Shown: piece by piece, positions 1 through 64,000 of the stretch
Position numbering within the stretch: position 1 is the stretch's first letter
Layout: each line of letters opens with the position of its first letter
Assembly (NCBI RefSeq): GCF_001719045.1
Contig: NZ_CP015423.1
Location: 2,626,001 to 2,690,000, forward strand
Source of the DNA: Paenibacillus polymyxa
GTDB lineage: Bacteria; Bacillota; Bacilli; Paenibacillales; Paenibacillaceae
Direction of reading: 5' to 3'
DNA: 64,000 nt
Notes under the pieces: model-generated
What the model was told of the DNA's origin: nothing
Databases searched by the model: none
What the model saw: only the letters and a program-made list of their open reading frames with translations
Made by a program: the position numbers and the translations under genes

Positions 1-70
1 CTACATTTTTAGTTGAAACAAAAGTGTGAACTTTTTTTCACAATATCAAAAAAACAGTAAAAAACTGTTG

Positions 71-85
71 ATGCAAACGTTAACA
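71..85 (+). promoter_or_regulatory. cre site (CcpA operator) upstream of pectate lyase
   Basis: ATGCAAACGTTAACA matches the Bacillus catabolite-responsive element consensus WTGNAARCGNWWWCA at every position. It lies about 160 bp before the pectate lyase start, so glucose repression through CcpA is the likely control of the pectin cassette. CcpA binding is inferred, not shown. Confidence 0.75.
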
Positions 86-174
86 TATATTACACTGTGC
101 ATATACTTCTTAGAGCGTTTTGGACTAATGGTAGATCAATCTATTCCCCCAGGAGGTGTCCTGTTTTTAGTGGA

Positions 175-214
175 AAGACAGCATGAGTCACTTTTATAGA
201 TGCTATCTTCTTTT
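175..214 (+). promoter_or_regulatory. Leader hairpin before pectate lyase
   Basis: Arms AAGACAGCAT (175-184) and ATGCTATCTT (200-209) pair with one mismatch around a 15-nt loop and are followed by CTTTTAAAAT. It may be a weak terminator/attenuator or an mRNA-stabilising stem in the 5' leader, 30 bp before the AAGGAGGA ribosome site. Function is not known. Confidence 0.35.
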
Positions 215-245
215 AAAATATGAACTCAAATAAGGAGGAAATTAC

Positions 246-1598
246 ATGTTTAAACGAAATGATCGTCCAAAAACCGGCTTTAACGCTCTAAGACTCGGTG
301 TTTCTTTTGTTTTTGCTTCTTCTTGCCTTATTGGAACCGCTTACGCAGATACGTTATCCAACGACATCCCTTCTTCCGCACTCACAGAAGAGGCAGTTAG
401 TACAACCGACTCAACCACCGTCTCCACAACGTTAGCGGCAGGTGATTTGTATGTAGCGCCAAATGGTAACGTGTCCAATCCGGGTACAATATCCAGTCCT
501 ACCACGCTCGAAGCAGCACTTACGCAAATTGCTCCTGGTAAAACCATTTACCTGCGCGGTGGCAACTACACCTACTCCTCAACGGTTACAATTCAGCGTG
601 AAAATAGCGGCAATAACGGCTCACTCAAAGGGTTGGTCGCTTACGGTAGTGAAAAGCCGGTACTTGATTTCTCTGCTCAAGCCTTTGGTTCAGCCAATCG
701 TGGACTTCAGCTTAACGGAGACTTTTGGCTGGTAAAGGGCCTGGAAGTCAAGGGTGCCGGAGATAATGGTATCTATATCGGCGGCAGCAATAACCGAATC
801 GAAAACGTGGAAACTCACCACAACCGGGATACTGGACTTCAGCTTGGACGTTACTCCCCTAACGCTTCCACTAGTGAGTGGCCTTCGAACAATTTGATTT
901 TGAATTCTTACTCTCACGATAACGCTGATCCCGATAATGGTGAGGATGCCGATGGCTTCGCTGCCAAATTGACTGTGGGATCAGGCAATGTGTTTGATAA
1001 CTGCTTGGCTGCGTACAACGTAGACGATGGCTGGGATTTGTATAGCAAAACCGAAACGGGTCCCATCGGCGAAGTAACCATTTTGAACAGTGTGGCCCAC
1101 CACAACGGGCAGACCGCAGATGGAACGTCTACCGCGAACAGCGACGGCAATGGCTTTAAGCTGGGTGGAGACAAAATCAAAGTCAACCATATTGTGAAAA
1201 ACAGTATTGCTTTCCAGAACAAAAAGCACGGCTTCACCTACAATAGCAACCCCGGCAGCATTACGTTGACCAATAATACCTCGTGGGACAATGGACAAAG
1301 TAATTTTGCTTTTGACAAGGGTGATCACGTGTTCATTAACAATCTTTCTTTTGAAGGAACAGCAAGTGATAAAACAAGCGGTACAGATCAGGACGACTCT
1401 AGCGTTTGGTGGAAAAACAAGAAATCGACGAATGCCAAAGGTCTGGTAGTCAGTGCAGACGACTTTGTTAGCCTCACGCCTTCTATCACTCGAAGTGCAG
1501 ACGGTTCCATCCAGCTCGGTGATTTCCTTAAGCTGGCCAAAGGAAGCGATCTGATCGGCTCGGGTACTCCGAGCGGAAAAAATATAGGGGCACGTTAA
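246..1598 (+). CDS. Secreted pectate lyase, polysaccharide lyase family 9
   Basis: Cuts polygalacturonate by beta-elimination outside the cell. The start has a strong AAGGAGGA site 7 nt upstream. Residues 1-35 form a signal peptide (two Arg/Lys patches, a hydrophobic core, cleavage near AYA/D). From about residue 68 the protein opens with the 'LYVAPNGN..NPGT' motif typical of right-handed beta-helix lyases, then has many Asn-rich helix turns. The PL9 signature is visible: GEDADGFAAKL followed by NVDDGWDLYSK, which supply the Ca2+-binding Asp residues and the catalytic Lys in the family. Length (450 aa) fits a single-domain PL9 enzyme. It heads a cassette with a GPH transporter and a GH105 hydrolase, so the products are probably taken up and finished inside the cell. 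A perfect cre site lies upstream. Confidence 0.92.
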   Translation: MFKRNDRPKTGFNALRLGVSFVFASSCLIGTAYADTLSNDIPSSALTEEAVSTTDSTTVSTTLAAGDLYVAPNGNVSNPGTISSPTTLEAALTQIAPGKTIYLRGGNYTYSSTVTIQRENSGNNGSLKGLVAYGSEKPVLDFSAQAFGSANRGLQLNGDFWLVKGLEVKGAGDNGIYIGGSNNRIENVETHHNRDTGLQLGRYSPNASTSEWPSNNLILNSYSHDNADPDNGEDADGFAAKLTVGSGNVFDNCLAAYNVDDGWDLYSKTETGPIGEVTILNSVAHHNGQTADGTSTANSDGNGFKLGGDKIKVNHIVKNSIAFQNKKHGFTYNSNPGSITLTNNTSWDNGQSNFAFDKGDHVFINNLSFEGTASDKTSGTDQDDSSVWWKNKKSTNAKGLVVSADDFVSLTPSITRSADGSIQLGDFLKLAKGSDLIGSGTPSGKNIGAR

Positions 1599-1710
1599 AA
1601 GCCCCGCCTAATCAGGACGCCCTGGCCCATCTACCAACTCAGACAATTTTGCATAATATAGCGACCGGTGATTGTCCTCATAACCAGACAAAATATGAGG
1701 TGAACAGATC

Positions 1711-3243
1711 ATGGAACGAAGAATCACACTGAAACATACACTCGCCTATGGAAGCGGTAACATGCTAGGAAGTGGCGCACTTGCTATTAGCGGTGCATGG
1801 TTAATGTACTTTTATACAACCTTTTGCGGACTGTCTCCCGTTCAGGCCGCGGCCATTTTCTCTGTTGCCAGCATCATAGATGCAGTCAGCAATCCGGTCA
1901 TGGGCTTTATCAGCGATAACTTTCACCGGACCCGCTTGGGCCGTAAATTCGGCAGACGACGCTTTTTCATCATGATGGGTATCCCGCTGATGCTCGTGTA
2001 TCCGATGCTTTGGGTAGATGGGTTGGGCTTCTGGTATTACCTGAGTACGTACGTGCTGTTTGAACTGGTGTATACCTCTGTCATGGTGCCGTATGAAGCA
2101 CTAGCGTCAGAGATGACACGGGACTTCGGCGCACGCTCCAGATTGACTGGATGGAAGGCTATGTTTGGCAAAATTGCCAATTTCGCCGCCGCTTTTATCC
2201 CTGGTCGCTTTATTGCCGAGTATGGCAAAGACTCTCCATTGCCTTTCTTTTATACCGGTCTAGTTTTTGCAGCTATTCTGCTGATTGCGATGGCATTCTT
2301 GTACAAAAACTCCTGGGAACGACCAAGTGAGGAACTGCAAAAGGAACTGGAAGGTGAAGCTCCGCTTTCCTTTATAGATTCGATGAAAAAGTTGTTTGTT
2401 GACATTTCCTCTACCTTCCGAGTCAAGACGTTCCGTCATCATCTCGGGATGTACCTGGGCGGCTTTTCAGCTGAGTGGCTGTTTACTTCTGCTTTTACGT
2501 ACTTTATTGTCTTCTCCTTGTTCCAAAGCTCGGAGATGGTATCCAATTTGAACAGCTTTAACTCTGTCATTCAATTGATTTCTACCTATTTCTTCATCCA
2601 ATTCTGCGTGCGTAAAGGGTTCCGTATGCCTTTCATCGCCGCACTCGTCGTCGTTTGCTTTAGCGTAGCAGGTTATGGCCTGCTCTATATAACGGGAGCC
2701 TCGAATACGATGGTATGGCTATATGTCATCACCCTGTTCATGGGGCTTGGTACTGGGGGCGTCTACTACATCCCTTGGAATCAATACACGTTCCTTGCCG
2801 ATGTGGATGAAGCGTTGACCGGCCGTCGCCGGGAAGGTATTTATGCAGGTATGATGACTTTTGCCGGAAAAATGGTGCGGGCCGTTGTCGTCTTCATTCT
2901 CGGCTGGGTGTTACAGCATTTTGGCTTTGTATCCGGGGCTGATAGTCAGCCCGTCGCTGCTCAGCACGCCATCTTTTATGTACTCGTGGTTGGTACTATC
3001 GTTCTCGCGATCATCGGTATGATTGCTTCTGTCGTGATGAAGCTGGATATTGACAGCCACAAGAAGCTAATCGCCGAAATTGACCGCCTCAAAAACGGTG
3101 GCTCCATGAAATCAGCCAAACCGGAAGCTCGGAAGGTATTCGAGGAACTGACAGGCTTCCATTACGATCGGTGCTGGGGTAACAATAACGTGGGCTTCAA
3201 GAACAAACCCGCTGACCCTAAGACACACACTCCATCTATGTAA
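1711..3243 (+). CDS. GPH-family sugar:cation symporter (probable oligogalacturonide transporter)
   Basis: A 510-aa membrane protein with about 12 hydrophobic segments. The loop after TM2 carries the GPH/MFS signature 'GFISDNFHRTRLGRKFGRRR', and LTGRRREGIYAG is the equivalent second-half loop. GPH proteins carry glycosides, pentosides or hexuronides in symport with a cation. The position between a pectate lyase and a GH105 hydrolase makes unsaturated oligogalacturonides or rhamnogalacturonan disaccharides the most likely substrate; this is inference from context. It starts 112 bp after the lyase with a GAGGTG ribosome site and ends 49 bp before the hydrolase, so the three genes are probably one operon. 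The C-terminal 60 residues are charged and cytoplasmic. Confidence 0.85.
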   Translation: MERRITLKHTLAYGSGNMLGSGALAISGAWLMYFYTTFCGLSPVQAAAIFSVASIIDAVSNPVMGFISDNFHRTRLGRKFGRRRFFIMMGIPLMLVYPMLWVDGLGFWYYLSTYVLFELVYTSVMVPYEALASEMTRDFGARSRLTGWKAMFGKIANFAAAFIPGRFIAEYGKDSPLPFFYTGLVFAAILLIAMAFLYKNSWERPSEELQKELEGEAPLSFIDSMKKLFVDISSTFRVKTFRHHLGMYLGGFSAEWLFTSAFTYFIVFSLFQSSEMVSNLNSFNSVIQLISTYFFIQFCVRKGFRMPFIAALVVVCFSVAGYGLLYITGASNTMVWLYVITLFMGLGTGGVYYIPWNQYTFLADVDEALTGRRREGIYAGMMTFAGKMVRAVVVFILGWVLQHFGFVSGADSQPVAAQHAIFYVLVVGTIVLAIIGMIASVVMKLDIDSHKKLIAEIDRLKNGGSMKSAKPEARKVFEELTGFHYDRCWGNNNVGFKNKPADPKTHTPSM

Positions 3244-3292
3244 CAACAATAACAATTACAGATTAAACATTTACTAAAGAGGTGACTGTATC

Positions 3293-4420
3293 ATGGCAAA
3301 TCCAACATCACAACCAACCACCAGTCCTACAAAAACAATTTCTTGGGCTGTACGTATGAGCGATTCCGTTCTGCAACGGAGCCCGGAATTTTATGAAAAA
3401 TGGGAATATGACCACGGTGTCATTTACAGAGGTCTGGAATGGGTTGGCGAACTGACAGGCGATCCCAAGTACATGGAATTTATAAAAAAACATATGGACC
3501 ATTTTGTTGACGAAAATGGCGTAATTCAGCGCTATAAAGTAGATGAGTACAATATTGACCACGTGAATAACGGCAAGCTGCTCTTCTCGCTGTATCGTGC
3601 CACAGGAGATGAACGATACAAAAAGGCAGCCTACCAATTACGCAGTCAGCTGGAAAAACACCCACGCACAAGCGAGGGCGCATTCTGGCATAAGCAAATT
3701 TATCCGTATCAAATTTGGCTCGACGGCTTGTACATGGGTGCCCCGTTCTATGCTGAATTCATCCGCGAATTCGGAGATCCGTCAGAGTTTGACGATGTGA
3801 CCCTGCAATTCAAGCTCTGCTACGAACATACGCGTGATCCTGAAACAGGTCTGCTCTACCATGCTTGGGATGAGAAGGGTGAGCAGCATTGGTGCAACCC
3901 GGAAACAGGCTGCTCTAAAAATTTCTGGGGACGCTCGATGGGTTGGTTCGTTATGGCACTCGTTGACGTGCTGGACTATATTCCAGAGGATCATGCAGAT
4001 CGTCCCGTTCTGATTGATATGCTGACGGAAACACTGGAAGCCCTGCTGAAAGTGCGTGATAAAGAAAGTGGAGTCTTTTATCAAGTGCTCAACCTGGGCC
4101 ATGTGAAAGGCAACTATCTGGAGGCCTCTGCTTCCTGCATGATTCTCTATGCTATTGCCAAGGGCGTTCGCAAAGGCTATCTGCCAGAGCAATATCGTCA
4201 AGAGGCAGAAATCATCCGTAAGGGTATTATCGATGAATTTATCACGATCACTGAAGAAGGACTTGTGAATCTGAACAAAACGGTGCAAGTAAGCGGTTTG
4301 GGTGGCAAGGATCGTCGGGACGGTACCTTCGCTTACTATATCAGCGAGCCGATTATAACCAACGACCCCAAAGGTATCGGTGCTTTCATTCAGGCGATGG
4401 GTGAAGCAGAGCGCATCTAA
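3293..4420 (+). CDS. GH105 unsaturated rhamnogalacturonyl/glucuronyl hydrolase
   Basis: 375 aa, no signal peptide, so it acts in the cytoplasm on unsaturated disaccharides made by pectin lyases. GH105 (YteR/YesR) motifs are visible: 'YNIDHVNNGK' with Asp89 and 'YPYQIWLDGLYMG' with Asp144, matching the two catalytic aspartates of YteR (D88 and D143), and 'NFWGRSMGWF' with the conserved Trp/Arg. The ending 'IISEP..TNDPKGIGAF' also fits the family. It is the third gene of the pectin cassette, preceded by an AAAGAGGTG site, and followed by a clear bidirectional terminator. Whether the substrate is rhamnogalacturonan or polygalacturonan derived cannot be told from sequence alone. Confidence 0.92.
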   Translation: MANPTSQPTTSPTKTISWAVRMSDSVLQRSPEFYEKWEYDHGVIYRGLEWVGELTGDPKYMEFIKKHMDHFVDENGVIQRYKVDEYNIDHVNNGKLLFSLYRATGDERYKKAAYQLRSQLEKHPRTSEGAFWHKQIYPYQIWLDGLYMGAPFYAEFIREFGDPSEFDDVTLQFKLCYEHTRDPETGLLYHAWDEKGEQHWCNPETGCSKNFWGRSMGWFVMALVDVLDYIPEDHADRPVLIDMLTETLEALLKVRDKESGVFYQVLNLGHVKGNYLEASASCMILYAIAKGVRKGYLPEQYRQEAEIIRKGIIDEFITITEEGLVNLNKTVQVSGLGGKDRRDGTFAYYISEPIITNDPKGIGAFIQAMGEAERI

Positions 4421-4447
4421 AACACCCGAACGATATACCTTATTAGC

Positions 4448-4480
4448 AAAAAGGACGGTGGCCATCAGCCCCGTCCTTTT
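4448..4480. terminator. Bidirectional terminator between GH105 and deacetylase genes
   Basis: AAAAAGGACGG and CCGTCCTTTT form a stem with A/T runs on both sides, ending two convergent units. Confidence 0.85.
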
Positions 4481-4496
4481 CTTATATAAACATATC

Positions 4497-5429
4497 TTAC
4501 TTCATAACCTTAAACTCATATCCCTGTTTTTTTAGATATTCTATAATTTGCGGCAAAGCTTTTGCAGTTTCTTCTTTACCATAGGTGTCATGCATGAGTA
4601 TGATGGCTTTTTCTCGACCTTTCACTGATCTCATAAATTGGTTGATTAGTCCAGGGGCTTTCTTGGATGCTCCCTCTGCATCCTTCGTTAATACATTCCA
4701 ATCTACCTGGTGATAGTCCTTTTGCAGTAAGACTTTATCCAAAGCAGCCATCCCCTGTGGATCTCTTCTATTCCATGTCATGTGGCCCCCAGGAAACCGG
4801 ATCATTCTTGTGGTGAATTCTGGCCCCAGAATACTTTTTAACACCTTATTGTTCCTCTCAATTTCCTGCATAACATGGTCCGTGCTTACCCGCCTGTTAG
4901 GATATAAATACTTATAATTATGAGAGTACGTGTGGTTTCCTATCGCATGACCCTCTTTAACAATTCTTTTGATAATGTTCCTGGTATGTTCATTTTCATC
5001 GGCTTCTTTTCCTACGATAAAAAAGGTTGCCTTGACCTTCTGTTTTTTCAGAATGTCCAATATTTTAGGTGTTACCGTCACGGATGGACCATCATCAAAG
5101 GATAAGTAGGCCACTTTTTTACCATCGGCTCCATCGGGCATCTGCCCTAGCATTTGCTGCTTTAAATATTTTTCGACAAAGGCACCATCTTCTACTTCGG
5201 GGTCGCTTTTTGGAGAGACCGCTTTACCTTTTGATGAGTCCTTGGATACGGAATCTGTTTTTTTAGCAAGCTCCTGTGTTGGCGCCTGTGTTTTGTTATC
5301 TGAGACCTTTATTGCAATGAAAGTAATACAACCTGCCACAAATAATAAAATAGCAATCCAAATGAGCCTTTTTCTGTTCCTCTTCAAGCGGTGCTCCATT
5401 GTCCTACTATGTGAATAGCCCTTTTCCAT
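4497..5429 (-). CDS. Membrane-anchored polysaccharide deacetylase (NodB domain, CE4)
   Basis: Removes N-acetyl groups from peptidoglycan or a chitin-like polymer at the cell surface. A Lys/Arg-rich start, one hydrophobic segment (about residues 22-40) and a charged linker precede a NodB domain with all CE4 motifs: SFDDGPS (Asp pair near 112-113), HTYSH (His near 166 and 170), RFPGG and LMHDT. This is the PgdA/PdaA type of protein. I chose the ATG at 5429 over the upstream one at 5447 because GGAGGT, which overlaps the first ATG codon, sits 10 nt before the second. The gene is preceded by a structured leader ending in a T-run (5460-5582), so attenuation is possible. It follows an acyltransferase gene that may also modify the cell wall. 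Confidence 0.88.
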   Translation of the reverse strand: MEKGYSHSRTMEHRLKRNRKRLIWIAILLFVAGCITFIAIKVSDNKTQAPTQELAKKTDSVSKDSSKGKAVSPKSDPEVEDGAFVEKYLKQQMLGQMPDGADGKKVAYLSFDDGPSVTVTPKILDILKKQKVKATFFIVGKEADENEHTRNIIKRIVKEGHAIGNHTYSHNYKYLYPNRRVSTDHVMQEIERNNKVLKSILGPEFTTRMIRFPGGHMTWNRRDPQGMAALDKVLLQKDYHQVDWNVLTKDAEGASKKAPGLINQFMRSVKGREKAIILMHDTYGKEETAKALPQIIEYLKKQGYEFKVMK

Positions 5430-5459
5430 TAGCTTATGTACCTCCATACTAAAATAAGA

Positions 5460-5582
5460 AAAACCACCGGATCAGGGTTGATATACACACCTTAGAATAG
5501 ACATTGGAAAACCCCTTAGGTTTAGCCGATGAAAATTTAGGGATGTGCTTCAACCAGAGGACAACCTACTCCCGGTGGCTTT
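5460..5582 (-). promoter_or_regulatory. Structured leader with terminator before the deacetylase
   Basis: On the minus strand CCACCGG (5572-5578) pairs with CCGGTGG (5464-5470) across about 100 nt, and the 3' arm is followed by TTTTTCTTATTTT. The enclosed sequence contains GGGAGTAGG and a GGTTTAGC-like stretch. It could be a riboswitch-type attenuator or simply the terminator of the upstream acyltransferase gene with a very long loop. It does not match guanine, cobalamin, TPP, glycine, SAM or c-di-GMP consensus elements that I can recall. Confidence 0.4.
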
Positions 5583-5624
5583 CTTGTCTTGCATAACATA
5601 ATTTATGAGTATCATTGCAGTTTA

Positions 5625-7583
5625 TTACGATTGCTTCGTTAGGGCCTGAGCCAACAAGGACGCATAAGCTTTAGCACCTTTAGGTTTCAAATGTACTCCG
5701 TCATGCTCGAAATAGGAGTTTTTACCAGAGCTGGCTCCGTACCAGTCAATCATTGTAATTCGCGGGTCCTGGGACGCTGCTTCAGCAAGATGCTTGTTCA
5801 CAATACTCTCCCACGGCCGAGGCACACGGGTATTCACAAGTATAATACGCTTCGCATCCTTCAGGCTAGCCAACAGATCGGATAACTGGTCCTTGGTAAA
5901 AGCGCCGTTCGTGCCTAGCTCAATAATAACCGTCTTACCGAGCTGTCCGTTCTGTCTTAGCTGCTCCAGTACGGCAGGCGCCTCCGCCATCTGACGGCCG
6001 ATCCGCCCATCTACAACAGCTCCCGGGAAGGATTCCTGAATGTACGACTGTACATCCAACATGACAGAGTCTCCAATGGCGGTAACACTCGAGCCATCAC
6101 CTGTCATAGGCGTAGCTTCTTTGGGTTTGTCCGAAGGTTCCGACGGTTTCGTAACATCGTCCGTAGTACCAGCCTGGACCGCCGTATTCTTAGGCGTCTG
6201 GGTTTGAGACGGGACTGGGGTCTGCACCTTGCTGCCCTCGGACCCTTGCAGCTTGATGGCTTGAGGCTCCTTGGAAGCCACGGATACCGTTCCGTGAAGC
6301 GGCGGCATCGCCTTTGCCTTTGCGACTGGATTCTCATCGCTTGATGCCGCCTGAATAGTTGCATCAGGAGAAGCCACGTACAGGTGGACGGTACCCACGA
6401 GAATACCTACAAACAGCACAGCCGCTGTAGTTGTAGGCATCCATCTCCATCGCGCCTGTCTACGAACCGCAGAACGGATTCCTGTGATCCAGTGGCGGAA
6501 TCCTCCATGGCGGATCGGCTCCTCGATATATTTAAACGAGAGAGACGCCAGCAATACGGTAGCTAGCAATTGTAAAATGATGCGCAGCACATGCACGCCA
6601 TCGGTATCTACCTGAGGCGTCGTTAGCGTGATAACCGGAACATGCCACAGATACAGTCCGTAGGAACGGGCTCCAATCCAACGTAGCGGCTTGATTCCAA
6701 GCAGACGACCAAGGTGGCTTACCGGATGTGCCAACGCTGCGACCACAATAGCAGTGACTAAAGCTATGCCCAGCAGGCCGCCCCGGTACAGAGAGGGGTC
6801 ATATTCATTCGAGGCCCACGCCCAGTGACAAAGCAACAGCAAGCTTATTGCACCGATGCTATCCAAAAGCATACGCGCCTTAGCAGAAGCTTGCTCTTTC
6901 AGCTTGCCGCTTGGCCACACCAAGGCCAGCGCCGCACCAATTAGTAAAGCAAATCCACGCGTATCCGTGCCGTAATACACCCGGCTCGGGTCGCTTCCCG
7001 GTACGTAAATCACGGCCATCAGGAGCGCAGATATTAATGCCAGACAAGTTACCCAGCCTGCGAGCACAATACGCTTGGGCATGAATTTTAGCCCGAGCGC
7101 CAGCAGTAAGGGCCACAGGATATAAAACTGCTCCTCCACCGCCAGCGACCACAGATGCCCAAGCGGAGAAGGTGGGCCAAAACTTTCAAAATACGAAACC
7201 TGATGGAAAATAAACCACCAATTGCTCATATACACCAATGCGGCAGGTACATCTCCGCGCAAGGCCGTGAGCCGTGACGGATCGAAAAGCAACGAGCACA
7301 GGACAATGACAGCCACAACCGTCAACATGGCAGGCAGCAACCTTCTGGCACGACGCAACCAGAAATCTTTCATTTTAAAACTATGATATGTATCCCACTG
7401 ACTCACCAAAATATCTGTAATCAGATACCCCGACAAAGTAAAAAACACGCCCACACCCAACAAACCACCCGGCAACCAATCCGGATTCAGATGATACACA
7501 ATGACTGCGATGACCGCCAGCGCTCTTAAACCATCCAAACCTGGCATATAACGACGTTGTGACGACAACCGATTAGACTTCAT
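5625..7583 (-). CDS. OatA-like O-acyltransferase (acyltransferase_3 plus SGNH domain)
   Basis: A two-domain membrane enzyme that probably O-acetylates peptidoglycan or another envelope glycan. The N-terminal half has about 10-11 membrane segments and opens with 'YMPGLDGLRALAVIAVIVYH', the acyltransferase_3 signature with its conserved Arg and His. A Pro/Ser/Thr/Lys-rich linker follows. The C-terminal extracellular SGNH hydrolase-like domain shows IGDSVMLD (Ser block), IELGTNG (Asn block) and DGVHLKPKG (Asp/His block). The ATG at 7583 is taken as the start because the membrane domain begins right after it and AAGGA lies upstream; the frame is open further upstream. No terminator separates it clearly from the deacetylase leader, so the two wall-modifying genes may be partly co-transcribed. 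Confidence 0.88.
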   Translation of the reverse strand: MKSNRLSSQRRYMPGLDGLRALAVIAVIVYHLNPDWLPGGLLGVGVFFTLSGYLITDILVSQWDTYHSFKMKDFWLRRARRLLPAMLTVVAVIVLCSLLFDPSRLTALRGDVPAALVYMSNWWFIFHQVSYFESFGPPSPLGHLWSLAVEEQFYILWPLLLALGLKFMPKRIVLAGWVTCLALISALLMAVIYVPGSDPSRVYYGTDTRGFALLIGAALALVWPSGKLKEQASAKARMLLDSIGAISLLLLCHWAWASNEYDPSLYRGGLLGIALVTAIVVAALAHPVSHLGRLLGIKPLRWIGARSYGLYLWHVPVITLTTPQVDTDGVHVLRIILQLLATVLLASLSFKYIEEPIRHGGFRHWITGIRSAVRRQARWRWMPTTTAAVLFVGILVGTVHLYVASPDATIQAASSDENPVAKAKAMPPLHGTVSVASKEPQAIKLQGSEGSKVQTPVPSQTQTPKNTAVQAGTTDDVTKPSEPSDKPKEATPMTGDGSSVTAIGDSVMLDVQSYIQESFPGAVVDGRIGRQMAEAPAVLEQLRQNGQLGKTVIIELGTNGAFTKDQLSDLLASLKDAKRIILVNTRVPRPWESIVNKHLAEAASQDPRITMIDWYGASSGKNSYFEHDGVHLKPKGAKAYASLLAQALTKQS

Positions 7584-7800
7584 TTCAGCCGCCGTCCTTC
7601 TTGCAAATTCAAGCTCCCTGTCTGTTTCAATGCTCTTCTGCCCTTTCCCTCTCCTGCACATCGTCTGCGATGCCCTGTAGCCTTTTCATTCATTATATAA
7701 AACTTCATAATCGTAATGATTTCAATGAAGTTAAAATTAATGACAATGTTTTTATTATATCATTCCTTTCCACAGTTAGGTAACCACTGATAGATATACA

Positions 7801-7840
7801 AAAAAAGGCATCTCTTCCCTTAGGAAGAAAATGCCTTTTT
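7801..7840. terminator. Terminator after SNF symporter
   Basis: AAAAAAGGCAT..ATGCCTTTTT with an inner TCTTCC/GGAAGA stem; T-runs on both strands. Confidence 0.85.
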
Positions 7841-7857
7841 ATTAGTATTCTATTCTC

Positions 7858-9207
7858 TTAAAATTTGATGATACCTGAAGTATGAAGGAAGACCAACAAC
7901 ATCAGGATCGGTGCAACATACCGAAGACCGAATAACCATACGTTGAACCAGAAGGGTTTGATGTTCGCATGCTCAGCCGCAGTCTTCCAGTAATAACCTG
8001 TGAATATAACAATCAACAAACCGCCTAACGGTAAGAAGATGTTGGATGCGGTAAAGTCTACGAAATCAAAGAATGATTTATCCCCTACTTTTAGTTCAGG
8101 CACCAGCCCCATGGACAATGCAGAAGGGACGCCCAGCATCAAGCACAGGACCGATACGACGAGAACGGAGCGAACCCGGCTCCAACGCATACGCTCCATG
8201 ACATAGGCTACTGGAACTTCCAGCAAGGATACCATAGAACCTAATGCAGCAACCGCCAGCAGTACGAAGAACAAACCGCCGAAGAATGCACCAAAAGGCA
8301 TTGCCGAGAAAGCAGCCGGTAAAGCAATGAAAACCAGCGATGGTCCTTGAGCCGGATTAATTCCGAAGGAAAAGGTTGTAGGGAAAATAATCATACCTGC
8401 GATAAACGCATAGATTAAATCTCCGCCACCAACTGCCAGCATAGCTCCACCCAGCGATTGACGGCGATCTACGTACGCACCGTACGTGATCATAATTCCC
8501 ATCCCCAGTGAGAGTGAGAAGAAGGCATGTCCCAAAGCAACCAATGCAGACTCTATACTTAGCTTAGAGAAGTCGGGATTCAGAAAGAAGGATACGCCCG
8601 CACCAGAGCCTGGCAGCATAAGAGCGTTAATCATCAACACGAGCAACAGGATGACCTTGGCAGGAATCAAAATTTTATTGAACTTTTCAATCCCGTTCGA
8701 TACCCCAAGAGTTACCACGACTGCTGTAAATGCAAAAACAACTAACAGCCAAACCAACGGCGCATAGCCGGAGGAAAAAGAAGCGAACTGTCCAGCAAAA
8801 TCATTATTCGAAAACAGATTTCCGCTAAATGCCTCAACGGCATAATGCAGTGTCCAGCCCCCTACAATGGCATAGAACGACAAGATAACAAACGGCACGA
8901 TAACAAACATGATGCTCATCTTGCCCCAAATCGGATGACCGCCTACTTTTACCATTGCAGAAGCAGCACTTCCTCGACCTGCACGACCAAGCGCAAGCTC
9001 CGCTAAAAGTACAGGCAAACCAACAAGCAACAGGCAGACAATAAACAATAAGAAAAATGCAGCTCCACCATATTGTCCTGTAATATACGGAAATTTCCAA
9101 ATATTACCCAGTCCTGCCGCACTGCCGATCGCCGCCAATATAAATCCAGCAGACGAGAAGCGTTCATTTTTATCAGACAGGCTATTCTGCCCCTTGCTCA
9201 AATTCAT
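7858..9207 (-). CDS. Neurotransmitter:sodium symporter family transporter
   Basis: 449 aa with about 11-12 hydrophobic segments. The family (LeuT/TnaT/YocR type) couples Na+ to uptake of amino acids or related amines. The TM1 signature 'AAIGSAAGLGNIWKFPYITG' is complete and the unwound Gly-Asn region that binds Na+ and substrate is present; GGAAFFLLF begins TM2. The length fits the bacterial 11-TM subgroup. The start is set at the ATG at 9207, which has GAGGGGGATATA just before it; the longer frame upstream has no ribosome site. Substrate cannot be assigned. It stands alone between an envelope cluster and a DUF2339 gene. Confidence 0.9.
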   Translation of the reverse strand: MNLSKGQNSLSDKNERFSSAGFILAAIGSAAGLGNIWKFPYITGQYGGAAFFLLFIVCLLLVGLPVLLAELALGRAGRGSAASAMVKVGGHPIWGKMSIMFVIVPFVILSFYAIVGGWTLHYAVEAFSGNLFSNNDFAGQFASFSSGYAPLVWLLVVFAFTAVVVTLGVSNGIEKFNKILIPAKVILLLVLMINALMLPGSGAGVSFFLNPDFSKLSIESALVALGHAFFSLSLGMGIMITYGAYVDRRQSLGGAMLAVGGGDLIYAFIAGMIIFPTTFSFGINPAQGPSLVFIALPAAFSAMPFGAFFGGLFFVLLAVAALGSMVSLLEVPVAYVMERMRWSRVRSVLVVSVLCLMLGVPSALSMGLVPELKVGDKSFFDFVDFTASNIFLPLGGLLIVIFTGYYWKTAAEHANIKPFWFNVWLFGLRYVAPILMLLVFLHTSGIIKF

Positions 9208-9369
9208 TATATCCCCCTCATTCTCTCTACTTACGCATAAACATGAGCATGCGTACATAAATAATTTTTACTCATTATAGCGTAAGTAGGATGTAAGGTC
9301 ATGCATAATTTTTCACTATTACCGGATTTATTTTCATAATGTTCGGTATCTACAAAATACAACAGAAAA

Positions 9370-11922
9370 CTACATATTTTCTTCAACATCCTTCTTTATT
9401 ATGGTCTCTCCCATGCGATTAGATACTTTTTGATAAATATACGAAATCGCCAACAGTACAACACCAAAAGAGAAGTAGGCTACAATCGTGCTTCCAGTTG
9501 TTAACAGATGTAGATCATACAACAGCAGCTTACCTGTCGACAGCAAGGTCAAGCCCAATCCAAATCTGCGAATGTAGACCACTCGCTTGAGGAAGCCGTA
9601 TACAATATACAAAATGGCTAGTAGCAAATACACCAGACTGAACACAAGACCTGCATCCCCCAGACGGAACTGAACTCCGAGAAAGGCGGTTATGATGCCC
9701 AGCAAATATACACCCATAATGACCGGATACAACTCATTACTTCTATAATGTCGGGTCATCAGTGCGTTCAGGAAATCCCTGCTGCTGAAGAATACCAGCA
9801 CATTAAAGGCTGCGAGTACCACCAATGCCACATAATCAGCAGCCGTATTTTGCGCATAATTTTCATGCAAGGTCGGAACCGTTACAGTAATCACCAGTGC
9901 CAGCGCGTAGCCTATGACGTACAACGCCAAGCTGTAGTATTTAATCACCCGATCATACAGCAACCTCACCTTAGGCAGGAAATAAGCCAACACCAGCGAT
10001 ACGCAGGCATACAACAATACTTTGTACAAGGTGTAATGAGCAAACTCGTCGGATAAGACGATGTTATACCAATGCCCGGCTTCATACAAAAGGTAGAAAT
10101 ATACGTTCACCAAAGCTACATATTTAAATCCTTGCATGATATGCATTTCGTACAACCGATTGTTTTTGAAAGCATTCGGACGGCTAAATTCAATCGCATA
10201 GAAGACGGTAACGATCAACATTCCCAGTGTAATGAGCGTATATTTGAGTCCGAAATAGTCTGTCTCAAATCCTGACAATAGATATATAGGGAAATCGACG
10301 AAAAAGAATGCGCCCAGACACAGTAATAAAATGCCCCAGCCAGCTCGTTCCAATTCCTTCAACCGGTAACGGTGTCCATATAATGTAAGAAGAACTGCTT
10401 CGATCAACCACCCCATAGATAACCATCTAACTCCAAACTGGAACGGAATCATGAGGATGGCAAAGGTCAAAGAAGTCGCATAAAATAATATTTTAGTTTG
10501 TTTCTCCTCTGGAATATATCGACGGACCCATTGTCCCAGACCTCCGTACACCAAGCAAAAGACCAGAGCCAGCAAGCCTTTATAATCATCCAGGCCTGCA
10601 TCGCCGAATAGAGAATACAGAACGGAACAGCTCACGACTGTATTCAGAGCCAATAGGGAGAAATCCAGCCATGACAGTTTTGTTTTTAAACGGAACGGCA
10701 CCCACAGTGTCATCCCGAGGTACATCGCAAATGTAATGACTGCATACAGTATGCTCGCTACGGTGCTTTCCGATAACCACGCCAGCACAATCATCAAGGG
10801 CGTATTAAGCAGAAAGCTGATATATTGCACGACGACCCAGCGTTTGCGGAAGGATACAAGCAGAATCAGCAGGTTTAACAGGAACAAATAGCCCATGGCG
10901 ATATACACGGCGTTCCCTTCCAGCCCGTTGGCTGCCATATAAGAAAAGAGCGGAAGATACCCCCCTACTAAGCCGAAAGAGCATATCGTTCGAGATTCAT
11001 ACCTTAATGACAGTAGCACAGCGGTCACCGTAACGAGTACGGACAAGCCTATGCCTGTATACATTCCTATGATTTCTAACAAAAAGTAGCTGTAAAAAAT
11101 CGATCCGTACAGTACAGAAATACCGCCGCCCAAAATACCGAGCGCAAAGGTCTGCTTCTGCTTGCGGTACAGCCATTCGCCGCCTCCTAGCATCAGCGCT
11201 CCTAGCAGAAAGAAGGCCACGCCCTTCATATTTCCTGTGAACCAGTTCGAATATGAGTATTTAAAAGCGGCTCCCACACCCAATATAATGAGCAAAATCC
11301 CCAGCTTGTTGATCCAGTTCAAGCCTAGCTTCATTTCAAACTGATTTTGCTTCATGCGCTTCTGCATCGTTTCCTCGCTGATCTCTTCTTCTCCGAGTTG
11401 CTGAAACTCGCTTGCCGTCTGATGAAGCAATTGGCGCTCGGCCTCCTGAAACCGCCTGCGTTGCTCCATGATTCGGTCTCGAATCTCCTCTGAGAACAGG
11501 CGTAATCTGGCGACGATCTCGTCCTGATCTTCTTTAAGCTCATGCGTAGTTTGCTGAATAAGCTGGTCCACCCGGTTTTTAGCCCCATATTCAAAGGATG
11601 TCAGCCGATTTTCCCCTTCTGTGGTTCTGGAAGCAAAATAGGTCTCCAGCTTTTCACGCGAAATGCGAATCATATTCGCCTTTTCGCTCAGCATTTGCTC
11701 CGTCAGCGCAGTGCGCAATTTTCCATTTTCCTGCTCAATATGTCGTACTCGCTCTTCCAAGTGAATGCAGCGAGCCTGATAATCCTCGAACTTTTTTCGC
11801 AGAACCTCATTCTCCAAAATGATATCTGAGGCTTCATAGTCCGCGATTAATGTTTGATACTCCTTGAGCAGCTTGTTCTGTTCTTCGCGGATCGTATGTA
11901 AACGATCTTTAAAATCCTCCAT
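9370..11922 (-). CDS. DUF2339 polytopic membrane protein with N-terminal coiled coil
   Basis: 850 aa. Residues 1-180 are strongly charged and predicted coiled coil (many Glu/Lys/Gln heptads), followed by around 25 hydrophobic segments to the end. This layout is characteristic of the DUF2339 family of large membrane proteins, whose function is not known. The ATG at 11922 is preferred because GGAGGAGAAC directly precedes it; an in-frame ATG 12 nt upstream overlaps that site. Single gene, no obvious operon partner. Confidence 0.82.
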   Translation of the reverse strand: MEDFKDRLHTIREEQNKLLKEYQTLIADYEASDIILENEVLRKKFEDYQARCIHLEERVRHIEQENGKLRTALTEQMLSEKANMIRISREKLETYFASRTTEGENRLTSFEYGAKNRVDQLIQQTTHELKEDQDEIVARLRLFSEEIRDRIMEQRRRFQEAERQLLHQTASEFQQLGEEEISEETMQKRMKQNQFEMKLGLNWINKLGILLIILGVGAAFKYSYSNWFTGNMKGVAFFLLGALMLGGGEWLYRKQKQTFALGILGGGISVLYGSIFYSYFLLEIIGMYTGIGLSVLVTVTAVLLSLRYESRTICSFGLVGGYLPLFSYMAANGLEGNAVYIAMGYLFLLNLLILLVSFRKRWVVVQYISFLLNTPLMIVLAWLSESTVASILYAVITFAMYLGMTLWVPFRLKTKLSWLDFSLLALNTVVSCSVLYSLFGDAGLDDYKGLLALVFCLVYGGLGQWVRRYIPEEKQTKILFYATSLTFAILMIPFQFGVRWLSMGWLIEAVLLTLYGHRYRLKELERAGWGILLLCLGAFFFVDFPIYLLSGFETDYFGLKYTLITLGMLIVTVFYAIEFSRPNAFKNNRLYEMHIMQGFKYVALVNVYFYLLYEAGHWYNIVLSDEFAHYTLYKVLLYACVSLVLAYFLPKVRLLYDRVIKYYSLALYVIGYALALVITVTVPTLHENYAQNTAADYVALVVLAAFNVLVFFSSRDFLNALMTRHYRSNELYPVIMGVYLLGIITAFLGVQFRLGDAGLVFSLVYLLLAILYIVYGFLKRVVYIRRFGLGLTLLSTGKLLLYDLHLLTTGSTIVAYFSFGVVLLAISYIYQKVSNRMGETIIKKDVEENM

Positions 11923-12489
11923 GTTCTCCTCCATTGCTGTCCATTTTGGTAATCATTACATTTTACATGAAATTAAAAAGTCATTATAGAGACTATAGCC
12001 CATTTTGGACGGTAAATTGGGGCTTTTACTTAAATATTCTTCCAGTTTCATGATCGCAGATGAAGTAGAATGGATATACATATGAAAAAAAGCCTACCTT
12101 TCCCCTTCGCAAACATGAAATCCGCATAGATGTGTTGCAGAGTCTACGCTGTGTATTTATTTTTATTGGAAAGATCACGATGAAAAAAAGAAAGAACCCC
12201 GTAGGATTCTTCCTTACACAAAATTAATACTTTTTCATGAAAGTCGTCACAGACTTTAGAGCTTTCTGCATGTCACTTAAAATTAGCTTTCTTATTTTTT
12301 GTAATGAGTGTAAATTTTAACGATTGGTTATTCTTCCTTAACATAAGTACGTCATATGAAATAATTACTTTGGTTTTATCTGTAGCCTCTGGAACATTGT
12401 AAACCACTTCATTTTGACTGAAGTTTTTCCACAAATAATTCATCCTTCGTTTTGATTCTGTCAGGATACTGAGAGGGGTAAAAGAAGTG
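11923..12489. other. Gene-poor stretch with a minus-strand terminator
   Basis: No well-supported gene. A hairpin at 12183-12212 (AAGAATCC..GGGTTCTT, followed on the minus strand by CTTTTTTT) looks like a terminator for minus-strand transcription. Upstream of it a minus frame ending at 12273 stays open for up to 91 codons, with a neighbouring frame (ending at 12409) reading coherent charged sequence. This could be a frameshifted remnant of a small gene, but there is no recognisable family. Confidence 0.4.
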
Positions 12490-12576
12490 ATGAATATTGA
12501 TAATCTCCAAAAGTTGATGTGCGCAACCTTTTGGATTATAATAATCATGTTTATATTTTTTGGATTTATTACATAA
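12490..12576 (+). CDS. Possible 28-aa single-TM peptide
   Basis: An ATG with AGAGGGG about 13 nt upstream opens a 28-codon frame: a short polar start (MNIDNLQKLM) and then a Trp/Ile/Phe-rich membrane segment to the stop. It ends 20 bp before the next small membrane gene, which has its own ribosome site. It may be a small membrane peptide, leader or toxin-like peptide. No family recognised and the ORF is short enough to be chance. Confidence 0.3.
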   Translation: MNIDNLQKLMCATFWIIIIMFIFFGFIT

Positions 12577-12596
12577 AATTATAAAGGGTGATGACA

Positions 12597-12815
12597 ATGA
12601 ATAGGGCTGCGACAGGAACAATATTTTGTTTTATATCTGCTATGTTGTATTCTTCTTATTATCTTTGTGCAGCAATTACAGGAGCCGGGCAGTTAAATCC
12701 TTTTTATGCTCCGTTTGGTTCTTTAAAAGTTTTTGCCGTAATGGCTTTGATTATTGGAGTAGCTTACTTAATTATAAGTGAATATGGATATTTGAAAAAA
12801 AAGAAGAAGGCCTAG
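12597..12815 (+). CDS. Small two-TM membrane protein, unknown function
   Basis: 72 aa: two hydrophobic segments (about residues 6-28 and 45-66) split by a short loop 'GAGQLNPFYAPFG', and a tail of six lysines. The ATG at 12597 is chosen because AAAGGGTG lies 6 nt upstream; a GTG at 12588 sits inside that site. The stop codon lies inside the perfect palindrome that forms the downstream terminator. Positive-inside topology puts both ends in the cytoplasm. No family recognised. Its position next to a secreted protein gene might suggest an immunity or helper role, but nothing in sequence proves it. Confidence 0.6.
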   Translation: MNRAATGTIFCFISAMLYSSYYLCAAITGAGQLNPFYAPFGSLKVFAVMALIIGVAYLIISEYGYLKKKKKA

Positions 12816-12827
12816 GCCTTCTTCTTT
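12795..12827. terminator. Perfect-palindrome bidirectional terminator
   Basis: A 26-nt perfect palindrome at 12801-12826, centred on CCTAGG (arms AAGAAGAAGGCCT and AGGCCTTCTTCTT). Serves the small membrane gene on the plus strand, whose stop it contains, and the secreted protein gene on the minus strand. Confidence 0.85.
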
Positions 12828-12852
12828 TACATTATAACTTAATAATTAAGTA

Positions 12853-13584
12853 CTAGAGCCTTCTTTCTACTACTGTGACTACACCTTGTACTTTACCACC
12901 CGCAAGTTTAACAGGTGATTTAATGGTAACATTTTTGATACGCTCTAATACCGTGCCCACATAATTATAACCAACCAGGTCCCCTCTAACTACTTTATAA
13001 ATAGGGGTGAATTGTAATTTCGCTTGATATCCAGGCTGAACAGTTAGAGAACTATTATAAAGATGGGTTTCAGTAGTCGACCAGCCACCTCCTAGAACTT
13101 GAGTTACTGCGTCATTCCATTTAGCGGAAATGGTCATATTCGCACTCCACGAAAAACTTTTTGACCAACCTACCATTTGCGTTAATGTGGTAGTTTTACT
13201 TGAATTTTTAATATAGTCAGTTATATCGGTTTTCTGATCTACTTGTAATTGTTGAGGATAATATGCGGATTGAATTAATTTACGCTTAAAAACAAAGTCA
13301 AGACCAGTATCAGCCATTGGACTAATCCTATTTCCGCTATCATAAACTTGAGCTGTGACTGTCTGTGGCTGTTCTTGAGAAAGGAGCTTTTGATACTCAT
13401 TTAACGAGATTTCTTCCAAACCACTCTCTGTAGTTATGTAGGCTTTAACTACTTCGGGCTGTGAAGTAGCTGACTCACTAATAGCAACATTAGAATTAGT
13501 TACCTCAGCATTTGCAACAGATACAACCGGAACAGAAAATAGAGCTAATGATAGAGCAAACAATGCAATACTTTTCTTTTTCAA
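12853..13584 (-). CDS. Secreted protein of unknown function, beta-rich
   Basis: 243 aa. TTG start with GGAGGGATTGCT just before it. Residues 1-26 form a clear signal peptide (MKKK, hydrophobic core, VANA cleavage). Residues 27-85 are low in structure and contain a 'GLEEISLNEYQKLL' patch. The C-terminal half is rich in alternating Ser/Thr and hydrophobic residues (for example SWSANMTISAKW and THLYNSSLTVQPGYQAKL), suggesting long beta strands. Such strands occur in aerolysin/ETX-MTX2 pore formers and in many other extracellular beta-sandwich proteins, so a toxin-like fold is only a possibility. AT-rich flanks and the neighbouring short ORFs fit an accessory region. Confidence 0.65.
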   Translation of the reverse strand: MKKKSIALFALSLALFSVPVVSVANAEVTNSNVAISESATSQPEVVKAYITTESGLEEISLNEYQKLLSQEQPQTVTAQVYDSGNRISPMADTGLDFVFKRKLIQSAYYPQQLQVDQKTDITDYIKNSSKTTTLTQMVGWSKSFSWSANMTISAKWNDAVTQVLGGGWSTTETHLYNSSLTVQPGYQAKLQFTPIYKVVRGDLVGYNYVGTVLERIKNVTIKSPVKLAGGKVQGVVTVVERRL

Positions 13585-14123
13585 AGCAATCCCTCCAATA
13601 ATATTATTTTATAGAAACTTTTTTTGCATAGAAACTTACAAAAAAGTGACTAACAACGCTAATAAATATGTGAGTATCTAATGTTATGTAATCGAGCAAA
13701 AAGTAGAGTGAAGAAATTTGCATGAGAAACCATATAGACAAAAATATTGAAATATTATTATAATTTTTAATCAAAGGAAATATTTATAATAATGATTGTA
13801 TCACAAAACTTCTATTTTCCTACCATAAAATTCAATAATCCCCTATAAATGAATCCCCTCTCCTAGATAGCTAACCTTCCAAAGCTTTTAACAAGATGGA
13901 ATTGCCATTTCCTTTAGGTCAAAGGATAGATTTTAATGGTCATTGGTTGGTTTTTGAAATTAATATATGCATCAATTCTTACCTACACCTCAAATTATTA
14001 CATTTTATGACATGTTAATGTATTTTCCTCTTAAAAAAGCCATTATATAGAATGATTATATTAGTTAGATGAGAGGAGGAATAGTTTTGCATACAATGGC
14101 TCTGAAAGTATGATGTTATCAGG
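13585..14123. other. Intergenic, AT-rich, with one 8-codon minigene candidate
   Basis: No standard gene. At 14087-14113 a TTG frame of eight codons ending in TGA follows an excellent AGGAGG site with 7-nt spacing. It could be a leader peptide, a relic of a decayed gene, or chance. The rest of the stretch is AT-rich with no feature I can name. Confidence 0.3.
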
Positions 14124-14303
14124 TTACACCAGTTGGGTCTGCTTCCTGGTCTGAAACATACGGTTGTACTGATTAATCAGTTCATCCAAAAACATAGACT
14201 GCTCCAGCACACGGGCATGTCCGAAACCATATAGTCCATAAAGCTCATGCAATCGTTGCCTAGCATCTTCCAACTGTTGATTTAACGTTTCATCTGGATT
14301 CAT
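14124..14303 (-). CDS. Spo0E-like aspartyl-phosphate phosphatase
   Basis: 59 aa, the usual size of Spo0E/YnzD/YisI proteins, which dephosphorylate Spo0A~P and hold back sporulation. The signature S-x-x-L-D-x-L-I is present as SMFLDELINQY, after the helix 'LEDARQRLHELYGLYG', fitting the family's two-helix hairpin. The start at 14303 (MNPDETL) is set by AGGAGGGAATGCGCT just upstream; the frame is open further but without a ribosome site. It lies 140 bp downstream of an RRNPP receptor/pro-peptide pair on the same strand, past a terminator. Co-regulation of sporulation by the peptide system is plausible but unproven. Confidence 0.85.
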   Translation of the reverse strand: MNPDETLNQQLEDARQRLHELYGLYGFGHARVLEQSMFLDELINQYNRMFQTRKQTQLV

Positions 14304-14393
14304 AGCGCATTCCCTCCTAATGAATCTCATTTTAGGTTGAAATGTGGAAATATGGATCGCTATTTTAGCAATCAAAAAGTCAGCATAATATAA

Positions 14394-14421
14394 CAAAAAA
14401 AGACCAGCGTCTAGGCTGGTC
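14394..14421 (-). terminator. Terminator after pro-peptide gene 1
   Basis: GACCAGC..GCTGGTC stem followed on the minus strand by TTTTTTT. Confidence 0.88.
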
Positions 14422-14445
14422 AATAGTAATGAATTAGTGCTCGGA

Positions 14446-14565
14446 TCAAGCTGAACCAATGTGTTCCTGCGGTTTGAATGTGCCAAGGGTCGGATCTTTA
14501 GCCTGAACTGGTAGTACCAGTACAAAGCTAGCTGCTGCCAAGAGCAAAGCCATCTTTTTGATCAT
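14446..14565 (-). CDS. Secreted signalling pro-peptide of RRNPP system 1
   Basis: 39 aa. Starts MIKK, has a hydrophobic core to about residue 20 and a Sec-type cleavage site near VQA, leaving KDPTLGTFKPQEHIGSA outside the cell. The start at 14565 is fixed by a near-perfect AGGAGGTG site 10 nt upstream. It overlaps the last 38 bp of the receptor gene in another frame, the same overlap seen for the second pair at 33.9 kb. Receptor genes followed by an overlapping or adjacent exported pro-peptide are the hallmark of RRNPP quorum sensing (Phr, PapR, AimP types; AloP is the name I recall for Paenibacillus). The mature peptide is probably a short piece of the C-terminal part, re-imported by an oligopeptide permease; its exact ends are unknown. 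Confidence 0.8.
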   Translation of the reverse strand: MIKKMALLLAAASFVLVLPVQAKDPTLGTFKPQEHIGSA

Positions 14566-15922
14566 TTTCTTTCCACACCTCCTGGTAGGTAGAATGATAC
14601 TGAGCCAATATTTCAGGAGCGGCATATGCCCTGAAGCAGTCAAATAAACCTGCACAATTGGCAATAAGTAGTACGTGATTAATTGTACCAGCTTTTTCTA
14701 AAGCGTCTATTAAACATTTGAAGCCATATGAATATCTTCCTTTATTTAGGCTGTATTTAGCCATCTTGTACCAAAACCGTGCATACTGCTGTGGCAAATA
14801 TTGTTGCCTAATGTCAGCAGGGGACGGCTCCTGATACGCCGTAATTTGAGGTTCAAAGCGCTGAAGGATATGATCCACATCAATATGATAACGATTGGCT
14901 GCTTCAATGACGTTTAAGAGTTCGTTGAAAATATATTTTTCGCCTGCCATATATTCTACATAATTGGGCAGGACACTCACATCTCCCGACATCAGCTTGT
15001 TCACGTACGTATTAATTTTTGCCCAATGCTGAAATAAACCCAACCAATGGAGCGTGTCCGGGTCACTCTCCTTGACCCAGCTTAGATCAGCATAGCCTTG
15101 AAGGTGTACTAATGCCTGCTCATGATCTCCCTTCGCATCACAGGCATTAGCACACATCAATTCGGCGTAAGCTATGTATACAAACAGCGGCCTGCTTAGC
15201 TTCTTTTGTGGTTCTTTTTCCTTGCGCTCAGAGTTATGAACCATCTCATAGTATATTCCACCTAGCTGTCCCATCTGCTTTGCATACTTATATACCTTGT
15301 CCCACTGGCTCAATGCTCTGTACACATTCGCCAAATCTTTCAGCCCATCCAGTTGGTCCACTTCATGCAAACGATGGACGAATGATTCAAATTTGGCCGC
15401 TGCGTCGAAATTGAGATTCTGGTCTTTTCCTATCGCAATAGTGAACAAGCGATAATGGCAGAGTGCAAGTCGTTCCGAATGCTGCTGTTTTTCGCCCTCG
15501 GCGATGTTCTCGTATAAGTAAGCCGCTGCTTCCCGATAATCTTGTTCATAACAATCCTCTGCTAATGCAAAGAGATAAGGAATATAGCCCAGATTATCCA
15601 GCAGTACACTTACTACTTTTTGCAAACAGTCTACACGCTGAAACTGCACACAGCGGTACAAGAACGGGCTAATTCTTTTCCAGTTCAGCGGTGCATCTAT
15701 CACACTTTCTTCAATATATCTTTCATAGAAATGGTCTGTTGGTAAATTCATTCCTAACGTAATGCGATCCAATTGGTGCACCGAAATGGTACGATTACCT
15801 GTTATAATACCGCTCACCGTACCCGGATTCATGCCAGCAATGTGTCCAAACTCGGTCATGCTCAAGCCTGCTTGTTTTAGGTATCCTTCTAATTCTGCTC
15901 TAATCTTAGGTGTGATTTCCAT
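14528..15922 (-). CDS. RRNPP-family peptide receptor/transcription regulator 1 (AloR-like)
   Basis: 464 aa. N-terminal XRE-type HTH at about residues 8-60 ('MTEFGHIAGMNPGTVSGIIT' followed by GNRTIS), then an all-alpha region to the end that looks like TPR repeats (for example CYEQDYREAAAYLYENIAEG and GDHEQALVHLQGY). HTH plus TPR of this length is the RRNPP layout (PlcR, NprR, AimR); the AloR/AloP class was described from P. polymyxa as far as I recall. It is a clear paralogue of the protein at 33867-35267: both open M-x5-IRAELE and share LDRI, APLNW/APNWRR, ERLALC(H/Q)YRLFTIA and SGDV/SGSLDVIP(N/Q)Y segments. The downstream pro-peptide gene overlaps by 38 bp. Divergent to the AbrB-like pair, which is a candidate target. 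Confidence 0.85.
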   Translation of the reverse strand: MEITPKIRAELEGYLKQAGLSMTEFGHIAGMNPGTVSGIITGNRTISVHQLDRITLGMNLPTDHFYERYIEESVIDAPLNWKRISPFLYRCVQFQRVDCLQKVVSVLLDNLGYIPYLFALAEDCYEQDYREAAAYLYENIAEGEKQQHSERLALCHYRLFTIAIGKDQNLNFDAAAKFESFVHRLHEVDQLDGLKDLANVYRALSQWDKVYKYAKQMGQLGGIYYEMVHNSERKEKEPQKKLSRPLFVYIAYAELMCANACDAKGDHEQALVHLQGYADLSWVKESDPDTLHWLGLFQHWAKINTYVNKLMSGDVSVLPNYVEYMAGEKYIFNELLNVIEAANRYHIDVDHILQRFEPQITAYQEPSPADIRQQYLPQQYARFWYKMAKYSLNKGRYSYGFKCLIDALEKAGTINHVLLIANCAGLFDCFRAYAAPEILAQYHSTYQEVWKENDQKDGFALGSS

Positions 15923-16100
15923 AAATAAACCACCCTTTCAGCGTGAACTTTAATATGATACACATTTTTTCAAAAAATATATTTTGGAAACTTATAATAT
16001 AATAAAAGTTTTGACTATCCTGATAATACCACTTTTTGGAATAACAATAAATACTTCTATTTTATTGCTTTTTATCTTGATAATAGGAGGTCTTTTGGCA

Positions 16101-16532
16101 ATGCCTCATGTAAAAATGACAAAAAACTTAGACCCTACAGGGCGCTTGGTCATTCCCAAGGAAATCCTGTATACATGCGGTATTTTTCACGGTCATTCTA
16201 TTGAATTTTTTGCAGATGAAAAGACGGGTACGCTATTACTACAAAGACACTACGGTCAGTCTTGTCATTTTTGCCTCTCTACCGAAAAATTAAGTAAATT
16301 GAAAGGCTTTCTGATATGTAAAAATTGCAACTATATGCTCAAGATCGTATCTATGCGTGAACAAGTCTTTCAACCCAAAGAGATCATGGCCCAACTTCTT
16401 TTAGATCTGTATGAAAACCATCCACATGCTACACAACAGCAATATGCTAGCATGTTGGGTATCTCAGAAGCTCGCATAAGCCAGCTCATACAACAAGTGT
16501 TTAATCAAGCAAGTACCCCACTGGAGAAATGA
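16101..16532 (+). CDS. AbrB-like regulator with zinc knuckle and C-terminal HTH (copy 1)
   Basis: 143 aa from the ATG at 16101, chosen because ATAGGAGG precedes it by 9 nt; the upstream in-frame extension is hydrophobic and lacks a ribosome site. Residues about 5-50 form an AbrB/MazE-type swapped-hairpin domain ('LDPTGRLVIPKEI'). Cys55-x2-Cys58 and Cys73-x2-Cys76 form a likely zinc knuckle. Residues about 107-132 ('HPHATQQQYASMLGISEARI') look like a helix-turn-helix. Transition-state regulators normally lack the last two parts, so the architecture is unusual. It overlaps in arrangement with a second copy and is divergent from RRNPP receptor 1. DNA binding is inferred. Confidence 0.75.
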   Translation: MPHVKMTKNLDPTGRLVIPKEILYTCGIFHGHSIEFFADEKTGTLLLQRHYGQSCHFCLSTEKLSKLKGFLICKNCNYMLKIVSMREQVFQPKEIMAQLLLDLYENHPHATQQQYASMLGISEARISQLIQQVFNQASTPLEK

Positions 16533-16567
16533 GCTTTGCCAAGTCAGGTGAAGAAGGAGGACATCTT

Positions 16568-17014
16568 ATGAAGAATACAGGTATGACTCGCTCTTTAGAT
16601 TCGTTACGACGAATCGTTATTCCTAAAGAAATGCGGATGTCTATGGGGATAGATGTTGGCGATCCTATAGAATTTTATATGGATATCGAAACGGTTTTTT
16701 TGAGTATGCGAAAGTATATCGGGGTCGCTTGTAACCTATGTAATGCTGATGAAGATCTGACCTATTTTAGGGATTCACTTTTATGTAAGACCTGTATACA
16801 AGAGTTCAAAGAAAATATAGCCGTAAGCCGCACTCCTGCTCCAATGGCTAAGAAACCTGTGCACAAAGGAAAGAGAGTAAACCAATCATCACAAAAATTA
16901 ATCCAACACCTAAGGGAACTTCTGCATGAGCATCCCCATGCCAAGCAGGGCGAATATGCACAATGGCTTGGCGTGTCAAAAGTCCGTATATCGCAGCTTA
17001 AAAAGTTGTTGTAG
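16568..17014 (+). CDS. AbrB-like regulator with zinc knuckle and C-terminal HTH (copy 2)
   Basis: 148 aa. Start at 16568 is set by AAGGAGGACATCTT; an ATG at 16529 overlapping the stop of copy 1 (ATGA) is the alternative and would couple translation. Domain order is the same as copy 1: AbrB hairpin 'LDSLRRIVIPKEM', Cys55/Cys58 and Cys73/Cys76 at exactly the same positions, a Lys/Arg-rich linker (about 83-108), and a C-terminal HTH 'HPHAKQGEYAQWLGVSKVRI'. The linker is longer and more basic than in copy 1. The two are a tandem duplication that has diverged strongly and are probably co-transcribed. They may work as a heteromer, which is a guess. Confidence 0.75.
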   Translation: MKNTGMTRSLDSLRRIVIPKEMRMSMGIDVGDPIEFYMDIETVFLSMRKYIGVACNLCNADEDLTYFRDSLLCKTCIQEFKENIAVSRTPAPMAKKPVHKGKRVNQSSQKLIQHLRELLHEHPHAKQGEYAQWLGVSKVRISQLKKLL

Positions 17015-17054
17015 CTTGATTAACCTGCCGAAAATCCGTATACTAACAAAAAAG

Positions 17055-17285
17055 CAAACGATATTATGCCTGTGAAGAGCATCCAACTCGGAGGCGTTTA
17101 CGCCAAGGACCATACGTTAGCGTAGGATATGGCGATATGTACCTAAGTAAACCGGACCCGCCCGTTACAGCGGAGCAAAGTGGATTGGAGAGTCATGACA
17201 TCTGTCATGCTGTCCGGTCAATTTGGGTGGCACCGCGAGATCAAAGCGCTCCTCGTCCCATGTGGATGAGGGCGCTTTTTGTATT
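17055..17285 (+). promoter_or_regulatory. T-box riboswitch controlling serS
   Basis: Contains an AAGTAAACCGGAC segment resembling the AGTA-type part of stem I and the T-box core GGGTGGCACCGCGAG. The terminator is AGCGCTCCTCGTCC/GGATGAGGGCGCT followed by TTTTTG (17245-17281). The antiterminator bulge reads UGGC; its last base would pair with a G discriminator base, which tRNA-Ser has, so the ligand fits uncharged tRNA-Ser. I could not fix the specifier codon with certainty. The boundaries are approximate. Confidence 0.9.
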
Positions 17286-17310
17286 TTTATCCGAAAAGGA
17301 GTGCGGTGTC

Positions 17311-18600
17311 ATGTTGGATATCAAATGGATCAGAGAGCATCAAGAGCAAGTTCAGACGGCAGCAGACGGCAAAGGAATACAGGTATCGGTCGTGGAGCTG
17401 TTGACCCTGGATGATCGGAGAAAACAGCTACTTCAGGAAGTGGAACAGCTTCGACAGAAGCGTAATCAGTGTAGTCAGGATATTGGTGCGCTAATCCATG
17501 CCGGCAAGAGTGAACAGGCAGAAGGGGCAAAGCGGCAGGTTAAAGAAATTAACGAACGGCTAGATCTTCTGGAAGCCCCGCAACAGGAAGTAGAGGAACA
17601 GTTTCAACAGCTTTTGCTTCTGATGCCTAATATCGTATCGCCAGATACGCCACGGGGAAGATCGGATGACGATAATGTAGAACTGGAGCGGGTCGGGTCG
17701 GTTCCGAACTTCGGATTTGAACCAAAGGATCATATGGCGCTCGGTGAGCTTCACAAGCTTATCGACGTCCCTCGGGGTGTCAAAACAGCCGGTACCCGTA
17801 CCTACTATCTGACGGGAGCAGGGGTTGCATTGCATCGGGCTGTGCAGCAGCTTGCGGTGGATTTGCTGACTGCACGCGGATTCCAGTTGTTGGACGTTCC
17901 ACTGATGGTACGTGCAGAGGCGATGCGCAGCACTGGTTTCTTCCCGCTCGGACTGGATCAGACGTACCGCATCACAGGAGAGGATCAGTGGCTTGTAGGC
18001 ACTTCGGAAGTGCCACTGGTCTCGTATTACAGCGGTGAGATCGTGGATGTTACGGACCCGATACGGCTGGCAGCCGTGTCCGTATGCTTCCGCAATGAGG
18101 TCGGCTCGGCCGGAAGGGATGTGCACGGACTGTATCGTGTGCACCAGTTTGCCAAGGTTGAGCAGGTCGTCATCTGCGAAGCTAGCCTGGACGCTTCGGA
18201 ACAGATGTTTCAAGAAATTACGCGCAATGCGGAAGACCTGCTTCAACAGCTGGAGCTGCCTTATCGCAAGATGGCTGTCTGTACAGGCGACATGGCGCAA
18301 AAAACCTACAAGCAGGTGGACATTGAGACATGGATGCCCAGCCGCCAAGCTTACGGCGAGACACATTCGTCGTCCCAGCTGCTTGATTTCCAGGCGCGCC
18401 GTTCCAACATCCGGTACCGCAATGCGGATGGCAAGCTGCAATATTGCTACACGCTCAACAACACAGCGGTCGCTTCGCCCCGGATTCTGATTCCGTTGCT
18501 GGAGCATCATCAGCAAGAGGACGGTTCGATCCGTATTCCGGAGGCTTTACGCCCATATATGCCGCGAAGTATGGAATTTTTGCGTACTCCCTTGTTATGA
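17311..18600 (+). CDS. serS: Seryl-tRNA synthetase
   Basis: Charges tRNA-Ser with serine. 429 aa, the usual length. Residues 1-110 give the MLD start and a long antiparallel coiled-coil arm (many Glu/Gln/Lys). The class II core follows: motif 2 'FRNEVGSAGRDVHGLYRVHQF' region, the serine site 'GTSEVPLVSYY' and the 'ETHSSSQLLDFQARRSNIRY' loop, then motif 3 near 'NNTAVASPRILIPLLEHHQ'. The ATG at 17311 has AAAGGAG 11 nt upstream and directly follows the T-box terminator; the frame is open to 17137 but that runs through the riboswitch. Compared with typical SerS (FR.E.GSAGRDT.G..R.HQF) it is slightly divergent, and it lies far from replication genes, so it might be a second copy in the genome. Confidence 0.92.
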   Translation: MLDIKWIREHQEQVQTAADGKGIQVSVVELLTLDDRRKQLLQEVEQLRQKRNQCSQDIGALIHAGKSEQAEGAKRQVKEINERLDLLEAPQQEVEEQFQQLLLLMPNIVSPDTPRGRSDDDNVELERVGSVPNFGFEPKDHMALGELHKLIDVPRGVKTAGTRTYYLTGAGVALHRAVQQLAVDLLTARGFQLLDVPLMVRAEAMRSTGFFPLGLDQTYRITGEDQWLVGTSEVPLVSYYSGEIVDVTDPIRLAAVSVCFRNEVGSAGRDVHGLYRVHQFAKVEQVVICEASLDASEQMFQEITRNAEDLLQQLELPYRKMAVCTGDMAQKTYKQVDIETWMPSRQAYGETHSSSQLLDFQARRSNIRYRNADGKLQYCYTLNNTAVASPRILIPLLEHHQQEDGSIRIPEALRPYMPRSMEFLRTPLL

Positions 18601-18662
18601 AAACAGGAGCGCACTTTGAAAAGTAGTACCCAATGAGCAGGATTTTCGATCGTAATCATCGC

Positions 18663-18698
18663 AAAAAAGACGAAGGACAAATATCCTTCGTCTTTTTT
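18663..18698. terminator. Bidirectional terminator between serS and hmp
   Basis: GACGAAGGA..TCCTTCGTC stem with A6 and T6 flanks. Confidence 0.9.
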
Positions 18699-18712
18699 GA
18701 TGTTTCATTGTG

Positions 18713-19942
18713 TCATTGTGCTTCTGCTTCCCATGCGCTGGCAGGACCAAAGAATTCATAGTGGATATCCGAAGTAGGGATATTCCACTCCTTCAACAGG
18801 CCGTATACCGATTGCATGAATCCCTCAGGGCCGCAAAAATAATATTGGGCGTTCCGATCCGGTATCACGGATTGTAACCAGGCCAGATCCAAACGGCCTT
18901 CCTTGTGAAAAGCCTGTGCCAGCCGATCCTGCTCCGTTGGTCTGCTGTAACACCAGCGAACTGCAGCCTGTGCATGTGTGGCGACCAGCTTTTCTACCTC
19001 ATTACGCAAAGCATGGTTATCCCCATTGACTGCTGCGTGGACAAAAGTGATAGGCCGATGCGGAGCAGATTTCACCAAAGAAGCCAGCATACTAACCATC
19101 GGGGTTAGCCCGACCCCACCGCTGATCAGCACGACAGGTCTGCGATCTGTCCGATCCAGCGTAAAATCACCCGCCGGTGCAGATACTTGAAGCACATCGC
19201 CCTCTTGCACCTGCTCATGCAGATACACGGATACTTTACCTGCCGGGCGGGACTCTACAGCATCCTCACGCTTTACAGATATCCGGTAGTGAGATTGGCC
19301 CGGTGAATCCGAAAGACTGTATTGACGAATGTGGGTATTGTGTTCGCCCGGAATTTCCATCTTTAAGCTGATATATTGTCCAGGCTCGAATTCAGGCAAC
19401 ACCTGCCCATCCTGCGGCACCAAATAAAAGGACGTAATTTGGTCGCTTTCCTTAACCTTTTTCTGCACAACAAAGCTCTTAAAGTCTGACCAGCCTCCCT
19501 GCTGCTGTCCAGCCTCCTTGTACATTTCAGCTTCCATGTCTATAAATACGTTAGCGATCACACCGTAGGCTTCGGCCCATGCGGCAATGATCTCGTCTGT
19601 AGCAGCATCTCCCAGTACGTCCTTGATCGCAGCGAGCAGATATTTTCCGACGATAGGATAATGCTCGGGCTTAATTCCTAAACTGCGATGCTTATGTGCA
19701 ATCTGGCGTACCACCGGAATAATTTCCTCCAGGCGGTCAATGTGCTGTGCAGCCGCATATACAGCATTGGCCAGCGCTCCCTGTTGACGTCCTTGCTTCT
19801 GATTCGCGTGATTGAATATATTGAGAAGCTCGGGATGGGCCTCAAACATCATCTGGTAAAAACGCTTGGTGATTGTAGTTCCGTGTACCTCCAAAACAGG
19901 TACAGTCGATTTGATCGTTGCAATGGTTTGCTCACTTAGCAT
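18713..19942 (-). CDS. hmp: Flavohaemoglobin (nitric oxide dioxygenase)
   Basis: Turns NO plus O2 into nitrate using NAD(P)H, protecting against nitrosative stress. 409 aa: globin domain (1-140) with Tyr29, Gln53 and proximal His85 at the same positions as E. coli Hmp; an FAD domain with RQYSLSD; an NAD-binding domain with 'GGVGLTPMVSML' and YYFCGPEGFM. The ATG at 19942 is chosen since AGAGGGATACAAAG precedes it and MLSEQTIATIK is the family N-terminus; the frame extends 20 codons further upstream. An Fnr-type box lies about 115 bp upstream, fitting induction at low oxygen. Confidence 0.95.
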   Translation of the reverse strand: MLSEQTIATIKSTVPVLEVHGTTITKRFYQMMFEAHPELLNIFNHANQKQGRQQGALANAVYAAAQHIDRLEEIIPVVRQIAHKHRSLGIKPEHYPIVGKYLLAAIKDVLGDAATDEIIAAWAEAYGVIANVFIDMEAEMYKEAGQQQGGWSDFKSFVVQKKVKESDQITSFYLVPQDGQVLPEFEPGQYISLKMEIPGEHNTHIRQYSLSDSPGQSHYRISVKREDAVESRPAGKVSVYLHEQVQEGDVLQVSAPAGDFTLDRTDRRPVVLISGGVGLTPMVSMLASLVKSAPHRPITFVHAAVNGDNHALRNEVEKLVATHAQAAVRWCYSRPTEQDRLAQAFHKEGRLDLAWLQSVIPDRNAQYYFCGPEGFMQSVYGLLKEWNIPTSDIHYEFFGPASAWEAEAQ

Positions 19943-20034
19943 CTTTGTATCCCTCTTCTCTCCAAAATAAGATAACAAAGGGTATTTCAACATATGTCCC
20001 ATTTGTTAATCCTCAATTTAAAACCCAGTATACC

Positions 20035-20069
20035 CACATAAAGTAACCGTTTATGTGATTCCAGTCACT
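20035..20069. promoter_or_regulatory. Fnr/Crp-type box and inverted repeat upstream of hmp
   Basis: TGTGATTCCAGTCACT at 20054-20069 matches TGTGA-N6-TCACA with one mismatch. It overlaps a second inverted repeat, CACATAAA (20035-20042) and TTTATGTG (20050-20057). The first is a likely Fnr site for hmp; the second may be a site for another redox regulator. Confidence 0.55.
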
Positions 20070-20251
20070 TTAAATTTGAAATAATGTGAACGTGTCAATG
20101 ACAAAACGCACAATTACAACCACTTCCCACATAACTGACGAGCTTTCCCCAAAGTTTCAAATATCTATATACCTATTTTGTATGTAATGATCAGATTTGT
20201 CCTTTCTCGTAACAACAGTTTCACCATGCTAAGGACTTCAATTTATTCCAC

Positions 20252-20266
20252 TTGTAAACGCTTCCA
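20252..20266 (+). promoter_or_regulatory. cre site upstream of GH43 gene
   Basis: TTGTAAACGCTTCCA matches the cre consensus with a single mismatch in the A/T half; about 80 bp before the GH43 start. Confidence 0.6.
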
Positions 20267-20346
20267 GTTAGGATAAAATCGAAGATGAGGTGCCGGACAA
20301 GCCGTTTCGGCCCATCCTATCCGTGTTAAAGGAGGCAGACGATATC

Positions 20347-21888
20347 GTGAAGTGGATCAACAGCAGCAAATGGTTAGCCGCATGGATTTGTATCCTATTC
20401 TCAGTGGCCAGTGCGGGTCTTCAACCCGATACAGCACATGCCCATACAACAGGCGTTACGCAAGCAACCTACGGGACCGAGGTGAACCAAGCGCTGAATG
20501 GTTTGGACGTCGCCAATGCTGAACTATCCCTGAGCGCAACAGCAAGCACAGCCATTACGAACGGAACGGATTGGAAAGACACCGCAGGTAACCCGATTCA
20601 GGCGAACAGCGGTAATATTCTAAAAGTAGGTTCTACTTATTATTGGTACGGCGAGCACGCCGAAAACTGGAAATTTGAAAAAGTGAACGTATATACCTCA
20701 ACCGATTTGAAAAATTGGTCCTTCCGCAGCAGTATTCTCACCAAAGATTCCGCCCCTGAGCTGAATTCGAGCAAAATCGAGCGTCCCAAAGTCATCTACA
20801 ACAAAACCACCGGAAAATATGTACTATGGGCGCACTATGAAAATGGCACGGACTACTCACTCGGTCGTGTAGCCGTCGCTACCAGCGATACACCCGACGG
20901 AAATTTTGCCTACCAAGGCAGCTTCCGCCCGCTGAATTACGAGTCTCGGGATATGACGGTGTTCACGGATACTGACGGTAGCGGTTACCTTATTACAGCT
21001 TCCCGTAAAAATGGCGGCGCCAACGATACGATGGCCATCTTCAAGCTGACAGCCGATTATACAGGCGTACAGTCGTTCGTTGGCTGGATTTTTGAAAATG
21101 GCTATCGCGAAGCGCCTGCTGTTGTGAAAAAGAACAATACCTACTACCTGTTCACCTCGCAGGCATCCGGCTGGTATCCGAATCAGGGCGCCTACGCAAC
21201 CGCCAGTTCCATGACTGGGAGCTGGTCTGCTCTGTCGCCCTTCGGTGACCCGGCAGCTTACGGCTCGCAAATCCATTCCATCGCCACAATTACGGGTAGC
21301 GCAGGAACCAGCTACATCTATATGGGCGACCGCTGGAATCCGCTCAATCTGAGCGACCACAAATTCATCTGGTTGCCGCTAACTCTGAATGACTCCAATA
21401 AAACAGCAACCCTGAACTGGTGCAGTAGCTGGGATCTGGATGCTGCGACAGGCACAGTAATCCTACCGTCCCTTGTGAATCACGCACAGGGCAAAACAGC
21501 GACTGCGAGCTCAGCCGCATCCAGTTCTCCAGCTTCACTGGCGAACGATGGCAACGCCCAAACCTCGTGGAAAGCTGCTTCCGCATCCTGGCCCGCTTGG
21601 TGGCAGGTCGATTTGGGCAGTACCAAGACCATCAGCGAAGTGGATATTTCATGGTTTATGTACAAAGGATCTGAAGCGTATTACAAATATAAAATTGAAT
21701 ACAGCACGGATGGAGTTAACTACTCCACGATTGACCGCACAGGTAATACCACGTATGGTTTTACCAGTGACAAAGTCAACTTTCAAGCTCGCTACGTGCG
21801 AATCAACCTTGTAAATGCAGTGCTATTCAATAATCCGAACAACTGGTATACCCCGACGGTGCATGAAGTAAGATTGCTTGGCAATTAA
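20347..21888 (+). CDS. Secreted GH43 family enzyme with C-terminal F5/8-type (CBM32-like) domain
   Basis: 513 aa. The GTG at 20347 is preferred: AAAGGAGG lies 11 nt upstream and a signal peptide follows directly (basic start, core AAWICILFSVASAGL, cleavage near AHA). The catalytic region (about 75-380) is a five-blade propeller with 'ANSGNILKVGSTYYWYGEH', 'ERPKVIYNKTTGKYVLW', FTDTDGSGYL and GYREAPAVVKKNNTYYLF, features of exo-beta-1,3-galactanase-like GH43 enzymes. From about 385 a discoidin/F5-8C sugar-binding domain is seen (LANDGNAQTSWKAAS, WWQVDLGSTKTISEV, ARYVRINLVN). It probably trims plant arabinogalactan side chains outside the cell; the exact bond is inferred. Upstream cre site. Confidence 0.85.
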   Translation: MKWINSSKWLAAWICILFSVASAGLQPDTAHAHTTGVTQATYGTEVNQALNGLDVANAELSLSATASTAITNGTDWKDTAGNPIQANSGNILKVGSTYYWYGEHAENWKFEKVNVYTSTDLKNWSFRSSILTKDSAPELNSSKIERPKVIYNKTTGKYVLWAHYENGTDYSLGRVAVATSDTPDGNFAYQGSFRPLNYESRDMTVFTDTDGSGYLITASRKNGGANDTMAIFKLTADYTGVQSFVGWIFENGYREAPAVVKKNNTYYLFTSQASGWYPNQGAYATASSMTGSWSALSPFGDPAAYGSQIHSIATITGSAGTSYIYMGDRWNPLNLSDHKFIWLPLTLNDSNKTATLNWCSSWDLDAATGTVILPSLVNHAQGKTATASSAASSSPASLANDGNAQTSWKAASASWPAWWQVDLGSTKTISEVDISWFMYKGSEAYYKYKIEYSTDGVNYSTIDRTGNTTYGFTSDKVNFQARYVRINLVNAVLFNNPNNWYTPTVHEVRLLGN

Positions 21889-21906
21889 CTTGCTTCATTA
21901 AAAAAG

Positions 21907-21955
21907 AACATGGCAGGAGAATCCCATATTAGATAGGCTTCTTCTGCCATGTTTG
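21907..21955 (+). terminator. Terminator after GH43 gene
   Basis: AACATGGCAG..CTGCCATGTT stem with an AGAA/TTCT inner part; short T-rich tail. Confidence 0.6.
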
Positions 21956-21983
21956 CTTTACCACCTGTTTCGTACTCATTCGC

Positions 21984-22694
21984 TCAACGTACCCGATTTA
22001 CTGTGGTAAACACAAATTTATCATACCGATGCCGTGAGAATGAGTATTCAAACGGTATACCCGTATCCAGATAACCTACCTGCTCAATTTCTAAAACCGG
22101 ATCATCCGCACCACAATCCAAATACTCCCAATCTAGCTCGGTCGACTTGGACGCGCGGATGGTACGATGTGAACTGACAATATTAAGGCCCAGCTCCTCC
22201 TTAATATGTTTGTACACTGAGCCGTGCAACACCTGCTCGGTAATACCGCTGATCAGCTTCGTAGGCATGTATGTGCGCTCTATCACATACGGCTCGCCCT
22301 CTACAATACGCAGACGGACTACACGATACACAGGAGAATTGGCATCAATAAATAGATGCGCCGCTACCTCTTCAGATGGAAATTGAACGTCAAAGGCTAT
22401 GATTTTACTTTTGATTTCTTTCCCGCGCAGCACGTTTGTCAGCCCCAGCATTTCATTCACAACGACATTAACCGGGCCATTGTAGATCGATTTTACGATA
22501 AAGGTTCCGTGTCCTCTTTTACGATTCAACAGCCCTTCCGACACCAAGGTATCCAATGCCCTCTTAATCGTCATCCGACTTACCCGGAACTCACTGGCCA
22601 GTGAAATTTCATCGGGAATCGGATCATCACTGCTATAGGTCTTGTCTATAATACGCTTCTTGACCTCTTGTGCAATCCGTTCGTATTTGTTCAT
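21984..22694 (-). CDS. GntR-family (HutC type) regulator of the beta-glucoside PTS operon
   Basis: 236 aa. N-terminal winged HTH (residues about 5-70: 'DEISLASEFRVSRMTIKRAL' and RKRGHGTFI) and C-terminal UTRA ligand domain ending in FEYSFSRHRYDKFVF. This is the subgroup (TreR, GmuR, CelR) that senses phosphorylated sugars and represses PTS operons. It sits downstream of the GH1 gene on the same strand but behind a terminator, with an own start (AGGTGG site), so it is likely transcribed on its own. A likely operator is the inverted repeat at 26520-26548 in front of the PTS genes. The AGTATA..TATACT repeat at about 22806-22825 may be an own operator. Confidence 0.88.
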   Translation of the reverse strand: MNKYERIAQEVKKRIIDKTYSSDDPIPDEISLASEFRVSRMTIKRALDTLVSEGLLNRKRGHGTFIVKSIYNGPVNVVVNEMLGLTNVLRGKEIKSKIIAFDVQFPSEEVAAHLFIDANSPVYRVVRLRIVEGEPYVIERTYMPTKLISGITEQVLHGSVYKHIKEELGLNIVSSHRTIRASKSTELDWEYLDCGADDPVLEIEQVGYLDTGIPFEYSFSRHRYDKFVFTTVNRVR

Positions 22695-22870
22695 TGGTCT
22701 ACCACCTGTACTAAAATTTGTTTTATGTCAGCATTTTACCAAAACATCGGTAGCGCTGGTTCTTTTGGTTCTGCAGGCGGGACGTTAAGGTATCACGGTA
22801 TAAGTAAGTATACCGAACATTATACTTTCTCACCAGCGGCGTACAGCACAGTTCTTTGATGATGATGAAG

Positions 22871-22898
22871 AAAAAAAGGCGGTCCAGAGGACCACCTT
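22871..22898 (-). terminator. Terminator overlapping the GH1 stop codon
   Basis: AAGGTGGTCC/GGACCGCCTT stem followed on the minus strand by TTTTTTTC. Confidence 0.88.
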
Positions 22899-24321
22899 AG
22901 AATCCGTTATTCTCGATCACCTGTTTGAACCAGTGCCCACTCTGTTTAACGGATCTCTTGCCACCGTTCTGAAGATCGACAGACACAAAACCATAGCGAT
23001 TTTTATAAGCATTCGTCCAGGACCAGTTGTCCATAAACGTCCATAAGTGATAGCCCTTCACATTGGAGCCCTCTGAGATGGCCCGTTGAACCCACTTGAG
23101 ATGCTCACGGATAAAATCAATGCGATAGTCATCGCGGATCATGCCCTGTTCATCTCTGAACTTTTCTTCACCTTGAACGCCCATTCCATTTTCTGAAATG
23201 AAGCATTCAATGTTGCCATAATTTTCTCTGACATTGGTCAGGATGTCGTAAATGCCTTTCTCATAAATCTCCCAGCCCCGCATCTCATTCATCTTGCGGC
23301 CAGGCATGACGTAATAATCGAAGAAACGTTCCGGCACAAAAGGAGCATCCGGGTTCGGCAGACTTTCACGAGCCTTGACTCTGCGCGGCTGATAATAGTT
23401 AATACCCAGTAGGTCCACAGTGCCCTGGCGTATAATCTCCCCATCTCCGTCTTCCATGCTTGGTACATATCCCTCTTGGCGTAACAGCTCCACGAGCAAA
23501 GGATTGAATTCTCCCGTCACAGATGGGTCTAAAAAGGAACGGTTAAAGAACGCATCGCATATTTCAGCAGCCTGCACGTCTGCCGGATGCTGACTACGCG
23601 GATAAGTCGGCGTCAGGTTCAAAATAATTCCGATTTTCCCCTTATAACCGCCCTCTCTGTAAGCCTTAATAGCACTGGCGCTCGATAACAGGGTATGATA
23701 TCCCACCTGTACGGCTTTACCGAAATCCACTTCATTCGGATAGTGGAAATCGTATAGATAGCCGCCTTCCACCGGGACAATCGGCTCGTTATGCGTAAAC
23801 CATTTGGCTACACGATCCCCGAATAGCTCAAAGCAAGTGTTAGCGTAATCTACGTAAGCTTCGACCGTCTCCCGGTTCACCCAGCCTCCTTTTTCCTGTA
23901 AAGCCATCGGCAAATCAAAATGATACAAACTCACAAATGGCTCAATCCCCGCCTGATGCAACTCTGCAATGACGGCATTATAGAAATCAATCGCCTTCTG
24001 GTTCAATTCACCTCTCCCTGCCGGAAACAGACGTGACCAGGAAATAGAGAACCGGAAGGAGTTGTGACCAAGCTCTTTCATGAGTGCAATATCTTCTTTG
24101 TAACGGGTATAGAAACGGGACGTTTCGCCAGGTCCAACGCCGTCATAAAAACGGTTCGGCTCCTGCTCAAACCAATAATCCCAAATATTCGGTCCTTTGC
24201 CGTCTCCCTCCACGGTTCCTTCTGTCTGGGTAGCCGAGGCCGATGAGCCCCACCAGAAGTCGGATGGAAAACGGTATTGAATGGTTTGCTGCTCTATATC
24301 TTTCATTTCGGTATGATTCAC
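22897..24321 (-). CDS. GH1 6-phospho-beta-glucosidase
   Basis: Hydrolyses the phosphorylated beta-glucosides (for example cellobiose-6-P) delivered by the PTS. 474 aa, usual GH1 length. Catalytic acid/base Glu179 in WFTHNEP and nucleophile Glu377 in FISENGMG. The N-terminal 'FWWGSSASATQTEG' and C-terminal 'YHLWTFMDNWSWTNAY' motifs are intact. The start is a GTG with AGAGGAG 7 nt upstream. It lies downstream of the IIB-IIA-IIC genes, which supports the phospho-sugar role over a plain beta-glucosidase. A 14-bp perfect hairpin separates it from the IIC gene. Confidence 0.9.
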   Translation of the reverse strand: MNHTEMKDIEQQTIQYRFPSDFWWGSSASATQTEGTVEGDGKGPNIWDYWFEQEPNRFYDGVGPGETSRFYTRYKEDIALMKELGHNSFRFSISWSRLFPAGRGELNQKAIDFYNAVIAELHQAGIEPFVSLYHFDLPMALQEKGGWVNRETVEAYVDYANTCFELFGDRVAKWFTHNEPIVPVEGGYLYDFHYPNEVDFGKAVQVGYHTLLSSASAIKAYREGGYKGKIGIILNLTPTYPRSQHPADVQAAEICDAFFNRSFLDPSVTGEFNPLLVELLRQEGYVPSMEDGDGEIIRQGTVDLLGINYYQPRRVKARESLPNPDAPFVPERFFDYYVMPGRKMNEMRGWEIYEKGIYDILTNVRENYGNIECFISENGMGVQGEEKFRDEQGMIRDDYRIDFIREHLKWVQRAISEGSNVKGYHLWTFMDNWSWTNAYKNRYGFVSVDLQNGGKRSVKQSGHWFKQVIENNGF

Positions 24322-24345
24322 AGCTCTACTCCTCTCTCTTTTGCA

Positions 24346-24376
24346 TGAATAAGCTGCTAATCTAGCAGCTTATTCA
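24346..24376. repeat. 14-bp perfect inverted repeat between PTS IIC and GH1 genes
   Basis: TGAATAAGCTGCTA and TAGCAGCTTATTCA separated by 3 nt. No T-run, so more likely an mRNA-stabilising or processing stem within the operon than a full terminator. Confidence 0.7.
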
Positions 24377-24378
24377 CA

Positions 24379-25707
24379 TTACATTCCAACAGTTTGATCC
24401 TTACCTGCAATGGCTGTTTGGTTAAGCTCCTCTTCCTGCTCTTTACGAACGTTCATCCGATCAATAATTTTTAGGAACGGGAACCAGATGACAAAGACGA
24501 CAGCCATATTAAACAACTGCAGTACGCCTCCCATCAGAGATCCCGTAGCCATCATTCCACTAAAGAACAACGGCATCGTCCAAGGAACCTGTATTCCGTT
24601 TGGCGGCGGTACAATCCCAGTAGACATGGCGAAGTAAGTAATCAGCGTAACGATCATTGGAGCAATGACCCATGGGACAAAAATAAGCGGATTCATCACA
24701 ACCGGCAAACCGAATATGACGGGCTCGTTGACATTAAACAGACCCGGTCCAAGGGCCAGCTTACTGACCTGCTTCAATTGCTTACTCTTCAGGAAGATCA
24801 GAATCGTGAGCACTACGGCCAGTGTCATACCTGTACCACCGATACCTACGGTATAAATATCCACAAACTGCTTGGTGATAATATGCGGCAGTTCCGCTCC
24901 TTTGGAGTACGCTTCGTAGTTTTCAAGTGCCAGCGTATTCCAGATCGGTTCCATGACTGAGTTGATAATAATCTGACCATGAAGCCCAAAGAACCATAAA
25001 AGCTGAACAAAGAAAATAGCAATTAATGTAGGTATAATACCACTGCCCAAGTGCACCAGAGGTGCCTGTACAGCATGATAAATCAGATCATGCAGGTTAT
25101 TATGAAGAGTCAGTGTAACTACAACATTAATGATCAAAAATATGCCCAATGTAATACACGCCGGAAGCAAAGCGGCAAACGATTTGGCAACGGCTGGCGG
25201 AACGCCTGGAGGCATTTTGATAACAATGTTCCGCTGTGTCACTCTTCGGTAAATTTCAGCAGCTATAAAAGCAACGATCATGCCAAGGAACATGCCTTTG
25301 GCCCCAATCCGATCCAACGGAATGACACCAGCAATCGTGGCACCGCTTTCTTGTGTCAGCACAAACGGGGTGAGCATCAAGAAGCTGACCAACGCGATCA
25401 TGCCACCGAATATGGGCTCGACCTTATAACTTCGGGATAAATAATAGCCGATCCCGACAACCACGAATAAGGTCATGATGTTCAGGGTGGCACTCGGCGC
25501 AATGTTCAGCAGACTGTTAAAAGTCGCATAATTACCGTCGCCCATCCAATCTTTTAGAAACGGCAGATTGATAATAACGACAATGATGGAGCCAAAAACT
25601 GTTAATGGAAATGACAACATAAATGCATCACGCAGTACAGTAAGATAGCGGTTGTTGTTCAGTTTACCGGCAATAGGTATCAGTATCCGGCTTAATTTCT
25701 CAAACAA
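24379..25707 (-). CDS. PTS lactose/cellobiose family IIC component
   Basis: 442 aa, about 8-10 membrane segments, the sugar channel of a Lac-family PTS. Typical parts are 'FMLSFPLTVFGSIIVVIIN' near the start and 'NVNEPVIFGLPVVMNPLIFV', which holds the conserved Asn-Glu-Pro substrate loop. The start is a TTG with GGGGAGGAATAGGC upstream. Separate IIA, IIB and IIC proteins with a GH1 enzyme point to cellobiose, lichenan-type or aryl-beta-glucosides. The charged tail after about residue 420 is cytoplasmic. Confidence 0.9.
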   Translation of the reverse strand: MFEKLSRILIPIAGKLNNNRYLTVLRDAFMLSFPLTVFGSIIVVIINLPFLKDWMGDGNYATFNSLLNIAPSATLNIMTLFVVVGIGYYLSRSYKVEPIFGGMIALVSFLMLTPFVLTQESGATIAGVIPLDRIGAKGMFLGMIVAFIAAEIYRRVTQRNIVIKMPPGVPPAVAKSFAALLPACITLGIFLIINVVVTLTLHNNLHDLIYHAVQAPLVHLGSGIIPTLIAIFFVQLLWFFGLHGQIIINSVMEPIWNTLALENYEAYSKGAELPHIITKQFVDIYTVGIGGTGMTLAVVLTILIFLKSKQLKQVSKLALGPGLFNVNEPVIFGLPVVMNPLIFVPWVIAPMIVTLITYFAMSTGIVPPPNGIQVPWTMPLFFSGMMATGSLMGGVLQLFNMAVVFVIWFPFLKIIDRMNVRKEQEEELNQTAIAGKDQTVGM

Positions 25708-25791
25708 AGCCTATTCCTCCCCGCGAAGTGACTTGCATCAATAGGGTTGCAAGCTTTTCATGTCCCAAATTTCACAAACTTACATGTTCCG

Positions 25792-26124
25792 TTATAAATT
25801 TCTGGATTTGAACAGCTCCAGCAATTCTAGAACCAGATCCTTCATGGTAACCGTGGACATCAGATGATCCTCGGCATGCATTAGAAGGAGCGAGAAAGGG
25901 GTTTGGGTACCTCCCGCTTCCTTCTTAACCATTTGAAAATGGATATCATGCGCAGCACGTAAATCCTGCTTGGCTTGTTTGAGCAGTTCGTCCGCACCCT
26001 CTACATTCTCATTTCGATATTCGGTCAGCGCCTGAATCACTTTACTGCGAGCGCTTCCACTATGAAGAATAAGTTGGAAACTAATTTGCTCTTCCGTCAG
26101 TTCGGCTATATTGACTTTATCCAT
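25792..26124 (-). CDS. PTS lactose/cellobiose family IIA component
   Basis: 110 aa, three-helix IIA protein of the Lac family. It takes phosphate from HPr on the His of MHAEDHLM (His83) and passes it to IIB. Helical pattern and length fit LicA/CelC/LacF. The start overlaps the end of the IIB gene by 8 bp, implying translational coupling; 84 bp separate it from IIC. Confidence 0.9.
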   Translation of the reverse strand: MDKVNIAELTEEQISFQLILHSGSARSKVIQALTEYRNENVEGADELLKQAKQDLRAAHDIHFQMVKKEAGGTQTPFSLLLMHAEDHLMSTVTMKDLVLELLELFKSRNL

Positions 26125-26434
26125 TTTTGCGTTCCACCAGCTTCACTGCTTGCTCATAGGCTTTCTTACCGTCAACCATCCCGTATGCCATCATGTCAAT
26201 CACTTCTACATAAATACCATATTGGGCTGCTTCCTTTTCCAGCTGTCCTTTAAGAAAACTCATTTGCGGGCCAATCAATACTGCGTCAGCCTTAGCCATG
26301 TCTTCTGCCGCCTGATCTTGACCTACTGCCCAAATTTCAGCCTCGTCTCCAATGGACTTAGCATAATCCTGCATCTTAGTAACCAGCAAACTTGTAGACA
26401 TACCTGAGCTGCACGCCAGCAAAATTTTCTTCAT
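26117..26434 (-). CDS. PTS lactose/cellobiose family IIB component
   Basis: 105 aa. Opens MKKILLACSSGMSTSLLV: the phosphorylated Cys8 with the following phosphate loop is typical of LicB/CelA proteins. First gene of the operon, with AAGGAA ribosome site. Downstream order IIB-IIA-IIC-GH1. A cre-like site and a large inverted repeat lie 40-115 bp upstream. Confidence 0.92.
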   Translation of the reverse strand: MKKILLACSSGMSTSLLVTKMQDYAKSIGDEAEIWAVGQDQAAEDMAKADAVLIGPQMSFLKGQLEKEAAQYGIYVEVIDMMAYGMVDGKKAYEQAVKLVERKNG

Positions 26435-26475
26435 GATTGTTCCTTCCCTTCAAGTTCTGATTGGATGTTAACTAC

Positions 26476-26490
26476 TAGAAAACGTTTACA
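26476..26490 (+). promoter_or_regulatory. cre-like site upstream of PTS operon
   Basis: TAGAAAACGTTTACA differs from the cre consensus at one position. Lies about 42 bp before the IIB start. Confidence 0.5.
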
Positions 26491-26519
26491 GCGTAATTAT
26501 AAATCCAGTTTTTTGATTT

Positions 26520-26548
26520 GTCTATACATTTAATATATATGTATAGAC
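26520..26548. promoter_or_regulatory. Probable GntR operator of the PTS operon
   Basis: Perfect 10-bp arms GTCTATACAT and ATGTATAGAC with a 9-bp spacer. HutC-type GntR repressors of sugar PTS operons bind TATAC/GTATA palindromes, so this is the likely site for the regulator at 21984-22694. Confidence 0.65.
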
Positions 26549-26751
26549 TTTTTTTAAAATGACACTGTTTCTTCACTTTTTTCTTGAAAATGAACGTGAT
26601 CTCTTATCTTTAATCTCTCAATAGAATCGATTTTCACTATAAGAAGTTTTGCCAAATGATATGTTATTCGATTCTGTAAAATGTTAACATGAGCTTACGG
26701 AGTAAACATAATAGCCCCTCCGTAGCCAAAGAATAGCTGAGGTGAGAAGAG

Positions 26752-27465
26752 ATGAGTAGAGATGAGAAGAGTCAAAGTAAAACCAAGCAAGAGTTAGACC
26801 GGGTCGTGTTCATCGGCCGCACGTTTGAGGAGTACGTCCAAATGTTCAATTTGCAAATTTCTGAACTTGTAGGCAAAAAGATTTTGGACTGTCCTGCGGG
26901 AGCATGTTCCTTCACCGCTCTGGGCACCAAAGCCTCGCTGGATATCACCGCAAGTGATATCGCCTACGACCACAAGATTGATGATCTGAAACGCAAAGGC
27001 CTATTGGATATTGAGCATGCAATGGAAACGCTAGAACGTGCAAAAGATAATTATGTTTGGAGCTGTTATGGAGATGTGCAAGGGCTTAGCGAGCAGCGCC
27101 ATCAAGCACTGCAGGATTGCACCCAGGATATGAGGAAGCACCCAGAACGCTACGTTGCTGCGGTACTGCCGAAGCTTCCCTTTGGAGATGAACAGTTTAA
27201 TATCGTGCTGTCTGCCCATTTTCTGTTTATGTATAGTGATCGACTCGACTATGAGTTTCATAAGAATACGGTACACGAACTGCTGCGAGTGGCTTCAGAG
27301 GAAGTTCGCATTTTTCCTCTGACCGATTTAACGGGAACTCGTTACGATCTGCTAGATCGTTTGATTCTTGAGCTGGAGGCAGAAGGCTTACGGGTGACAG
27401 AGGCCAAGGTTCCGTATGAGTTTATGCGTAACGGCAACTCTCTGTTAAGCATACGAAAGATATAG
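26752..27465 (+). CDS. Class I SAM-dependent methyltransferase-like protein
   Basis: 237 aa. Motif I appears as 'KILDCPAGACSFTALG', an unusual variant (Pro-Ala-Gly-Ala in place of Gly-x-Gly), then an acidic strand end (LDITASDIAYD), and 'LPFGDEQFNIVLSAHFLF', which matches the motif after the third core strand. The last part (LLRVASEEVRIFPL) fits the core fold's strand 5 region. Substrate not known. The start has GAGGTGAGAAGAG upstream. It stands alone; an intrinsic terminator follows. Confidence 0.75.
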   Translation: MSRDEKSQSKTKQELDRVVFIGRTFEEYVQMFNLQISELVGKKILDCPAGACSFTALGTKASLDITASDIAYDHKIDDLKRKGLLDIEHAMETLERAKDNYVWSCYGDVQGLSEQRHQALQDCTQDMRKHPERYVAAVLPKLPFGDEQFNIVLSAHFLFMYSDRLDYEFHKNTVHELLRVASEEVRIFPLTDLTGTRYDLLDRLILELEAEGLRVTEAKVPYEFMRNGNSLLSIRKI

Positions 27466-27483
27466 GGCAGGTTTAGGTGTAGA

Positions 27484-27513
27484 GGGAGCAAGCGATTAGC
27501 TTGCTCCCTTTCT
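27484..27513 (+). terminator. Terminator after methyltransferase gene
   Basis: GGGAGCAAGC..GCTTGCTCCC stem followed by TTTCT. Confidence 0.8.
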
Positions 27514-27658
27514 GGTTATTGAGATGAAAATTAGAAAAATTTAGAATATCAAGAAACATTCCCACATTTTTATCGTCTATATTATGGAATACCTTACGTA
27601 TGAAGGTAAGATTTTTCAAAGCCCGAAGGTAAAAATCAACTCACAAAGGAGCTTATGC

Positions 27659-28774
27659 ATGTTAAAAAAGTTAGGATTAGCTGCATTGATTCTGGTTACT
27701 AGCCTCTCCGTTATGGGAACAGGCTGGGCCGCATCCGGCACAACAACCATTGAAGTTTCTAAAACTGCTCTGGATTACAACGTTGCTCGCCCGCTGAGCG
27801 ATGGTGCTTTTCATGATGGCTTATTGGCTGCTGAAACATCTGCTGGAAACCTCGTGTATTACAATACCAAAGGAGAGAAAGCTTTCTCACTTCCCGCCGA
27901 GCTTAAACCCATTGGTGATTTTCATGAGCAGCGAGCCGTAGTCAAAAATACAAAAAACAATCTCTATGGATACATTAACACCAAAGGGACACTGGTCATC
28001 CCTTGCCAATATACCGAAGCCAATTTCTTTTCCGAAGGAAAAGCCAAGGTTACCATAGCAGACACCAAAGAAAATGCAATTATAGATCGAACGGGAAAAA
28101 TCATTTCTCATTTTAAAGAAAATGGGGATTCAGAATATATATTTACGGACGGTCTGGCTCTTGCCTACGCCCCCAACACTGGCAAGATCGGTTTTGTGAA
28201 TGCCTCTGGTCAACTAGCAATTCCCTTTAAATATAAATACAGTCGTGGTTTCTCGGATGGCTTGGCTATTGTTCAGAATAGCCAAGGGCTATACGGATAT
28301 ATCAATACAGCAGGGAAAGAAGTTGTTCCTCCTCAATATAAATCCGGTGGAGACTTCTCGGAAGGATTGGCCCCTGTGCAAAATACTAAGGGAAAATGGG
28401 GATTCATCAATAAACAGGGAAAAGTCGCGATTCCCTTTAAATTTACGGATGCCCAGGATTTTAGTGAAGGCCTGGCGAGTGTGAAAAATGCAAAAAACGA
28501 AGTCGGATTTATTGATAAAAACGGAACGCTGGTCATTAAATATCAACAAAAATATGATGTTGCCTCTCCGTTCAAAGAAGGCTTAGCTTTAGTCGGTAAA
28601 CAAACACAATCATCCGTCTCAGACGGCAAATTTGGCTACATCAATCGTCAAGGGCAACTGCTAACTAAACTTGAGTACAGATCCGAATCTTCTTCCTTCT
28701 CTAATGGCTATGCTGTTGCTTTTATCAAGCCAGGCAAAGCGTTTATTGTATCTAAACATTCCGTTTCAAAATAA
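27659..28774 (+). CDS. Secreted WG-repeat protein
   Basis: 371 aa. The start at 27659 follows AAAGGAGCTTATGC and begins a signal peptide (MLKKLGLAALILVTSLSV, cleavage near GWAA). The rest is made of about six to seven WG-type beta repeats: a 'GYINTKGTLVIPCQYTEA' unit recurs with changes (GFVNASGQLAIPFKY, GFINKQGKVAIPFKF), each with an F(S/K)(E/D)GLA(x)V half. WG-repeat (KWG) proteins have no defined enzyme activity; they are thought to be propeller-like binding scaffolds. Single gene. Confidence 0.85.
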   Translation: MLKKLGLAALILVTSLSVMGTGWAASGTTTIEVSKTALDYNVARPLSDGAFHDGLLAAETSAGNLVYYNTKGEKAFSLPAELKPIGDFHEQRAVVKNTKNNLYGYINTKGTLVIPCQYTEANFFSEGKAKVTIADTKENAIIDRTGKIISHFKENGDSEYIFTDGLALAYAPNTGKIGFVNASGQLAIPFKYKYSRGFSDGLAIVQNSQGLYGYINTAGKEVVPPQYKSGGDFSEGLAPVQNTKGKWGFINKQGKVAIPFKFTDAQDFSEGLASVKNAKNEVGFIDKNGTLVIKYQQKYDVASPFKEGLALVGKQTQSSVSDGKFGYINRQGQLLTKLEYRSESSSFSNGYAVAFIKPGKAFIVSKHSVSK

Positions 28775-28820
28775 AAAAGACGACCCCGGAGGCAGATCGA
28801 GTGGATCTGCTTCCGGGGTC
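28771..28820 (-). terminator. Terminator for the Cys/His protein gene
   Basis: GACCCCGGA-GCAGATC..GATCTGC-TCCGGGGTC long stem with T-run on the minus strand (TCTTTTTTATT); also ends the convergent WG-repeat gene. Confidence 0.8.
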
Positions 28821-28847
28821 ATTAGATTTCCAATATCTCGTATACAA

Positions 28848-29285
28848 TTAGTCGTGTGTGTAGAATTTTACCCCAGGCAGATCTGCTGCCACCCACGAAT
28901 AATTAATGGTATTACTGTTGTAATTTTTGGTCCCCGCCTGTGCAACCTGTACCTCCTTCAAAATCGTGATCGATGAACCCTTCGGTCTGACAACGACCAC
29001 ATGACCATGCCCATCTGCTTTTTTGATTCCGATGGTAGGATACCCGAGATTTGCTCTTTTTTGAGCATCCTGAAAGGTTACATTGTACCATCCCGGCGCA
29101 TTGTTACCCAGTAAAGCATCAGCCATTTGATTGGCTAAGCCACTTGGCAGGGAAGCCGACATCGCAGACATCACATCTTGTGCAAAAATATTACACTTCG
29201 TTCCACCTACTGGCGAATACTTTTTGTTCGTTTCTACCTTAAAACCGTCAATTACAGATGCGTAAGTACTTGCACTTCTAGCCAT
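28848..29285 (-). CDS. Small CHAP/NlpC-P60-like protein without signal peptide
   Basis: 145 aa. Cys31 in GGTKCNIFAQDVM and the His pair of DGHGHVVVVRP (His93, His95) are spaced as in papain-like cell wall amidases (CHAP or NlpC/P60), where a Cys starts a helix and a His sits on a beta strand. A Trp/Tyr-rich region between them also fits. The start at 29285 has GGGGGAATTTCA before it; the longer frame adds 18 codons without a site. No signal peptide is seen, unlike most wall hydrolases, so it may be a toxin-type effector, a phage endolysin relic or an internal enzyme. No holin or phage genes adjoin. Confidence 0.55.
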   Translation of the reverse strand: MARSASTYASVIDGFKVETNKKYSPVGGTKCNIFAQDVMSAMSASLPSGLANQMADALLGNNAPGWYNVTFQDAQKRANLGYPTIGIKKADGHGHVVVVRPKGSSITILKEVQVAQAGTKNYNSNTINYSWVAADLPGVKFYTHD

Positions 29286-29446
29286 TGAAATTCCCCCTGA
29301 ATATAAGTTGTAGAGGAAACGACGGAGTCGCTTGAACATCTGAATGGCTCCACATTCATTGATGTTGGCCTCAATTCCCTCTCAACTATTAGGGTGATTT
29401 CCGGCTTACTTTAACAACGTAATACTACAAAAAATCGACTTCATTC

Positions 29447-29593
29447 TCATAACTGAAGGCTTTCTTCACTGATTACGGTTGGAACGATAAGCTCAGGAGT
29501 AGTCGTAGGCTTAGCTTGTGTTAAATAGTCTGCTGCCCCCATCATCAGAGCGATGCCGATAAATAGCACGACCCAATTACGATTCTTTTTCAT
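29447..29593 (-). CDS. Small single-TM protein at the end of the DUF4173 operon
   Basis: 48 aa: MKKNRNW, a hydrophobic segment (VVLFIGIALMMGAA), then a Thr/Pro-rich exported tail ending SEESLQL. GAGAGG lies 8 nt before the ATG at 29593 (or 5 nt before the ATG at 29596). It starts about 10 bp after the stop of the preceding gene, so it is probably in its operon. Function unknown. Confidence 0.55.
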   Translation of the reverse strand: MKKNRNWVVLFIGIALMMGAADYLTQAKPTTTPELIVPTVISEESLQL

Positions 29594-29605
29594 CATCTGT
29601 ACCTC

Positions 29606-30172
29606 TCATTCTTCACTGCGCCCGTTCAGCCACTTGAACCAATGGAGCAGATGACTGAATCGGTATTCATGCTGCGAAGCGTACGTCCATACTTCTGGCT
29701 CTTCACCGGGCTCCTTCCAGACGAGCATGGAAAAGTGACCTTCTTCCTCGCTCGCAACCGACAGCAGCGAAAGACGATCATCTCCGAATCGGTATGGAGC
29801 CGATTCCACCCAGTAATTCCGCATATCGCTGATCCAGCTGCGGAACTGCTCTGTACCTGCGATCCGTAGGACTTCATCAGGTAGTAGCAGATGCTCGTCG
29901 ATATCCTTCCAATCCCCCGCATATCGGTACCGCGCTGCCAGCATTGGACTGAGTGGTCGGATTTTACCGGGAGCCAACGTAGGCATATAGGCGACGGGAA
30001 CGACCGGACCGATACTCTGGATAGCATAAGACCGAGCTTCCTCCTCACTCATTCCGTAAGACATAGCCTCCACGAGAAAATCGTTCCGTCTTACACCAAA
30101 CTGATGCTGATACTGTGACATTTCATCCTGTAGCTCCAGTACCATACCCTGTGCCGTTTCTGTTCCGATCAT
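29606..30172 (-). CDS. Hypothetical protein co-encoded with DUF4173 protein
   Basis: 188 aa, soluble. The first 60 residues ('MVLELQDEMSQYQHQFGVRR' ... MSEEEARSYAIQSIGPV) resemble the helical 'permease prefix' type of domain (alpha-helical, Glu/Arg-rich with SEEEA..A...G). The rest is Trp/Tyr-rich with no recognised domain. The ATG at 30172 is used because GAGAGGTG is 7 nt upstream; a TTG at 30178 lies too close. It begins 14 bp after the DUF4173 gene stop, so a common operon and joint function at the membrane are likely. Confidence 0.6.
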   Translation of the reverse strand: MIGTETAQGMVLELQDEMSQYQHQFGVRRNDFLVEAMSYGMSEEEARSYAIQSIGPVVPVAYMPTLAPGKIRPLSPMLAARYRYAGDWKDIDEHLLLPDEVLRIAGTEQFRSWISDMRNYWVESAPYRFGDDRLSLLSVASEEEGHFSMLVWKEPGEEPEVWTYASQHEYRFSHLLHWFKWLNGRSEE

Positions 30173-30185
30173 TCCCAAACACCTC

Positions 30186-31772
30186 TCATTCCAAAATATA
30201 GTCGTGCAATTCCCGTTGCGCTCGATACTTTGCCCAATTGAATTCAGGCCAAGCCGATTCTTCTCTCGTCATGCTCGTCAAACGGGCTTGTAAAAACTCA
30301 TCTAGTGATCCATGTTCCTTACGGCTAAAGTCAATCAGCAGCGGAATCGCGTCCGCCGATAGCTCACTCAAATATTCCTTATCTATCACCGATGTCGTGC
30401 GATACCGTTCGAGATTATTTTCAGCAATCCGTATATCAATGCCCACATAGTTCACGACGACATAGGCGACCAGAGCGAGTACAATATAATATTTCGCCAA
30501 CGGCAGTTGACGGAAATGAATGCGCATTGCTGCAATAAGCAGTAGCAAGCCCAGAAAAATCATAAACGCGTGTACCAAATAGCGGGTATACGTATAGCCG
30601 TATGCTTCTTCGTACATAACCAGCCGGGTATATCCCGAATACAGCATCACACCCGAACAACCCACGAGTATGTACAGCAGGCCGCTGTTCATTTTTTGCA
30701 CTATACCTGAGCCAAATTCAGTCCACTTCAATACACTGATCATCAGCACAAAGTTGATACCTGTTACCATAACCAGCTCCCCGAATCCTCTTCTCGCATA
30801 TTCGGCATACGAGGTTCCTTCGGGCAGAGCACCTTCCCATGCACCAAACAAATATCCGAACTGCAACACAACGAACACAACATACACCAGATTCATGACA
30901 ATCAGCACCGTAGCGGTAATGACAGGGTCAAATTTAATCGCGACCGGCTCGTGGTAAGGCACCGTTGGTCGGTCAATCATCACTGAAGAGTGACCATCAT
31001 GCTCGGTGGTTTGGCCATTCGTGCGCTCATTTAACCCGTGCCATGATTGGGTCTCTCTCTGCGTATTACGCGGAGCAGGCTGTACAAATCCCCACAAATA
31101 ACAGAAGAAACAGAAGGTGAAAAAGCAGGTCCAGATCAGCCGCAGCATGCCATTCCCAAAGGACAGCGTTCCGATCCATTCGGGTACTCCAGCTAACAAC
31201 TTTTCGAACATCCCATCCGCCGAAGCCAGCAAAGATATAATAATGAACAGTAGCGGCAAGGCAATAAGTAAACCGATCAGCACTTTTCCCAATACACGCT
31301 TACGCTCATCCTTTACATTTCGAAGGGCTACTGTCTTGACCATCCGAAAGGGGGTCACGATATGACGAAAGTTTTGATAAAACCAATGGCTTAACGCCTG
31401 ACCGATAATACCGGGTTCTGACCAGCCATGCCTTTTCTCCCCGAACAGCAGCACCATATGTACGCTAATCAGAGCAGGTATCGCCAGCGCATTTAACACG
31501 TATAGGACCGGATTATTGAACAGCGCGTATGTCAATGCCAGCATGAAAATGATCACAAACAGCAAACGCCCTATCCATGATCTGGACTGGAAACGATCTC
31601 GGTTAAAGGCATACATATAGGCGTAAAAACCAATAACAAAAATTGGCATAGACACGCCCAGCCCATGTCCGTAAAACAGATATTGATGAACCAGCGCCAA
31701 CACAATTGCGCCAGCAAAGGCGGACAGAAACGACGTTTTCGGCAAAGACGTTCCATTCATCTTGTCATGCAT
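30186..31772 (-). CDS. DUF4173 polytopic membrane protein
   Basis: 528 aa with about 12 hydrophobic segments. DUF4173-type features: 'YALFNNPVLYVLNALAIPAL', a central conserved TPFRMVKTVALRNVKDERKR loop, and a soluble tail with the YRAQRELHDYILE ending. Function is unknown; members are often near genes for envelope stress or sigma factors. The ATG at 31772 follows GGAGGTATTTACC and is preferred to one at 31787. First gene of a three-gene unit with 29606-30172 and 29447-29593. Confidence 0.8.
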   Translation of the reverse strand: MHDKMNGTSLPKTSFLSAFAGAIVLALVHQYLFYGHGLGVSMPIFVIGFYAYMYAFNRDRFQSRSWIGRLLFVIIFMLALTYALFNNPVLYVLNALAIPALISVHMVLLFGEKRHGWSEPGIIGQALSHWFYQNFRHIVTPFRMVKTVALRNVKDERKRVLGKVLIGLLIALPLLFIIISLLASADGMFEKLLAGVPEWIGTLSFGNGMLRLIWTCFFTFCFFCYLWGFVQPAPRNTQRETQSWHGLNERTNGQTTEHDGHSSVMIDRPTVPYHEPVAIKFDPVITATVLIVMNLVYVVFVVLQFGYLFGAWEGALPEGTSYAEYARRGFGELVMVTGINFVLMISVLKWTEFGSGIVQKMNSGLLYILVGCSGVMLYSGYTRLVMYEEAYGYTYTRYLVHAFMIFLGLLLLIAAMRIHFRQLPLAKYYIVLALVAYVVVNYVGIDIRIAENNLERYRTTSVIDKEYLSELSADAIPLLIDFSRKEHGSLDEFLQARLTSMTREESAWPEFNWAKYRAQRELHDYILE

Positions 31773-31919
31773 GGTAAATACCTCCACAAATATGCTTTAT
31801 AACCCTTATTGTAGATGATAAAATAAGAAGATAAAGAGAAATTAATTCAAACAAAATTTCCTATTTTATAAAAGTGACTACGCTTTTAATCAAATATAGA
31901 GGAAACGGAGCAACCTTGA

Positions 31920-33656
31920 ATGAAACTCCATGCCCAATTTTTACGGCTTCACTCCCACGCAGCTGACAACAAGGACGATAACCATACCATAGAGACGACG
32001 CTGGATGAGCTTGCGGCTATTTTTGACTGTACTCACCGCAACGCCTTGATGATCATTCAGAAAATGGAGCAGCATGACTGGATACAATGGACTCCCCGCC
32101 GAGGCAGAGGTCGTCGCTCCAGTCTGCGCTTCCTCATTCAACCGGAAGACATTGCCGTGCAATCCATGATGCAAGCCATAGACCGCCATGATATCAAACG
32201 CGCGCTGGATGAAATTCGAGTCCATTCACGCTCCTCCACCATGCAGGAGCATTTGCAAGGCTGGTTGCTGAATTATTTTGGGCATCACGCAGAGGTGCGC
32301 AGTGATCAGCAGCAGATCGACACGCTGCGTCTGCCTATTCGCCAGCAGCTCTATACGCTGGACCCGTTGTATTTGAACTGGCTCGCCGAGTCCTTCGTAT
32401 CCAGCCACGTCTTTGATGGTCTGGCCCGCCGGGCGAACGAAAGCGGCGAGATTTTGCCGGGATTGGCGCACGCTTGGGAGGTGGACACCACTCGTACACA
32501 GTGGACCTTTTTCCTGCGTAAAGAAGTGCTGTTTCATAACGGAAAAATACTGACCGCTGAAGACGTCGTCTATACCTTTGAGCGACTGAGTCGGGCGCCG
32601 GGAAGGAGACTTTACCATTTTATCGTCCGGCAAATTCAGCACGTCCAGGCGTTAAGTCCGACGATAGTACGCTTCGTACTAAAGGAGCCGAACGAGCTGT
32701 TTCTATCCTTCCTGTGTACCAGCCGGGCTGCGATTGTGCCGCGTGAACTTAATCAGGTGGGTGAAGCCGCCTTTGGCATCCGCCCTGTCGGTACAGGGGC
32801 TTTCAAAGTCACGGAAATGAACGAAAGCCTGTGTACACTGGAGGCTTTCGCACCTTATTTTCAAGGCCGGGCTCATCTGGACCGAGTGGAAATTGTCCAA
32901 CTCCCATGGGCGACTAAGCTGGAATCGTCGGATACGGAAGACACCGCTTCTTCTTTTCACATTATCCATAATCCCGTATCGGCGGGAGATACGGATACCG
33001 CATGGAGCCAGATTCACTCGGCGGCTTCGGTACGCAAATTTATCACATGTAATACACACAAGGATGGACCACTACGCAATCCAGAAATACGTGCCCGCAT
33101 TGTAGCATGTCTGGATCATCGCTCCCTTCCTCCAGCAGTGGATTCATCTAACGATTCTTATGAACCACTGGCGGCGCTGCAAATTGCTACCATTCCCGAG
33201 TATAAAGCAGACGCAGACCGGGTTGCGGCTCAGCTCGAATCCTGTGGGTATACCTGTAACATCGTGGCTGCATCTATGAACGAATTCAAAAGCTCATCTA
33301 TCCGTATGGAGTCAGACTTAATCATCTTTTCTCTCTTTCGTGACCGTGACGAGCAATTACGCCTGTTTGACTTGTATCTCAATGTATCTGGGCATGTGGA
33401 GCCTCATAGCCGTGTGGATATCGAAAGACTGCTGCGTGAAATTGCACGGGAGGCCGATCATACTGTTAGGGCGCAGCAATTCGAACATATCGAAACTCGG
33501 CTCATGGATGAGCACCAGCTGCATATTTTATATGAAAAGCCCGTTCAGACGGCCTATCTCCCTTCTGTACGTGGCGTATCTTTTAACAGTCAGGGCTGGG
33601 TGGATCTGCGTCATGTCTGGTTTCCGCCTGCTCAACTTCCAGCTCCCCACTCTTGA
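31920..33656 (+). CDS. SgrR-like transcriptional regulator with solute-binding domain
   Basis: 578 aa. N-terminal winged HTH (about 1-110: 'TTLDELAAIFDCTHRNALMI', then 'WTPRRGRGRRSSLRFL') joined to a solute-binding protein family 5 domain without a signal peptide (LDPLYLNWLAESFVSSHVFDG; 'FFLRKEVLFHNGKILTAEDVVYTFERL'; PVGTGAFKV). This is the SgrR family, which senses a small molecule in the cytoplasm. In E. coli SgrR answers to glucose-phosphate stress; in Bacilli such regulators often sit beside transporters. Here the neighbours are a DUF4173 operon and an RRNPP pair, so the target is not clear. Confidence 0.88.
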   Translation: MKLHAQFLRLHSHAADNKDDNHTIETTLDELAAIFDCTHRNALMIIQKMEQHDWIQWTPRRGRGRRSSLRFLIQPEDIAVQSMMQAIDRHDIKRALDEIRVHSRSSTMQEHLQGWLLNYFGHHAEVRSDQQQIDTLRLPIRQQLYTLDPLYLNWLAESFVSSHVFDGLARRANESGEILPGLAHAWEVDTTRTQWTFFLRKEVLFHNGKILTAEDVVYTFERLSRAPGRRLYHFIVRQIQHVQALSPTIVRFVLKEPNELFLSFLCTSRAAIVPRELNQVGEAAFGIRPVGTGAFKVTEMNESLCTLEAFAPYFQGRAHLDRVEIVQLPWATKLESSDTEDTASSFHIIHNPVSAGDTDTAWSQIHSAASVRKFITCNTHKDGPLRNPEIRARIVACLDHRSLPPAVDSSNDSYEPLAALQIATIPEYKADADRVAAQLESCGYTCNIVAASMNEFKSSSIRMESDLIIFSLFRDRDEQLRLFDLYLNVSGHVEPHSRVDIERLLREIAREADHTVRAQQFEHIETRLMDEHQLHILYEKPVQTAYLPSVRGVSFNSQGWVDLRHVWFPPAQLPAPHS

Positions 33657-33690
33657 CGGCAAAAGTGCTCCTTCAAATGCACTTCACATC

Positions 33691-33730
33691 AAAAAAAGGT
33701 ATCCTCTTCTTCATAAGAGAATACCTTTTT
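33691..33730. terminator. Bidirectional terminator between sgrR-like gene and pro-peptide gene 2
   Basis: AAAAAAAGGTAT.CTCTT..AAGAG.ATACCTTTTT stem. Confidence 0.88.
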
Positions 33731-33751
33731 GAATGCCGCTTTCTAGATCCT

Positions 33752-33904
33752 CTAAGCGGATGGTTCAAGGGATGAAAAAGCCCATCCCCCCAACCCATGA
33801 CTGTGGACGTCGCTAGGATCTTCCATAGGGGGAGTAACGGGTGAAAAATTCAATAGGACAAAAACATTAAATGCGAGCAGAGAAAAAACGATCTTTTTTA
33901 TCAT
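33752..33904 (-). CDS. Secreted signalling pro-peptide of RRNPP system 2
   Basis: 50 aa, too short for usual gene callers. Starts MIKK like the first pro-peptide, followed by a hydrophobic core (IVFSLLAFNVFVLLNF) and an exported part ending HGLGGWAFSSLEPSA. A GGAGAGG site lies 12 nt upstream. It overlaps the 3' end of the receptor gene by exactly 38 bp in another frame, the same number as in system 1, and both pro-peptides end in Ser-Ala. A strong terminator follows. The mature signal is expected within the C-terminal part; ends unknown. Confidence 0.75.
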   Translation of the reverse strand: MIKKIVFSLLAFNVFVLLNFSPVTPPMEDPSDVHSHGLGGWAFSSLEPSA

Positions 33905-35267
33905 GGATGTACTCTACCTCTCCAAGTAAGTTTTTATATTCCTCTTTGTCCTCAGAAGTGGCAGTATGCCGATACTTTTCAAATAGTCCTACACATTTAA
34001 TGGTGACAGGATTACCATTCAGCACTACAGAATAGGAAAGACTCTCAAGCAAGAATTTCATGCCTTTGGTATAACGGTGTTTGTTGAGATCATAACAAGC
34101 CATCTCTGCCAAAAATCGTGCATAAAGATCTGCTGACATTTGCTCCGTATAGGTGCCTACCTTGACATGCTGATCTGCAAATGCCTCAATTTGTTTTTCA
34201 AAGTGCAACAGTACATGATCTACATTAAAATCATAACGGTTGGCCGCTACCATAATTTTATGCAACCCCACCAGAATTTCGCCTTCGTTTTTTTCCAAAT
34301 AATCCACATATTGCGGAATCACATCCAGGCTGCCTGACATCAACTGATACAAATACCCGTTGGCCTCAGCCCAGTTGCTACAAAGGGCCTTCAAACGCCG
34401 AGCTTCTTCCGTATCCTCTTGCACCCAGCTCAAATCAGAGTATAGCGATACATACTCCAGCGCCTTCTGATAATCCCCGCGCTCATCCCACACCCCGGCA
34501 CGCAACACGTAAGAGTATACAATATACATAAACAAAGGACCCTTAGGTTCCTTGCCACGCTCCGGTCTTCTGGTATTTCCGTATTTTTGCTCGTATTGTA
34601 CCTTGGCTTTTTGAGCCATTTTTTCAGCAAACCATTCTACTTTATCCCAACGCCGCAAGGAGGCATAGGTATTAGCCAGGTCTCTTAAGGCATCCAGTTG
34701 GTCTGCTTCACCCAGTCGGTCCACAAAGCTTTCGAAGTGTGTGGCTGCCCATAAATTTTCGTCCTGGTCATCGCCAACGGCAATCGTAAATAAACGATAT
34801 TGGCAGAGCGCCAGACGCTCTGAATGTTGGTACTTCTCACTTTCGGAAACATTTTTATAAATAATTGCCGCAGCCTCAAGCTTACCTTCACTGAATAATT
34901 CTTCTGCTGTCTCAAACAAAGCTGGGGCGTATATGAGATAGTCCATCATAAACTCCACGACTTGCTTAATACAATCCAGTTTGTTCAGCTCTGCACAGCG
35001 ATGCAAAAAGGGACGAACCCGTCGCCAATTCGGTGCCGTATTCCGTATAAATTCATCAATGTATAACTCATAGAGGCTCCCTTCTTCAAGCCCCATGCCT
35101 GCACCAATCCGATCCAACAGCAGCATCGCAATCGGACGATTACCGTTAATAATGGCACTGATCGTTCCTGCATTAATACCTGTGTTCTCCCCAAACTTAC
35201 TAATCGTAATTCCTTCTCGTCTGATGTACTGCTCCAGCTCTGCGCGAATTGTGGTTGTTTCCTTCAA
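33867..35267 (-). CDS. RRNPP-family peptide receptor/transcription regulator 2 (AloR-like)
   Basis: 466 aa from a TTG at 35267, chosen since GGGGGTG lies 6 nt upstream and the resulting MKETTTIRAELE aligns without gap to MEITPKIRAELE of receptor 1; a GTG at 35276 is the alternative. N-terminal XRE HTH ('ISKFGENTGINAGTISAIIN', GNRPIA), then a TPR-like helical region (SEGKLEAAAIIYKNVSESEK, RGDYQKALEYVSLYSDLSW). Paralogue of 14528-15922 along its whole length. Intracellular receptor that binds the re-imported peptide and changes DNA binding, by analogy with PlcR/AimR. The pro-peptide gene overlaps its 3' end. Confidence 0.85.
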   Translation of the reverse strand: MKETTTIRAELEQYIRREGITISKFGENTGINAGTISAIINGNRPIAMLLLDRIGAGMGLEEGSLYELYIDEFIRNTAPNWRRVRPFLHRCAELNKLDCIKQVVEFMMDYLIYAPALFETAEELFSEGKLEAAAIIYKNVSESEKYQHSERLALCQYRLFTIAVGDDQDENLWAATHFESFVDRLGEADQLDALRDLANTYASLRRWDKVEWFAEKMAQKAKVQYEQKYGNTRRPERGKEPKGPLFMYIVYSYVLRAGVWDERGDYQKALEYVSLYSDLSWVQEDTEEARRLKALCSNWAEANGYLYQLMSGSLDVIPQYVDYLEKNEGEILVGLHKIMVAANRYDFNVDHVLLHFEKQIEAFADQHVKVGTYTEQMSADLYARFLAEMACYDLNKHRYTKGMKFLLESLSYSVVLNGNPVTIKCVGLFEKYRHTATSEDKEEYKNLLGEVEYIHDKKDRFFSARI

Positions 35268-35480
35268 ATCAGGCACCCCCAGGGATTACTTGCATGATTA
35301 CAATACAAAAAAAGAAAATTCCCGTGAATATTCCCTTAATTATACAAAAGAAAGCCCACTTAGCCAACCGCTCAAGTAAATTTATATCAAAAAATTCAAT
35401 AATTCTCCGAATTGCCGTATACTACGGGGAGGTGAGCCGAACAGCTACACCCAATCGGTACGCAGGAAAGGATACGACAA

Positions 35481-35726
35481 ATGGACAACACCCCTACAAC
35501 AGAACAAGAGATTGCACAATGGATGGTCGCGCAGATCCGTGAAGTGGGCACCCTGAAACAAGAAGATGCAATTGCATATGTACGCTCTGAGTATGGAGAG
35601 TAGTATGTGTTTATAAGCGAGCATGGTCATGTATCTCTGGAAAAAGAAATCAAAAAAGCATTCCGCAAGCTTCATGGTGGCAGAATTGCCTGGGATCGTG
35701 ACGGATTTCTCTGGGCCTGGACTTAA
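35481..35726 (+). pseudogene. DUF6953-like small gene interrupted by an in-frame TAG
   Basis: An ATG with AGGAAAGG upstream starts 40 codons ('EQEIAQWMVAQIREVGTLKQ', ...VRSEYGE), then TAG at 35601-35603, then 40 more codons in the same frame (YVFISEHGHVSLEKEIKKAF, GGRIAWDRDGFLWAWT, TAA at 35724). The two halves read as one about 81-aa protein like those I know as DUF6953 in Paenibacillus, where the position of the stop holds an acidic or polar residue. A single base change explains it. It is followed by a good terminator, so the unit was recently a gene. A truncated 40-aa product or readthrough cannot be ruled out. Confidence 0.7.
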
Positions 35727-35734
35727 CAAGCAAA

Positions 35735-35761
35735 GCATCTGCCCTAGGCAGGTGTTTTTTT
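35735..35761 (+). terminator. Terminator after the interrupted DUF6953-like gene
   Basis: GCATCTGCC-CTA-GGCAGGTG followed by TTTTTTT. Confidence 0.85.
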
Positions 35762-35767
35762 AATCAT

Positions 35768-36043
35768 TTATCCATATATCCTCTGGAGTCGGTTAATTTC
35801 TTCCTTCACAAACTGTCGGAGTGTTACAGGCTGTTTCAAGTTCGCCGTATAACCCTCCATTAAATAAATTCCGCCCTTCGGGCCGGATGCGGTAACAATC
35901 GGAACGCCGGCTTCAGCCAGGAGATCGATGTCCCTGTAAATAGAGCGTACAGAGGTTTCCAGTGCCAACGCCAATTCTTTGGCCTTCATTCTCCCTCTAG
36001 ATTCGATACATAATAAAATCGCGATTAAACGATGCAGTCTCAC
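35768..36043 (-). CDS. Truncated YafY/DeoR-type HTH regulator
   Basis: 91 aa from a GTG with GGAGG 7 nt upstream (an ATG at 36049 is too close to the site). The winged HTH is intact: RLHRLIAILLCIESRGRMK, LETSVRSIYRDIDLLAEAG, VPIVTASGPKGGIYL, the typical start of WYL-domain regulators (about 300 aa). The WYL part is missing; after GYTANLKQPVT the frame ends with a short tail. It may be a decayed gene or a stand-alone HTH protein. Divergent from the broken Gfo/Idh/MocA gene. Confidence 0.65.
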   Translation of the reverse strand: MRLHRLIAILLCIESRGRMKAKELALALETSVRSIYRDIDLLAEAGVPIVTASGPKGGIYLMEGYTANLKQPVTLRQFVKEEINRLQRIYG

Positions 36044-36155
36044 AATCATACCTCCACAATAGATGGTTAACCCGAATTGAAAAGATGATGCAAAGATTGT
36101 TGACACCCTGTTGGCAGTAATAGGTGTGTATCATAGAAGTAAAGGGGTGTAATGG

Positions 36156-36906
36156 ATGATGAATATTGGAATATTGGGGACGGGATTCGGCGCGTATCAT
36201 GCCTCACTGTTAAACAACCATCCCAAAGTAAACAGAATCATGGTATTTGGAAGGAACGAAACCAAGCTGCAAAAGCTGAAAGAGGAGCTAAACGTAGAAG
36301 TCACACAAAATATAGAGGATATTCTGCTGGACCCAGACGTGGATATCGTCGATCTATGCCTGCCCTCCCAGCTGCATAGGTCCTATGCCGTGGATGCGCT
36401 GAAGCACGGTAAGCATGTATTTTGTGAAACACCGGTTTGCTTTGATCTCGAAGACGCTCTTCTTATGCAACAAGCTGAGAAGCAATATGGTAAAAGGATT
36501 CTGGTCAACCAGTTCATTAAGTTTGATCCGGCCTATACCTATCTGTATGAGGCATACCGCCAACAGAAATACGGGAAGCTCATCTCCTTATCTTTGAAAA
36601 GAGAAACGCCTCCTCTGTGGGGGGATCTTGGACTAAGCTCCATTCCTACTCAGTTCATGAAAGGCCAAGCTGGCATTTCATGAAAGCGACGAAAACGATC
36701 TTATACCTACCGCATTATATGAGTATACCGCATCAGGACAGCAAAAAATCAACCTCGAATCTGCCAATCCATATGAAAAAAGTTTGGATCATGCACTTGA
36801 ATGCTTTGGCGGACATTCGGAAAGCCTGATTCCACTGGAATCGGCTGTACAAACGCTGAAAGTGGCTATTGAGATTACAAGCAGACTGGGGCAAGCCCAG
36901 CGTTAA
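36156..36906 (+). pseudogene. Gfo/Idh/MocA oxidoreductase with internal deletion/frameshift
   Basis: The N-terminal Rossmann domain is intact for about 165 residues: MNIGILGTGFGAYHASLL (GxGxxG), 'LDPDVDIVDLCLPSQLHRSY' and HGKHVFCETPV (the catalytic E-[KT]-P motif). The frame then shifts at about 36660-36690 and stops at 36681. A different frame, from about 36682 (FHESDENDLIP) to the TAA at 36904, gives the normal C-terminus (SLIPLESAVQTLKVAIEITS). Together they total about 245 residues against the usual 320 or so, so a middle part of the substrate domain has been lost. SD AAAGGGGTG precedes the start. Confidence 0.75.
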
Positions 36907-36953
36907 TCCCGTATTTTTTCTTATGCCTGTTCTTATCTACGGAAATCAGCTTC

Positions 36954-37970
36954 CTATAAGGAAGCTGTATCCGCAGGCAAGGAAACTTCGTCTGCGTAGT
37001 TCGTTGCCATAATCTTGGCTACCCCTGCCGGGTCGGTCGTCTGTCCCAACGCCCACATCATTTTCGTCACCAGCGCTTCCGTCGTCATGTCATACCCCGG
37101 AATAACGCCCTTCTCCAGTACCTTTTGCCCCACTTCGTAAATCGTCAAATCCCCGCCCTCATAAGGACATTGAGTAGTCACGACAATACTCATACCGTCC
37201 TTCATCAGCTCCTCGATTTTGCTGATCAGGCTTCTTTCTTTAAAAGGAACGCCACCCATACCAAAGCCCTCAATGACGATACCTTTATAGCCCAAGCCCT
37301 GAATGGCATCGAAAATCGCCGGATTCGTACCCGGAATCAGCCTGAGCAGAAATACCTCCGAAGCATACCCGTCGTTGTATGGGTGACGAGTGGTACCGCG
37401 ATTTGCAAATACGCCCTCCGTATAGACCACCTTACCGTTCTCCACGAGTCCGATATACGGATAGTTAATACTCTCAAAAGCATTATAGCTGCGTGTTCTG
37501 ATCTTCGAGCTGCGGCTGCCGTTAATAATTTTGCCGTTAAACACGACAAAAACCCCGGCCACCTCGCCACATGCGGTCAGGAATGAGTCGATTACATTTT
37601 TTTTGGAATCGCTGTGCTCCGCCAAAATGGAAACCTGCGAACCTGTCACGACGACGGGTTTGTCTACGGTTCCCAGCATGAAGCTCAAGGCTGAAGCCGT
37701 ATAAGCCATCGTATCCGTGCCGTGTGCAATGACAATACCGTCGTATTGATCGAGCGAACGATGTACCATCCGGGCGATAGAAGCCCAATCCTCAGGTTGT
37801 GTATTTGTGCTATCAATGCTCATCAGATTGTGGGCATCAATCTCGCAAATCTCCTTCAGCTCCGGAATTTCCGCCAAAATATTTTCAGCCGATTGGGTCG
37901 GTGTCAGGCCGTTTTCCTGATAGGAGGAAGAAATGGTCCCTCCGGTATTAATGAACAAAACCTTTTTCAT
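36954..37970 (-). CDS. ansA: L-asparaginase (type I-like)
   Basis: Hydrolyses asparagine to aspartate and ammonia in the cytoplasm. 338 aa, no signal peptide. Both active-site signatures are present: FINTGGTISSS (Thr12) and IVIAHGTDTMAY (Thr85-Asp86), plus the downstream Lys in HSDSKKNV. The C-terminal domain has 'GIVIEGFGMGGVP' and TTQCPYEGG. AAGGAA site upstream. It is monocistronic by spacing. The gene symbol is by family; ansA and ansB names vary between Bacilli. Confidence 0.92.
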   Translation of the reverse strand: MKKVLFINTGGTISSSYQENGLTPTQSAENILAEIPELKEICEIDAHNLMSIDSTNTQPEDWASIARMVHRSLDQYDGIVIAHGTDTMAYTASALSFMLGTVDKPVVVTGSQVSILAEHSDSKKNVIDSFLTACGEVAGVFVVFNGKIINGSRSSKIRTRSYNAFESINYPYIGLVENGKVVYTEGVFANRGTTRHPYNDGYASEVFLLRLIPGTNPAIFDAIQGLGYKGIVIEGFGMGGVPFKERSLISKIEELMKDGMSIVVTTQCPYEGGDLTIYEVGQKVLEKGVIPGYDMTTEALVTKMMWALGQTTDPAGVAKIMATNYADEVSLPADTASL

Positions 37971-38081
37971 ATGCCAATGTTCCTTCCCGATTACATCTTC
38001 ACTGTATTGTTCTTAGAATTTATCATGAATAAGTGTGATAAGCTACTTTGTAATGGAAAAGAATTGGTGATATGGGGGCCA

Positions 38082-38143
38082 AAAAAGCACGACAAACAAG
38101 CGCGGGCTTTCCTTCCTCCTGCGACTTGTCTAACGTGCTTTTT
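38082..38143. terminator. Terminator-like inverted repeat between ansA promoter and amino-acid ABC operon
   Basis: AAAAAGCACG..CGTGCTTTTT outer stem with a weaker CAAG/CTTG inner part; probably ends the ABC operon on the minus strand. Confidence 0.6.
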
Positions 38144-38200
38144 ACTATAGGTGCAATACTCTACAGCGCTGCACATACCTATAGCCCATCTACGTACTTC

Positions 38201-38968
38201 TTATGGGGATACAGGCTGCTCCTGTGGCGCTCTCTGTACCAACGCTTTGCCCAGAAACTGCCGTGTCCGTTCTTCCTTCGGATTGGTGAAAAACTGCTCG
38301 ACGGGTCCCTGCTCCACGATCACGCCATGCTCCATTAGTACAACCCGATCCGCTACATCTCTCGCAAAACCAAGCTCATGTGTGACAATAATCATCGTAT
38401 TGCCTTCACTCGCCACCTTTTGAATCACGGACAGCACTTCATCCACCAATTCAGGATCAAGTGAGGATGTCGGTTCATCGAACAACAACACCTGTGGATT
38501 TAGTGCTAAAGCACGGGCAATCGCAACTCGCTGCTGCTGTCCACCCGAAAGCTGGGCAGGATAATAAGTCATACGATCCTTTAACCCGACCTTTTCCAGA
38601 ATGCCTTCACTGATCTCTCTCGCCTGCTTACGATCCAGCTTTTTCACACTGGTCAGACCAATCATCACATTGTGGAGTGCATTCAAATTTTTAAACAACT
38701 GATATTGCTGAAATACCATTGCCGTTGCCATCCGTAGTCCGAGAATGTCCTTTTTTCCCGCCTTGGCGGCATCGACCTTTACACCGTCAATTTCAATAAC
38801 ACCACTGGTCGGCTGTTCCAAAAAATTAATGCTGCGCAGCAGCGTGGACTTCCCCGATCCGCTTGGGCCCAAGATCACTACGACTTCTCCCTTGCCTACC
38901 GTCAGGTCTATGCCCTTCAACACGTGATGCTGTCCAAAATGCTTATGAATTTGATGAAGTTGAATCAT
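38201..38968 (-). CDS. Polar amino-acid ABC transporter, ATP-binding protein
   Basis: 255 aa. Walker [10 protein letters not shown]-loop VFQQYQLF, signature [15 protein letters not shown], Walker [13 protein letters not shown] and switch His in [10 protein letters not shown]. The sequence is of the HisP/GlnQ/TcyC class. The ATG at 38968 is used; it lies 4 bp past the permease stop with GTAAGGG before it, and the longer frame overlaps the permease. Last gene of a binding protein-permease-ATPase operon; the ligand is a polar amino acid, cystine being a common one for this set. Confidence 0.9.
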
Positions 38969-38972
38969 ACCC

Positions 38973-39689
38973 TTACTCACTTCTTTCGTAAATTCGAATA
39001 CGCTTCTCCAGCACGACAAGCCCGCGCTCAATAATAATGCACACCAACCAGTAAATCAGAGACACCGCAACATATACCTCAAAAAAAGCCAACGCTCGCG
39101 CGCCCATAATTTTAGCCTGTCCCATCATATCGACGACACCAATCATAAAAATAAAAGACGTATCCTTCACCGTACTGATCAGCGTGTTTCCCAAATTGGG
39201 CAAAGCGACCGTCAACGCCTGCGGCAATACAATTTTGAGCATAATTTGTGTTTGGCTCATACCGATGGAATTGGCAGCCTCAAATTGTCCCCGGTCGACT
39301 GAATGAATCGCCGCCCGGAACGTCTCCGACAAATATCCCCCGAGGTTCAATGAAAATGAGAGCAACGCAAACAGCTCGGGCGGAATGACATAGACATTGA
39401 ATTGCTGTAAGAATCCATACTCGCTCTGGAAATAATACAGAAACTTGGGTATTCCGTAATATACGAGAAACAACTGCACAATGAGCGGTGTTCCCCGAAT
39501 GTACGAGACATACAACGTAGACAATGGCGCCAAGACAGGCACCTTGTATATCCGGATTAAGGCCGTAGCTAACCCGATGATCCCACCCAGCAGCATGGAC
39601 ACAAACGCAATCCATAAGGTCACGGGGAGATACTCGACGATCTGGGGAAGGCTTTTCAGCATATAATCAAGATCAAACAGCTTTTCCAT
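38973..39689 (-). CDS. Polar amino-acid ABC transporter, permease
   Basis: 238 aa with five or so membrane segments. HisM/GlnP-type features: 'YISYIRGTPLIVQLFLVYYG'-like stretch near residue 60-80 and the EAA loop EAANSIGMSQTQIMLKIVLPQAL that contacts the ATPase. It follows the binding-protein gene by 30 bp. The substrate specificity is set by that binding protein. Confidence 0.9.
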   Translation of the reverse strand: MEKLFDLDYMLKSLPQIVEYLPVTLWIAFVSMLLGGIIGLATALIRIYKVPVLAPLSTLYVSYIRGTPLIVQLFLVYYGIPKFLYYFQSEYGFLQQFNVYVIPPELFALLSFSLNLGGYLSETFRAAIHSVDRGQFEAANSIGMSQTQIMLKIVLPQALTVALPNLGNTLISTVKDTSFIFMIGVVDMMGQAKIMGARALAFFEVYVAVSLIYWLVCIIIERGLVVLEKRIRIYERSE

Positions 39690-39719
39690 AGGAACCCCAC
39701 TTTACCCTTTACATTGTTA

Positions 39720-40529
39720 TTACTGAGGAATAAATTCTCCACCTGTCCACTGTTCAGACAATTTTTTCAGTGTTCCGTCCGCTTTCAGCTCTTTAATAAT
39801 CGGGTCGATTTTAGCTTTCAGCTCTTCGCCCTGCTTATCCTTTTTGAACACCAGGTTGATGTTATCGCTTTGCACCGGCTCACCCACAGCTTCCACCTGC
39901 AAGCCTTCCTTCTTGATCGTTGCCGCCGCCATAACCGGATCATTCACATAAGCGTCCACTCGGCCATTTTGCACGTCTTGAAGGTTATCGGACGAAGTAC
40001 CTGTATCATTGTATTTCAAAATAATTTTATTTCCGTTCTCCGCATTATACTGTTCCAGCAACTGTGTGTAGGAGTCGCCTACCGAGGCCGCTACCTTCTT
40101 GCCCTCCAAATCCTTGAGGGAATGAATATCCGTTCTACCCTTTTTCACAATAATAACCGACTGAGCCGAGAAATAGGACTCATCCGAGAACAAATACTTC
40201 TTCTCACGTTCGGGATTTTTGGCAACTTCATCGGCGATCATCTGAACTTTATTTGAATCTAGTGCAAGGAATATCGCATCCCAGCCCGAAGGTACAAATT
40301 CAATCTTATAGCCGTCCAGCTTCTTGTCGATCTCCTTGACTACTTCCACATCGTATCCAGTCAGCTCGTTTTTATCATTCGTAAAAGCAAACGGTGGGTA
40401 GTCATTTTGTGTGCCGACATAGATTACCTTATCCCCCGATGCCGCATCCTTCGAGGAACATCCACTCAAGGCACCCGTTAATAACACAAGAGATAGGCCA
40501 ATCGCTGCTACCAAAGCAGATTTCTTCAT
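39720..40529 (-). CDS. Amino-acid ABC transporter substrate-binding lipoprotein
   Basis: 269 aa. Lipoprotein signal with lipobox LSGC (Cys24). Family 3 binding-protein features: VGTQNDYPPFAFTNDKNELTG near the start, GYDVEVVKEID, and DAYVNDPVMAA. The fold resembles TcyA/FliY-type cystine binders and glutamine binders; no residue set here decides between them. First gene of the operon, which has no T-box or S-box leader that I can see. Confidence 0.88.
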   Translation of the reverse strand: MKKSALVAAIGLSLVLLTGALSGCSSKDAASGDKVIYVGTQNDYPPFAFTNDKNELTGYDVEVVKEIDKKLDGYKIEFVPSGWDAIFLALDSNKVQMIADEVAKNPEREKKYLFSDESYFSAQSVIIVKKGRTDIHSLKDLEGKKVAASVGDSYTQLLEQYNAENGNKIILKYNDTGTSSDNLQDVQNGRVDAYVNDPVMAAATIKKEGLQVEAVGEPVQSDNINLVFKKDKQGEELKAKIDPIIKELKADGTLKKLSEQWTGGEFIPQ

Positions 40530-40645
40530 ATTATGACATCCCCTTTTTAATATCCAAGTAATTTACTATGATTTTATATTATAACGGGTTATTCAAATAA
40601 TACAACAAGTAAATTTCATATTGATTATTTAGCTATATGTTGCAC

Positions 40646-40668
40646 AAAAAAAGGACCCTTGCGGGTCC
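40646..40668 (-). terminator. Terminator after the Fur-controlled nickel-type ABC operon
   Basis: GGACCC-GCAA-GGGTCC followed on the minus strand by TTTTTTT. Confidence 0.88.
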
Positions 40669-40672
40669 AATG

Positions 40673-41476
40673 TCATCCATGAAGCGGAAAACGCTCTGCT
40701 GGATGTTCCGGCAAAATGGACGAGATCAACCGTCGTACAGCCGGATGAGCAGATTCAAAAATCTGATCCTTCTCATCACAGCGCTCGATCAGTCTCCCCT
40801 GCTCCATCACAGCAATGCCATCGCAGACAGCATAAGCTGCCCGAATATCATGCGTGATGAACAGATATGACAATCCAAACGAAGATTTCAGTTCTCCCAG
40901 CAGGGATAAAATATGCATCTGGTGAACCATATCGAGGCTGCTGACGGACTCATCCAGCACGATCAGCTTTGGTTTGAGCGCAATCGCCCGTGCAATGTTG
41001 ATCCGCTGCAATTGTCCGCCACTGAACTGATGCGGATATTTAATCCGATCCTCCGGCTTGAGACCGACCCGTTCCAGTAGGCTTTCGACCGTTCTTTTTT
41101 GTTCCTGCACCGATAACCGTTCGTAATTGTCCAATGGCTCCCCAATAATCTGCCCGGCGGTCATTCGGGGGTTTACAGCAGAGTAGCAGTCCTGAAATAC
41201 GACCTGCATATCCCGTCGCATTCCCCTGCGGACTTGAGGGCTCGCATTATAAATGTCCTGTCCCTGGAACAGCACCTGACCCTCCTGCGGCTTCTCCAGC
41301 CCCAGAATAACCTTGCCCAGCGTGCTTTTACCGGCTCCACTGGTTCCAAGTAAGCCTAGGCAAAACCCACTCTCTATAGTAAGTGAAACGTTAGCCAACA
41401 CAGGGGGGCGTGGTTCAGAACGGCCCAGCCATTTGCGCCTTCCATAGCTATGAGTTACTTTCTTCACTTGTAGCAT
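40673..41476 (-). CDS. nikE: Nickel/peptide-type ABC transporter ATPase (NikE-like), Fur-controlled operon
   Basis: Second ATPase of the five-gene importer. Walker A GTSGAGKS, Q-loop QVVFQDCYSAVNPRMT, signature FSGGQLQRINIARAI, Walker B LIVLDESVSSLD and the His switch. The Q-loop and 'NPRMT' region are typical for the OppF/NikE/CntF subfamily. The ATG at 41476 is preferred, with GGGGAG 9 nt upstream, to the one at 41482. The nik names are by similarity to NikABCDE/CntABCDF; the metal carried is not proven. Confidence 0.85.
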   Translation of the reverse strand: MLQVKKVTHSYGRRKWLGRSEPRPPVLANVSLTIESGFCLGLLGTSGAGKSTLGKVILGLEKPQEGQVLFQGQDIYNASPQVRRGMRRDMQVVFQDCYSAVNPRMTAGQIIGEPLDNYERLSVQEQKRTVESLLERVGLKPEDRIKYPHQFSGGQLQRINIARAIALKPKLIVLDESVSSLDMVHQMHILSLLGELKSSFGLSYLFITHDIRAAYAVCDGIAVMEQGRLIERCDEKDQIFESAHPAVRRLISSILPEHPAERFPLHG

Positions 41477-41520
41477 ACGCATTCGCTCCCCTTTTGAAAG
41501 TGTAACTGTCGAACAGGCGA

Positions 41521-42345
41521 CTAACCACCTACCTGATTCATGCCCCGAATGGACAACTTGGGTCTGACTTGTAGCAGCATTTTGGTATATTCATCCTGCG
41601 GGTGATCGAACAACTGATGGACCTCAGCCTGCTCAACAATACGACCCTGCTGCATGACAGCCACTTCATCCGCCAATTGGGAAATGACGCCCAGATCATG
41701 CGAGATCAGCAAAATGGACGTATTGTATTCCGTACGCAAGCGATCCAGCTCTCTTAGCACCTGTAGCTGATTGACCACATCAAGCGCCGTCGTTGGTTCA
41801 TCCGCAATAACCACTGCTGGGCGCAGGCACATGGAAATGGCGATCATGACCCGTTGCAGCATCCCGCCGCTCAACTGAAACGAATAACGCTTCATCAGCT
41901 TGGCTGGATCGGGCAAATTCATATTTTCCAGAGCCGTTATGGCAAGATCACGGGCCTGTCGTTTGGTTAATCCGGTGTGCGTGCGGACCGTTTCCATAAA
42001 CTGAGCTCCGATCGTATACACTGGCGTAAAGGCGCTCATCGGATTTTGCATAATAAATGCGATTTCCTTGCCCCGAATACGCCGCATTTCCTCGGCCGCC
42101 ATTCCGTTCAGTTCACGCCCGTTCAGACGGACACTACCTTCCACGTCCATCGTCTGGCGATCCAGCAGTTGGAGCAACGCTTTACAAGTCACCGTTTTGC
42201 CGCTTCCACTCTCACCGACAAGACCCAGAACTTGTCCCCTTTTCAGCTCAAAATGAGTTGGCTCCAGCAGAGATACCGCCCCGGCATCGGTTTTGAGCTT
42301 CACCTGTAAGCCGCTGACCTCCAGCACCTTCGCCCTGTCGTCCAT
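41521..42345 (-). CDS. nikD: Nickel/peptide-type ABC transporter ATPase (NikD-like), Fur-controlled operon
   Basis: 274 aa. Walker A GESGSGKT, Q-loop AFIMQNPMSAFTPVYTIG, signature LSGGMLQRVMIAIS, Walker B VVIADEPTTALD, H-switch LLISHDLGV. These are OppD/NikD/CntD-type residues. The C-terminus is shorter than in true oligopeptide OppD proteins, which carry a Cys-rich tail, and this favours a nickel-type role. It is separated from nikE by 44 bp and from the permease by 20 bp. Confidence 0.87.
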   Translation of the reverse strand: MDDRAKVLEVSGLQVKLKTDAGAVSLLEPTHFELKRGQVLGLVGESGSGKTVTCKALLQLLDRQTMDVEGSVRLNGRELNGMAAEEMRRIRGKEIAFIMQNPMSAFTPVYTIGAQFMETVRTHTGLTKRQARDLAITALENMNLPDPAKLMKRYSFQLSGGMLQRVMIAISMCLRPAVVIADEPTTALDVVNQLQVLRELDRLRTEYNTSILLISHDLGVISQLADEVAVMQQGRIVEQAEVHQLFDHPQDEYTKMLLQVRPKLSIRGMNQVGG

Positions 42346-42365
42346 CGTTGTAACTCACTCCTGTT

Positions 42366-43199
42366 TTACTGACGTTTGGCAATTCCGTATCGGTCGGACA
42401 GCGCCTCCCCCAATATATTGAAGGCCATCACCACCACCAGAATCATAACTCCCGGATAGATCATTAATTCCGGATGACTGCGAATGTATCCCGTTCCCTC
42501 ATGAATCATGGCTCCCCATTCAGGGGTCGGCGGCTGAATGCCTAGACCAAGGAACGACAACGCGGAAATATCCATGATCGCCCAGCCCATTTCCAGCGTA
42601 CCAATGACCACAATCGGCCTTAGTACATTTGGAATGATATGCCGGCGGATAATGGCCCCTGAGGAGGACCCGCTAATCCTTGCGGCAGCTATAAAATTTC
42701 GTTCTTTCAGACTGACGACCATATTGCGGCACATTCTGGCATAATACACCCACTGCACCATCATTAAAGCAAGCAGCACCTGCATGAGGCCCGGCCCAAA
42801 AATACCGACAATGCCCAGCACAAGCACCAAATTCGGAAACGCCATAATACCTTCGCAAAACCGCATCAACACACTATCGACCCAGCCACCCACATAACCT
42901 GCAAGCGACCCGATCACAACGCCGATACTAAGCGAGGACAGGAAAATTAATGTCGCAAAGCCGAGGGAAATCCGCGCTCCATACAGCAACCGGGATAAAT
43001 TGCATCGACCCAAATGATCGGTCCCCAGCCAGTATTCTTTCGAAGGTCCCTCCAGCTTGTGCAGTAAATTGACTTTAACCGGATCATGGGGAGCCAGCCA
43101 AGGAGCTAGCGCCATAATGATAAAAAGAGCAACCAGTACGACAGAGCAGACCACGATTACCTTTTGACTTTTGAACATTGTACGCAACCTTATCATCAC
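42366..43199 (-). CDS. nikC: Nickel/peptide-type ABC transporter permease (NikC-like), Fur-controlled operon
   Basis: 277 aa, about six membrane segments. DppC/NikC-family parts: 'APWLAPHDPVKVNLLHKLEG' then YWLGTDHLGRCNLSRLLYGARISL, and an EAA loop with AAARISGSSSGAIIRRHIIPNV. Start is GTG at 43199 or the ATG at 43196; the latter overlaps the nikB stop as TGATG, so translation is coupled. Confidence 0.88.
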   Translation of the reverse strand: MMIRLRTMFKSQKVIVVCSVVLVALFIIMALAPWLAPHDPVKVNLLHKLEGPSKEYWLGTDHLGRCNLSRLLYGARISLGFATLIFLSSLSIGVVIGSLAGYVGGWVDSVLMRFCEGIMAFPNLVLVLGIVGIFGPGLMQVLLALMMVQWVYYARMCRNMVVSLKERNFIAAARISGSSSGAIIRRHIIPNVLRPIVVIGTLEMGWAIMDISALSFLGLGIQPPTPEWGAMIHEGTGYIRSHPELMIYPGVMILVVVMAFNILGEALSDRYGIAKRQ

Positions 43200-44140
43200 T
43201 GCTCTGCTCGTCCCTTCGATGAAATTCGGGGGTCCATATACAAATGCACCAGATCAACGAGCAAATTGCATACGATGAACAGGCATGCCGCCAAAAACAC
43301 ATAGCATTGTATGACGGGAATATCCCGGTTAAAAATCGCTTCCACAAAATAACGGCCAAACCCGGGCCATGAAAACACCTGCTCCACAATAATTGTTCCG
43401 GTCAGAAGCTTGCCCAGATTCATACCCATACTTGTAATTAGTGGAGCAATGGCAATTTTCAGTACATGCTTGAGCATGATCACCCGCTCACGGATTCCTC
43501 TAGTTCTGGCATACTGCACATACGTTTCCTGAAGCTGCTCCAACACACTGGAACGCAGCAGGCGCGTATATAAAGCAATCAGAACCAGCGACAGGGTTAA
43601 CGTGGGCAACACCAGATGCTGCCACGTTCCTCGCCCCTCTACAGGGAGCCAATCCAATCGGACAGAGAAAAAGAAGATTAACAAATATCCCAGCCAGAAC
43701 TGGGGTATAGACGCGCCAAAATATGAAATTCCTCGACTAAGCATGTCGATCCAGCCATTTTTACGCATCGCCGCCAGCACGCCCAGCGGAATACTTACCA
43801 CAATAGATAGCAACATACTGCTCACAGCCAATTCAAAAGTGGCGGGCAGCCGAACCTTGACCTCATCCCACACCGGCTTGTTGGTTAGATACGAAGTACC
43901 AAAGTCCAATTGACTGATTCTTTGAAGTGTATGCATATACTGCGTCAGCAAAGGCTGATCCAGCCCGAACTCATGTCTTTTCTGCTCCAGAATCTCTGGA
44001 GTAGGGTAAATATGAGCAGCCGTCAAATAGGCCTCGGCCGGATCAACTGGTGAAATATGAATGAGTGCAAAGGTAACGAGGGTGGCAAAGAGAACAATAG
44101 GAATGACCGCTACCATTCGCTTCCCGATATAGCTGATCAT
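43196..44140 (-). CDS. nikB: Nickel/peptide-type ABC transporter permease (NikB-like), Fur-controlled operon
   Basis: 314 aa with about six membrane segments. DppB/NikB-type parts: N-terminal MISYIGKRMVAVIPIVLFAT, FALIHISPVDPAEAYL, the periplasmic-type loop before WIDMLSRG, and the EAA loop YARTRGIRERVIMLKHVLKIA; the C-terminal 'TIIVEQVFSWPGFGRYFVEA' is a typical family motif. It follows the binding protein gene by 46 bp. Confidence 0.88.
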   Translation of the reverse strand: MISYIGKRMVAVIPIVLFATLVTFALIHISPVDPAEAYLTAAHIYPTPEILEQKRHEFGLDQPLLTQYMHTLQRISQLDFGTSYLTNKPVWDEVKVRLPATFELAVSSMLLSIVVSIPLGVLAAMRKNGWIDMLSRGISYFGASIPQFWLGYLLIFFFSVRLDWLPVEGRGTWQHLVLPTLTLSLVLIALYTRLLRSSVLEQLQETYVQYARTRGIRERVIMLKHVLKIAIAPLITSMGMNLGKLLTGTIIVEQVFSWPGFGRYFVEAIFNRDIPVIQCYVFLAACLFIVCNLLVDLVHLYMDPRISSKGRAEQ

Positions 44141-44186
44141 GAGTTGTCCTCCTATCCTGTAAACTACCGTTACCTATCGGCTTCAG

Positions 44187-45812
44187 CTACTTTCCGATTT
44201 CAATTCCCTCAAACGGATTTTCATCCCGATTAGCCGGGAATACAAAGTTTGTAATCTTTTTCTGGTACACTGCCGTTTTCTTAATATACGAAATAGGCAC
44301 AATGGCAGATTGCTCCTGGAGCGTCTTCAGAATCGAAGCATACAGCTCTTGGCGCTTGGTTTCATCTGTCGATGAGAGCGCTTGGTATACTTGCTGATCC
44401 AGGTCTTTCTTCATCGGAAGGGCGCTCAGCACCTCGGAAATTCCGAAGCTCTTCTTAGCAATGACATTAATAAAGGAATGCGGATCATAAGGCGCACCAT
44501 AGTTGTACCAGAAGTACAGATCAAACTGGTTGGATCTAAGGCGCTTAATTTGAACCGTCAGCTCCAGTCCGGTCAGGTTTACTTTGACACCCAGTTCTCC
44601 CCATTCAGCCTGAATGGTTTCAGCCATCGCCTTTTGGATCGGATCAGTCTTATCAAAAATCAGCTCAAAATCCAGCTGTTGTCCGTCTTTTTCCCGTACT
44701 GTACCGCCTGCAGGCAGCTTCCAGCCAGCCTCATCCAGCAACGATTTGGATTTTTCCACATCATAGCCAACAGGCTGTAAGTTTACATTCGTATACGGAT
44801 AGTTTTTGGATAAAACCGTATCCGCTGTTTCCTCCAGACCTGAGGTTACACCTTCCACCATTGCCTGCTTGTTAAAGCCATGCTGGAGTGCCAGACGTAC
44901 CCGAAGGTCTGCCAGCTTGGGATTGGATGAGTTGAGTAACAGGCTTCTTGTACCGACAGGCTCGGACAGCGTGGTAACATACTGATTCGTGTCGCGAAGC
45001 TGTTTGAAAGCATCCAGACTAATGACACCCTCTCCATAAATCAGATCCAGATCGCCTTTTTCAAAGGCCATTACACGGGTTTCGCCATCGGGAATGATTT
45101 TTACCGTAATTTTATCCACCTTTGGTGCAGTGCCCCAATAATTTGGATTACGCTTAAAGGTTGCATATTCATCTTGCTTGTATTCATCCAGCATCCAAGG
45201 TCCTGTACCTACAGGTTTCTTGATTCCTTTGGACGTATCTCCATCATCCGGGAACCCCGCTTCACCCAGAAAACGGAACGGGCGAACGACAGACAAATCC
45301 TGAAGCACTGGGTAGTATGGTTCTTTGAGTGTCATTCGGAAGGTGCTGTCATCTACAGCTTCAGTTTTGTCGAGAACGCCTACTATACCAAGCCAGCTGT
45401 GCGTTTTCTCATTTTTCATAATAGCGTCAAAGTTCTTTTTGACAATGGCTGCATTAAATAGCGTTCCATCCGAAAATTTCACACCTTTGCGCAGCTTAAA
45501 CGTATATATCTTGCCGTCCTTGGAAATAGTCCAGGATTCAGCCAAAGCAGGCTCCAGCTTGCCTCCTTGCTTGTAGCTGACTAACGGCTCATAAACCATG
45601 GATTGTGCAAAAAGTTGGGAAGGATTGTATACGTGAGGATTCATCGTACCAATGTCACGCGGCCACGATAGCGTGATCGACTTTTCATTGGCAGCTCCGT
45701 TAGTAGAGGTGGATGCAGGTGTGTTCTCCTGCTTCGCGCAGCCCAAAACAACGGATAATAAGAGGAGCACCACCAACATAAGGGTGGCAGTCTTGCGGTG
45801 TCGAACGGACAT
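44187..45812 (-). CDS. nikA: Nickel-type (NikA/CntA-like) substrate-binding lipoprotein, Fur-controlled operon
   Basis: 541 aa. Lipoprotein signal with VVLGC. The first fold shows 'RDIGTMNPHVYNPSQLFAQS' and MVYEPLVSY, a motif that I recognise from NikA/CntA (metal-chelate binders) rather than from dipeptide binders. Later 'NAAIVKKNFDAIM' and VGTGPWMLDEYKQDEY fit the same group. The ATG at 45812 has GGGGAAATACATTG upstream. A promoter (45866-45894) and a perfect 7-1-7 Fur box (45840-45854) lie directly in front, so iron-dependent repression is likely. No opine-metallophore synthase genes are seen nearby. Confidence 0.85.
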   Translation of the reverse strand: MSVRHRKTATLMLVVLLLLSVVLGCAKQENTPASTSTNGAANEKSITLSWPRDIGTMNPHVYNPSQLFAQSMVYEPLVSYKQGGKLEPALAESWTISKDGKIYTFKLRKGVKFSDGTLFNAAIVKKNFDAIMKNEKTHSWLGIVGVLDKTEAVDDSTFRMTLKEPYYPVLQDLSVVRPFRFLGEAGFPDDGDTSKGIKKPVGTGPWMLDEYKQDEYATFKRNPNYWGTAPKVDKITVKIIPDGETRVMAFEKGDLDLIYGEGVISLDAFKQLRDTNQYVTTLSEPVGTRSLLLNSSNPKLADLRVRLALQHGFNKQAMVEGVTSGLEETADTVLSKNYPYTNVNLQPVGYDVEKSKSLLDEAGWKLPAGGTVREKDGQQLDFELIFDKTDPIQKAMAETIQAEWGELGVKVNLTGLELTVQIKRLRSNQFDLYFWYNYGAPYDPHSFINVIAKKSFGISEVLSALPMKKDLDQQVYQALSSTDETKRQELYASILKTLQEQSAIVPISYIKKTAVYQKKITNFVFPANRDENPFEGIEIGK

Positions 45813-45839
45813 CAATGTATTTCCCCTTTTCTATATATG

Positions 45840-45894
45840 TGATAATGATTATCATAATCATATTTAGAATAGGTACCACGTTCCATTTTGTCAA
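45840..45894 (-). promoter_or_regulatory. Fur box and sigma-A promoter of the nikA-type operon
   Basis: -35 TTGACA (45889-45894), 17-bp spacer, -10 TATTCT (45866-45871). Downstream of the predicted start point lies TGATAATGATTATCA (45840-45854), a perfect 7-1-7 inverted repeat equal to the Bacillus Fur consensus; Zur and PerR boxes differ (TCGTAAT and TTATAAT half sites). Confidence 0.8.
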
Positions 45895-45954
45895 CAACAT
45901 TCGACAAGTCATCCTCTTATTTATTTTAAATTTGTAGAATATTAAATTTATGGC

Positions 45955-46728
45955 TTAATTCGCCAACGTTTGAAACAGAGTACGTGTGTACTCATGCTGT
46001 AACAAGTCTTTATCCCATTCCTTAAATATTTCCACGATCTCCCCCTGAACCATAACGGCAACGCGGTCACAAAACTGACGAGTAGATTGGAGATCGTGAG
46101 TGATGAATAGGTAGGACAACTCACGTTCCTGCTGCATTCTCTTAAGCATGCCCAGCACGGAAAACTGCGTTGTCGTATCCAGATTGGCGATCGATTCATC
46201 GAACAAGATAATATCCGGCTTCACCGCCAACGCTCGGGCAATACATACCCGCTGTTTTTGCCCGCCACTCAGCTGTGCTGGGTATTTTTCCAGACTGTCA
46301 GTCTCCAATCCTACCGATTCCAATAGGGACAGACAAATATCCAGCGCCTGCGCTTTTCGTCCGGGAAAATAGTTGTGGATTGGCTCCTCCAAAATATCTC
46401 GTATGGTCATGCGAGGATGGAGCGAGGACGACGAATCCTGTGCGACCAGTTGGATTCGTTTGTACAGATGGATATCCTTCATCCTTCCGGTGTGAATGGG
46501 CTGGTCATCCAGCCAAATCTCTCCTGAAGTCAACGACTCCAGCCCTAGAATACATTGTGCCAGCGTGCTTTTGCCACTTCCACTTTCTCCAACCAGTCCG
46601 AGACATTCCCCCTGTCGTAGCTCCAGACTCACCTTCTTCACGGCCTGCTCGCTATCTTGCGTGCTGAACCAGCCTTTTCTCCGTTTGCGGACAGGGTATG
46701 CTTTGGTCACATTCTTCAATTCCAGCAT
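45955..46728 (-). CDS. Nickel/cobalt-type ABC transporter ATPase (second of pair), B12-riboswitch operon
   Basis: 257 aa. Walker A GESGSGKST, Q-loop LVAQDSSSSLHPRMT, signature LSGGQKQRVCIARAL, Walker B IILFDESIANLD, H-switch LFITHDLQS. OppF/NikE subfamily. The ATG at 46728 overlaps the upstream ATPase stop (TGATG). The Fur-controlled operon begins downstream, 143 bp further on the same strand. The DES-type Walker B is shared with nikE (40673), showing that the operons are related. Confidence 0.87.
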   Translation of the reverse strand: MLELKNVTKAYPVRKRRKGWFSTQDSEQAVKKVSLELRQGECLGLVGESGSGKSTLAQCILGLESLTSGEIWLDDQPIHTGRMKDIHLYKRIQLVAQDSSSSLHPRMTIRDILEEPIHNYFPGRKAQALDICLSLLESVGLETDSLEKYPAQLSGGQKQRVCIARALAVKPDIILFDESIANLDTTTQFSVLGMLKRMQQERELSYLFITHDLQSTRQFCDRVAVMVQGEIVEIFKEWDKDLLQHEYTRTLFQTLAN

Positions 46729-47645
46729 CACTGGTGCATCCTCCCTTCCGGGCTCATCTCCAACACTCGATCTGCTATGCGGCTCATACCCTGGCGATCA
46801 TGTGAAATCAACAATATGGTGAGATCAAAGTCTTCTCTCAATTGTTGCAACAATGCCAGAACCTTGTCGCGGTTGATAACATCCAACGCCGTAGTAGGCT
46901 CATCGGCAATAAAGAGGCTCGGACCGGAGCTTAACATTGCAGCCAGCAGCACCCTTTGACACATGCCTCCGCTTAGTTCAAAAGGATATGACGACAAAAT
47001 ATGCTCAGGATCTGCAAACCCAACCTTTCGGAGCAGAGAGCGCAAATAGGTCTCCCGCACTGGAGTAGCGCCTCCTCTGGCTATCTCCGTGGCACGGCTC
47101 AGCATCTGCCGCATCCGTGGCAGCACGCCCAGCGGGTGGACTTGCTGCGGTGCAGTGTGGGATGGGACAGCATCAGCGTGCTCCGGCTCCATTTGGTCAT
47201 GCGGCATCCGACGCCGCCCGTGCAGTCTAAGCGTGTCCATCAGCTGGGCGCGGACAGTCCGGATCGGGTTCAACCCGCTCAGCGATTGTTGAATGAGCAG
47301 GGCAATATCCTCTCGGCGCAGCCTTTGCCAGCGCCGTTCCTGGAACGGGAGAATGTCTTCCCCGTTATAGTAGATACGCCCTTGCGTAACATTAATACCT
47401 GGCTCCAGCATGCCTGCGATTGCGTGTGCGGTCAGGCTCTTGCCGCATCCGCTCGGTCCGGTCAGGGCCACAATCTCCCCTGAATATATGGAAAAGCTCA
47501 CATCACGCAGCAGTGGTTTGCTCCCGCTTCCGCTTGCTCCTACGCCTGTACGGCAGATTTCCAAATGTTCCACGTGTAACAACGGTTTTCGCCCTGCCAC
47601 TTGCTCTATCGTATCCTTGCACCCAAGGGCTGTTTGATCCTCCAC
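46728..47645 (-). CDS. Nickel/cobalt-type ABC transporter ATPase (first of pair), B12-riboswitch operon
   Basis: 305 aa. Walker A GPSGCGKS, Q-loop LLIQQSLSGLNPIRTV, signature LSGGMCQRVLLAAML, Walker B LFIADEPTTALD, His switch LISHDRQG. Between the Q-loop and the signature there is a 40- to 50-residue insertion (RRMPHDQMEPEHADAVPSHT region) rich in His and Pro (several His residues), not present in the other three ATPases. The GTG start overlaps the permease stop by 1 bp. Confidence 0.85.
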   Translation of the reverse strand: MEDQTALGCKDTIEQVAGRKPLLHVEHLEICRTGVGASGSGSKPLLRDVSFSIYSGEIVALTGPSGCGKSLTAHAIAGMLEPGINVTQGRIYYNGEDILPFQERRWQRLRREDIALLIQQSLSGLNPIRTVRAQLMDTLRLHGRRRMPHDQMEPEHADAVPSHTAPQQVHPLGVLPRMRQMLSRATEIARGGATPVRETYLRSLLRKVGFADPEHILSSYPFELSGGMCQRVLLAAMLSSGPSLFIADEPTTALDVINRDKVLALLQQLREDFDLTILLISHDRQGMSRIADRVLEMSPEGRMHQ

Positions 47646-48460
47646 TATTTGGCCGCTCCCTTTTCCGAAAAGCGGTCGCCCAAAAGCTGGCAGGCAAGTA
47701 CGAACAACATAATCGCCAAGCCCGGGAAAATCATGACATGCGGAGCCACCTGAAAATACGAGGTTGCATCATGCAGCATCACGCCCCACTCTGGCTTGGG
47801 CGGCTGTACACCCAGTCCAAGAAAGGACAGCCCAGCGATCATCAGCACCACGCGTCCGATATCCCATACCGCATAAACCAACAACTGCGGCAACGCTTGT
47901 GGCAATACATAACGGCTCAGTATACGTACGTGTGAATTGCCGGATAAACGGGCATACCTAACGTAGTCCTCCTGACAGGCTTTTTGAACCAGACTACGGA
48001 CATACCGAACATAGCCCGCCCACCGTACCGCAATAATCGCAAGGGTCATGTTAACAAAACCTGGACCCAAAATGCCCACAATTGCCACCGTTAAAATAAT
48101 ATCAGGAAAAGCCAGTACGCCGTCGATTCCACGCATAACCAGCTGATCCACGCGTCCGCGCACATAACCAATGAGCAACCCTATAGGCAGACTGAAGCAC
48201 AACGTAGCTACAGTAATTGTACATGCGATTAGCACGCTCATCCGAATCCCGTAAATTAGCCTTGACAGCACATCCCGACCCAGATGATCCGTACCGAAAG
48301 GATATTTCCGACTGGGTGGTGCCAGACGGTTCAAAAGATCCACTTGAAGAGGATCATGAGGAGCGACCCATGGAGCTAATAACCCAAGCAGCACGATCAG
48401 ACCAAACAGTACGCCTCCTGCCAGCAAGCTCCCTTGAAAGGAAAGCCGTATCTTTTTCAT
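47645..48460 (-). CDS. Nickel/cobalt-type ABC transporter permease (DppC/NikC class), B12-riboswitch operon
   Basis: 271 aa. The ATG at 48460 is preferred (AGGGGGAAGCTGAAA upstream; the longer frame runs through the upstream gene). 'APWVAPHDPLQVDLLNRLAPP' and YPFGTDHLGRDVLSRLIYG are NikC/DppC family motifs; the EAA loop reads YARLSGNSHVRILSRYVLPQ. Paralogous to 42366-43199. Confidence 0.87.
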   Translation of the reverse strand: MKKIRLSFQGSLLAGGVLFGLIVLLGLLAPWVAPHDPLQVDLLNRLAPPSRKYPFGTDHLGRDVLSRLIYGIRMSVLIACTITVATLCFSLPIGLLIGYVRGRVDQLVMRGIDGVLAFPDIILTVAIVGILGPGFVNMTLAIIAVRWAGYVRYVRSLVQKACQEDYVRYARLSGNSHVRILSRYVLPQALPQLLVYAVWDIGRVVLMIAGLSFLGLGVQPPKPEWGVMLHDATSYFQVAPHVMIFPGLAIMLFVLACQLLGDRFSEKGAAK

Positions 48461-48474
48461 TTTCAGCTTCCCCC

Positions 48475-49404
48475 TTAACGCAAACGCAGCCTCGGATCTA
48501 TCGCCGTCTGGACCACATCCACCAAACACTGAACTCCTACAATTAAAAATACAGCAAAAATAACATACCCCTGAATCACCGGATAATCTCGCTGTGTAAT
48601 CGCATCTATAAAATACTTGCCCAACCCCGGCCATGAAAAAATGGTCTCTACGATGACATTACCTGCCAGCATAAATGATAGATTGGTACCTAGCAGTGTA
48701 ATTATAGGCAGAACCGCATGCTTAAATATCTCAAAAAACAGGATATGCATACGGGAAAAGCCTCGAGCCTTCGCTGCTTTCACAAAATTCCGGTCACCCA
48801 GCTCCAGCATTTGAGCGCGCAGTACACGTGCTTGCACAGCTCCCAAGCCTGCACCAAGAGTCAGCGCTGGGAGCACTAAATGTGTCCAATCCTCCCTTCC
48901 CATGGATGGGAGCCAGCCCAAGCGAACGGAGAATAGATAGATCAACAGAAACCCAAGCCAAAAAGAGGGGATCGACGATCCCAGCAGGGCGAACAGCCTG
49001 CCCAGACGATCCAATGGGCCGCTAATTTTTAGCGAGGCAGCCAGCCCCAACCCCAGCGTAAGCACCGTCATGACGGCAAAGCCCGCAGCAGCTAGCTCCA
49101 CAGTAGCAGGCAGTCTGTTCCACAGTTCGGCTAGCACAGATTCCTTGGATACATACGAGGTGCCCCAATGCCCTGTGAACACATCCCGCAGCCAGTTCAC
49201 ATATTGAATATGAAACGGTTCGTTTAAGCCTAGTTCCTGCCGTAGCGTCGTCAACGCCTCCTCAGAGGCAGGGACATTATGCGCGGTGAGCAAAATGGTA
49301 GCAGGGTCTCCAGGAGCCAGCCGCATCAGTACAAAAGTCAGCGTGGATACAACGAATACAATGATGAGCAGCTGCGCCACACGTTCCAGTATAAAACGAA
49401 TCAT
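48475..49404 (-). CDS. Nickel/cobalt-type ABC transporter permease (DppB/NikB class), B12-riboswitch operon
   Basis: 309 aa, six membrane segments. MIRFILERVAQLLIIVFVVS start, VLMRLAPGDPATILL, an EAA loop with KAAKARGFSRMHILFFEIFK, and 'NVIVETIFSWPGLGKYFIDA'. The start codon is 15 bp after the binding-protein stop. Paralogous to 43196-44140. Confidence 0.88.
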   Translation of the reverse strand: MIRFILERVAQLLIIVFVVSTLTFVLMRLAPGDPATILLTAHNVPASEEALTTLRQELGLNEPFHIQYVNWLRDVFTGHWGTSYVSKESVLAELWNRLPATVELAAAGFAVMTVLTLGLGLAASLKISGPLDRLGRLFALLGSSIPSFWLGFLLIYLFSVRLGWLPSMGREDWTHLVLPALTLGAGLGAVQARVLRAQMLELGDRNFVKAAKARGFSRMHILFFEIFKHAVLPIITLLGTNLSFMLAGNVIVETIFSWPGLGKYFIDAITQRDYPVIQGYVIFAVFLIVGVQCLVDVVQTAIDPRLRLR

Positions 49405-49419
49405 AGGATACGCCGCTCG

Positions 49420-51000
49420 TTATTCCGCAATATCGGATTGCGCTGTAATGTAGTAATACTCGATCGGATGGGGTGTAAAACCCTCTACCCCTTTTTTCAC
49501 ACCAAACACATTGTCAGGATGCACAATGAAGGACTGTGGCAAATCCGTATTGATGATATCCAGCGCTTGTAGTGTCACAGCATTACGCTGCGCTGTATCC
49601 TTCGCCAGCTTCAAGCTGTTAAGAATACTCTCCAGCGGTTTGGAACTATAACGGCTTACATTGGCTTCGCTTTGCGAAGAATAAAACATGTCCATAAAAT
49701 ATTGTGGCTCTCCTGTATGAGCAGTAAGCATACTGTACATAGCAAAATCCCAATCGTTTTTGGTCAACGCCTCGTCGATATTTTCCACCTTGCGAATCTT
49801 GACCTGGATTCCCTCTTTCAGCAATTGGCTTTGGATGACCTCAGCCATAACAGAGAGCTCTGGACGCTGAGGAAAAGTCAGCAGCGTAACCTCGAACGGC
49901 TTGCCTTGCTTAGTCCATGTCCCTTGGGCGTCCTTCTGCCAGCCATCCTTCGTTAACAGCTGATCCGCCGTTCCGTCCAGCGCTTTACGCTCAACTTTAC
50001 CGAAGGGAAGAATGCTCGGGAACGGACTGCTTGCTTCCGTACCGAAGCCCCTCATGACGGCGCTCACAATCGATGTGCGTGGAATCAGGCTGTCCACCAC
50101 CTTACGGTTCGCCGCATCCTTGAATACTGGGGATTCCATATTATACACGAGCATATGGGTGCGCAAGGAGGGAGCCGACAGCACCTGTAGCTTGTCGTTC
50201 TTTTTCAGTACCTCTGCGTTATCAACCGGAATATCCGTCGCTACATCCACCTCGCCGGATTGCAGCGCCATCAGGCGCGAATTCCCGTCCGTAATGAACT
50301 TCATCGTCGCTTCAGCCAATCGTGCCTTCTCGCCCCAATATCCGTCATAACGCTCTACGATCAAGGATTGGTCCTTGTTGAACGCTTTAATTTTAAAGGC
50401 GCCTGTCATCGCTGGGTAACTCTGCTCATCTTTCATCGATGCCACATCCAGTACAGTCGTCGATGGATCAGCTAGATTGGACACCAGCGCCGCATTCGGC
50501 TGGTTTGTCGTGATCTTTAAGGCCAGCGGGCCGCTTACATCAATGGACTTCACATTCAGTAAATCCTTCGCCAGATGGCTTTTCTCGATAGAGCGTAGCA
50601 AAGATGCTTTTACACTTGCTGCATCCATACTTTTTCCATTATGAAAAGTGACTTTATCCTGCAAGCTGAACGTCCAAACTGTAGGACTATCCTGCTTCCA
50701 CTCCTTTGCCAGCCAAGCCACAGGCTCCAGCTTTTCATTCAAACGTACCAGTGTCTCACCTGCACCGGATCGCATCACATCCCAGCTATTATCTCCGTGT
50801 GGGTCAACGCCTGACGGTTTCCATGTATACGCCATTACCAGCTTTTTACCTGTAGCCGTTTGTTGTGCTGACGCGTTCTCATCTTTGCCGGAGCTATTCG
50901 ACGTCTTATTGCTAGTACATCCCGAAAGAGCCATAACTGCCAGTAACAGCATCACCCCTGTACATATCAACCATGAGCGCCTGCTATGATTGCTAATCAT
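49420..51000 (-). CDS. Nickel/cobalt-type substrate-binding lipoprotein, B12-riboswitch operon
   Basis: 526 aa. Lipoprotein signal with MALSGC. Family 5 binding-protein features: YTWKPSGVDPHGDNSWDVMR, 'TVWTFSLQDKVTFHNGKSMD', GAFKIKAFNKDQSLIVERYDGYWG. Closer to NikA-like than to OppA by length and by the short N-lobe. The mRNA leader holds a cobalamin riboswitch and terminator, so expression should fall when B12 is plentiful; cobalt (or a corrinoid/cobalt chelate) is the most likely cargo. AGGGGG ribosome site upstream. Confidence 0.86.
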   Translation of the reverse strand: MISNHSRRSWLICTGVMLLLAVMALSGCTSNKTSNSSGKDENASAQQTATGKKLVMAYTWKPSGVDPHGDNSWDVMRSGAGETLVRLNEKLEPVAWLAKEWKQDSPTVWTFSLQDKVTFHNGKSMDAASVKASLLRSIEKSHLAKDLLNVKSIDVSGPLALKITTNQPNAALVSNLADPSTTVLDVASMKDEQSYPAMTGAFKIKAFNKDQSLIVERYDGYWGEKARLAEATMKFITDGNSRLMALQSGEVDVATDIPVDNAEVLKKNDKLQVLSAPSLRTHMLVYNMESPVFKDAANRKVVDSLIPRTSIVSAVMRGFGTEASSPFPSILPFGKVERKALDGTADQLLTKDGWQKDAQGTWTKQGKPFEVTLLTFPQRPELSVMAEVIQSQLLKEGIQVKIRKVENIDEALTKNDWDFAMYSMLTAHTGEPQYFMDMFYSSQSEANVSRYSSKPLESILNSLKLAKDTAQRNAVTLQALDIINTDLPQSFIVHPDNVFGVKKGVEGFTPHPIEYYYITAQSDIAE

Positions 51001-51052
51001 TCGATGAATCCCCCTCTATCTTGTAAAATCATATAAACTTAACGCAAAACGC

Positions 51053-51098
51053 GAAAAAAGCATTCCGGACCACTTGATCAGCAGTCAGAAATGCTTTC
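51053..51098 (-). terminator. Expression-platform terminator of the cobalamin riboswitch
   Basis: GAAAGCATT..GGAATGCTT stem followed on the minus strand by TTTTT; about 55 bp before the binding-protein start. Confidence 0.85.
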
Positions 51099-51227
51099 AT
51101 TATAAAATGTCAAAACACCCTCGAAGCCAACTCCAAAAACATAGAAGGGATCAGATCGGTTTCAGACATTCCGTATGCAGCACGCCTAACCACCTCCCCA
51201 GCATCCCGTGGGTCTGACAGTGATGTC

Positions 51228-51456
51228 AAAACAGGCAGGTCTCCTGACTCCAGGCGTATCTTTCAGGCCTTCCCGGTTCTTCACAGTTCCAGTGGCTGTT
51301 CTGAAAGCTCCAGCAGTATCCTGCTGATGCCTGTATACAGTGGCGGGCCCGTGTCGGAATCAACCGAACTTCCCTTTTAAGTGAACACGCTCAACAACTA
51401 TCCACATGGTCTCAACAAAACCCCGTACATAGAGTCGTCCGGCTCACACCTGTTTT
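51228..51456 (-). promoter_or_regulatory. Cobalamin riboswitch
   Basis: On the minus strand: P1 arms AAAACAGG/CCTGTTTT, then GGGAAG, GGGCCCGCCACTGT (the B12-box partner GCCACTG), a P6-like stem, AACCGGGAAGGCCTG and the conserved GCCTGGAGTCAGGAGACCTGCC. These are all core parts of the AdoCbl riboswitch. A sigma-A promoter lies just before it. Confidence 0.95.
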
Positions 51457-51480
51457 CTTCCTTTATTTCTTTCCATTACG

Positions 51481-51509
51481 ATCTTATTTTGTTGTCATTG
51501 GCTTGTCAA
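51481..51509 (-). promoter_or_regulatory. Sigma-A promoter of the B12-riboswitch operon
   Basis: -35 TTGACA (51504-51509), 17-bp spacer, -10 TAAGAT (51481-51486). Confidence 0.7.
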
Positions 51510-51563
51510 TAAACGCTGCACAATAATTCAAATTTGAACGATAAGGTAGAAACAAGACATAAC

Positions 51564-51589
51564 CTTCAATTGCGTGCACGCAATTGAAG
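51564..51589. repeat. 26-bp perfect palindrome
   Basis: Arms CTTCAATTGCGTG and CACGCAATTGAAG with no spacer. No T-run on either strand, so an operator for a dimeric regulator is more likely than a terminator. It sits 55 bp upstream of the -35 of the cobalamin operon. Confidence 0.8.
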
Positions 51590-51632
51590 TGTTAAAATTA
51601 GGTATAGAGTAAACCACCGTGTCCATATACTA

Positions 51633-51669
51633 AAAAGAGCCTTCGCCGCGCCAACGGCAAAGACTCTTA
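51633..51669 (-). terminator. Minus-strand terminator downstream of the small toxin-like gene
   Basis: AGAGTCTTTGCCG..CGGCGAAGGCTCT followed by TTTTTAG. Confidence 0.8.
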
Positions 51670-51715
51670 GGACTTGAAAGGCTGTGGATCACCACGGCGC
51701 GCTAAATACTTAGCT

Positions 51716-51757
51716 AAACCCACCGTTAGGCGCCTAACCTAATTACGCGGTGGGTTT
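51716..51757. terminator. Hairpin overlapping the end of the small gene
   Basis: AAACCCACCG and CGGTGGGTTT stem; its loop holds the palindrome GTTAGGCGCCTAAC (51725-51738). T-tail is better on the plus strand (TTTT), so it may end a convergent antisense RNA. Confidence 0.6.
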
Positions 51758-51874
51758 TCGCTTGTTCCGAAATTTTCGACGTAGCCAGCGATAAAGTTTA
51801 CGAATACTAAACACTAGGCTTAGTAACGTAACCATCCAACGCAACACATCGTAGCACGACACAAGGTTGACCAT
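51743..51874 (-). CDS. Small hydrophobic-basic protein, type I toxin candidate
   Basis: 43 aa, too short for usual gene callers. Strong AAAGGGGGTG ribosome site 6 nt before the ATG; an extended -10 promoter (TGGTATAAT) lies 75 bp upstream. The protein has one membrane segment (about residues 10-26, WMVTLLSLVFSI) followed by a very basic tail (RKLYRWLRRKFRNKRKPTA). This is the layout of membrane toxins of type I toxin-antitoxin systems (TxpA/BsrG/Fst-like) and of holin-like small proteins. A hairpin overlaps its stop and a second terminator follows 75 bp later, as in loci where toxin mRNA and antisense RNA overlap at their 3' ends. An antisense promoter was not pinned down. Confidence 0.55.
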   Translation of the reverse strand: MVNLVSCYDVLRWMVTLLSLVFSIRKLYRWLRRKFRNKRKPTA

Positions 51875-51947
51875 CGGCTTCACCCCCTTTCGGGAAGCTG
51901 CACCGTGGTCCGAAAACATCCACCACTATTCAAAATCCATAATTTAG

Positions 51948-51953
51948 ATTATA
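51948..51953 (-). promoter_or_regulatory. Extended -10 element of the small toxin-like gene
   Basis: TGGTATAAT on the minus strand; no good -35, as usual for extended -10 promoters. Confidence 0.45.
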
Positions 51954-52160
51954 CCATGCCCCTTCCTACCACTCTAGCAAATTCTTCTAGTAGATTATCA
52001 AGCTCCTAATATTCATTTGGGGAACTCCTTCAGCTTCTTACTCCTGCTTGACTATCAATTCCGCTTTTATAAGGCTGTCATTAAATGTCGTATATATCAG
52101 ACTAATGGACTCTTGCTAATACAAATACAGATAAATATATTCATATATACCATTAAAAGG

Positions 52161-52189
52161 TTGACATGGTGTGTAAAATCCTTTATTCT
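52161..52189 (+). promoter_or_regulatory. Sigma-A promoter of the secreted protein gene
   Basis: -35 TTGACA (52161-52166), 17-bp spacer, -10 TATTCT (52184-52189); 38 bp before the start codon. Confidence 0.7.
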
Positions 52190-52227
52190 ATCTATGTATT
52201 TACAAATTTTTCAAGGAGGCACTTTGT

Positions 52228-53043
52228 ATGAAAGTAAAGTTTCTACCACAAGCTTTTCTGGCTGCAACGTTACTCATCTCTTTGGGGGTCGTCAGTCCAG
52301 CAATCTCCCATGCTGAGAAAGGAGAAAAAATCCCTGACCAGATGTTGGCGGGTACTATCATCCAATATGATGAGAACAATAATATGGTTGTACTAGAAAA
52401 GGGAACTCCAGTACCTGAACCACAAAAATCTCTAGCTGCTATTGCCCCACTTACTGCTGAACAACAAATTGAGCTAGAGAAGGAAGAAGCACGAGTTAAG
52501 GAAATCAAAGAAGAAGCCAAATTACTGCCGGTATATCATATTGATAACCCTGACCCTCAACCTGGTTTAAAAGTAATTTATGATGGCGAAGGTTACATCA
52601 AAGATATCATCTTGCCTGATCAAAAGGAAAATGCGATTACTACTAATAATGTATCACTTCAGGCACTACCACGCGGAACACGCAAAGCACCTGGGACTTA
52701 TACATACGGAGCACATAATAATGAAATTGTCATCACCGGAACTTCGAGCGGTAAGGTTCAAGGCACAGGAAGAGGGACAAACTTTACGGACTCAACTGGT
52801 GAAAATTCCAATTCACTAAAAAGAGGCGACTGTGCAACAAAAGGGGCTATTGATAATCCTGAGTTTGGAACAAGCATTGCAGTAAGAAATATAGATAACA
52901 ATATTTCTACTAGCTTTGTCAAAGCTGATAATGGAAGTCTTCCAGATGCAGTCATTGATATTTGGAAAACAGGTGTGCAGGATTTAGGGTTGACATGGAG
53001 TTCTTCTCTTTCATTTTCAGGAAGATATTTCTACACATTCTAA
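52228..53043 (+). CDS. Secreted protein with a C-terminal double-psi beta-barrel-like domain
   Basis: 271 aa. AAGGAGG site; signal peptide 1-29 (MKVKFLP, hydrophobic core, SHA cleavage). A Glu/Lys-rich helix lies at about 75-95. The C-terminal 120 residues read like an RlpA/expansin barrel: GRGTNFTDSTGE, 'FGTSIAVRNIDNNISTSFVK', DNGSLPDAVIDIWKTGVQDLG, which matches the usual order G-x-A/T-x-(Y/F) ... GT.V.V.N(L/I) ... D.G ... (V/I)(I/V)D(L/I)S..A...LG. Catalytic or binding function is unknown; such barrels often bind cell wall or plant polysaccharides. The match is by eye and weak in places. Confidence 0.6.
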   Translation: MKVKFLPQAFLAATLLISLGVVSPAISHAEKGEKIPDQMLAGTIIQYDENNNMVVLEKGTPVPEPQKSLAAIAPLTAEQQIELEKEEARVKEIKEEAKLLPVYHIDNPDPQPGLKVIYDGEGYIKDIILPDQKENAITTNNVSLQALPRGTRKAPGTYTYGAHNNEIVITGTSSGKVQGTGRGTNFTDSTGENSNSLKRGDCATKGAIDNPEFGTSIAVRNIDNNISTSFVKADNGSLPDAVIDIWKTGVQDLGLTWSSSLSFSGRYFYTF

Positions 53044-53058
53044 TACCTCTTTATCCTC

Positions 53059-53104
53059 AAAAAAAGGGATAGGGCCTATGTTCTGTCCCTTTTGCCCTTT
53101 TTTT
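53059..53104 (+). terminator. Terminator after the secreted barrel-like protein gene
   Basis: A-run and AAAAAGGG..CCCTTTTTTT stem with T-tail, with an inner AGGG/CCCT stem. Confidence 0.75.
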
Positions 53105-53147
53105 AATTTATCATAATCAAATCCACATCTTAGAAAGGATGTTCCTT

Positions 53148-54218
53148 TTGAAAGAAAGAAGTTATGGATTCATTATACTTTCCTTGCTCGTTCCAGCTCT
53201 ATTATCATCCTGTTCTCCATCCTCTACTCCATCAGTAGAACCAGTCCCATCCAAACAAGTCCAATCAGGGGAAAAGACAGCTCTAGCCGGACAGGGCCAA
53301 TATCTATCCATGACCTATACAGAATATGTGAATGGGAAAAATACAGATAAAGGTATGGTTATGCGGGTCATGACGTATGACTTAAGCAGTAAAAAAATGA
53401 CCAAACTGGCCGATGTTCCTTATACCTCTCAATACCCACTTTCCGTGGTGTCCTTACCTGATCACAAAATTTATTACTCTGCCGATGTGGATGATAAGGG
53501 AGACCAACTATTTTCGTACGACTTAAATTCAAAAAAAACTGAACAATTATCCGATAATTTATTTGCCATTAATCGTATAGTGCCAACTACTCCGGAAGGT
53601 CCACTTATACTAGCTGCAGTCAAAAAAGGAGAGCGTACACTTAAAACGATTTTCTACAATAAATCGACTCATACAATGCAGTTCTTACATGATGAAAATC
53701 AGGATATGAATACTTGGTCTGTATCTTACAACTCCAGCAAAAGCGCAACGTACATTTCCCAATTTTCCGAAAATGGACGAGATAAACAAAGAGACATCGC
53801 AACCAAGAAACAGTCCACTATGCTCCCTCCGGACTACAAGGTTACAGAAATCAACAACGCCACTAAACAAGAGCGGTCTGTCATTACACTAAAGAACGAA
53901 CAAATCTTATCATTGTCCAGCAGTAATGATCAGTTGCTCCTAGTCACTGCCCGTTTCATTAATCACGGCAACCCCGAGTATAGCCTTGTCGATATTGTGA
54001 CTGGAAAACGCACCAAATTAGAGCTACCCATTTCATCCCGCAGCTTTATCTATATGTCCCCAGACGGCAAGGGTATCTACTATTTAGGCAGCGCCTCTCA
54101 GAAAAATCAGGAGGAAGGACGCGGCGTGTACTATTATGACTTTACTTCGAAAATTCAAACCCCGATCTTTATACAGGAAGAGGGTTTCATCAATAACTTC
54201 ATGCTGCTTAATAAATAA
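53148..54218 (+). CDS. Lipoprotein with TolB-like beta-propeller
   Basis: 356 aa. A TTG at 53148 is preferred because AAAGG is 9 nt upstream; the ATG at 53139 abuts the site. Signal with lipobox LLSSC. The body holds repeated propeller-type blades with Y/F-S/T-D-x-x..G motifs, for example KIYYSADVDDKGDQLFSYDL, FIYMSPDGKGIYYLGSAS and GVYYYDFTSKIQTPIF, as in TolB/DPP-IV-like propellers. Function unknown; probably anchored on the outer face of the membrane. It follows the secreted barrel-like gene but behind a terminator. Confidence 0.7.
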   Translation: MKERSYGFIILSLLVPALLSSCSPSSTPSVEPVPSKQVQSGEKTALAGQGQYLSMTYTEYVNGKNTDKGMVMRVMTYDLSSKKMTKLADVPYTSQYPLSVVSLPDHKIYYSADVDDKGDQLFSYDLNSKKTEQLSDNLFAINRIVPTTPEGPLILAAVKKGERTLKTIFYNKSTHTMQFLHDENQDMNTWSVSYNSSKSATYISQFSENGRDKQRDIATKKQSTMLPPDYKVTEINNATKQERSVITLKNEQILSLSSSNDQLLLVTARFINHGNPEYSLVDIVTGKRTKLELPISSRSFIYMSPDGKGIYYLGSASQKNQEEGRGVYYYDFTSKIQTPIFIQEEGFINNFMLLNK

Positions 54219-54241
54219 CCAGTTCTGGATAACTCCATGCC

Positions 54242-54286
54242 AAAAAGCCGGAAAAGAGGCATACGTCCTCTCTCCGGCTATCTTTA
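54242..54286. terminator. Bidirectional terminator between lipoprotein and pbuX genes
   Basis: AAAAAGCCGGA..TCCGGCT stem with an inner GAGG/CCTC stem. Confidence 0.8.
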
Positions 54287-54300
54287 TTTATTCCTAATCA

Positions 54301-55608
54301 TCAAACCTTCTGTGGAACCTCCGAAACCGTCACGCTTTTGACCGATTCCCCTTGTTTTCTCGTCAAAACAATGTTCAAGACAATCGCTGTAATCGAACCC
54401 GAAACGATACCATTTTGCAACAGCATTTTGGCAAAGCTCGGCAGCTGGTCGAACATTTGTGGCAGAACGGCAGAGCCTAGGCCCACGGCAATACTGCATG
54501 CTGCGATCAGCAGATTGCTTTCCTTCCGCAGATCCACTTCTGACAAAATAGACATGCCTGATGCAGCAACCGAGCCGAACATGACGATCATCGCTCCGCC
54601 TAGCACAGCGTTAGGAATCACTGTCGTTAAGGCAGCCAGCTTAGGCAGCAAACCGAGAACAACCATGATCCCGCCCGCAGCAAAAATAACGTTACGCGAT
54701 TTGACGCGTGTGAGTGAAATCAGACCCACATTTTGCGAGAAAGCTGTATAAGGAAACGCGTTAAAAATCCCCCCAAGCATAATCGCAAGTCCTTCCGAAC
54801 GAAGTCCATTGACGATCTGCTTTTGCTCCACCTTTTGATCAATCGCCTTACCTACTGCCAGATAAACACCCGTAGACTCGACCATGCTGACAATATTGAC
54901 AATAATCATCGTACATACCGCCATAATGCTAAACTCTGGCTTACCAAAATAAAACGGCTGCGCAACACTCACCCATGACGCATCGGCCACGGGAGCAAAA
55001 TGCACCATTCCCATCGCATAAGCAACCACCGTGCCTGCAAACAGACCGATGAGCACGGAAATCGAGCGCATAAAGCCTTTTGCCAACCGATTCACAAGCA
55101 AAATAACCAGCAAAGTAACCAGCGCCAGCAGCAAATTACGCGGCTGTCCAAAATCCGCGCTGCCCTGGCCACCTGCTACATTGTTCATCGCCACCGGAAT
55201 AAGAGATAGACCGATAATCGTAACGACCGAACCCGTAACAACCGTCGGGAAAAAGCGTAACAGCTTGCCATACAACGGTGCTGCTAATACCACGAATATA
55301 CCGGACAAAATAATAGCACCGTACGCTGTCGCTAAATTTGAGGTCGAAGCAATCGCGATAATGGGCCCTACTGCCGTAAACGTACAGCCTAAAATGACAG
55401 GCAGTCTACTACCGAAAAAGCGTGTCCCCATAATCTGTAATAACGTAGCAATCCCGCAAGTGAACAAATCGGCAGCCACCAAATAAGCCATCTGGGCTGG
55501 CGTCAGGTGCAATGCTCCCCCTACAATTAGAGGTACAGCAATTGCTCCAGCGTACATCGCCATGACATGCTGGAAGCCCAGCGCGAATAACTTTTGTTTA
55601 CTTAGCAT
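54301..55608 (-). CDS. pbuX: Xanthine permease (NCS2/NAT family)
   Basis: 435 aa, about 12-14 membrane segments. NAT-family parts: 'ALGFQHVMAMYAGAIAVPLI', the substrate motif region near 'GLRSEGLAIMLGGIFNAFPY' and TAFSQNVGLISLTRVKSRNV. The ATG overlaps the end of xpt by 7 bp, so the two are co-transcribed and coupled, as in B. subtilis xpt-pbuX, under the guanine riboswitch. Imports xanthine with H+. Confidence 0.93.
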   Translation of the reverse strand: MLSKQKLFALGFQHVMAMYAGAIAVPLIVGGALHLTPAQMAYLVAADLFTCGIATLLQIMGTRFFGSRLPVILGCTFTAVGPIIAIASTSNLATAYGAIILSGIFVVLAAPLYGKLLRFFPTVVTGSVVTIIGLSLIPVAMNNVAGGQGSADFGQPRNLLLALVTLLVILLVNRLAKGFMRSISVLIGLFAGTVVAYAMGMVHFAPVADASWVSVAQPFYFGKPEFSIMAVCTMIIVNIVSMVESTGVYLAVGKAIDQKVEQKQIVNGLRSEGLAIMLGGIFNAFPYTAFSQNVGLISLTRVKSRNVIFAAGGIMVVLGLLPKLAALTTVIPNAVLGGAMIVMFGSVAASGMSILSEVDLRKESNLLIAACSIAVGLGSAVLPQMFDQLPSFAKMLLQNGIVSGSITAIVLNIVLTRKQGESVKSVTVSEVPQKV

Positions 55609-56219
55609 CCCACATTCTCCTTAACGGGAGGAATCGCCGCTCCAGCTTCCTCTATAAAATGAACCTCGCCTGGTGCCATGGAAGCGATACGCGCAAGAGA
55701 ACGGACGGCAATGCCTCTTTGCTCCAACAGTCCACGACCTTCCTGGAAGCTCTTTTCAATCACACAGCCAACCCCGGCCAGCTCCGCTCCTGCTTCCTTC
55801 ACAATATCCGTAAGTCCAACCAAGGCTGCGCCAGTAGCCAGAAAATCATCTACGATCAGCACATGGTCGCTGGCATCGAGATATTTTTGGGAAATGCTCA
55901 CCTGATAGGTTTCCTGCCGAGTGAACGAATGAACCTCTGCGAAGTATACCTGCTCATTCAGCGTGATTGCCTTCTTTTTCTTCGCATAAATGAACGGGAC
56001 CCCCAAGGCAATAGCAGTAGCCATAGCAAATTGAATACCACTAGCTTCAATTGTAAGTACCTTGGTGATCGGAGCACTGCCGAAAAGGCGTGCAAACTCC
56101 TTACCAATCTCCAATGCTAATGCTGTATCTACCTGATGATTCAAAAATGAATCTACCTTTAATACGGTGTCAGATAAAATTTGTCCCTCTTGACGAATAC
56201 GTTCCTCCAAAGCTTTCAT
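55602..56219 (-). CDS. xpt: Xanthine phosphoribosyltransferase
   Basis: 205 aa. Converts xanthine and PRPP to XMP. PRPP-binding motif VLIVDDFLATGAAL; N-terminal MKALEERIRQEGQILSDTVLKVDSFLNHQ matches Xpt. The length is as usual (about 194 aa in B. subtilis). Start follows a riboswitch-terminator leader; first gene of xpt-pbuX. Confidence 0.95.
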   Translation of the reverse strand: MKALEERIRQEGQILSDTVLKVDSFLNHQVDTALALEIGKEFARLFGSAPITKVLTIEASGIQFAMATAIALGVPFIYAKKKKAITLNEQVYFAEVHSFTRQETYQVSISQKYLDASDHVLIVDDFLATGAALVGLTDIVKEAGAELAGVGCVIEKSFQEGRGLLEQRGIAVRSLARIASMAPGEVHFIEEAGAAIPPVKENVGC

Positions 56220-56273
56220 TATGCGAGTATCGCTCCTTCTGTACTTTAAAATAGTATAAAACCTGCCAAAACC

Positions 56274-56322
56274 AAAAAAGGACAGGCTCCCTTGAGTTGT
56301 TTCTCAAGTGAAGCCTGTCCTT
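56274..56322 (-). terminator. Expression-platform terminator of the guanine riboswitch
   Basis: AAGGACAGGCT..AGCCTGTCCTT stem with an inner CTTGAG/CTCAAG stem and T6 on the minus strand. Confidence 0.93.
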
Positions 56323-56391
56323 GGGGTTGTCATCCCTGACGGATTGGCGCGCAAATAAATGCCCGCATTCATCCAAAGCCGATGCGCTATC

Positions 56392-56463
56392 ACTCATAGT
56401 CGGACGATTACAGTGGTCATCCGGTAGAAACTTTTGGGCCATATCCCCAATATTATACGAGTC
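56392..56463 (-). promoter_or_regulatory. Guanine-type purine riboswitch aptamer
   Basis: On the minus strand: GACTCGTATAATATTGGGGATATGG, then GTTTCTACCGGATGACC, ending TCCGACTATGAGT. These are the three conserved blocks of the purine aptamer. The key pyrimidine in the last block is C (GACTATGAG), which selects guanine/hypoxanthine rather than adenine. Controls xpt-pbuX. Confidence 0.97.
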
Positions 56464-56716
56464 ATATGAAATTGATATCTTGTATACTACACCCTCTGGC
56501 GGGCGGTTTCAAGACTATTTTTCATACAGACAGCGGCATTTGGAGAACCTTCCACAATTGGAATATCGTAAAATCAAATCGACCTTTGTTCGAGGTATAT
56601 ATATTGTGAGGACTTTGCATTATCCTGATTGTAGAAAACAGATAAAAAAACAAAAATGCATACAAAACAACACTTAATTTTAATTATAATTTTATAAAAC
56701 AAAAATAAAACCACAA

Positions 56717-56763
56717 ATACTACTTCCGTTTCTGTTGACCGCAAAGAAAAACGGAAGTAGTAT
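56717..56763 (+). promoter_or_regulatory. rhaB promoter inside a 15-bp perfect inverted repeat
   Basis: Arms ATACTACTTCCGTTT (56717-56731) and AAACGGAAGTAGTAT (56749-56763), 17-nt spacer. The spacer contains -35 TTGACC (56735-56740) and, 17 bp on, -10 TAGTAT (56758-56763) lies within the right arm. A dimeric regulator bound here would block or reshape the promoter. Elsewhere in 56464-56832 no gene or other named site was found. Confidence 0.75.
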
Positions 56764-56832
56764 GGAGTTAGTTAAGAAAACAAAAGGCAGATTTCAGGCT
56801 GCCCGTATTTTATCCATGCAAGGAGATTGGAT

Positions 56833-58314
56833 ATGAATAATTATCTTGCTGTTGATATTGGAGCTTCAAGCGGAAGGCTCGTAAGTGCAACTCTGCAAGG
56901 TGACCAGCTACACTTGCAAGAGCTTCACCGTTTCAACAACTCCTTTACCGAAAAGGACGGACACGATTACTGGAATATCGACGAACTATTGAATGAGATT
57001 ATTCAGGGCTTGCAAAAAGCTAAACAAAAAGGGATTCATTCCTGTACGCTCGGCATTGATACATGGGCTGTAGATTACGTGCTGCTTGATCAGAAAGGTA
57101 ACCGCATTCATGAAGTATACGCTTACCGGGATGCACGTACCCTCCATGCACCCGACAGGCTGCATCAGCTCATCAGTCGAGAGGCTGTGTATGAGAAAAC
57201 AGGCATTCAGGAATTAAACTTTAATACCCTGTATCAACTGTTCGTCCATGATCGGGAACAGCTTGCCCAGGCGGATAAAATATTGATGGTTCCCGATTAT
57301 CTGTACTATCGCCTGACAGGCATCATGATCAATGAAATGACGAATGCGTCCACGATGCAGCTTCTCAACGTGAACTCCCGAGAGTTTGATGAAGACCTGC
57401 TCTCCCTGCTCCAACTGCGACGCAATCAGTTTTCAGAGCTTGCCGAGCCTGGACGGGTTCTGGGTTCTCTTTTGCCGGAGCTTGTTCAAAAATACGATCT
57501 TCCGAACTGTCAGATCATTCTAGCGCCGACTCACGATACTGCATCGGCTGTTGCAGGTGTTCCGTCACAGCGGGAAGAACCTTGGGCTTATATTAGCAGC
57601 GGAACGTGGTCACTACTGGGAATGGAACGATCCGAAGCCTTGAATACCAAGGCAGCCATGCAGGCGAACTACACGAATGAGTGGGGCGCTTACGGTACGT
57701 ACCGTTTACTGAAAAATATTATGGGATTATGGATGATTCAGGAGGTTAGAAGAGAGGGCGGTTCCGCACATAGCTTTGCCGAATTGGCCGAACTAGCTTC
57801 AGCAGAGGCACCGTTTGTCAGTCTCGTCCTCTGTAACCAGTCATCCTTTTTAAACCCGGATTGTATGACCGTTGAAATCCAGCGATTCTGTGAAGAAACA
57901 GGCCAGCCCATCCCCAGGACGCCGGGTTCACTCGCCCGCTGTATTTTTGACAGTCTGGCCTTAAGCTACCGCGATGCCTTACACGAACTGCAATGTTTAA
58001 CAGACGAAACAATTACCAGATTGCACATTGTCGGCGGAGGCGCTAACAACGAATTACTATGTCAGCTAACCGCCGATCTCTTGGGAATTGAGGTTCAGGC
58101 AGGTCCTTCCGAATCTACGGCCATCGGCAATATTGTCGTGCAATTAATTAGCTCTGGTGTTCTTGAGGATCTCAAAGCTGCTGGCCGAACCATCGCCCGC
58201 TCCTTTCCGACTCGGCTCTATGAGCCACAATCGGTGGAAGACGTGCAAGATCTTTTGGGTCGCTGGGAGCACCTTAAGATACAAGCAACATCCTCTATTC
58301 ACATATCTCAATAA
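56833..58314 (+). CDS. rhaB: Rhamnulokinase
   Basis: Phosphorylates L-rhamnulose to L-rhamnulose-1-phosphate with ATP. 493 aa, FGGY family: N-terminal MNNYLAVDIGASSGRLVSATL, a typical RhaB start with the phosphate-binding loop; central 'LGIDTWAVDYVLLDQKGN'; C-terminal THIVGGGANNELLCQ-like LHIVGGGANNELLCQLTADLL. The ATG at 56833 follows AAGGAGATTGGAT. First gene of rhaB-rhaA-rhaD, with 12 bp to rhaA. Confidence 0.95.
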   Translation: MNNYLAVDIGASSGRLVSATLQGDQLHLQELHRFNNSFTEKDGHDYWNIDELLNEIIQGLQKAKQKGIHSCTLGIDTWAVDYVLLDQKGNRIHEVYAYRDARTLHAPDRLHQLISREAVYEKTGIQELNFNTLYQLFVHDREQLAQADKILMVPDYLYYRLTGIMINEMTNASTMQLLNVNSREFDEDLLSLLQLRRNQFSELAEPGRVLGSLLPELVQKYDLPNCQIILAPTHDTASAVAGVPSQREEPWAYISSGTWSLLGMERSEALNTKAAMQANYTNEWGAYGTYRLLKNIMGLWMIQEVRREGGSAHSFAELAELASAEAPFVSLVLCNQSSFLNPDCMTVEIQRFCEETGQPIPRTPGSLARCIFDSLALSYRDALHELQCLTDETITRLHIVGGGANNELLCQLTADLLGIEVQAGPSESTAIGNIVVQLISSGVLEDLKAAGRTIARSFPTRLYEPQSVEDVQDLLGRWEHLKIQATSSIHISQ

Positions 58315-58326
58315 AGGAGTAAAGCC

Positions 58327-59583
58327 ATGAACGAAGCTATTGAAGCCAGTTATAACGAAGCGAAAAAGCTGTATGCCCGCCACGGTATTCAAGTTGACGA
58401 CATTTTACGGAAGCTTTCACAAATCAAAATATCACTGCACTGCTGGCAGGGAGATGATGTTCAGGGATTTCTGTTCAAAGACAAACAGCTTAGCGGGGGG
58501 ATTGCCGTAACGGGTAGCTACCCGGGCAGAGCAGGCACGCCGCATGAGTTACGTCAGGATTTAGAAAAAGCTCTAGCACTCATTCCGGGTAAACACAAGG
58601 TCAATTTGCACGCAATCTATGCGGACACCACAGAACAAGTGGATCTGGATCAGCTGGAGCCACGCCATTTTCAGAACTGGGTAGACTGGGCTAAGCAGCA
58701 AGGGCTTGGGCTTGATTTTAATCCAACACTGTTCTCCCATCCCAAAGCGGAAGACGGCTTCACATTGAGCCATAAGGATTCGGAAATCCGTGATTTCTGG
58801 ATCACACACTGCAAAAAATCACGCAGGATTGCAGAGCATTTTGGAAAAGAACTCGGTCAGCCCTGTGTCACAAACCACTGGATGCCGGATGGCTATAAAG
58901 ATACTCCGGTTGATCGGTTGGCTCCAAGAGAACGTCTGCGTGATGCGCTGGACGAAATTTTCAGCGAGAAAATCAGCGAGGAATACAACATCGATGCGGT
59001 TGAAAGCAAGCTGTTCGGCATCGGCTCGGAAAGCTATGTCGTGGGCTCCCATGAATTCTATATGGGTTACGCCCTGACACGCGGTAAATCTATCTGTCTC
59101 GACGCTGGTCACTTCCATCCAACCGAAGTCATTTCGAACAAACTGTCCTCTGTGCTGATGTTCACCGATCAATTATTGCTCCATGTCAGCAGACCGGTTC
59201 GCTGGGACAGTGATCATGTCGTGACGATGGACGACGAATTGCTAGACATTGCCCGTGAGCTGGTTCGCGGTGAATTGCTTTCCCGAACCCATATCGGTCT
59301 TGATTTCTTTGATGGAAGTATCAATCATGTAGCAGCATGGATCATCGGAACACGCAACACGATCAAAGCGCTGCTTCGCGCTATGCTCGAACCGATTGAA
59401 GCATTAAAGCAGGCGGAAGAGGAACGGGACTTTACCACTCGTCTTGCTCTGGTCGAAGAGTTTAAATCGTATCCGTTTGGTGCCATATGGGATTACTATT
59501 GCGCTCAAAACGGCGTTCCTGTTCGTGAGGAATGGCTGGCCGAAGTTAAAAATTATGAACAACAGGTACTGCTGAAACGTTAA
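58327..59583 (+). CDS. rhaA: L-rhamnose isomerase
   Basis: Interconverts L-rhamnose and L-rhamnulose. 418 aa. RhaA-type blocks: [14 protein letters not shown] near 36-50, '[19 protein letters not shown]'-like block ([20 protein letters not shown]) with metal-binding His/Glu, and [14 protein letters not shown] with the metal Asp and His. AAAGGAGT site before the start; 53 bp to rhaD. Confidence 0.95.
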
Positions 59584-59636
59584 CTACTGTACTGATAATG
59601 CTTATATTCATATCATCCAAAAGGGAGAGATTATCC

Positions 59637-60482
59637 ATGACTACTGTACTGGAGAATCAAAAAGAACGAAAATCGGGACTGGATATCCCATTTGTTCGCG
59701 AGATGGCGGAAATTACACAAAACATGTGGAAATTCGGCTGGGATGAACGCAATGGAGGTAATGTAAGCTATATTCTGGATGAAGCTGAGGTTGCAAAATA
59801 TATAGATATTCATCAGGTCATTCGGACGATTAAACCTGCTTTCCCGGTGAATGAACTGGCTGGTAAATATTTTATCGTCACCGGATCAGGGAAATATTTC
59901 AAAAACGTAATTGCAGATCCAGAAGCTAACTTAGGAGTCCTTCGTGTCTCCCAGGATGGCGAGCAATTGGAAGTCTTGTGGGGCCTCAAACATGGCGCAG
60001 TGCCTACCAGTGAGTTGCCTTCCCATTTTATGAGCCACATTGAGCGCTTGAAGGTCGATCCTAGCCATCGTGTTGTGATTCATAATCATGCCACCCATGT
60101 TATTGCCATGACCTTCATTCATAGTCTGGACGAAAACCAATTCACCAAAACGCTGTGGGAAATGTGTACTGAATGTATTGTCGTCTTCCCAGACGGTATC
60201 GGTGTAATCCCTTGGATGGTACCGGGTTCCAGCGAAATCGGCCGCGAAACGGCAAAAAAAATGAAGGATCATCACGCTGTATTATGGCCTCATCATGGCA
60301 TTTTCGGAACGGGCAGCTCCATTGATGAAGCATTTGGCCTGATTGAAACGATTGAAAAAGCGGCTCAAATTTATATGCTCATTGCTCACCATAATATTCA
60401 GCAACGGATTACAGATCAGGAATTGGCCGATCTGGCCAAAGCCTTCAACGTTACTCCAAAAGAAGGAATCCTGAACGTATAA
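59637..60482 (+). CDS. rhaD: Rhamnulose-1-phosphate aldolase
   Basis: Splits L-rhamnulose-1-phosphate into DHAP and L-lactaldehyde. 281 aa, class II aldolase/adducin family. Zinc ligands are seen in [13 protein letters not shown] (two His) and in [10 protein letters not shown]; the N-terminal [15 protein letters not shown] is typical. The ATG at 59637 follows AAGGGAGAG; the frame opens 13 codons earlier without a site. Last enzyme of the operon. The lactaldehyde-handling gene is not seen here. Confidence 0.94.
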
Positions 60483-60518
60483 ATATAGACTAATCTCCAT
60501 CTCATAATATAGAACTTA

Positions 60519-60559
60519 AAAGGCTCCAAGGCTCGTCTCAAATCGGCCATGGAGCCTTT
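60519..60559 (+). terminator. Terminator after rhaD
   Basis: AAAGGCTCCA..TGGAGCCTTT stem; short T tail. Confidence 0.65.
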
Positions 60560-60680
60560 GGCATACCTCGTTTTAATTATATAACCCTTAATTCCAATGA
60601 ATTAACTTGTAATTATGCTTTCCTTTATATACAATAAAATCAAAATTCCCTTATCTCCACCAAAGGAGAGGTGACAAGTT

Positions 60681-61574
60681 ATGAAAAGAGCAAAAAATGA
60701 AGATCACTTCGACATCGTGGAAGACCATTATTTCACAGCCACCGAACTGGAAAAATCCAGCGCCGTTTGGCCTGTCAGACTAGGTATGGATATTTCGAAA
60801 ACAAGCTGCCATGTCGGTCCCAAGGCTGTTCCTTATTTTTATTTGATTTTTGTACTTGAAGGTCAGGCTGAGTTTATTTATAAGCAACAAAAGTACCGCG
60901 TCCAAAAGTCTGATTTATTCTGTTTTTTTCCGCATCTTGCCCATGAATATTACACCGATCAGGAGCACCCGTTGCAAAAGGTATGGATTGCCTTTGAGGG
61001 ACCCAAGTCCCTCGCATTGCTGGAGCGGATCGGAATTAATCCCTCTACGCCATTGATGGCTAACGCAGTGAGCGAGGAAATCCTCGGACTTATCTCCAAC
61101 CTGTTTTCCATCGTACACGACAACAGCAGACAGGGCAGCGATCTGGCCCGCTTGATTACACTGCACCAGATCTTCGAGGAATTGTCCCGCAACACATCTG
61201 ACGTGCTGCGCAACTTTGTATGCTCTGATTATTGGCTCCAGCAGGGGAAAGATTACATTGAAATGCATTATTGTGACCGTGTTACGATTGAACAAATTGC
61301 CGAGCATGTAGGTGTGGATCGTGCGCATTTCTCACGTAAATTCCATTCCACCTTCCTCATCTCTCCCGCCAAGTATTTGCAAAACCTCAAGATTAACGAA
61401 GCCAAAAGATTACTGGAGCAGACGACTTACAATTTGTCGATCATAGCCCAGTCCATCGGCTATACCGATATGTCCACCTTTTCCAAGGCATTTAAGAAAA
61501 CAGCAGGGATTCCACCGCGTGAGTATCGCTTCCGACATCAGTCCCGGCAAGAGATTCGTACCGTCAACGCTTAG
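60681..61574 (+). CDS. AraC-family regulator, probable rhamnose operon activator
   Basis: 297 aa. N-terminal cupin-type sensor ('VGPKAVPYFYLIFVLEGQAE', then KSDLFCFFPHLAHEYY) and C-terminal double HTH (about 195-290: 'RVTIEQIAEHVGVDRAHFSR' and 'YNLSIIAQSIGYTDMSTFSK', with KTAGIPPREYR). It lies 200 bp downstream of rhaD with own ribosome site AAAGGAGAGGTG, behind a hairpin. Location makes it the likely L-rhamnose-sensing activator of the operon. The operator may be the inverted repeat at the rhaB promoter, though AraC proteins more often bind direct repeats. Confidence 0.88.
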   Translation: MKRAKNEDHFDIVEDHYFTATELEKSSAVWPVRLGMDISKTSCHVGPKAVPYFYLIFVLEGQAEFIYKQQKYRVQKSDLFCFFPHLAHEYYTDQEHPLQKVWIAFEGPKSLALLERIGINPSTPLMANAVSEEILGLISNLFSIVHDNSRQGSDLARLITLHQIFEELSRNTSDVLRNFVCSDYWLQQGKDYIEMHYCDRVTIEQIAEHVGVDRAHFSRKFHSTFLISPAKYLQNLKINEAKRLLEQTTYNLSIIAQSIGYTDMSTFSKAFKKTAGIPPREYRFRHQSRQEIRTVNA

Positions 61575-61593
61575 TCGGAATCCAGTAACATTA

Positions 61594-61626
61594 AAGAGAG
61601 CCGCCGTATACGGTGTCTCTTTTTTT
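61594..61626 (+). terminator. Terminator after araC-type regulator
   Basis: AGAGAGCCGCCG/CGGTGTCTCT stem followed by TTTTTTT. Confidence 0.88.
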
Positions 61627-61703
61627 ATGACCTGATCCTAATTCCCACTTGGTTCTGAGCCCTTTCAACGCTATAATAGGCATCAAACCAACAGGAAAGG
61701 TAC

Positions 61704-63983
61704 GTGAAATCCATGCTGCGATTCAATGCGATACGTACGGGCTATCTGCTGGGCATCTCACTGATACTGGCCGCAATTATTTATTTTTTCGCCTCCAATT
61801 GGGGCGGACTGGATCGGACATTCAAGATTGTACTTGCTGCTGCGCTTATTGTTCTGTTCTATGGCTTGTCTTTTGTATTTACACGGATACGTGCTGTTCC
61901 CGGTCAACAAGCTTTTCTGTCTAATATGTTTTTGGTGGCTGGCTGTATAGCCTTTGGCGTTTCCGTGGCATTGCTCGGTCAAATTTACAATTCCCATGCC
62001 GACAGCTACGGATTGTTTTTCATTTGGTCGGTGCCGGCTCTACTGCTTAGCTGGATTACTCGCTACAATCCTTTTTATATGCTGTCTTATGTACTAATTC
62101 ATCTTGGTTTGTGGCTTTATTTTTACCCTACGATGCAAAGTGTGCCTTATAGCGAGCTGGAATCGTTGTCCATTGCCGGAATGTTCGCAATAGTCAATCT
62201 GCTGCTATTTTTATTGGCGTTCCTCCATCGTATACATTCTGCTCCACTACAATATATGAGCTTTACGGTTTTCCATATAGCTATGTTAGCGATGACCAAT
62301 TCCTTTGCATTTGATGAGTATGGCATGGTCATGAATGTACCGCATATTGCTGTGATTGCTTTAGGATTTTATATATTTATCAAGGTGCGGCTGAATAAAA
62401 CGCTACTGACCTTGAATGCATTGGCACTTTCGGCGTTTGCTGTCTTTAAATTTATAGAGCTGGCTGAGGCGTACTCCTCATCTCTGTTTTTTGTTTTTGG
62501 TTTGATTTTTGTGGCGTTGCTGCTGACGGGTAACGTGTGGTTTTTCCGCTATTTGAATCGTTTGGGGAAAACACTGCCGGAAGCAGGGACAACGGACATC
62601 AGTACATCAAAGAATGAGACGACCGTCCACGAGGAACATGGCAGTGAATGGATTAGCAAAACCGTATCCCGTGTGATCAAAGTGGTTGGAGTGCTGATCG
62701 GTAGTATATCTCTCATCGGATTGATTATGATTAGCACGAATGTAAACCACACCGAATACGTACTGTTGGTTGTGTCGTTGCTGCTTATGATTTTGATGAT
62801 TGTCATACCGGAATCCAAGCTGGATTCGGTAATACGTTATACACTGCTGACCATCAGCTATATTACAGGCTTGGCGGCCATTCTATGGTCAGATCAGTCG
62901 CTGCTTTCGGTATTATTTCTGATCGTTTCCATCGCTGGATGGTTTCGCTCCAAGGGGAAAAGGCAGTTGTTTTTTGCCTACACCTTTGTAAACCTGAATC
63001 TGGCGACCATTTTATTTCAGCAGTATCAGGAGTGGGATGGTTGGAACTGGACCTATAAGTTCATCATCTTCTCTCTTTTCATCGTCAATGCCGTGTTATA
63101 TGGGGTAAGTTACTTTATATCCAAGACAGAGTTAAAAGAACATCTACGGAATAGCTCATTATTTTTCAGCTTGCTGTTCCTGTTTTGGGCGACGTTTTTC
63201 GAGGATGTCGTTCCACACTCTTATATGTTCATTAACATTTTTTATTTTGTTATCGTTACCGGGATAGTCTTTGCCTTTGCCCGTCTGAAACAAAAATCGG
63301 AGGCCATCACGAGCGTTGTCTTCTGGTTTATTTTTATCGTCTTCAAATACTATGATTTATTGTGGACGCTACTGTATAAATCTTTTACGCTGGCGCTACT
63401 GGGGATCATTGCGCTCGGAATTACCTGGTGGGCGGATCGGCGAATGGCCCATAGCGGCAAAGCAGCATTCGATGCTGACCACCGCAGCTTTAGCTTTATG
63501 CGCTTAAGCCCGTTAATCATTGCCATTGTCATCGTGCTACAGCTGGGGATCATCGGCTATCAGACGGCGAGAAGTGAAACCCTGCTCGCCACAGGGGCTT
63601 CCATTAAGCTCAAACTAGCTCCTGTAGACCCGCGCTCCCTGCTGCAAGGCGATTATGTGGCACTGAATTACGACATATCTACCCCGCCTTCCAAGCCCTC
63701 TCTTCAGGAGGAGGAAAGGAGCCGAGGCAAGGTCAAAGTCGTTCTCACACCAGATAGCCAAGGAGTATACGTCGCGGATCGCCTATATCAAGATGGTGAA
63801 AAACTTGCCAGCCATGAGGTCATTCTAAATGGACAATGGTATGGTTCCCGTATTCTGTACGGTATTGAGAATTATTTCATTCCTGAGGGAACCGGACGTA
63901 CTGTAGAACAGAACGCACATTTTGCCCATATTCGGGTGAGCCGCAATGGAGACGCGCTGCTGGAACGTTTGGCAGCAAGCTGA
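61704..63983 (+). CDS. DUF2157 membrane protein fused to a GDYXXLXY domain
   Basis: 759 aa. Residues 1-560 form about 18-20 membrane segments; the first part ('GISLILAAIIYFFASNWGGL') fits DUF2157, which normally stands alone. The central and later part fits DUF4401. The last 180 residues are extracytoplasmic after one TM segment and contain LLQGDYVALNYDIS, the GDYXXLXY family motif. In many bacteria the DUF2157/DUF4401 protein and the GDYXXLXY protein are neighbouring genes; here they form one chain. Function unknown. The start is GTG at 61704 (AGGA 8 nt upstream) or the ATG at 61713. The gene ends 17 bp before the window ends. Confidence 0.8.
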   Translation: MKSMLRFNAIRTGYLLGISLILAAIIYFFASNWGGLDRTFKIVLAAALIVLFYGLSFVFTRIRAVPGQQAFLSNMFLVAGCIAFGVSVALLGQIYNSHADSYGLFFIWSVPALLLSWITRYNPFYMLSYVLIHLGLWLYFYPTMQSVPYSELESLSIAGMFAIVNLLLFLLAFLHRIHSAPLQYMSFTVFHIAMLAMTNSFAFDEYGMVMNVPHIAVIALGFYIFIKVRLNKTLLTLNALALSAFAVFKFIELAEAYSSSLFFVFGLIFVALLLTGNVWFFRYLNRLGKTLPEAGTTDISTSKNETTVHEEHGSEWISKTVSRVIKVVGVLIGSISLIGLIMISTNVNHTEYVLLVVSLLLMILMIVIPESKLDSVIRYTLLTISYITGLAAILWSDQSLLSVLFLIVSIAGWFRSKGKRQLFFAYTFVNLNLATILFQQYQEWDGWNWTYKFIIFSLFIVNAVLYGVSYFISKTELKEHLRNSSLFFSLLFLFWATFFEDVVPHSYMFINIFYFVIVTGIVFAFARLKQKSEAITSVVFWFIFIVFKYYDLLWTLLYKSFTLALLGIIALGITWWADRRMAHSGKAAFDADHRSFSFMRLSPLIIAIVIVLQLGIIGYQTARSETLLATGASIKLKLAPVDPRSLLQGDYVALNYDISTPPSKPSLQEEERSRGKVKVVLTPDSQGVYVADRLYQDGEKLASHEVILNGQWYGSRILYGIENYFIPEGTGRTVEQNAHFAHIRVSRNGDALLERLAAS

Positions 63984-64000
63984 CCGGATCGGCGAAGGTA

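Follow-up and report, generated by a model that had tools for sequence, protein, structure and literature searches.

The window (the whole 64,000-nucleotide stretch of DNA that was analysed) carries on its reverse strand an aloR-type receptor gene followed by a short aloP-type pro-peptide gene. This conserved and real pair belongs to a known family, the AloR/AloP RRNPP quorum-sensing family of Paenibacillaceae (Voichek et al. 2020, PMC7425212), and its unusual point is that the likely signal is internal, ahead of an extra tail. The features of the locus are given below in the order of transcription.

35339..35367, reverse strand: candidate promoter TTGGCT-17-TATAAT of the receptor–peptide operon, with GAATATTC closely downstream
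33867..35267, reverse strand: aloR-type receptor, TTG start at 35267, 466 aa, from the ORF call and homology
33752..33904, reverse strand: aloP-type pro-peptide, 50 aa, MIKKIVFSLLAFNVFVLLNFSPVTPPMEDPSDVHSHGLGGWAFSSLEPSA, with a MIKK start, a hydrophobic core (residues 5–24), a linker, SHGLGGW and a 9-residue tail
33782..33802, reverse strand: proposed pheromone core SHGLGGW (codons 35–41), from selection and outgroup pro-peptide ends
33755..33781, reverse strand: C-terminal extension AFSSLEPSA (codons 42–50), varying in sequence and length
33685..33745, reverse strand: intrinsic terminator downstream of the pro-peptide gene and oriented towards the convergent gene 31920–33656

The receptor reading frame offers two starts, the TTG at 35267, which coincides with the end coordinate in the initial annotation, and a mechanically called GTG at 35276 that would give 469 aa. 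The TTG is favoured because ortholog L029 has a 2-nt insertion separating the equivalents of the two codons. The AlphaFold2 model of the receptor (mean pLDDT 88.6) consists of a helical N-terminal domain followed by an all-helical TPR-like superhelix. The N-terminal helices span residues 7–75 approximately, and profile matches together with the model indicate an HTH at about residues 8–57, with the best of the matching PHROGs HTH families reaching 5.3e-6. By model and PHROG match, the receptor therefore has the N-terminal HTH and C-terminal TPR of the AloR/AloP domain arrangement. Pfam HTH_3 and TPR_2 match at looser limits, both below their curated cut-offs; at 1e-3 Pfam yields no match for the receptor or the pro-peptide, and PADLOC matches the receptor only above 0.005. 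Structural matches of the model include NprR and Rap. PlcR appears at Foldseek rank 28 (TM 0.18–0.25), and neither AimR nor PlcR is among the 50 structural matches listed in a second comparison, while a PDB sequence search with the receptor returns weak HTH and other matches alone, with no RRNPP chain. The best viral structural match, the unnamed 425-aa protein S5MC02 (E 8e-13, TM 0.60), is perhaps another phage-borne AloR-like receptor.

The host genome (5.76 Mb, one contig) encodes 16 full-length receptor paralogs counting the studied one, to which the other 15 are 34–48% identical. Of the 74 other genus genomes searched, 14 have an ortholog at 85–98% identity, and the best genus match beyond these reaches 49%. 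With the host, the ortholog group comprises 15 genomes of the 75, and these 15 are the genomes of the P. polymyxa complex. Homology to Paenibacillaceae AloR is evident from receptors located beside SHGRGG-ending pro-peptides in four genomes, used here as stand-ins for AloR13, which align with the studied receptor at 35% identity over 456 aa (E about 1e-90). The pro-peptide had been described as unreported, which is not supported for its family. Moreover, the pair itself is probably tabulated in the 2020 survey, because P. terrae NRRL B-30644, a genome surveyed there (PMC7425212), carries the ortholog plus pro-peptide (L034/L056) and the group extends over 15 of 75 genus genomes.

The studied pair is distinct from Alo13 itself. 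SHGRGG pro-peptides occupy another locus in four genomes that also have the ortholog, the SHGRGG-ending pattern is unmatched in the own genome, and the own receptor nearest to the SHGRGG-adjacent receptors is L013 (58–60%), compared with 35% for the studied one. L013 (C1 2207635–2209011), whose pro-peptide ends in GHGTGA and which has a spo0E-like motif downstream, is probably the own genome's equivalent of Alo13, its pheromone having changed. Another RRNPP module lies within the window itself at 14124–15922 (reverse strand), with a 464-aa receptor, an overlapping pro-peptide at 14446–14565 ending in EHIGSA and a spo0E-like gene (14124–14303) just downstream. Outside the chromosome, homologous receptors are found in 33 plasmid records, mostly from Paenibacillus and Brevibacillus (best about 46%) and including a 45-kb plasmid of P. 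polymyxa ATCC 842; Alo-type receptors are therefore also plasmid-borne. Brevibacillus phage SecTim467 (KT151957; L059 2600–4520), which is not named in the main text of PMC10075063, encodes a 30% identical receptor annotated only as 'DNA-binding protein'. Upstream of this phage receptor gene lies a spo0E-like gene, and a 45-aa ORF without an obvious signal overlaps it on the downstream side.

The pro-peptide ORF shares 38 nt with the 3′ end of the receptor ORF. Most AloR genes are followed by a pro-peptide of 32–50 aa (PMC7425212), and the ORF at this position falls within that range and has a hydrophobic N-terminal signal. A simple hydrophobicity-based signal-peptide filter applied to the 224 ATG ORFs of 30–60 codons in the whole window passes two, one of which is the pro-peptide; the other, at 29447–29596 (reverse strand), encodes 49 aa beginning MMKKNRNWVVLFIG. 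The frame is open in all 15 orthologous loci and encodes 50 aa in 14 of them and 47 aa in L035, where the receptor frame is disturbed and the pro-peptide intact. In each of the 15 the ORF lies directly 3′ of the receptor gene, with the 38-nt overlap retained in 14. Because of this open frame and the synonymous-biased core described below, the pro-peptide frame is very probably translated and under selection. A protein database search returns three clusters of the pro-peptide, none named. The claims of the initial annotation for a second RRNPP-type module, in which a paralogous receptor accompanies a 50-aa pro-peptide with a signal-like N terminus and the same MIKK start as the other module, are thus borne out, and the refuting check proposed with them, for drift and stops in close relatives, turns out in their favour in all 15 orthologs.

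Analysis of the flanking signals places both genes in one probable transcription unit. The hairpin and U run behind the pro-peptide gene fold at −22.6 kcal/mol (z −5.5), a value that none of 200 shuffles equals, and the form is kept in all 15 orthologous loci, in agreement with the terminator that had been proposed there; a simple consensus scan of 33600–35600 reports seven terminator-like sites, this hairpin not among them. At the other end, the promoter consensus scan gives one match against an average of 3.7 in shuffles, a match that by itself is meaningless. The candidate promoter instead draws its weight from conservation, as both elements are present in 15 of 15 orthologs. The adjoining GAATATTC, present in 13 of the 15, is a possible operator; as an operator shared among the own receptors it was rejected, being missing from the 185-nt stretches upstream of all 15 own paralogs.

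The divergent DUF6953 gene (35481–35726, forward strand) carries an in-frame TAG at codon 41 that divides it into two parts, each matching the family. Intact copies of 81 aa or more adjoin 12 of the 14 other orthologous receptors, but the distance changes, the gene is interrupted in the window and none is found within 1.5 kb of two orthologs, so that it was rejected as a fixed partner. The nearest candidate regulatory targets are the operon's own promoter region with GAATATTC and this divergent gene. A spo0E-like local target was rejected, since the Spo0E-type motif, found within 1.5 kb downstream of 5 of the 16 own receptors, is absent at the studied one. The convergent gene 31920–33656 encodes an SgrR-type regulator with an SBP_bac_5 domain, and two ABC-transporter operons of peptide or nickel type, recognized by eye in the ORF list, lie 5–16 kb away at 40673–51000 (reverse strand).

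Selection is distributed unevenly along the pro-peptide. Changes were mapped by parsimony on the receptor tree for 14 of the 15 orthologs, without L035. The dN/dS is 0.82 for codons 1–13, 0.78 for codons 14–24 and 0.31 for codons 25–34, and the whole of the non-overlapping part has 0.42 (P 9e-7). In codons 35–41, encoding SHG[L/M]GGW, synonymous changes outnumber nonsynonymous ones 12 to 2 (binomial P 1.4e-6; dN/dS about 0.05), compared with a dN/dS of about 0.65 (P 0.09) for tail codons 42–50. On these substitution counts, the core is under strong purifying selection and the tail is not. The conserved core ends nine residues short of the C terminus, and the tail behind it has nine residues in 14 orthologs, six in L035 and five in the database protein P0003, where SHGLGGW is followed by TFFMP. 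As a search pattern, the core (CAYGGNNTNGGNGGNTGG) is not diagnostic alone, because 109 of 394 family genomes contain a match, many more than the 15 that have the ortholog, with a minority of the matching sites inspected. In the running text of the literature searched, SHGLGG, HGLGGW and SHGMGG are not mentioned and SHGRGG occurs in PMC7425212 only.

Most of the pro-peptides read in relatives outside the complex carry the core at the very end. In a tree of 50 receptors the orthologs are monophyletic (100/100) and form a clade with receptors of other Paenibacillaceae (98/94), separate from 11 of the 15 own-genome paralogs. Among the 16 outgroup loci examined (L057 and L060–L074), an HG-core pro-peptide can be read at nine; eight of these pro-peptides end exactly at the Trp41 column, for example L061 (FLTHGSGGW), L057 (FEHGMGGY) and L060 (FTHGVGGL), and the ninth, L072, one residue later. 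The other seven show no pro-peptide with an HG core, L065 and L073 having 25-aa hydrophobic stubs. Receptors L063–L065, L067, L068 and L073, also of other Paenibacillaceae, make up a clade with no HG-core pro-peptide found downstream, and a spo0E-like frame follows at least L063, L067 and L068. Fourteen further genus receptors (L037–L050) are accompanied by pro-peptides with DHG[L/F]GT at the extreme end, while L036 has HGHG and L058 HGLGG.

Because the core is selected, the tail is not and the outgroup pro-peptides end at the Trp position in eight of nine cases, the C-terminal part is most readily interpreted as a pheromone core, SHGLGGW, carrying an added and apparently expendable extension. 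The simplest history suggested by this comparison is that the P. polymyxa complex gained 6–9 residues behind an already complete C-terminal pheromone. Alternatively, the mature signal could include the tail, as a 15-residue ligand resembling HGLGGWAFSSLEPSA. The tail is present in all 15 orthologs with Ser44-Ser45 invariant, and the mature parts of AloP4, 9, 15 and 16 may likewise exceed 6 aa (PMC7425212), but its relaxed dN/dS and its 9/6/5-aa length beside a nearly invariant core, together with its absence from the outgroup pro-peptides, make a tail-containing ligand unlikely. Of the Gly/Trp/His tail HGLGGWAFSSLEPSA singled out earlier, the conserved SHG[L/M]GGW is accordingly the probable active part rather than all 15 residues, the last nine being variable and missing from the outgroup pro-peptides that were read.

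We consider it probable that the locus encodes an AloR/AloP RRNPP quorum-sensing pair with an internal heptapeptide signal that is exported, cut, re-imported and bound by the receptor. At this locus the model is founded on the genes, frame conservation, core selection, the tail's absence in outgroups, receptor homology and fold class. For secretion, processing, uptake, binding and the direction of regulation it follows the experiments on AloP13 (PMC7425212). Receptor and pro-peptide are probably co-transcribed on one mRNA, because the genes overlap and have a conserved promoter-like element ahead of them and a terminator behind. The N-terminal signal would export the pro-peptide, with cleavage outside the cell, and the active pheromone would be SHGLGGW, a heptapeptide, or its fragment HGLGGW. 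The 6–9-residue extension behind the core would therefore imply a second cut, carboxy-terminal trimming or tolerance of extra residues by the receptor. The pheromone would then be re-imported, presumably via an oligopeptide permease, and bind the TPR-like pocket. By analogy with Alo13, the imported peptide should change receptor DNA binding through the N-terminal HTH, and with it transcription of the own operon and of other genes.

Two further readings detach the ORF from the receptor. The ORF might encode a small peptide, secreted or located in the membrane, that has a different function, such as a bacteriocin or modulator, and the sequence itself provides just a signal-like N terminus and conservation; its position directly 3′ of the receptor in every ortholog, mostly with the same overlap, and the common position and HGxGG-like core of pairs across the family render this very improbable. 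A reading with an orphan receptor, in which the ORF is a random frame or one in decay since an old stop codon was lost, can practically be dismissed, for although degenerate aloP genes exist and L003 and L008 of the own genome look frameshifted, all 15 orthologous frames are open and stop-free with a synonymous-biased core. Under the quorum-sensing reading, a concrete testable ligand, SHGLGGW or HGLGGW, can be named for an Alo system that 15 of the 75 genus genomes retain, in a plant-growth-promoting group with unusually many peptide signals. The comparison suggests how the precursor of a pheromone can acquire further residues at its C terminus while its core is kept, which bears on signal maturation. 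More tentatively, the polymyxa complex may have made an internal pheromone out of an Alo pheromone of the C-terminal type, release of SHGLGGW then depending on a second, possibly regulated, carboxy-side cut unneeded in relatives; if true, this cut would be an extra control point in signal maturation.

Comparison with known systems sets the pair among the Alo modules. Bacillus PhrH and PhrK are released by two cuts (PMC7425212). Their mature peptide is internal, as it would be in the studied pro-peptide. Phr receptors are Rap phosphatases lacking an HTH, whereas a DNA-binding HTH is indicated in the studied receptor, and NprR of NprR/NprX and the Rap receptors show about 10–11% identity to it in structural alignments. 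AloR is grouped with AimR in PMC12700828. The NCBIfam AimR model matches residues 15–108 (E 5.6e-4), but at 19.1 bits against a cut-off of 70 the receptor is not assigned to AimR, and it differs from arbitrium receptors in being chromosomal, phage context being judged from the ORF list alone. With the AloR/AloP systems of P. polymyxa the pair shares its many paralogs per genome and its Paenibacillaceae host. For AloP13, secretion, processing and a receptor-dependent transcription change caused by the mature peptide have been demonstrated, the receptor activating a promoter that the peptide shuts off; for AloP4, 9, 15 and 16 further processing is conceivable (PMC7425212). Alo13 (mature SHGRGG, PMC7425212) and the studied pair have in common a homologous receptor and, behind it, a short pro-peptide whose core is HGxGG. 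They belong to different ortholog groups, the studied pair has no spo0E-like gene found downstream, and the core that forms the extreme C terminus in Alo13 is internal here, SHGLGGW being followed by nine residues.
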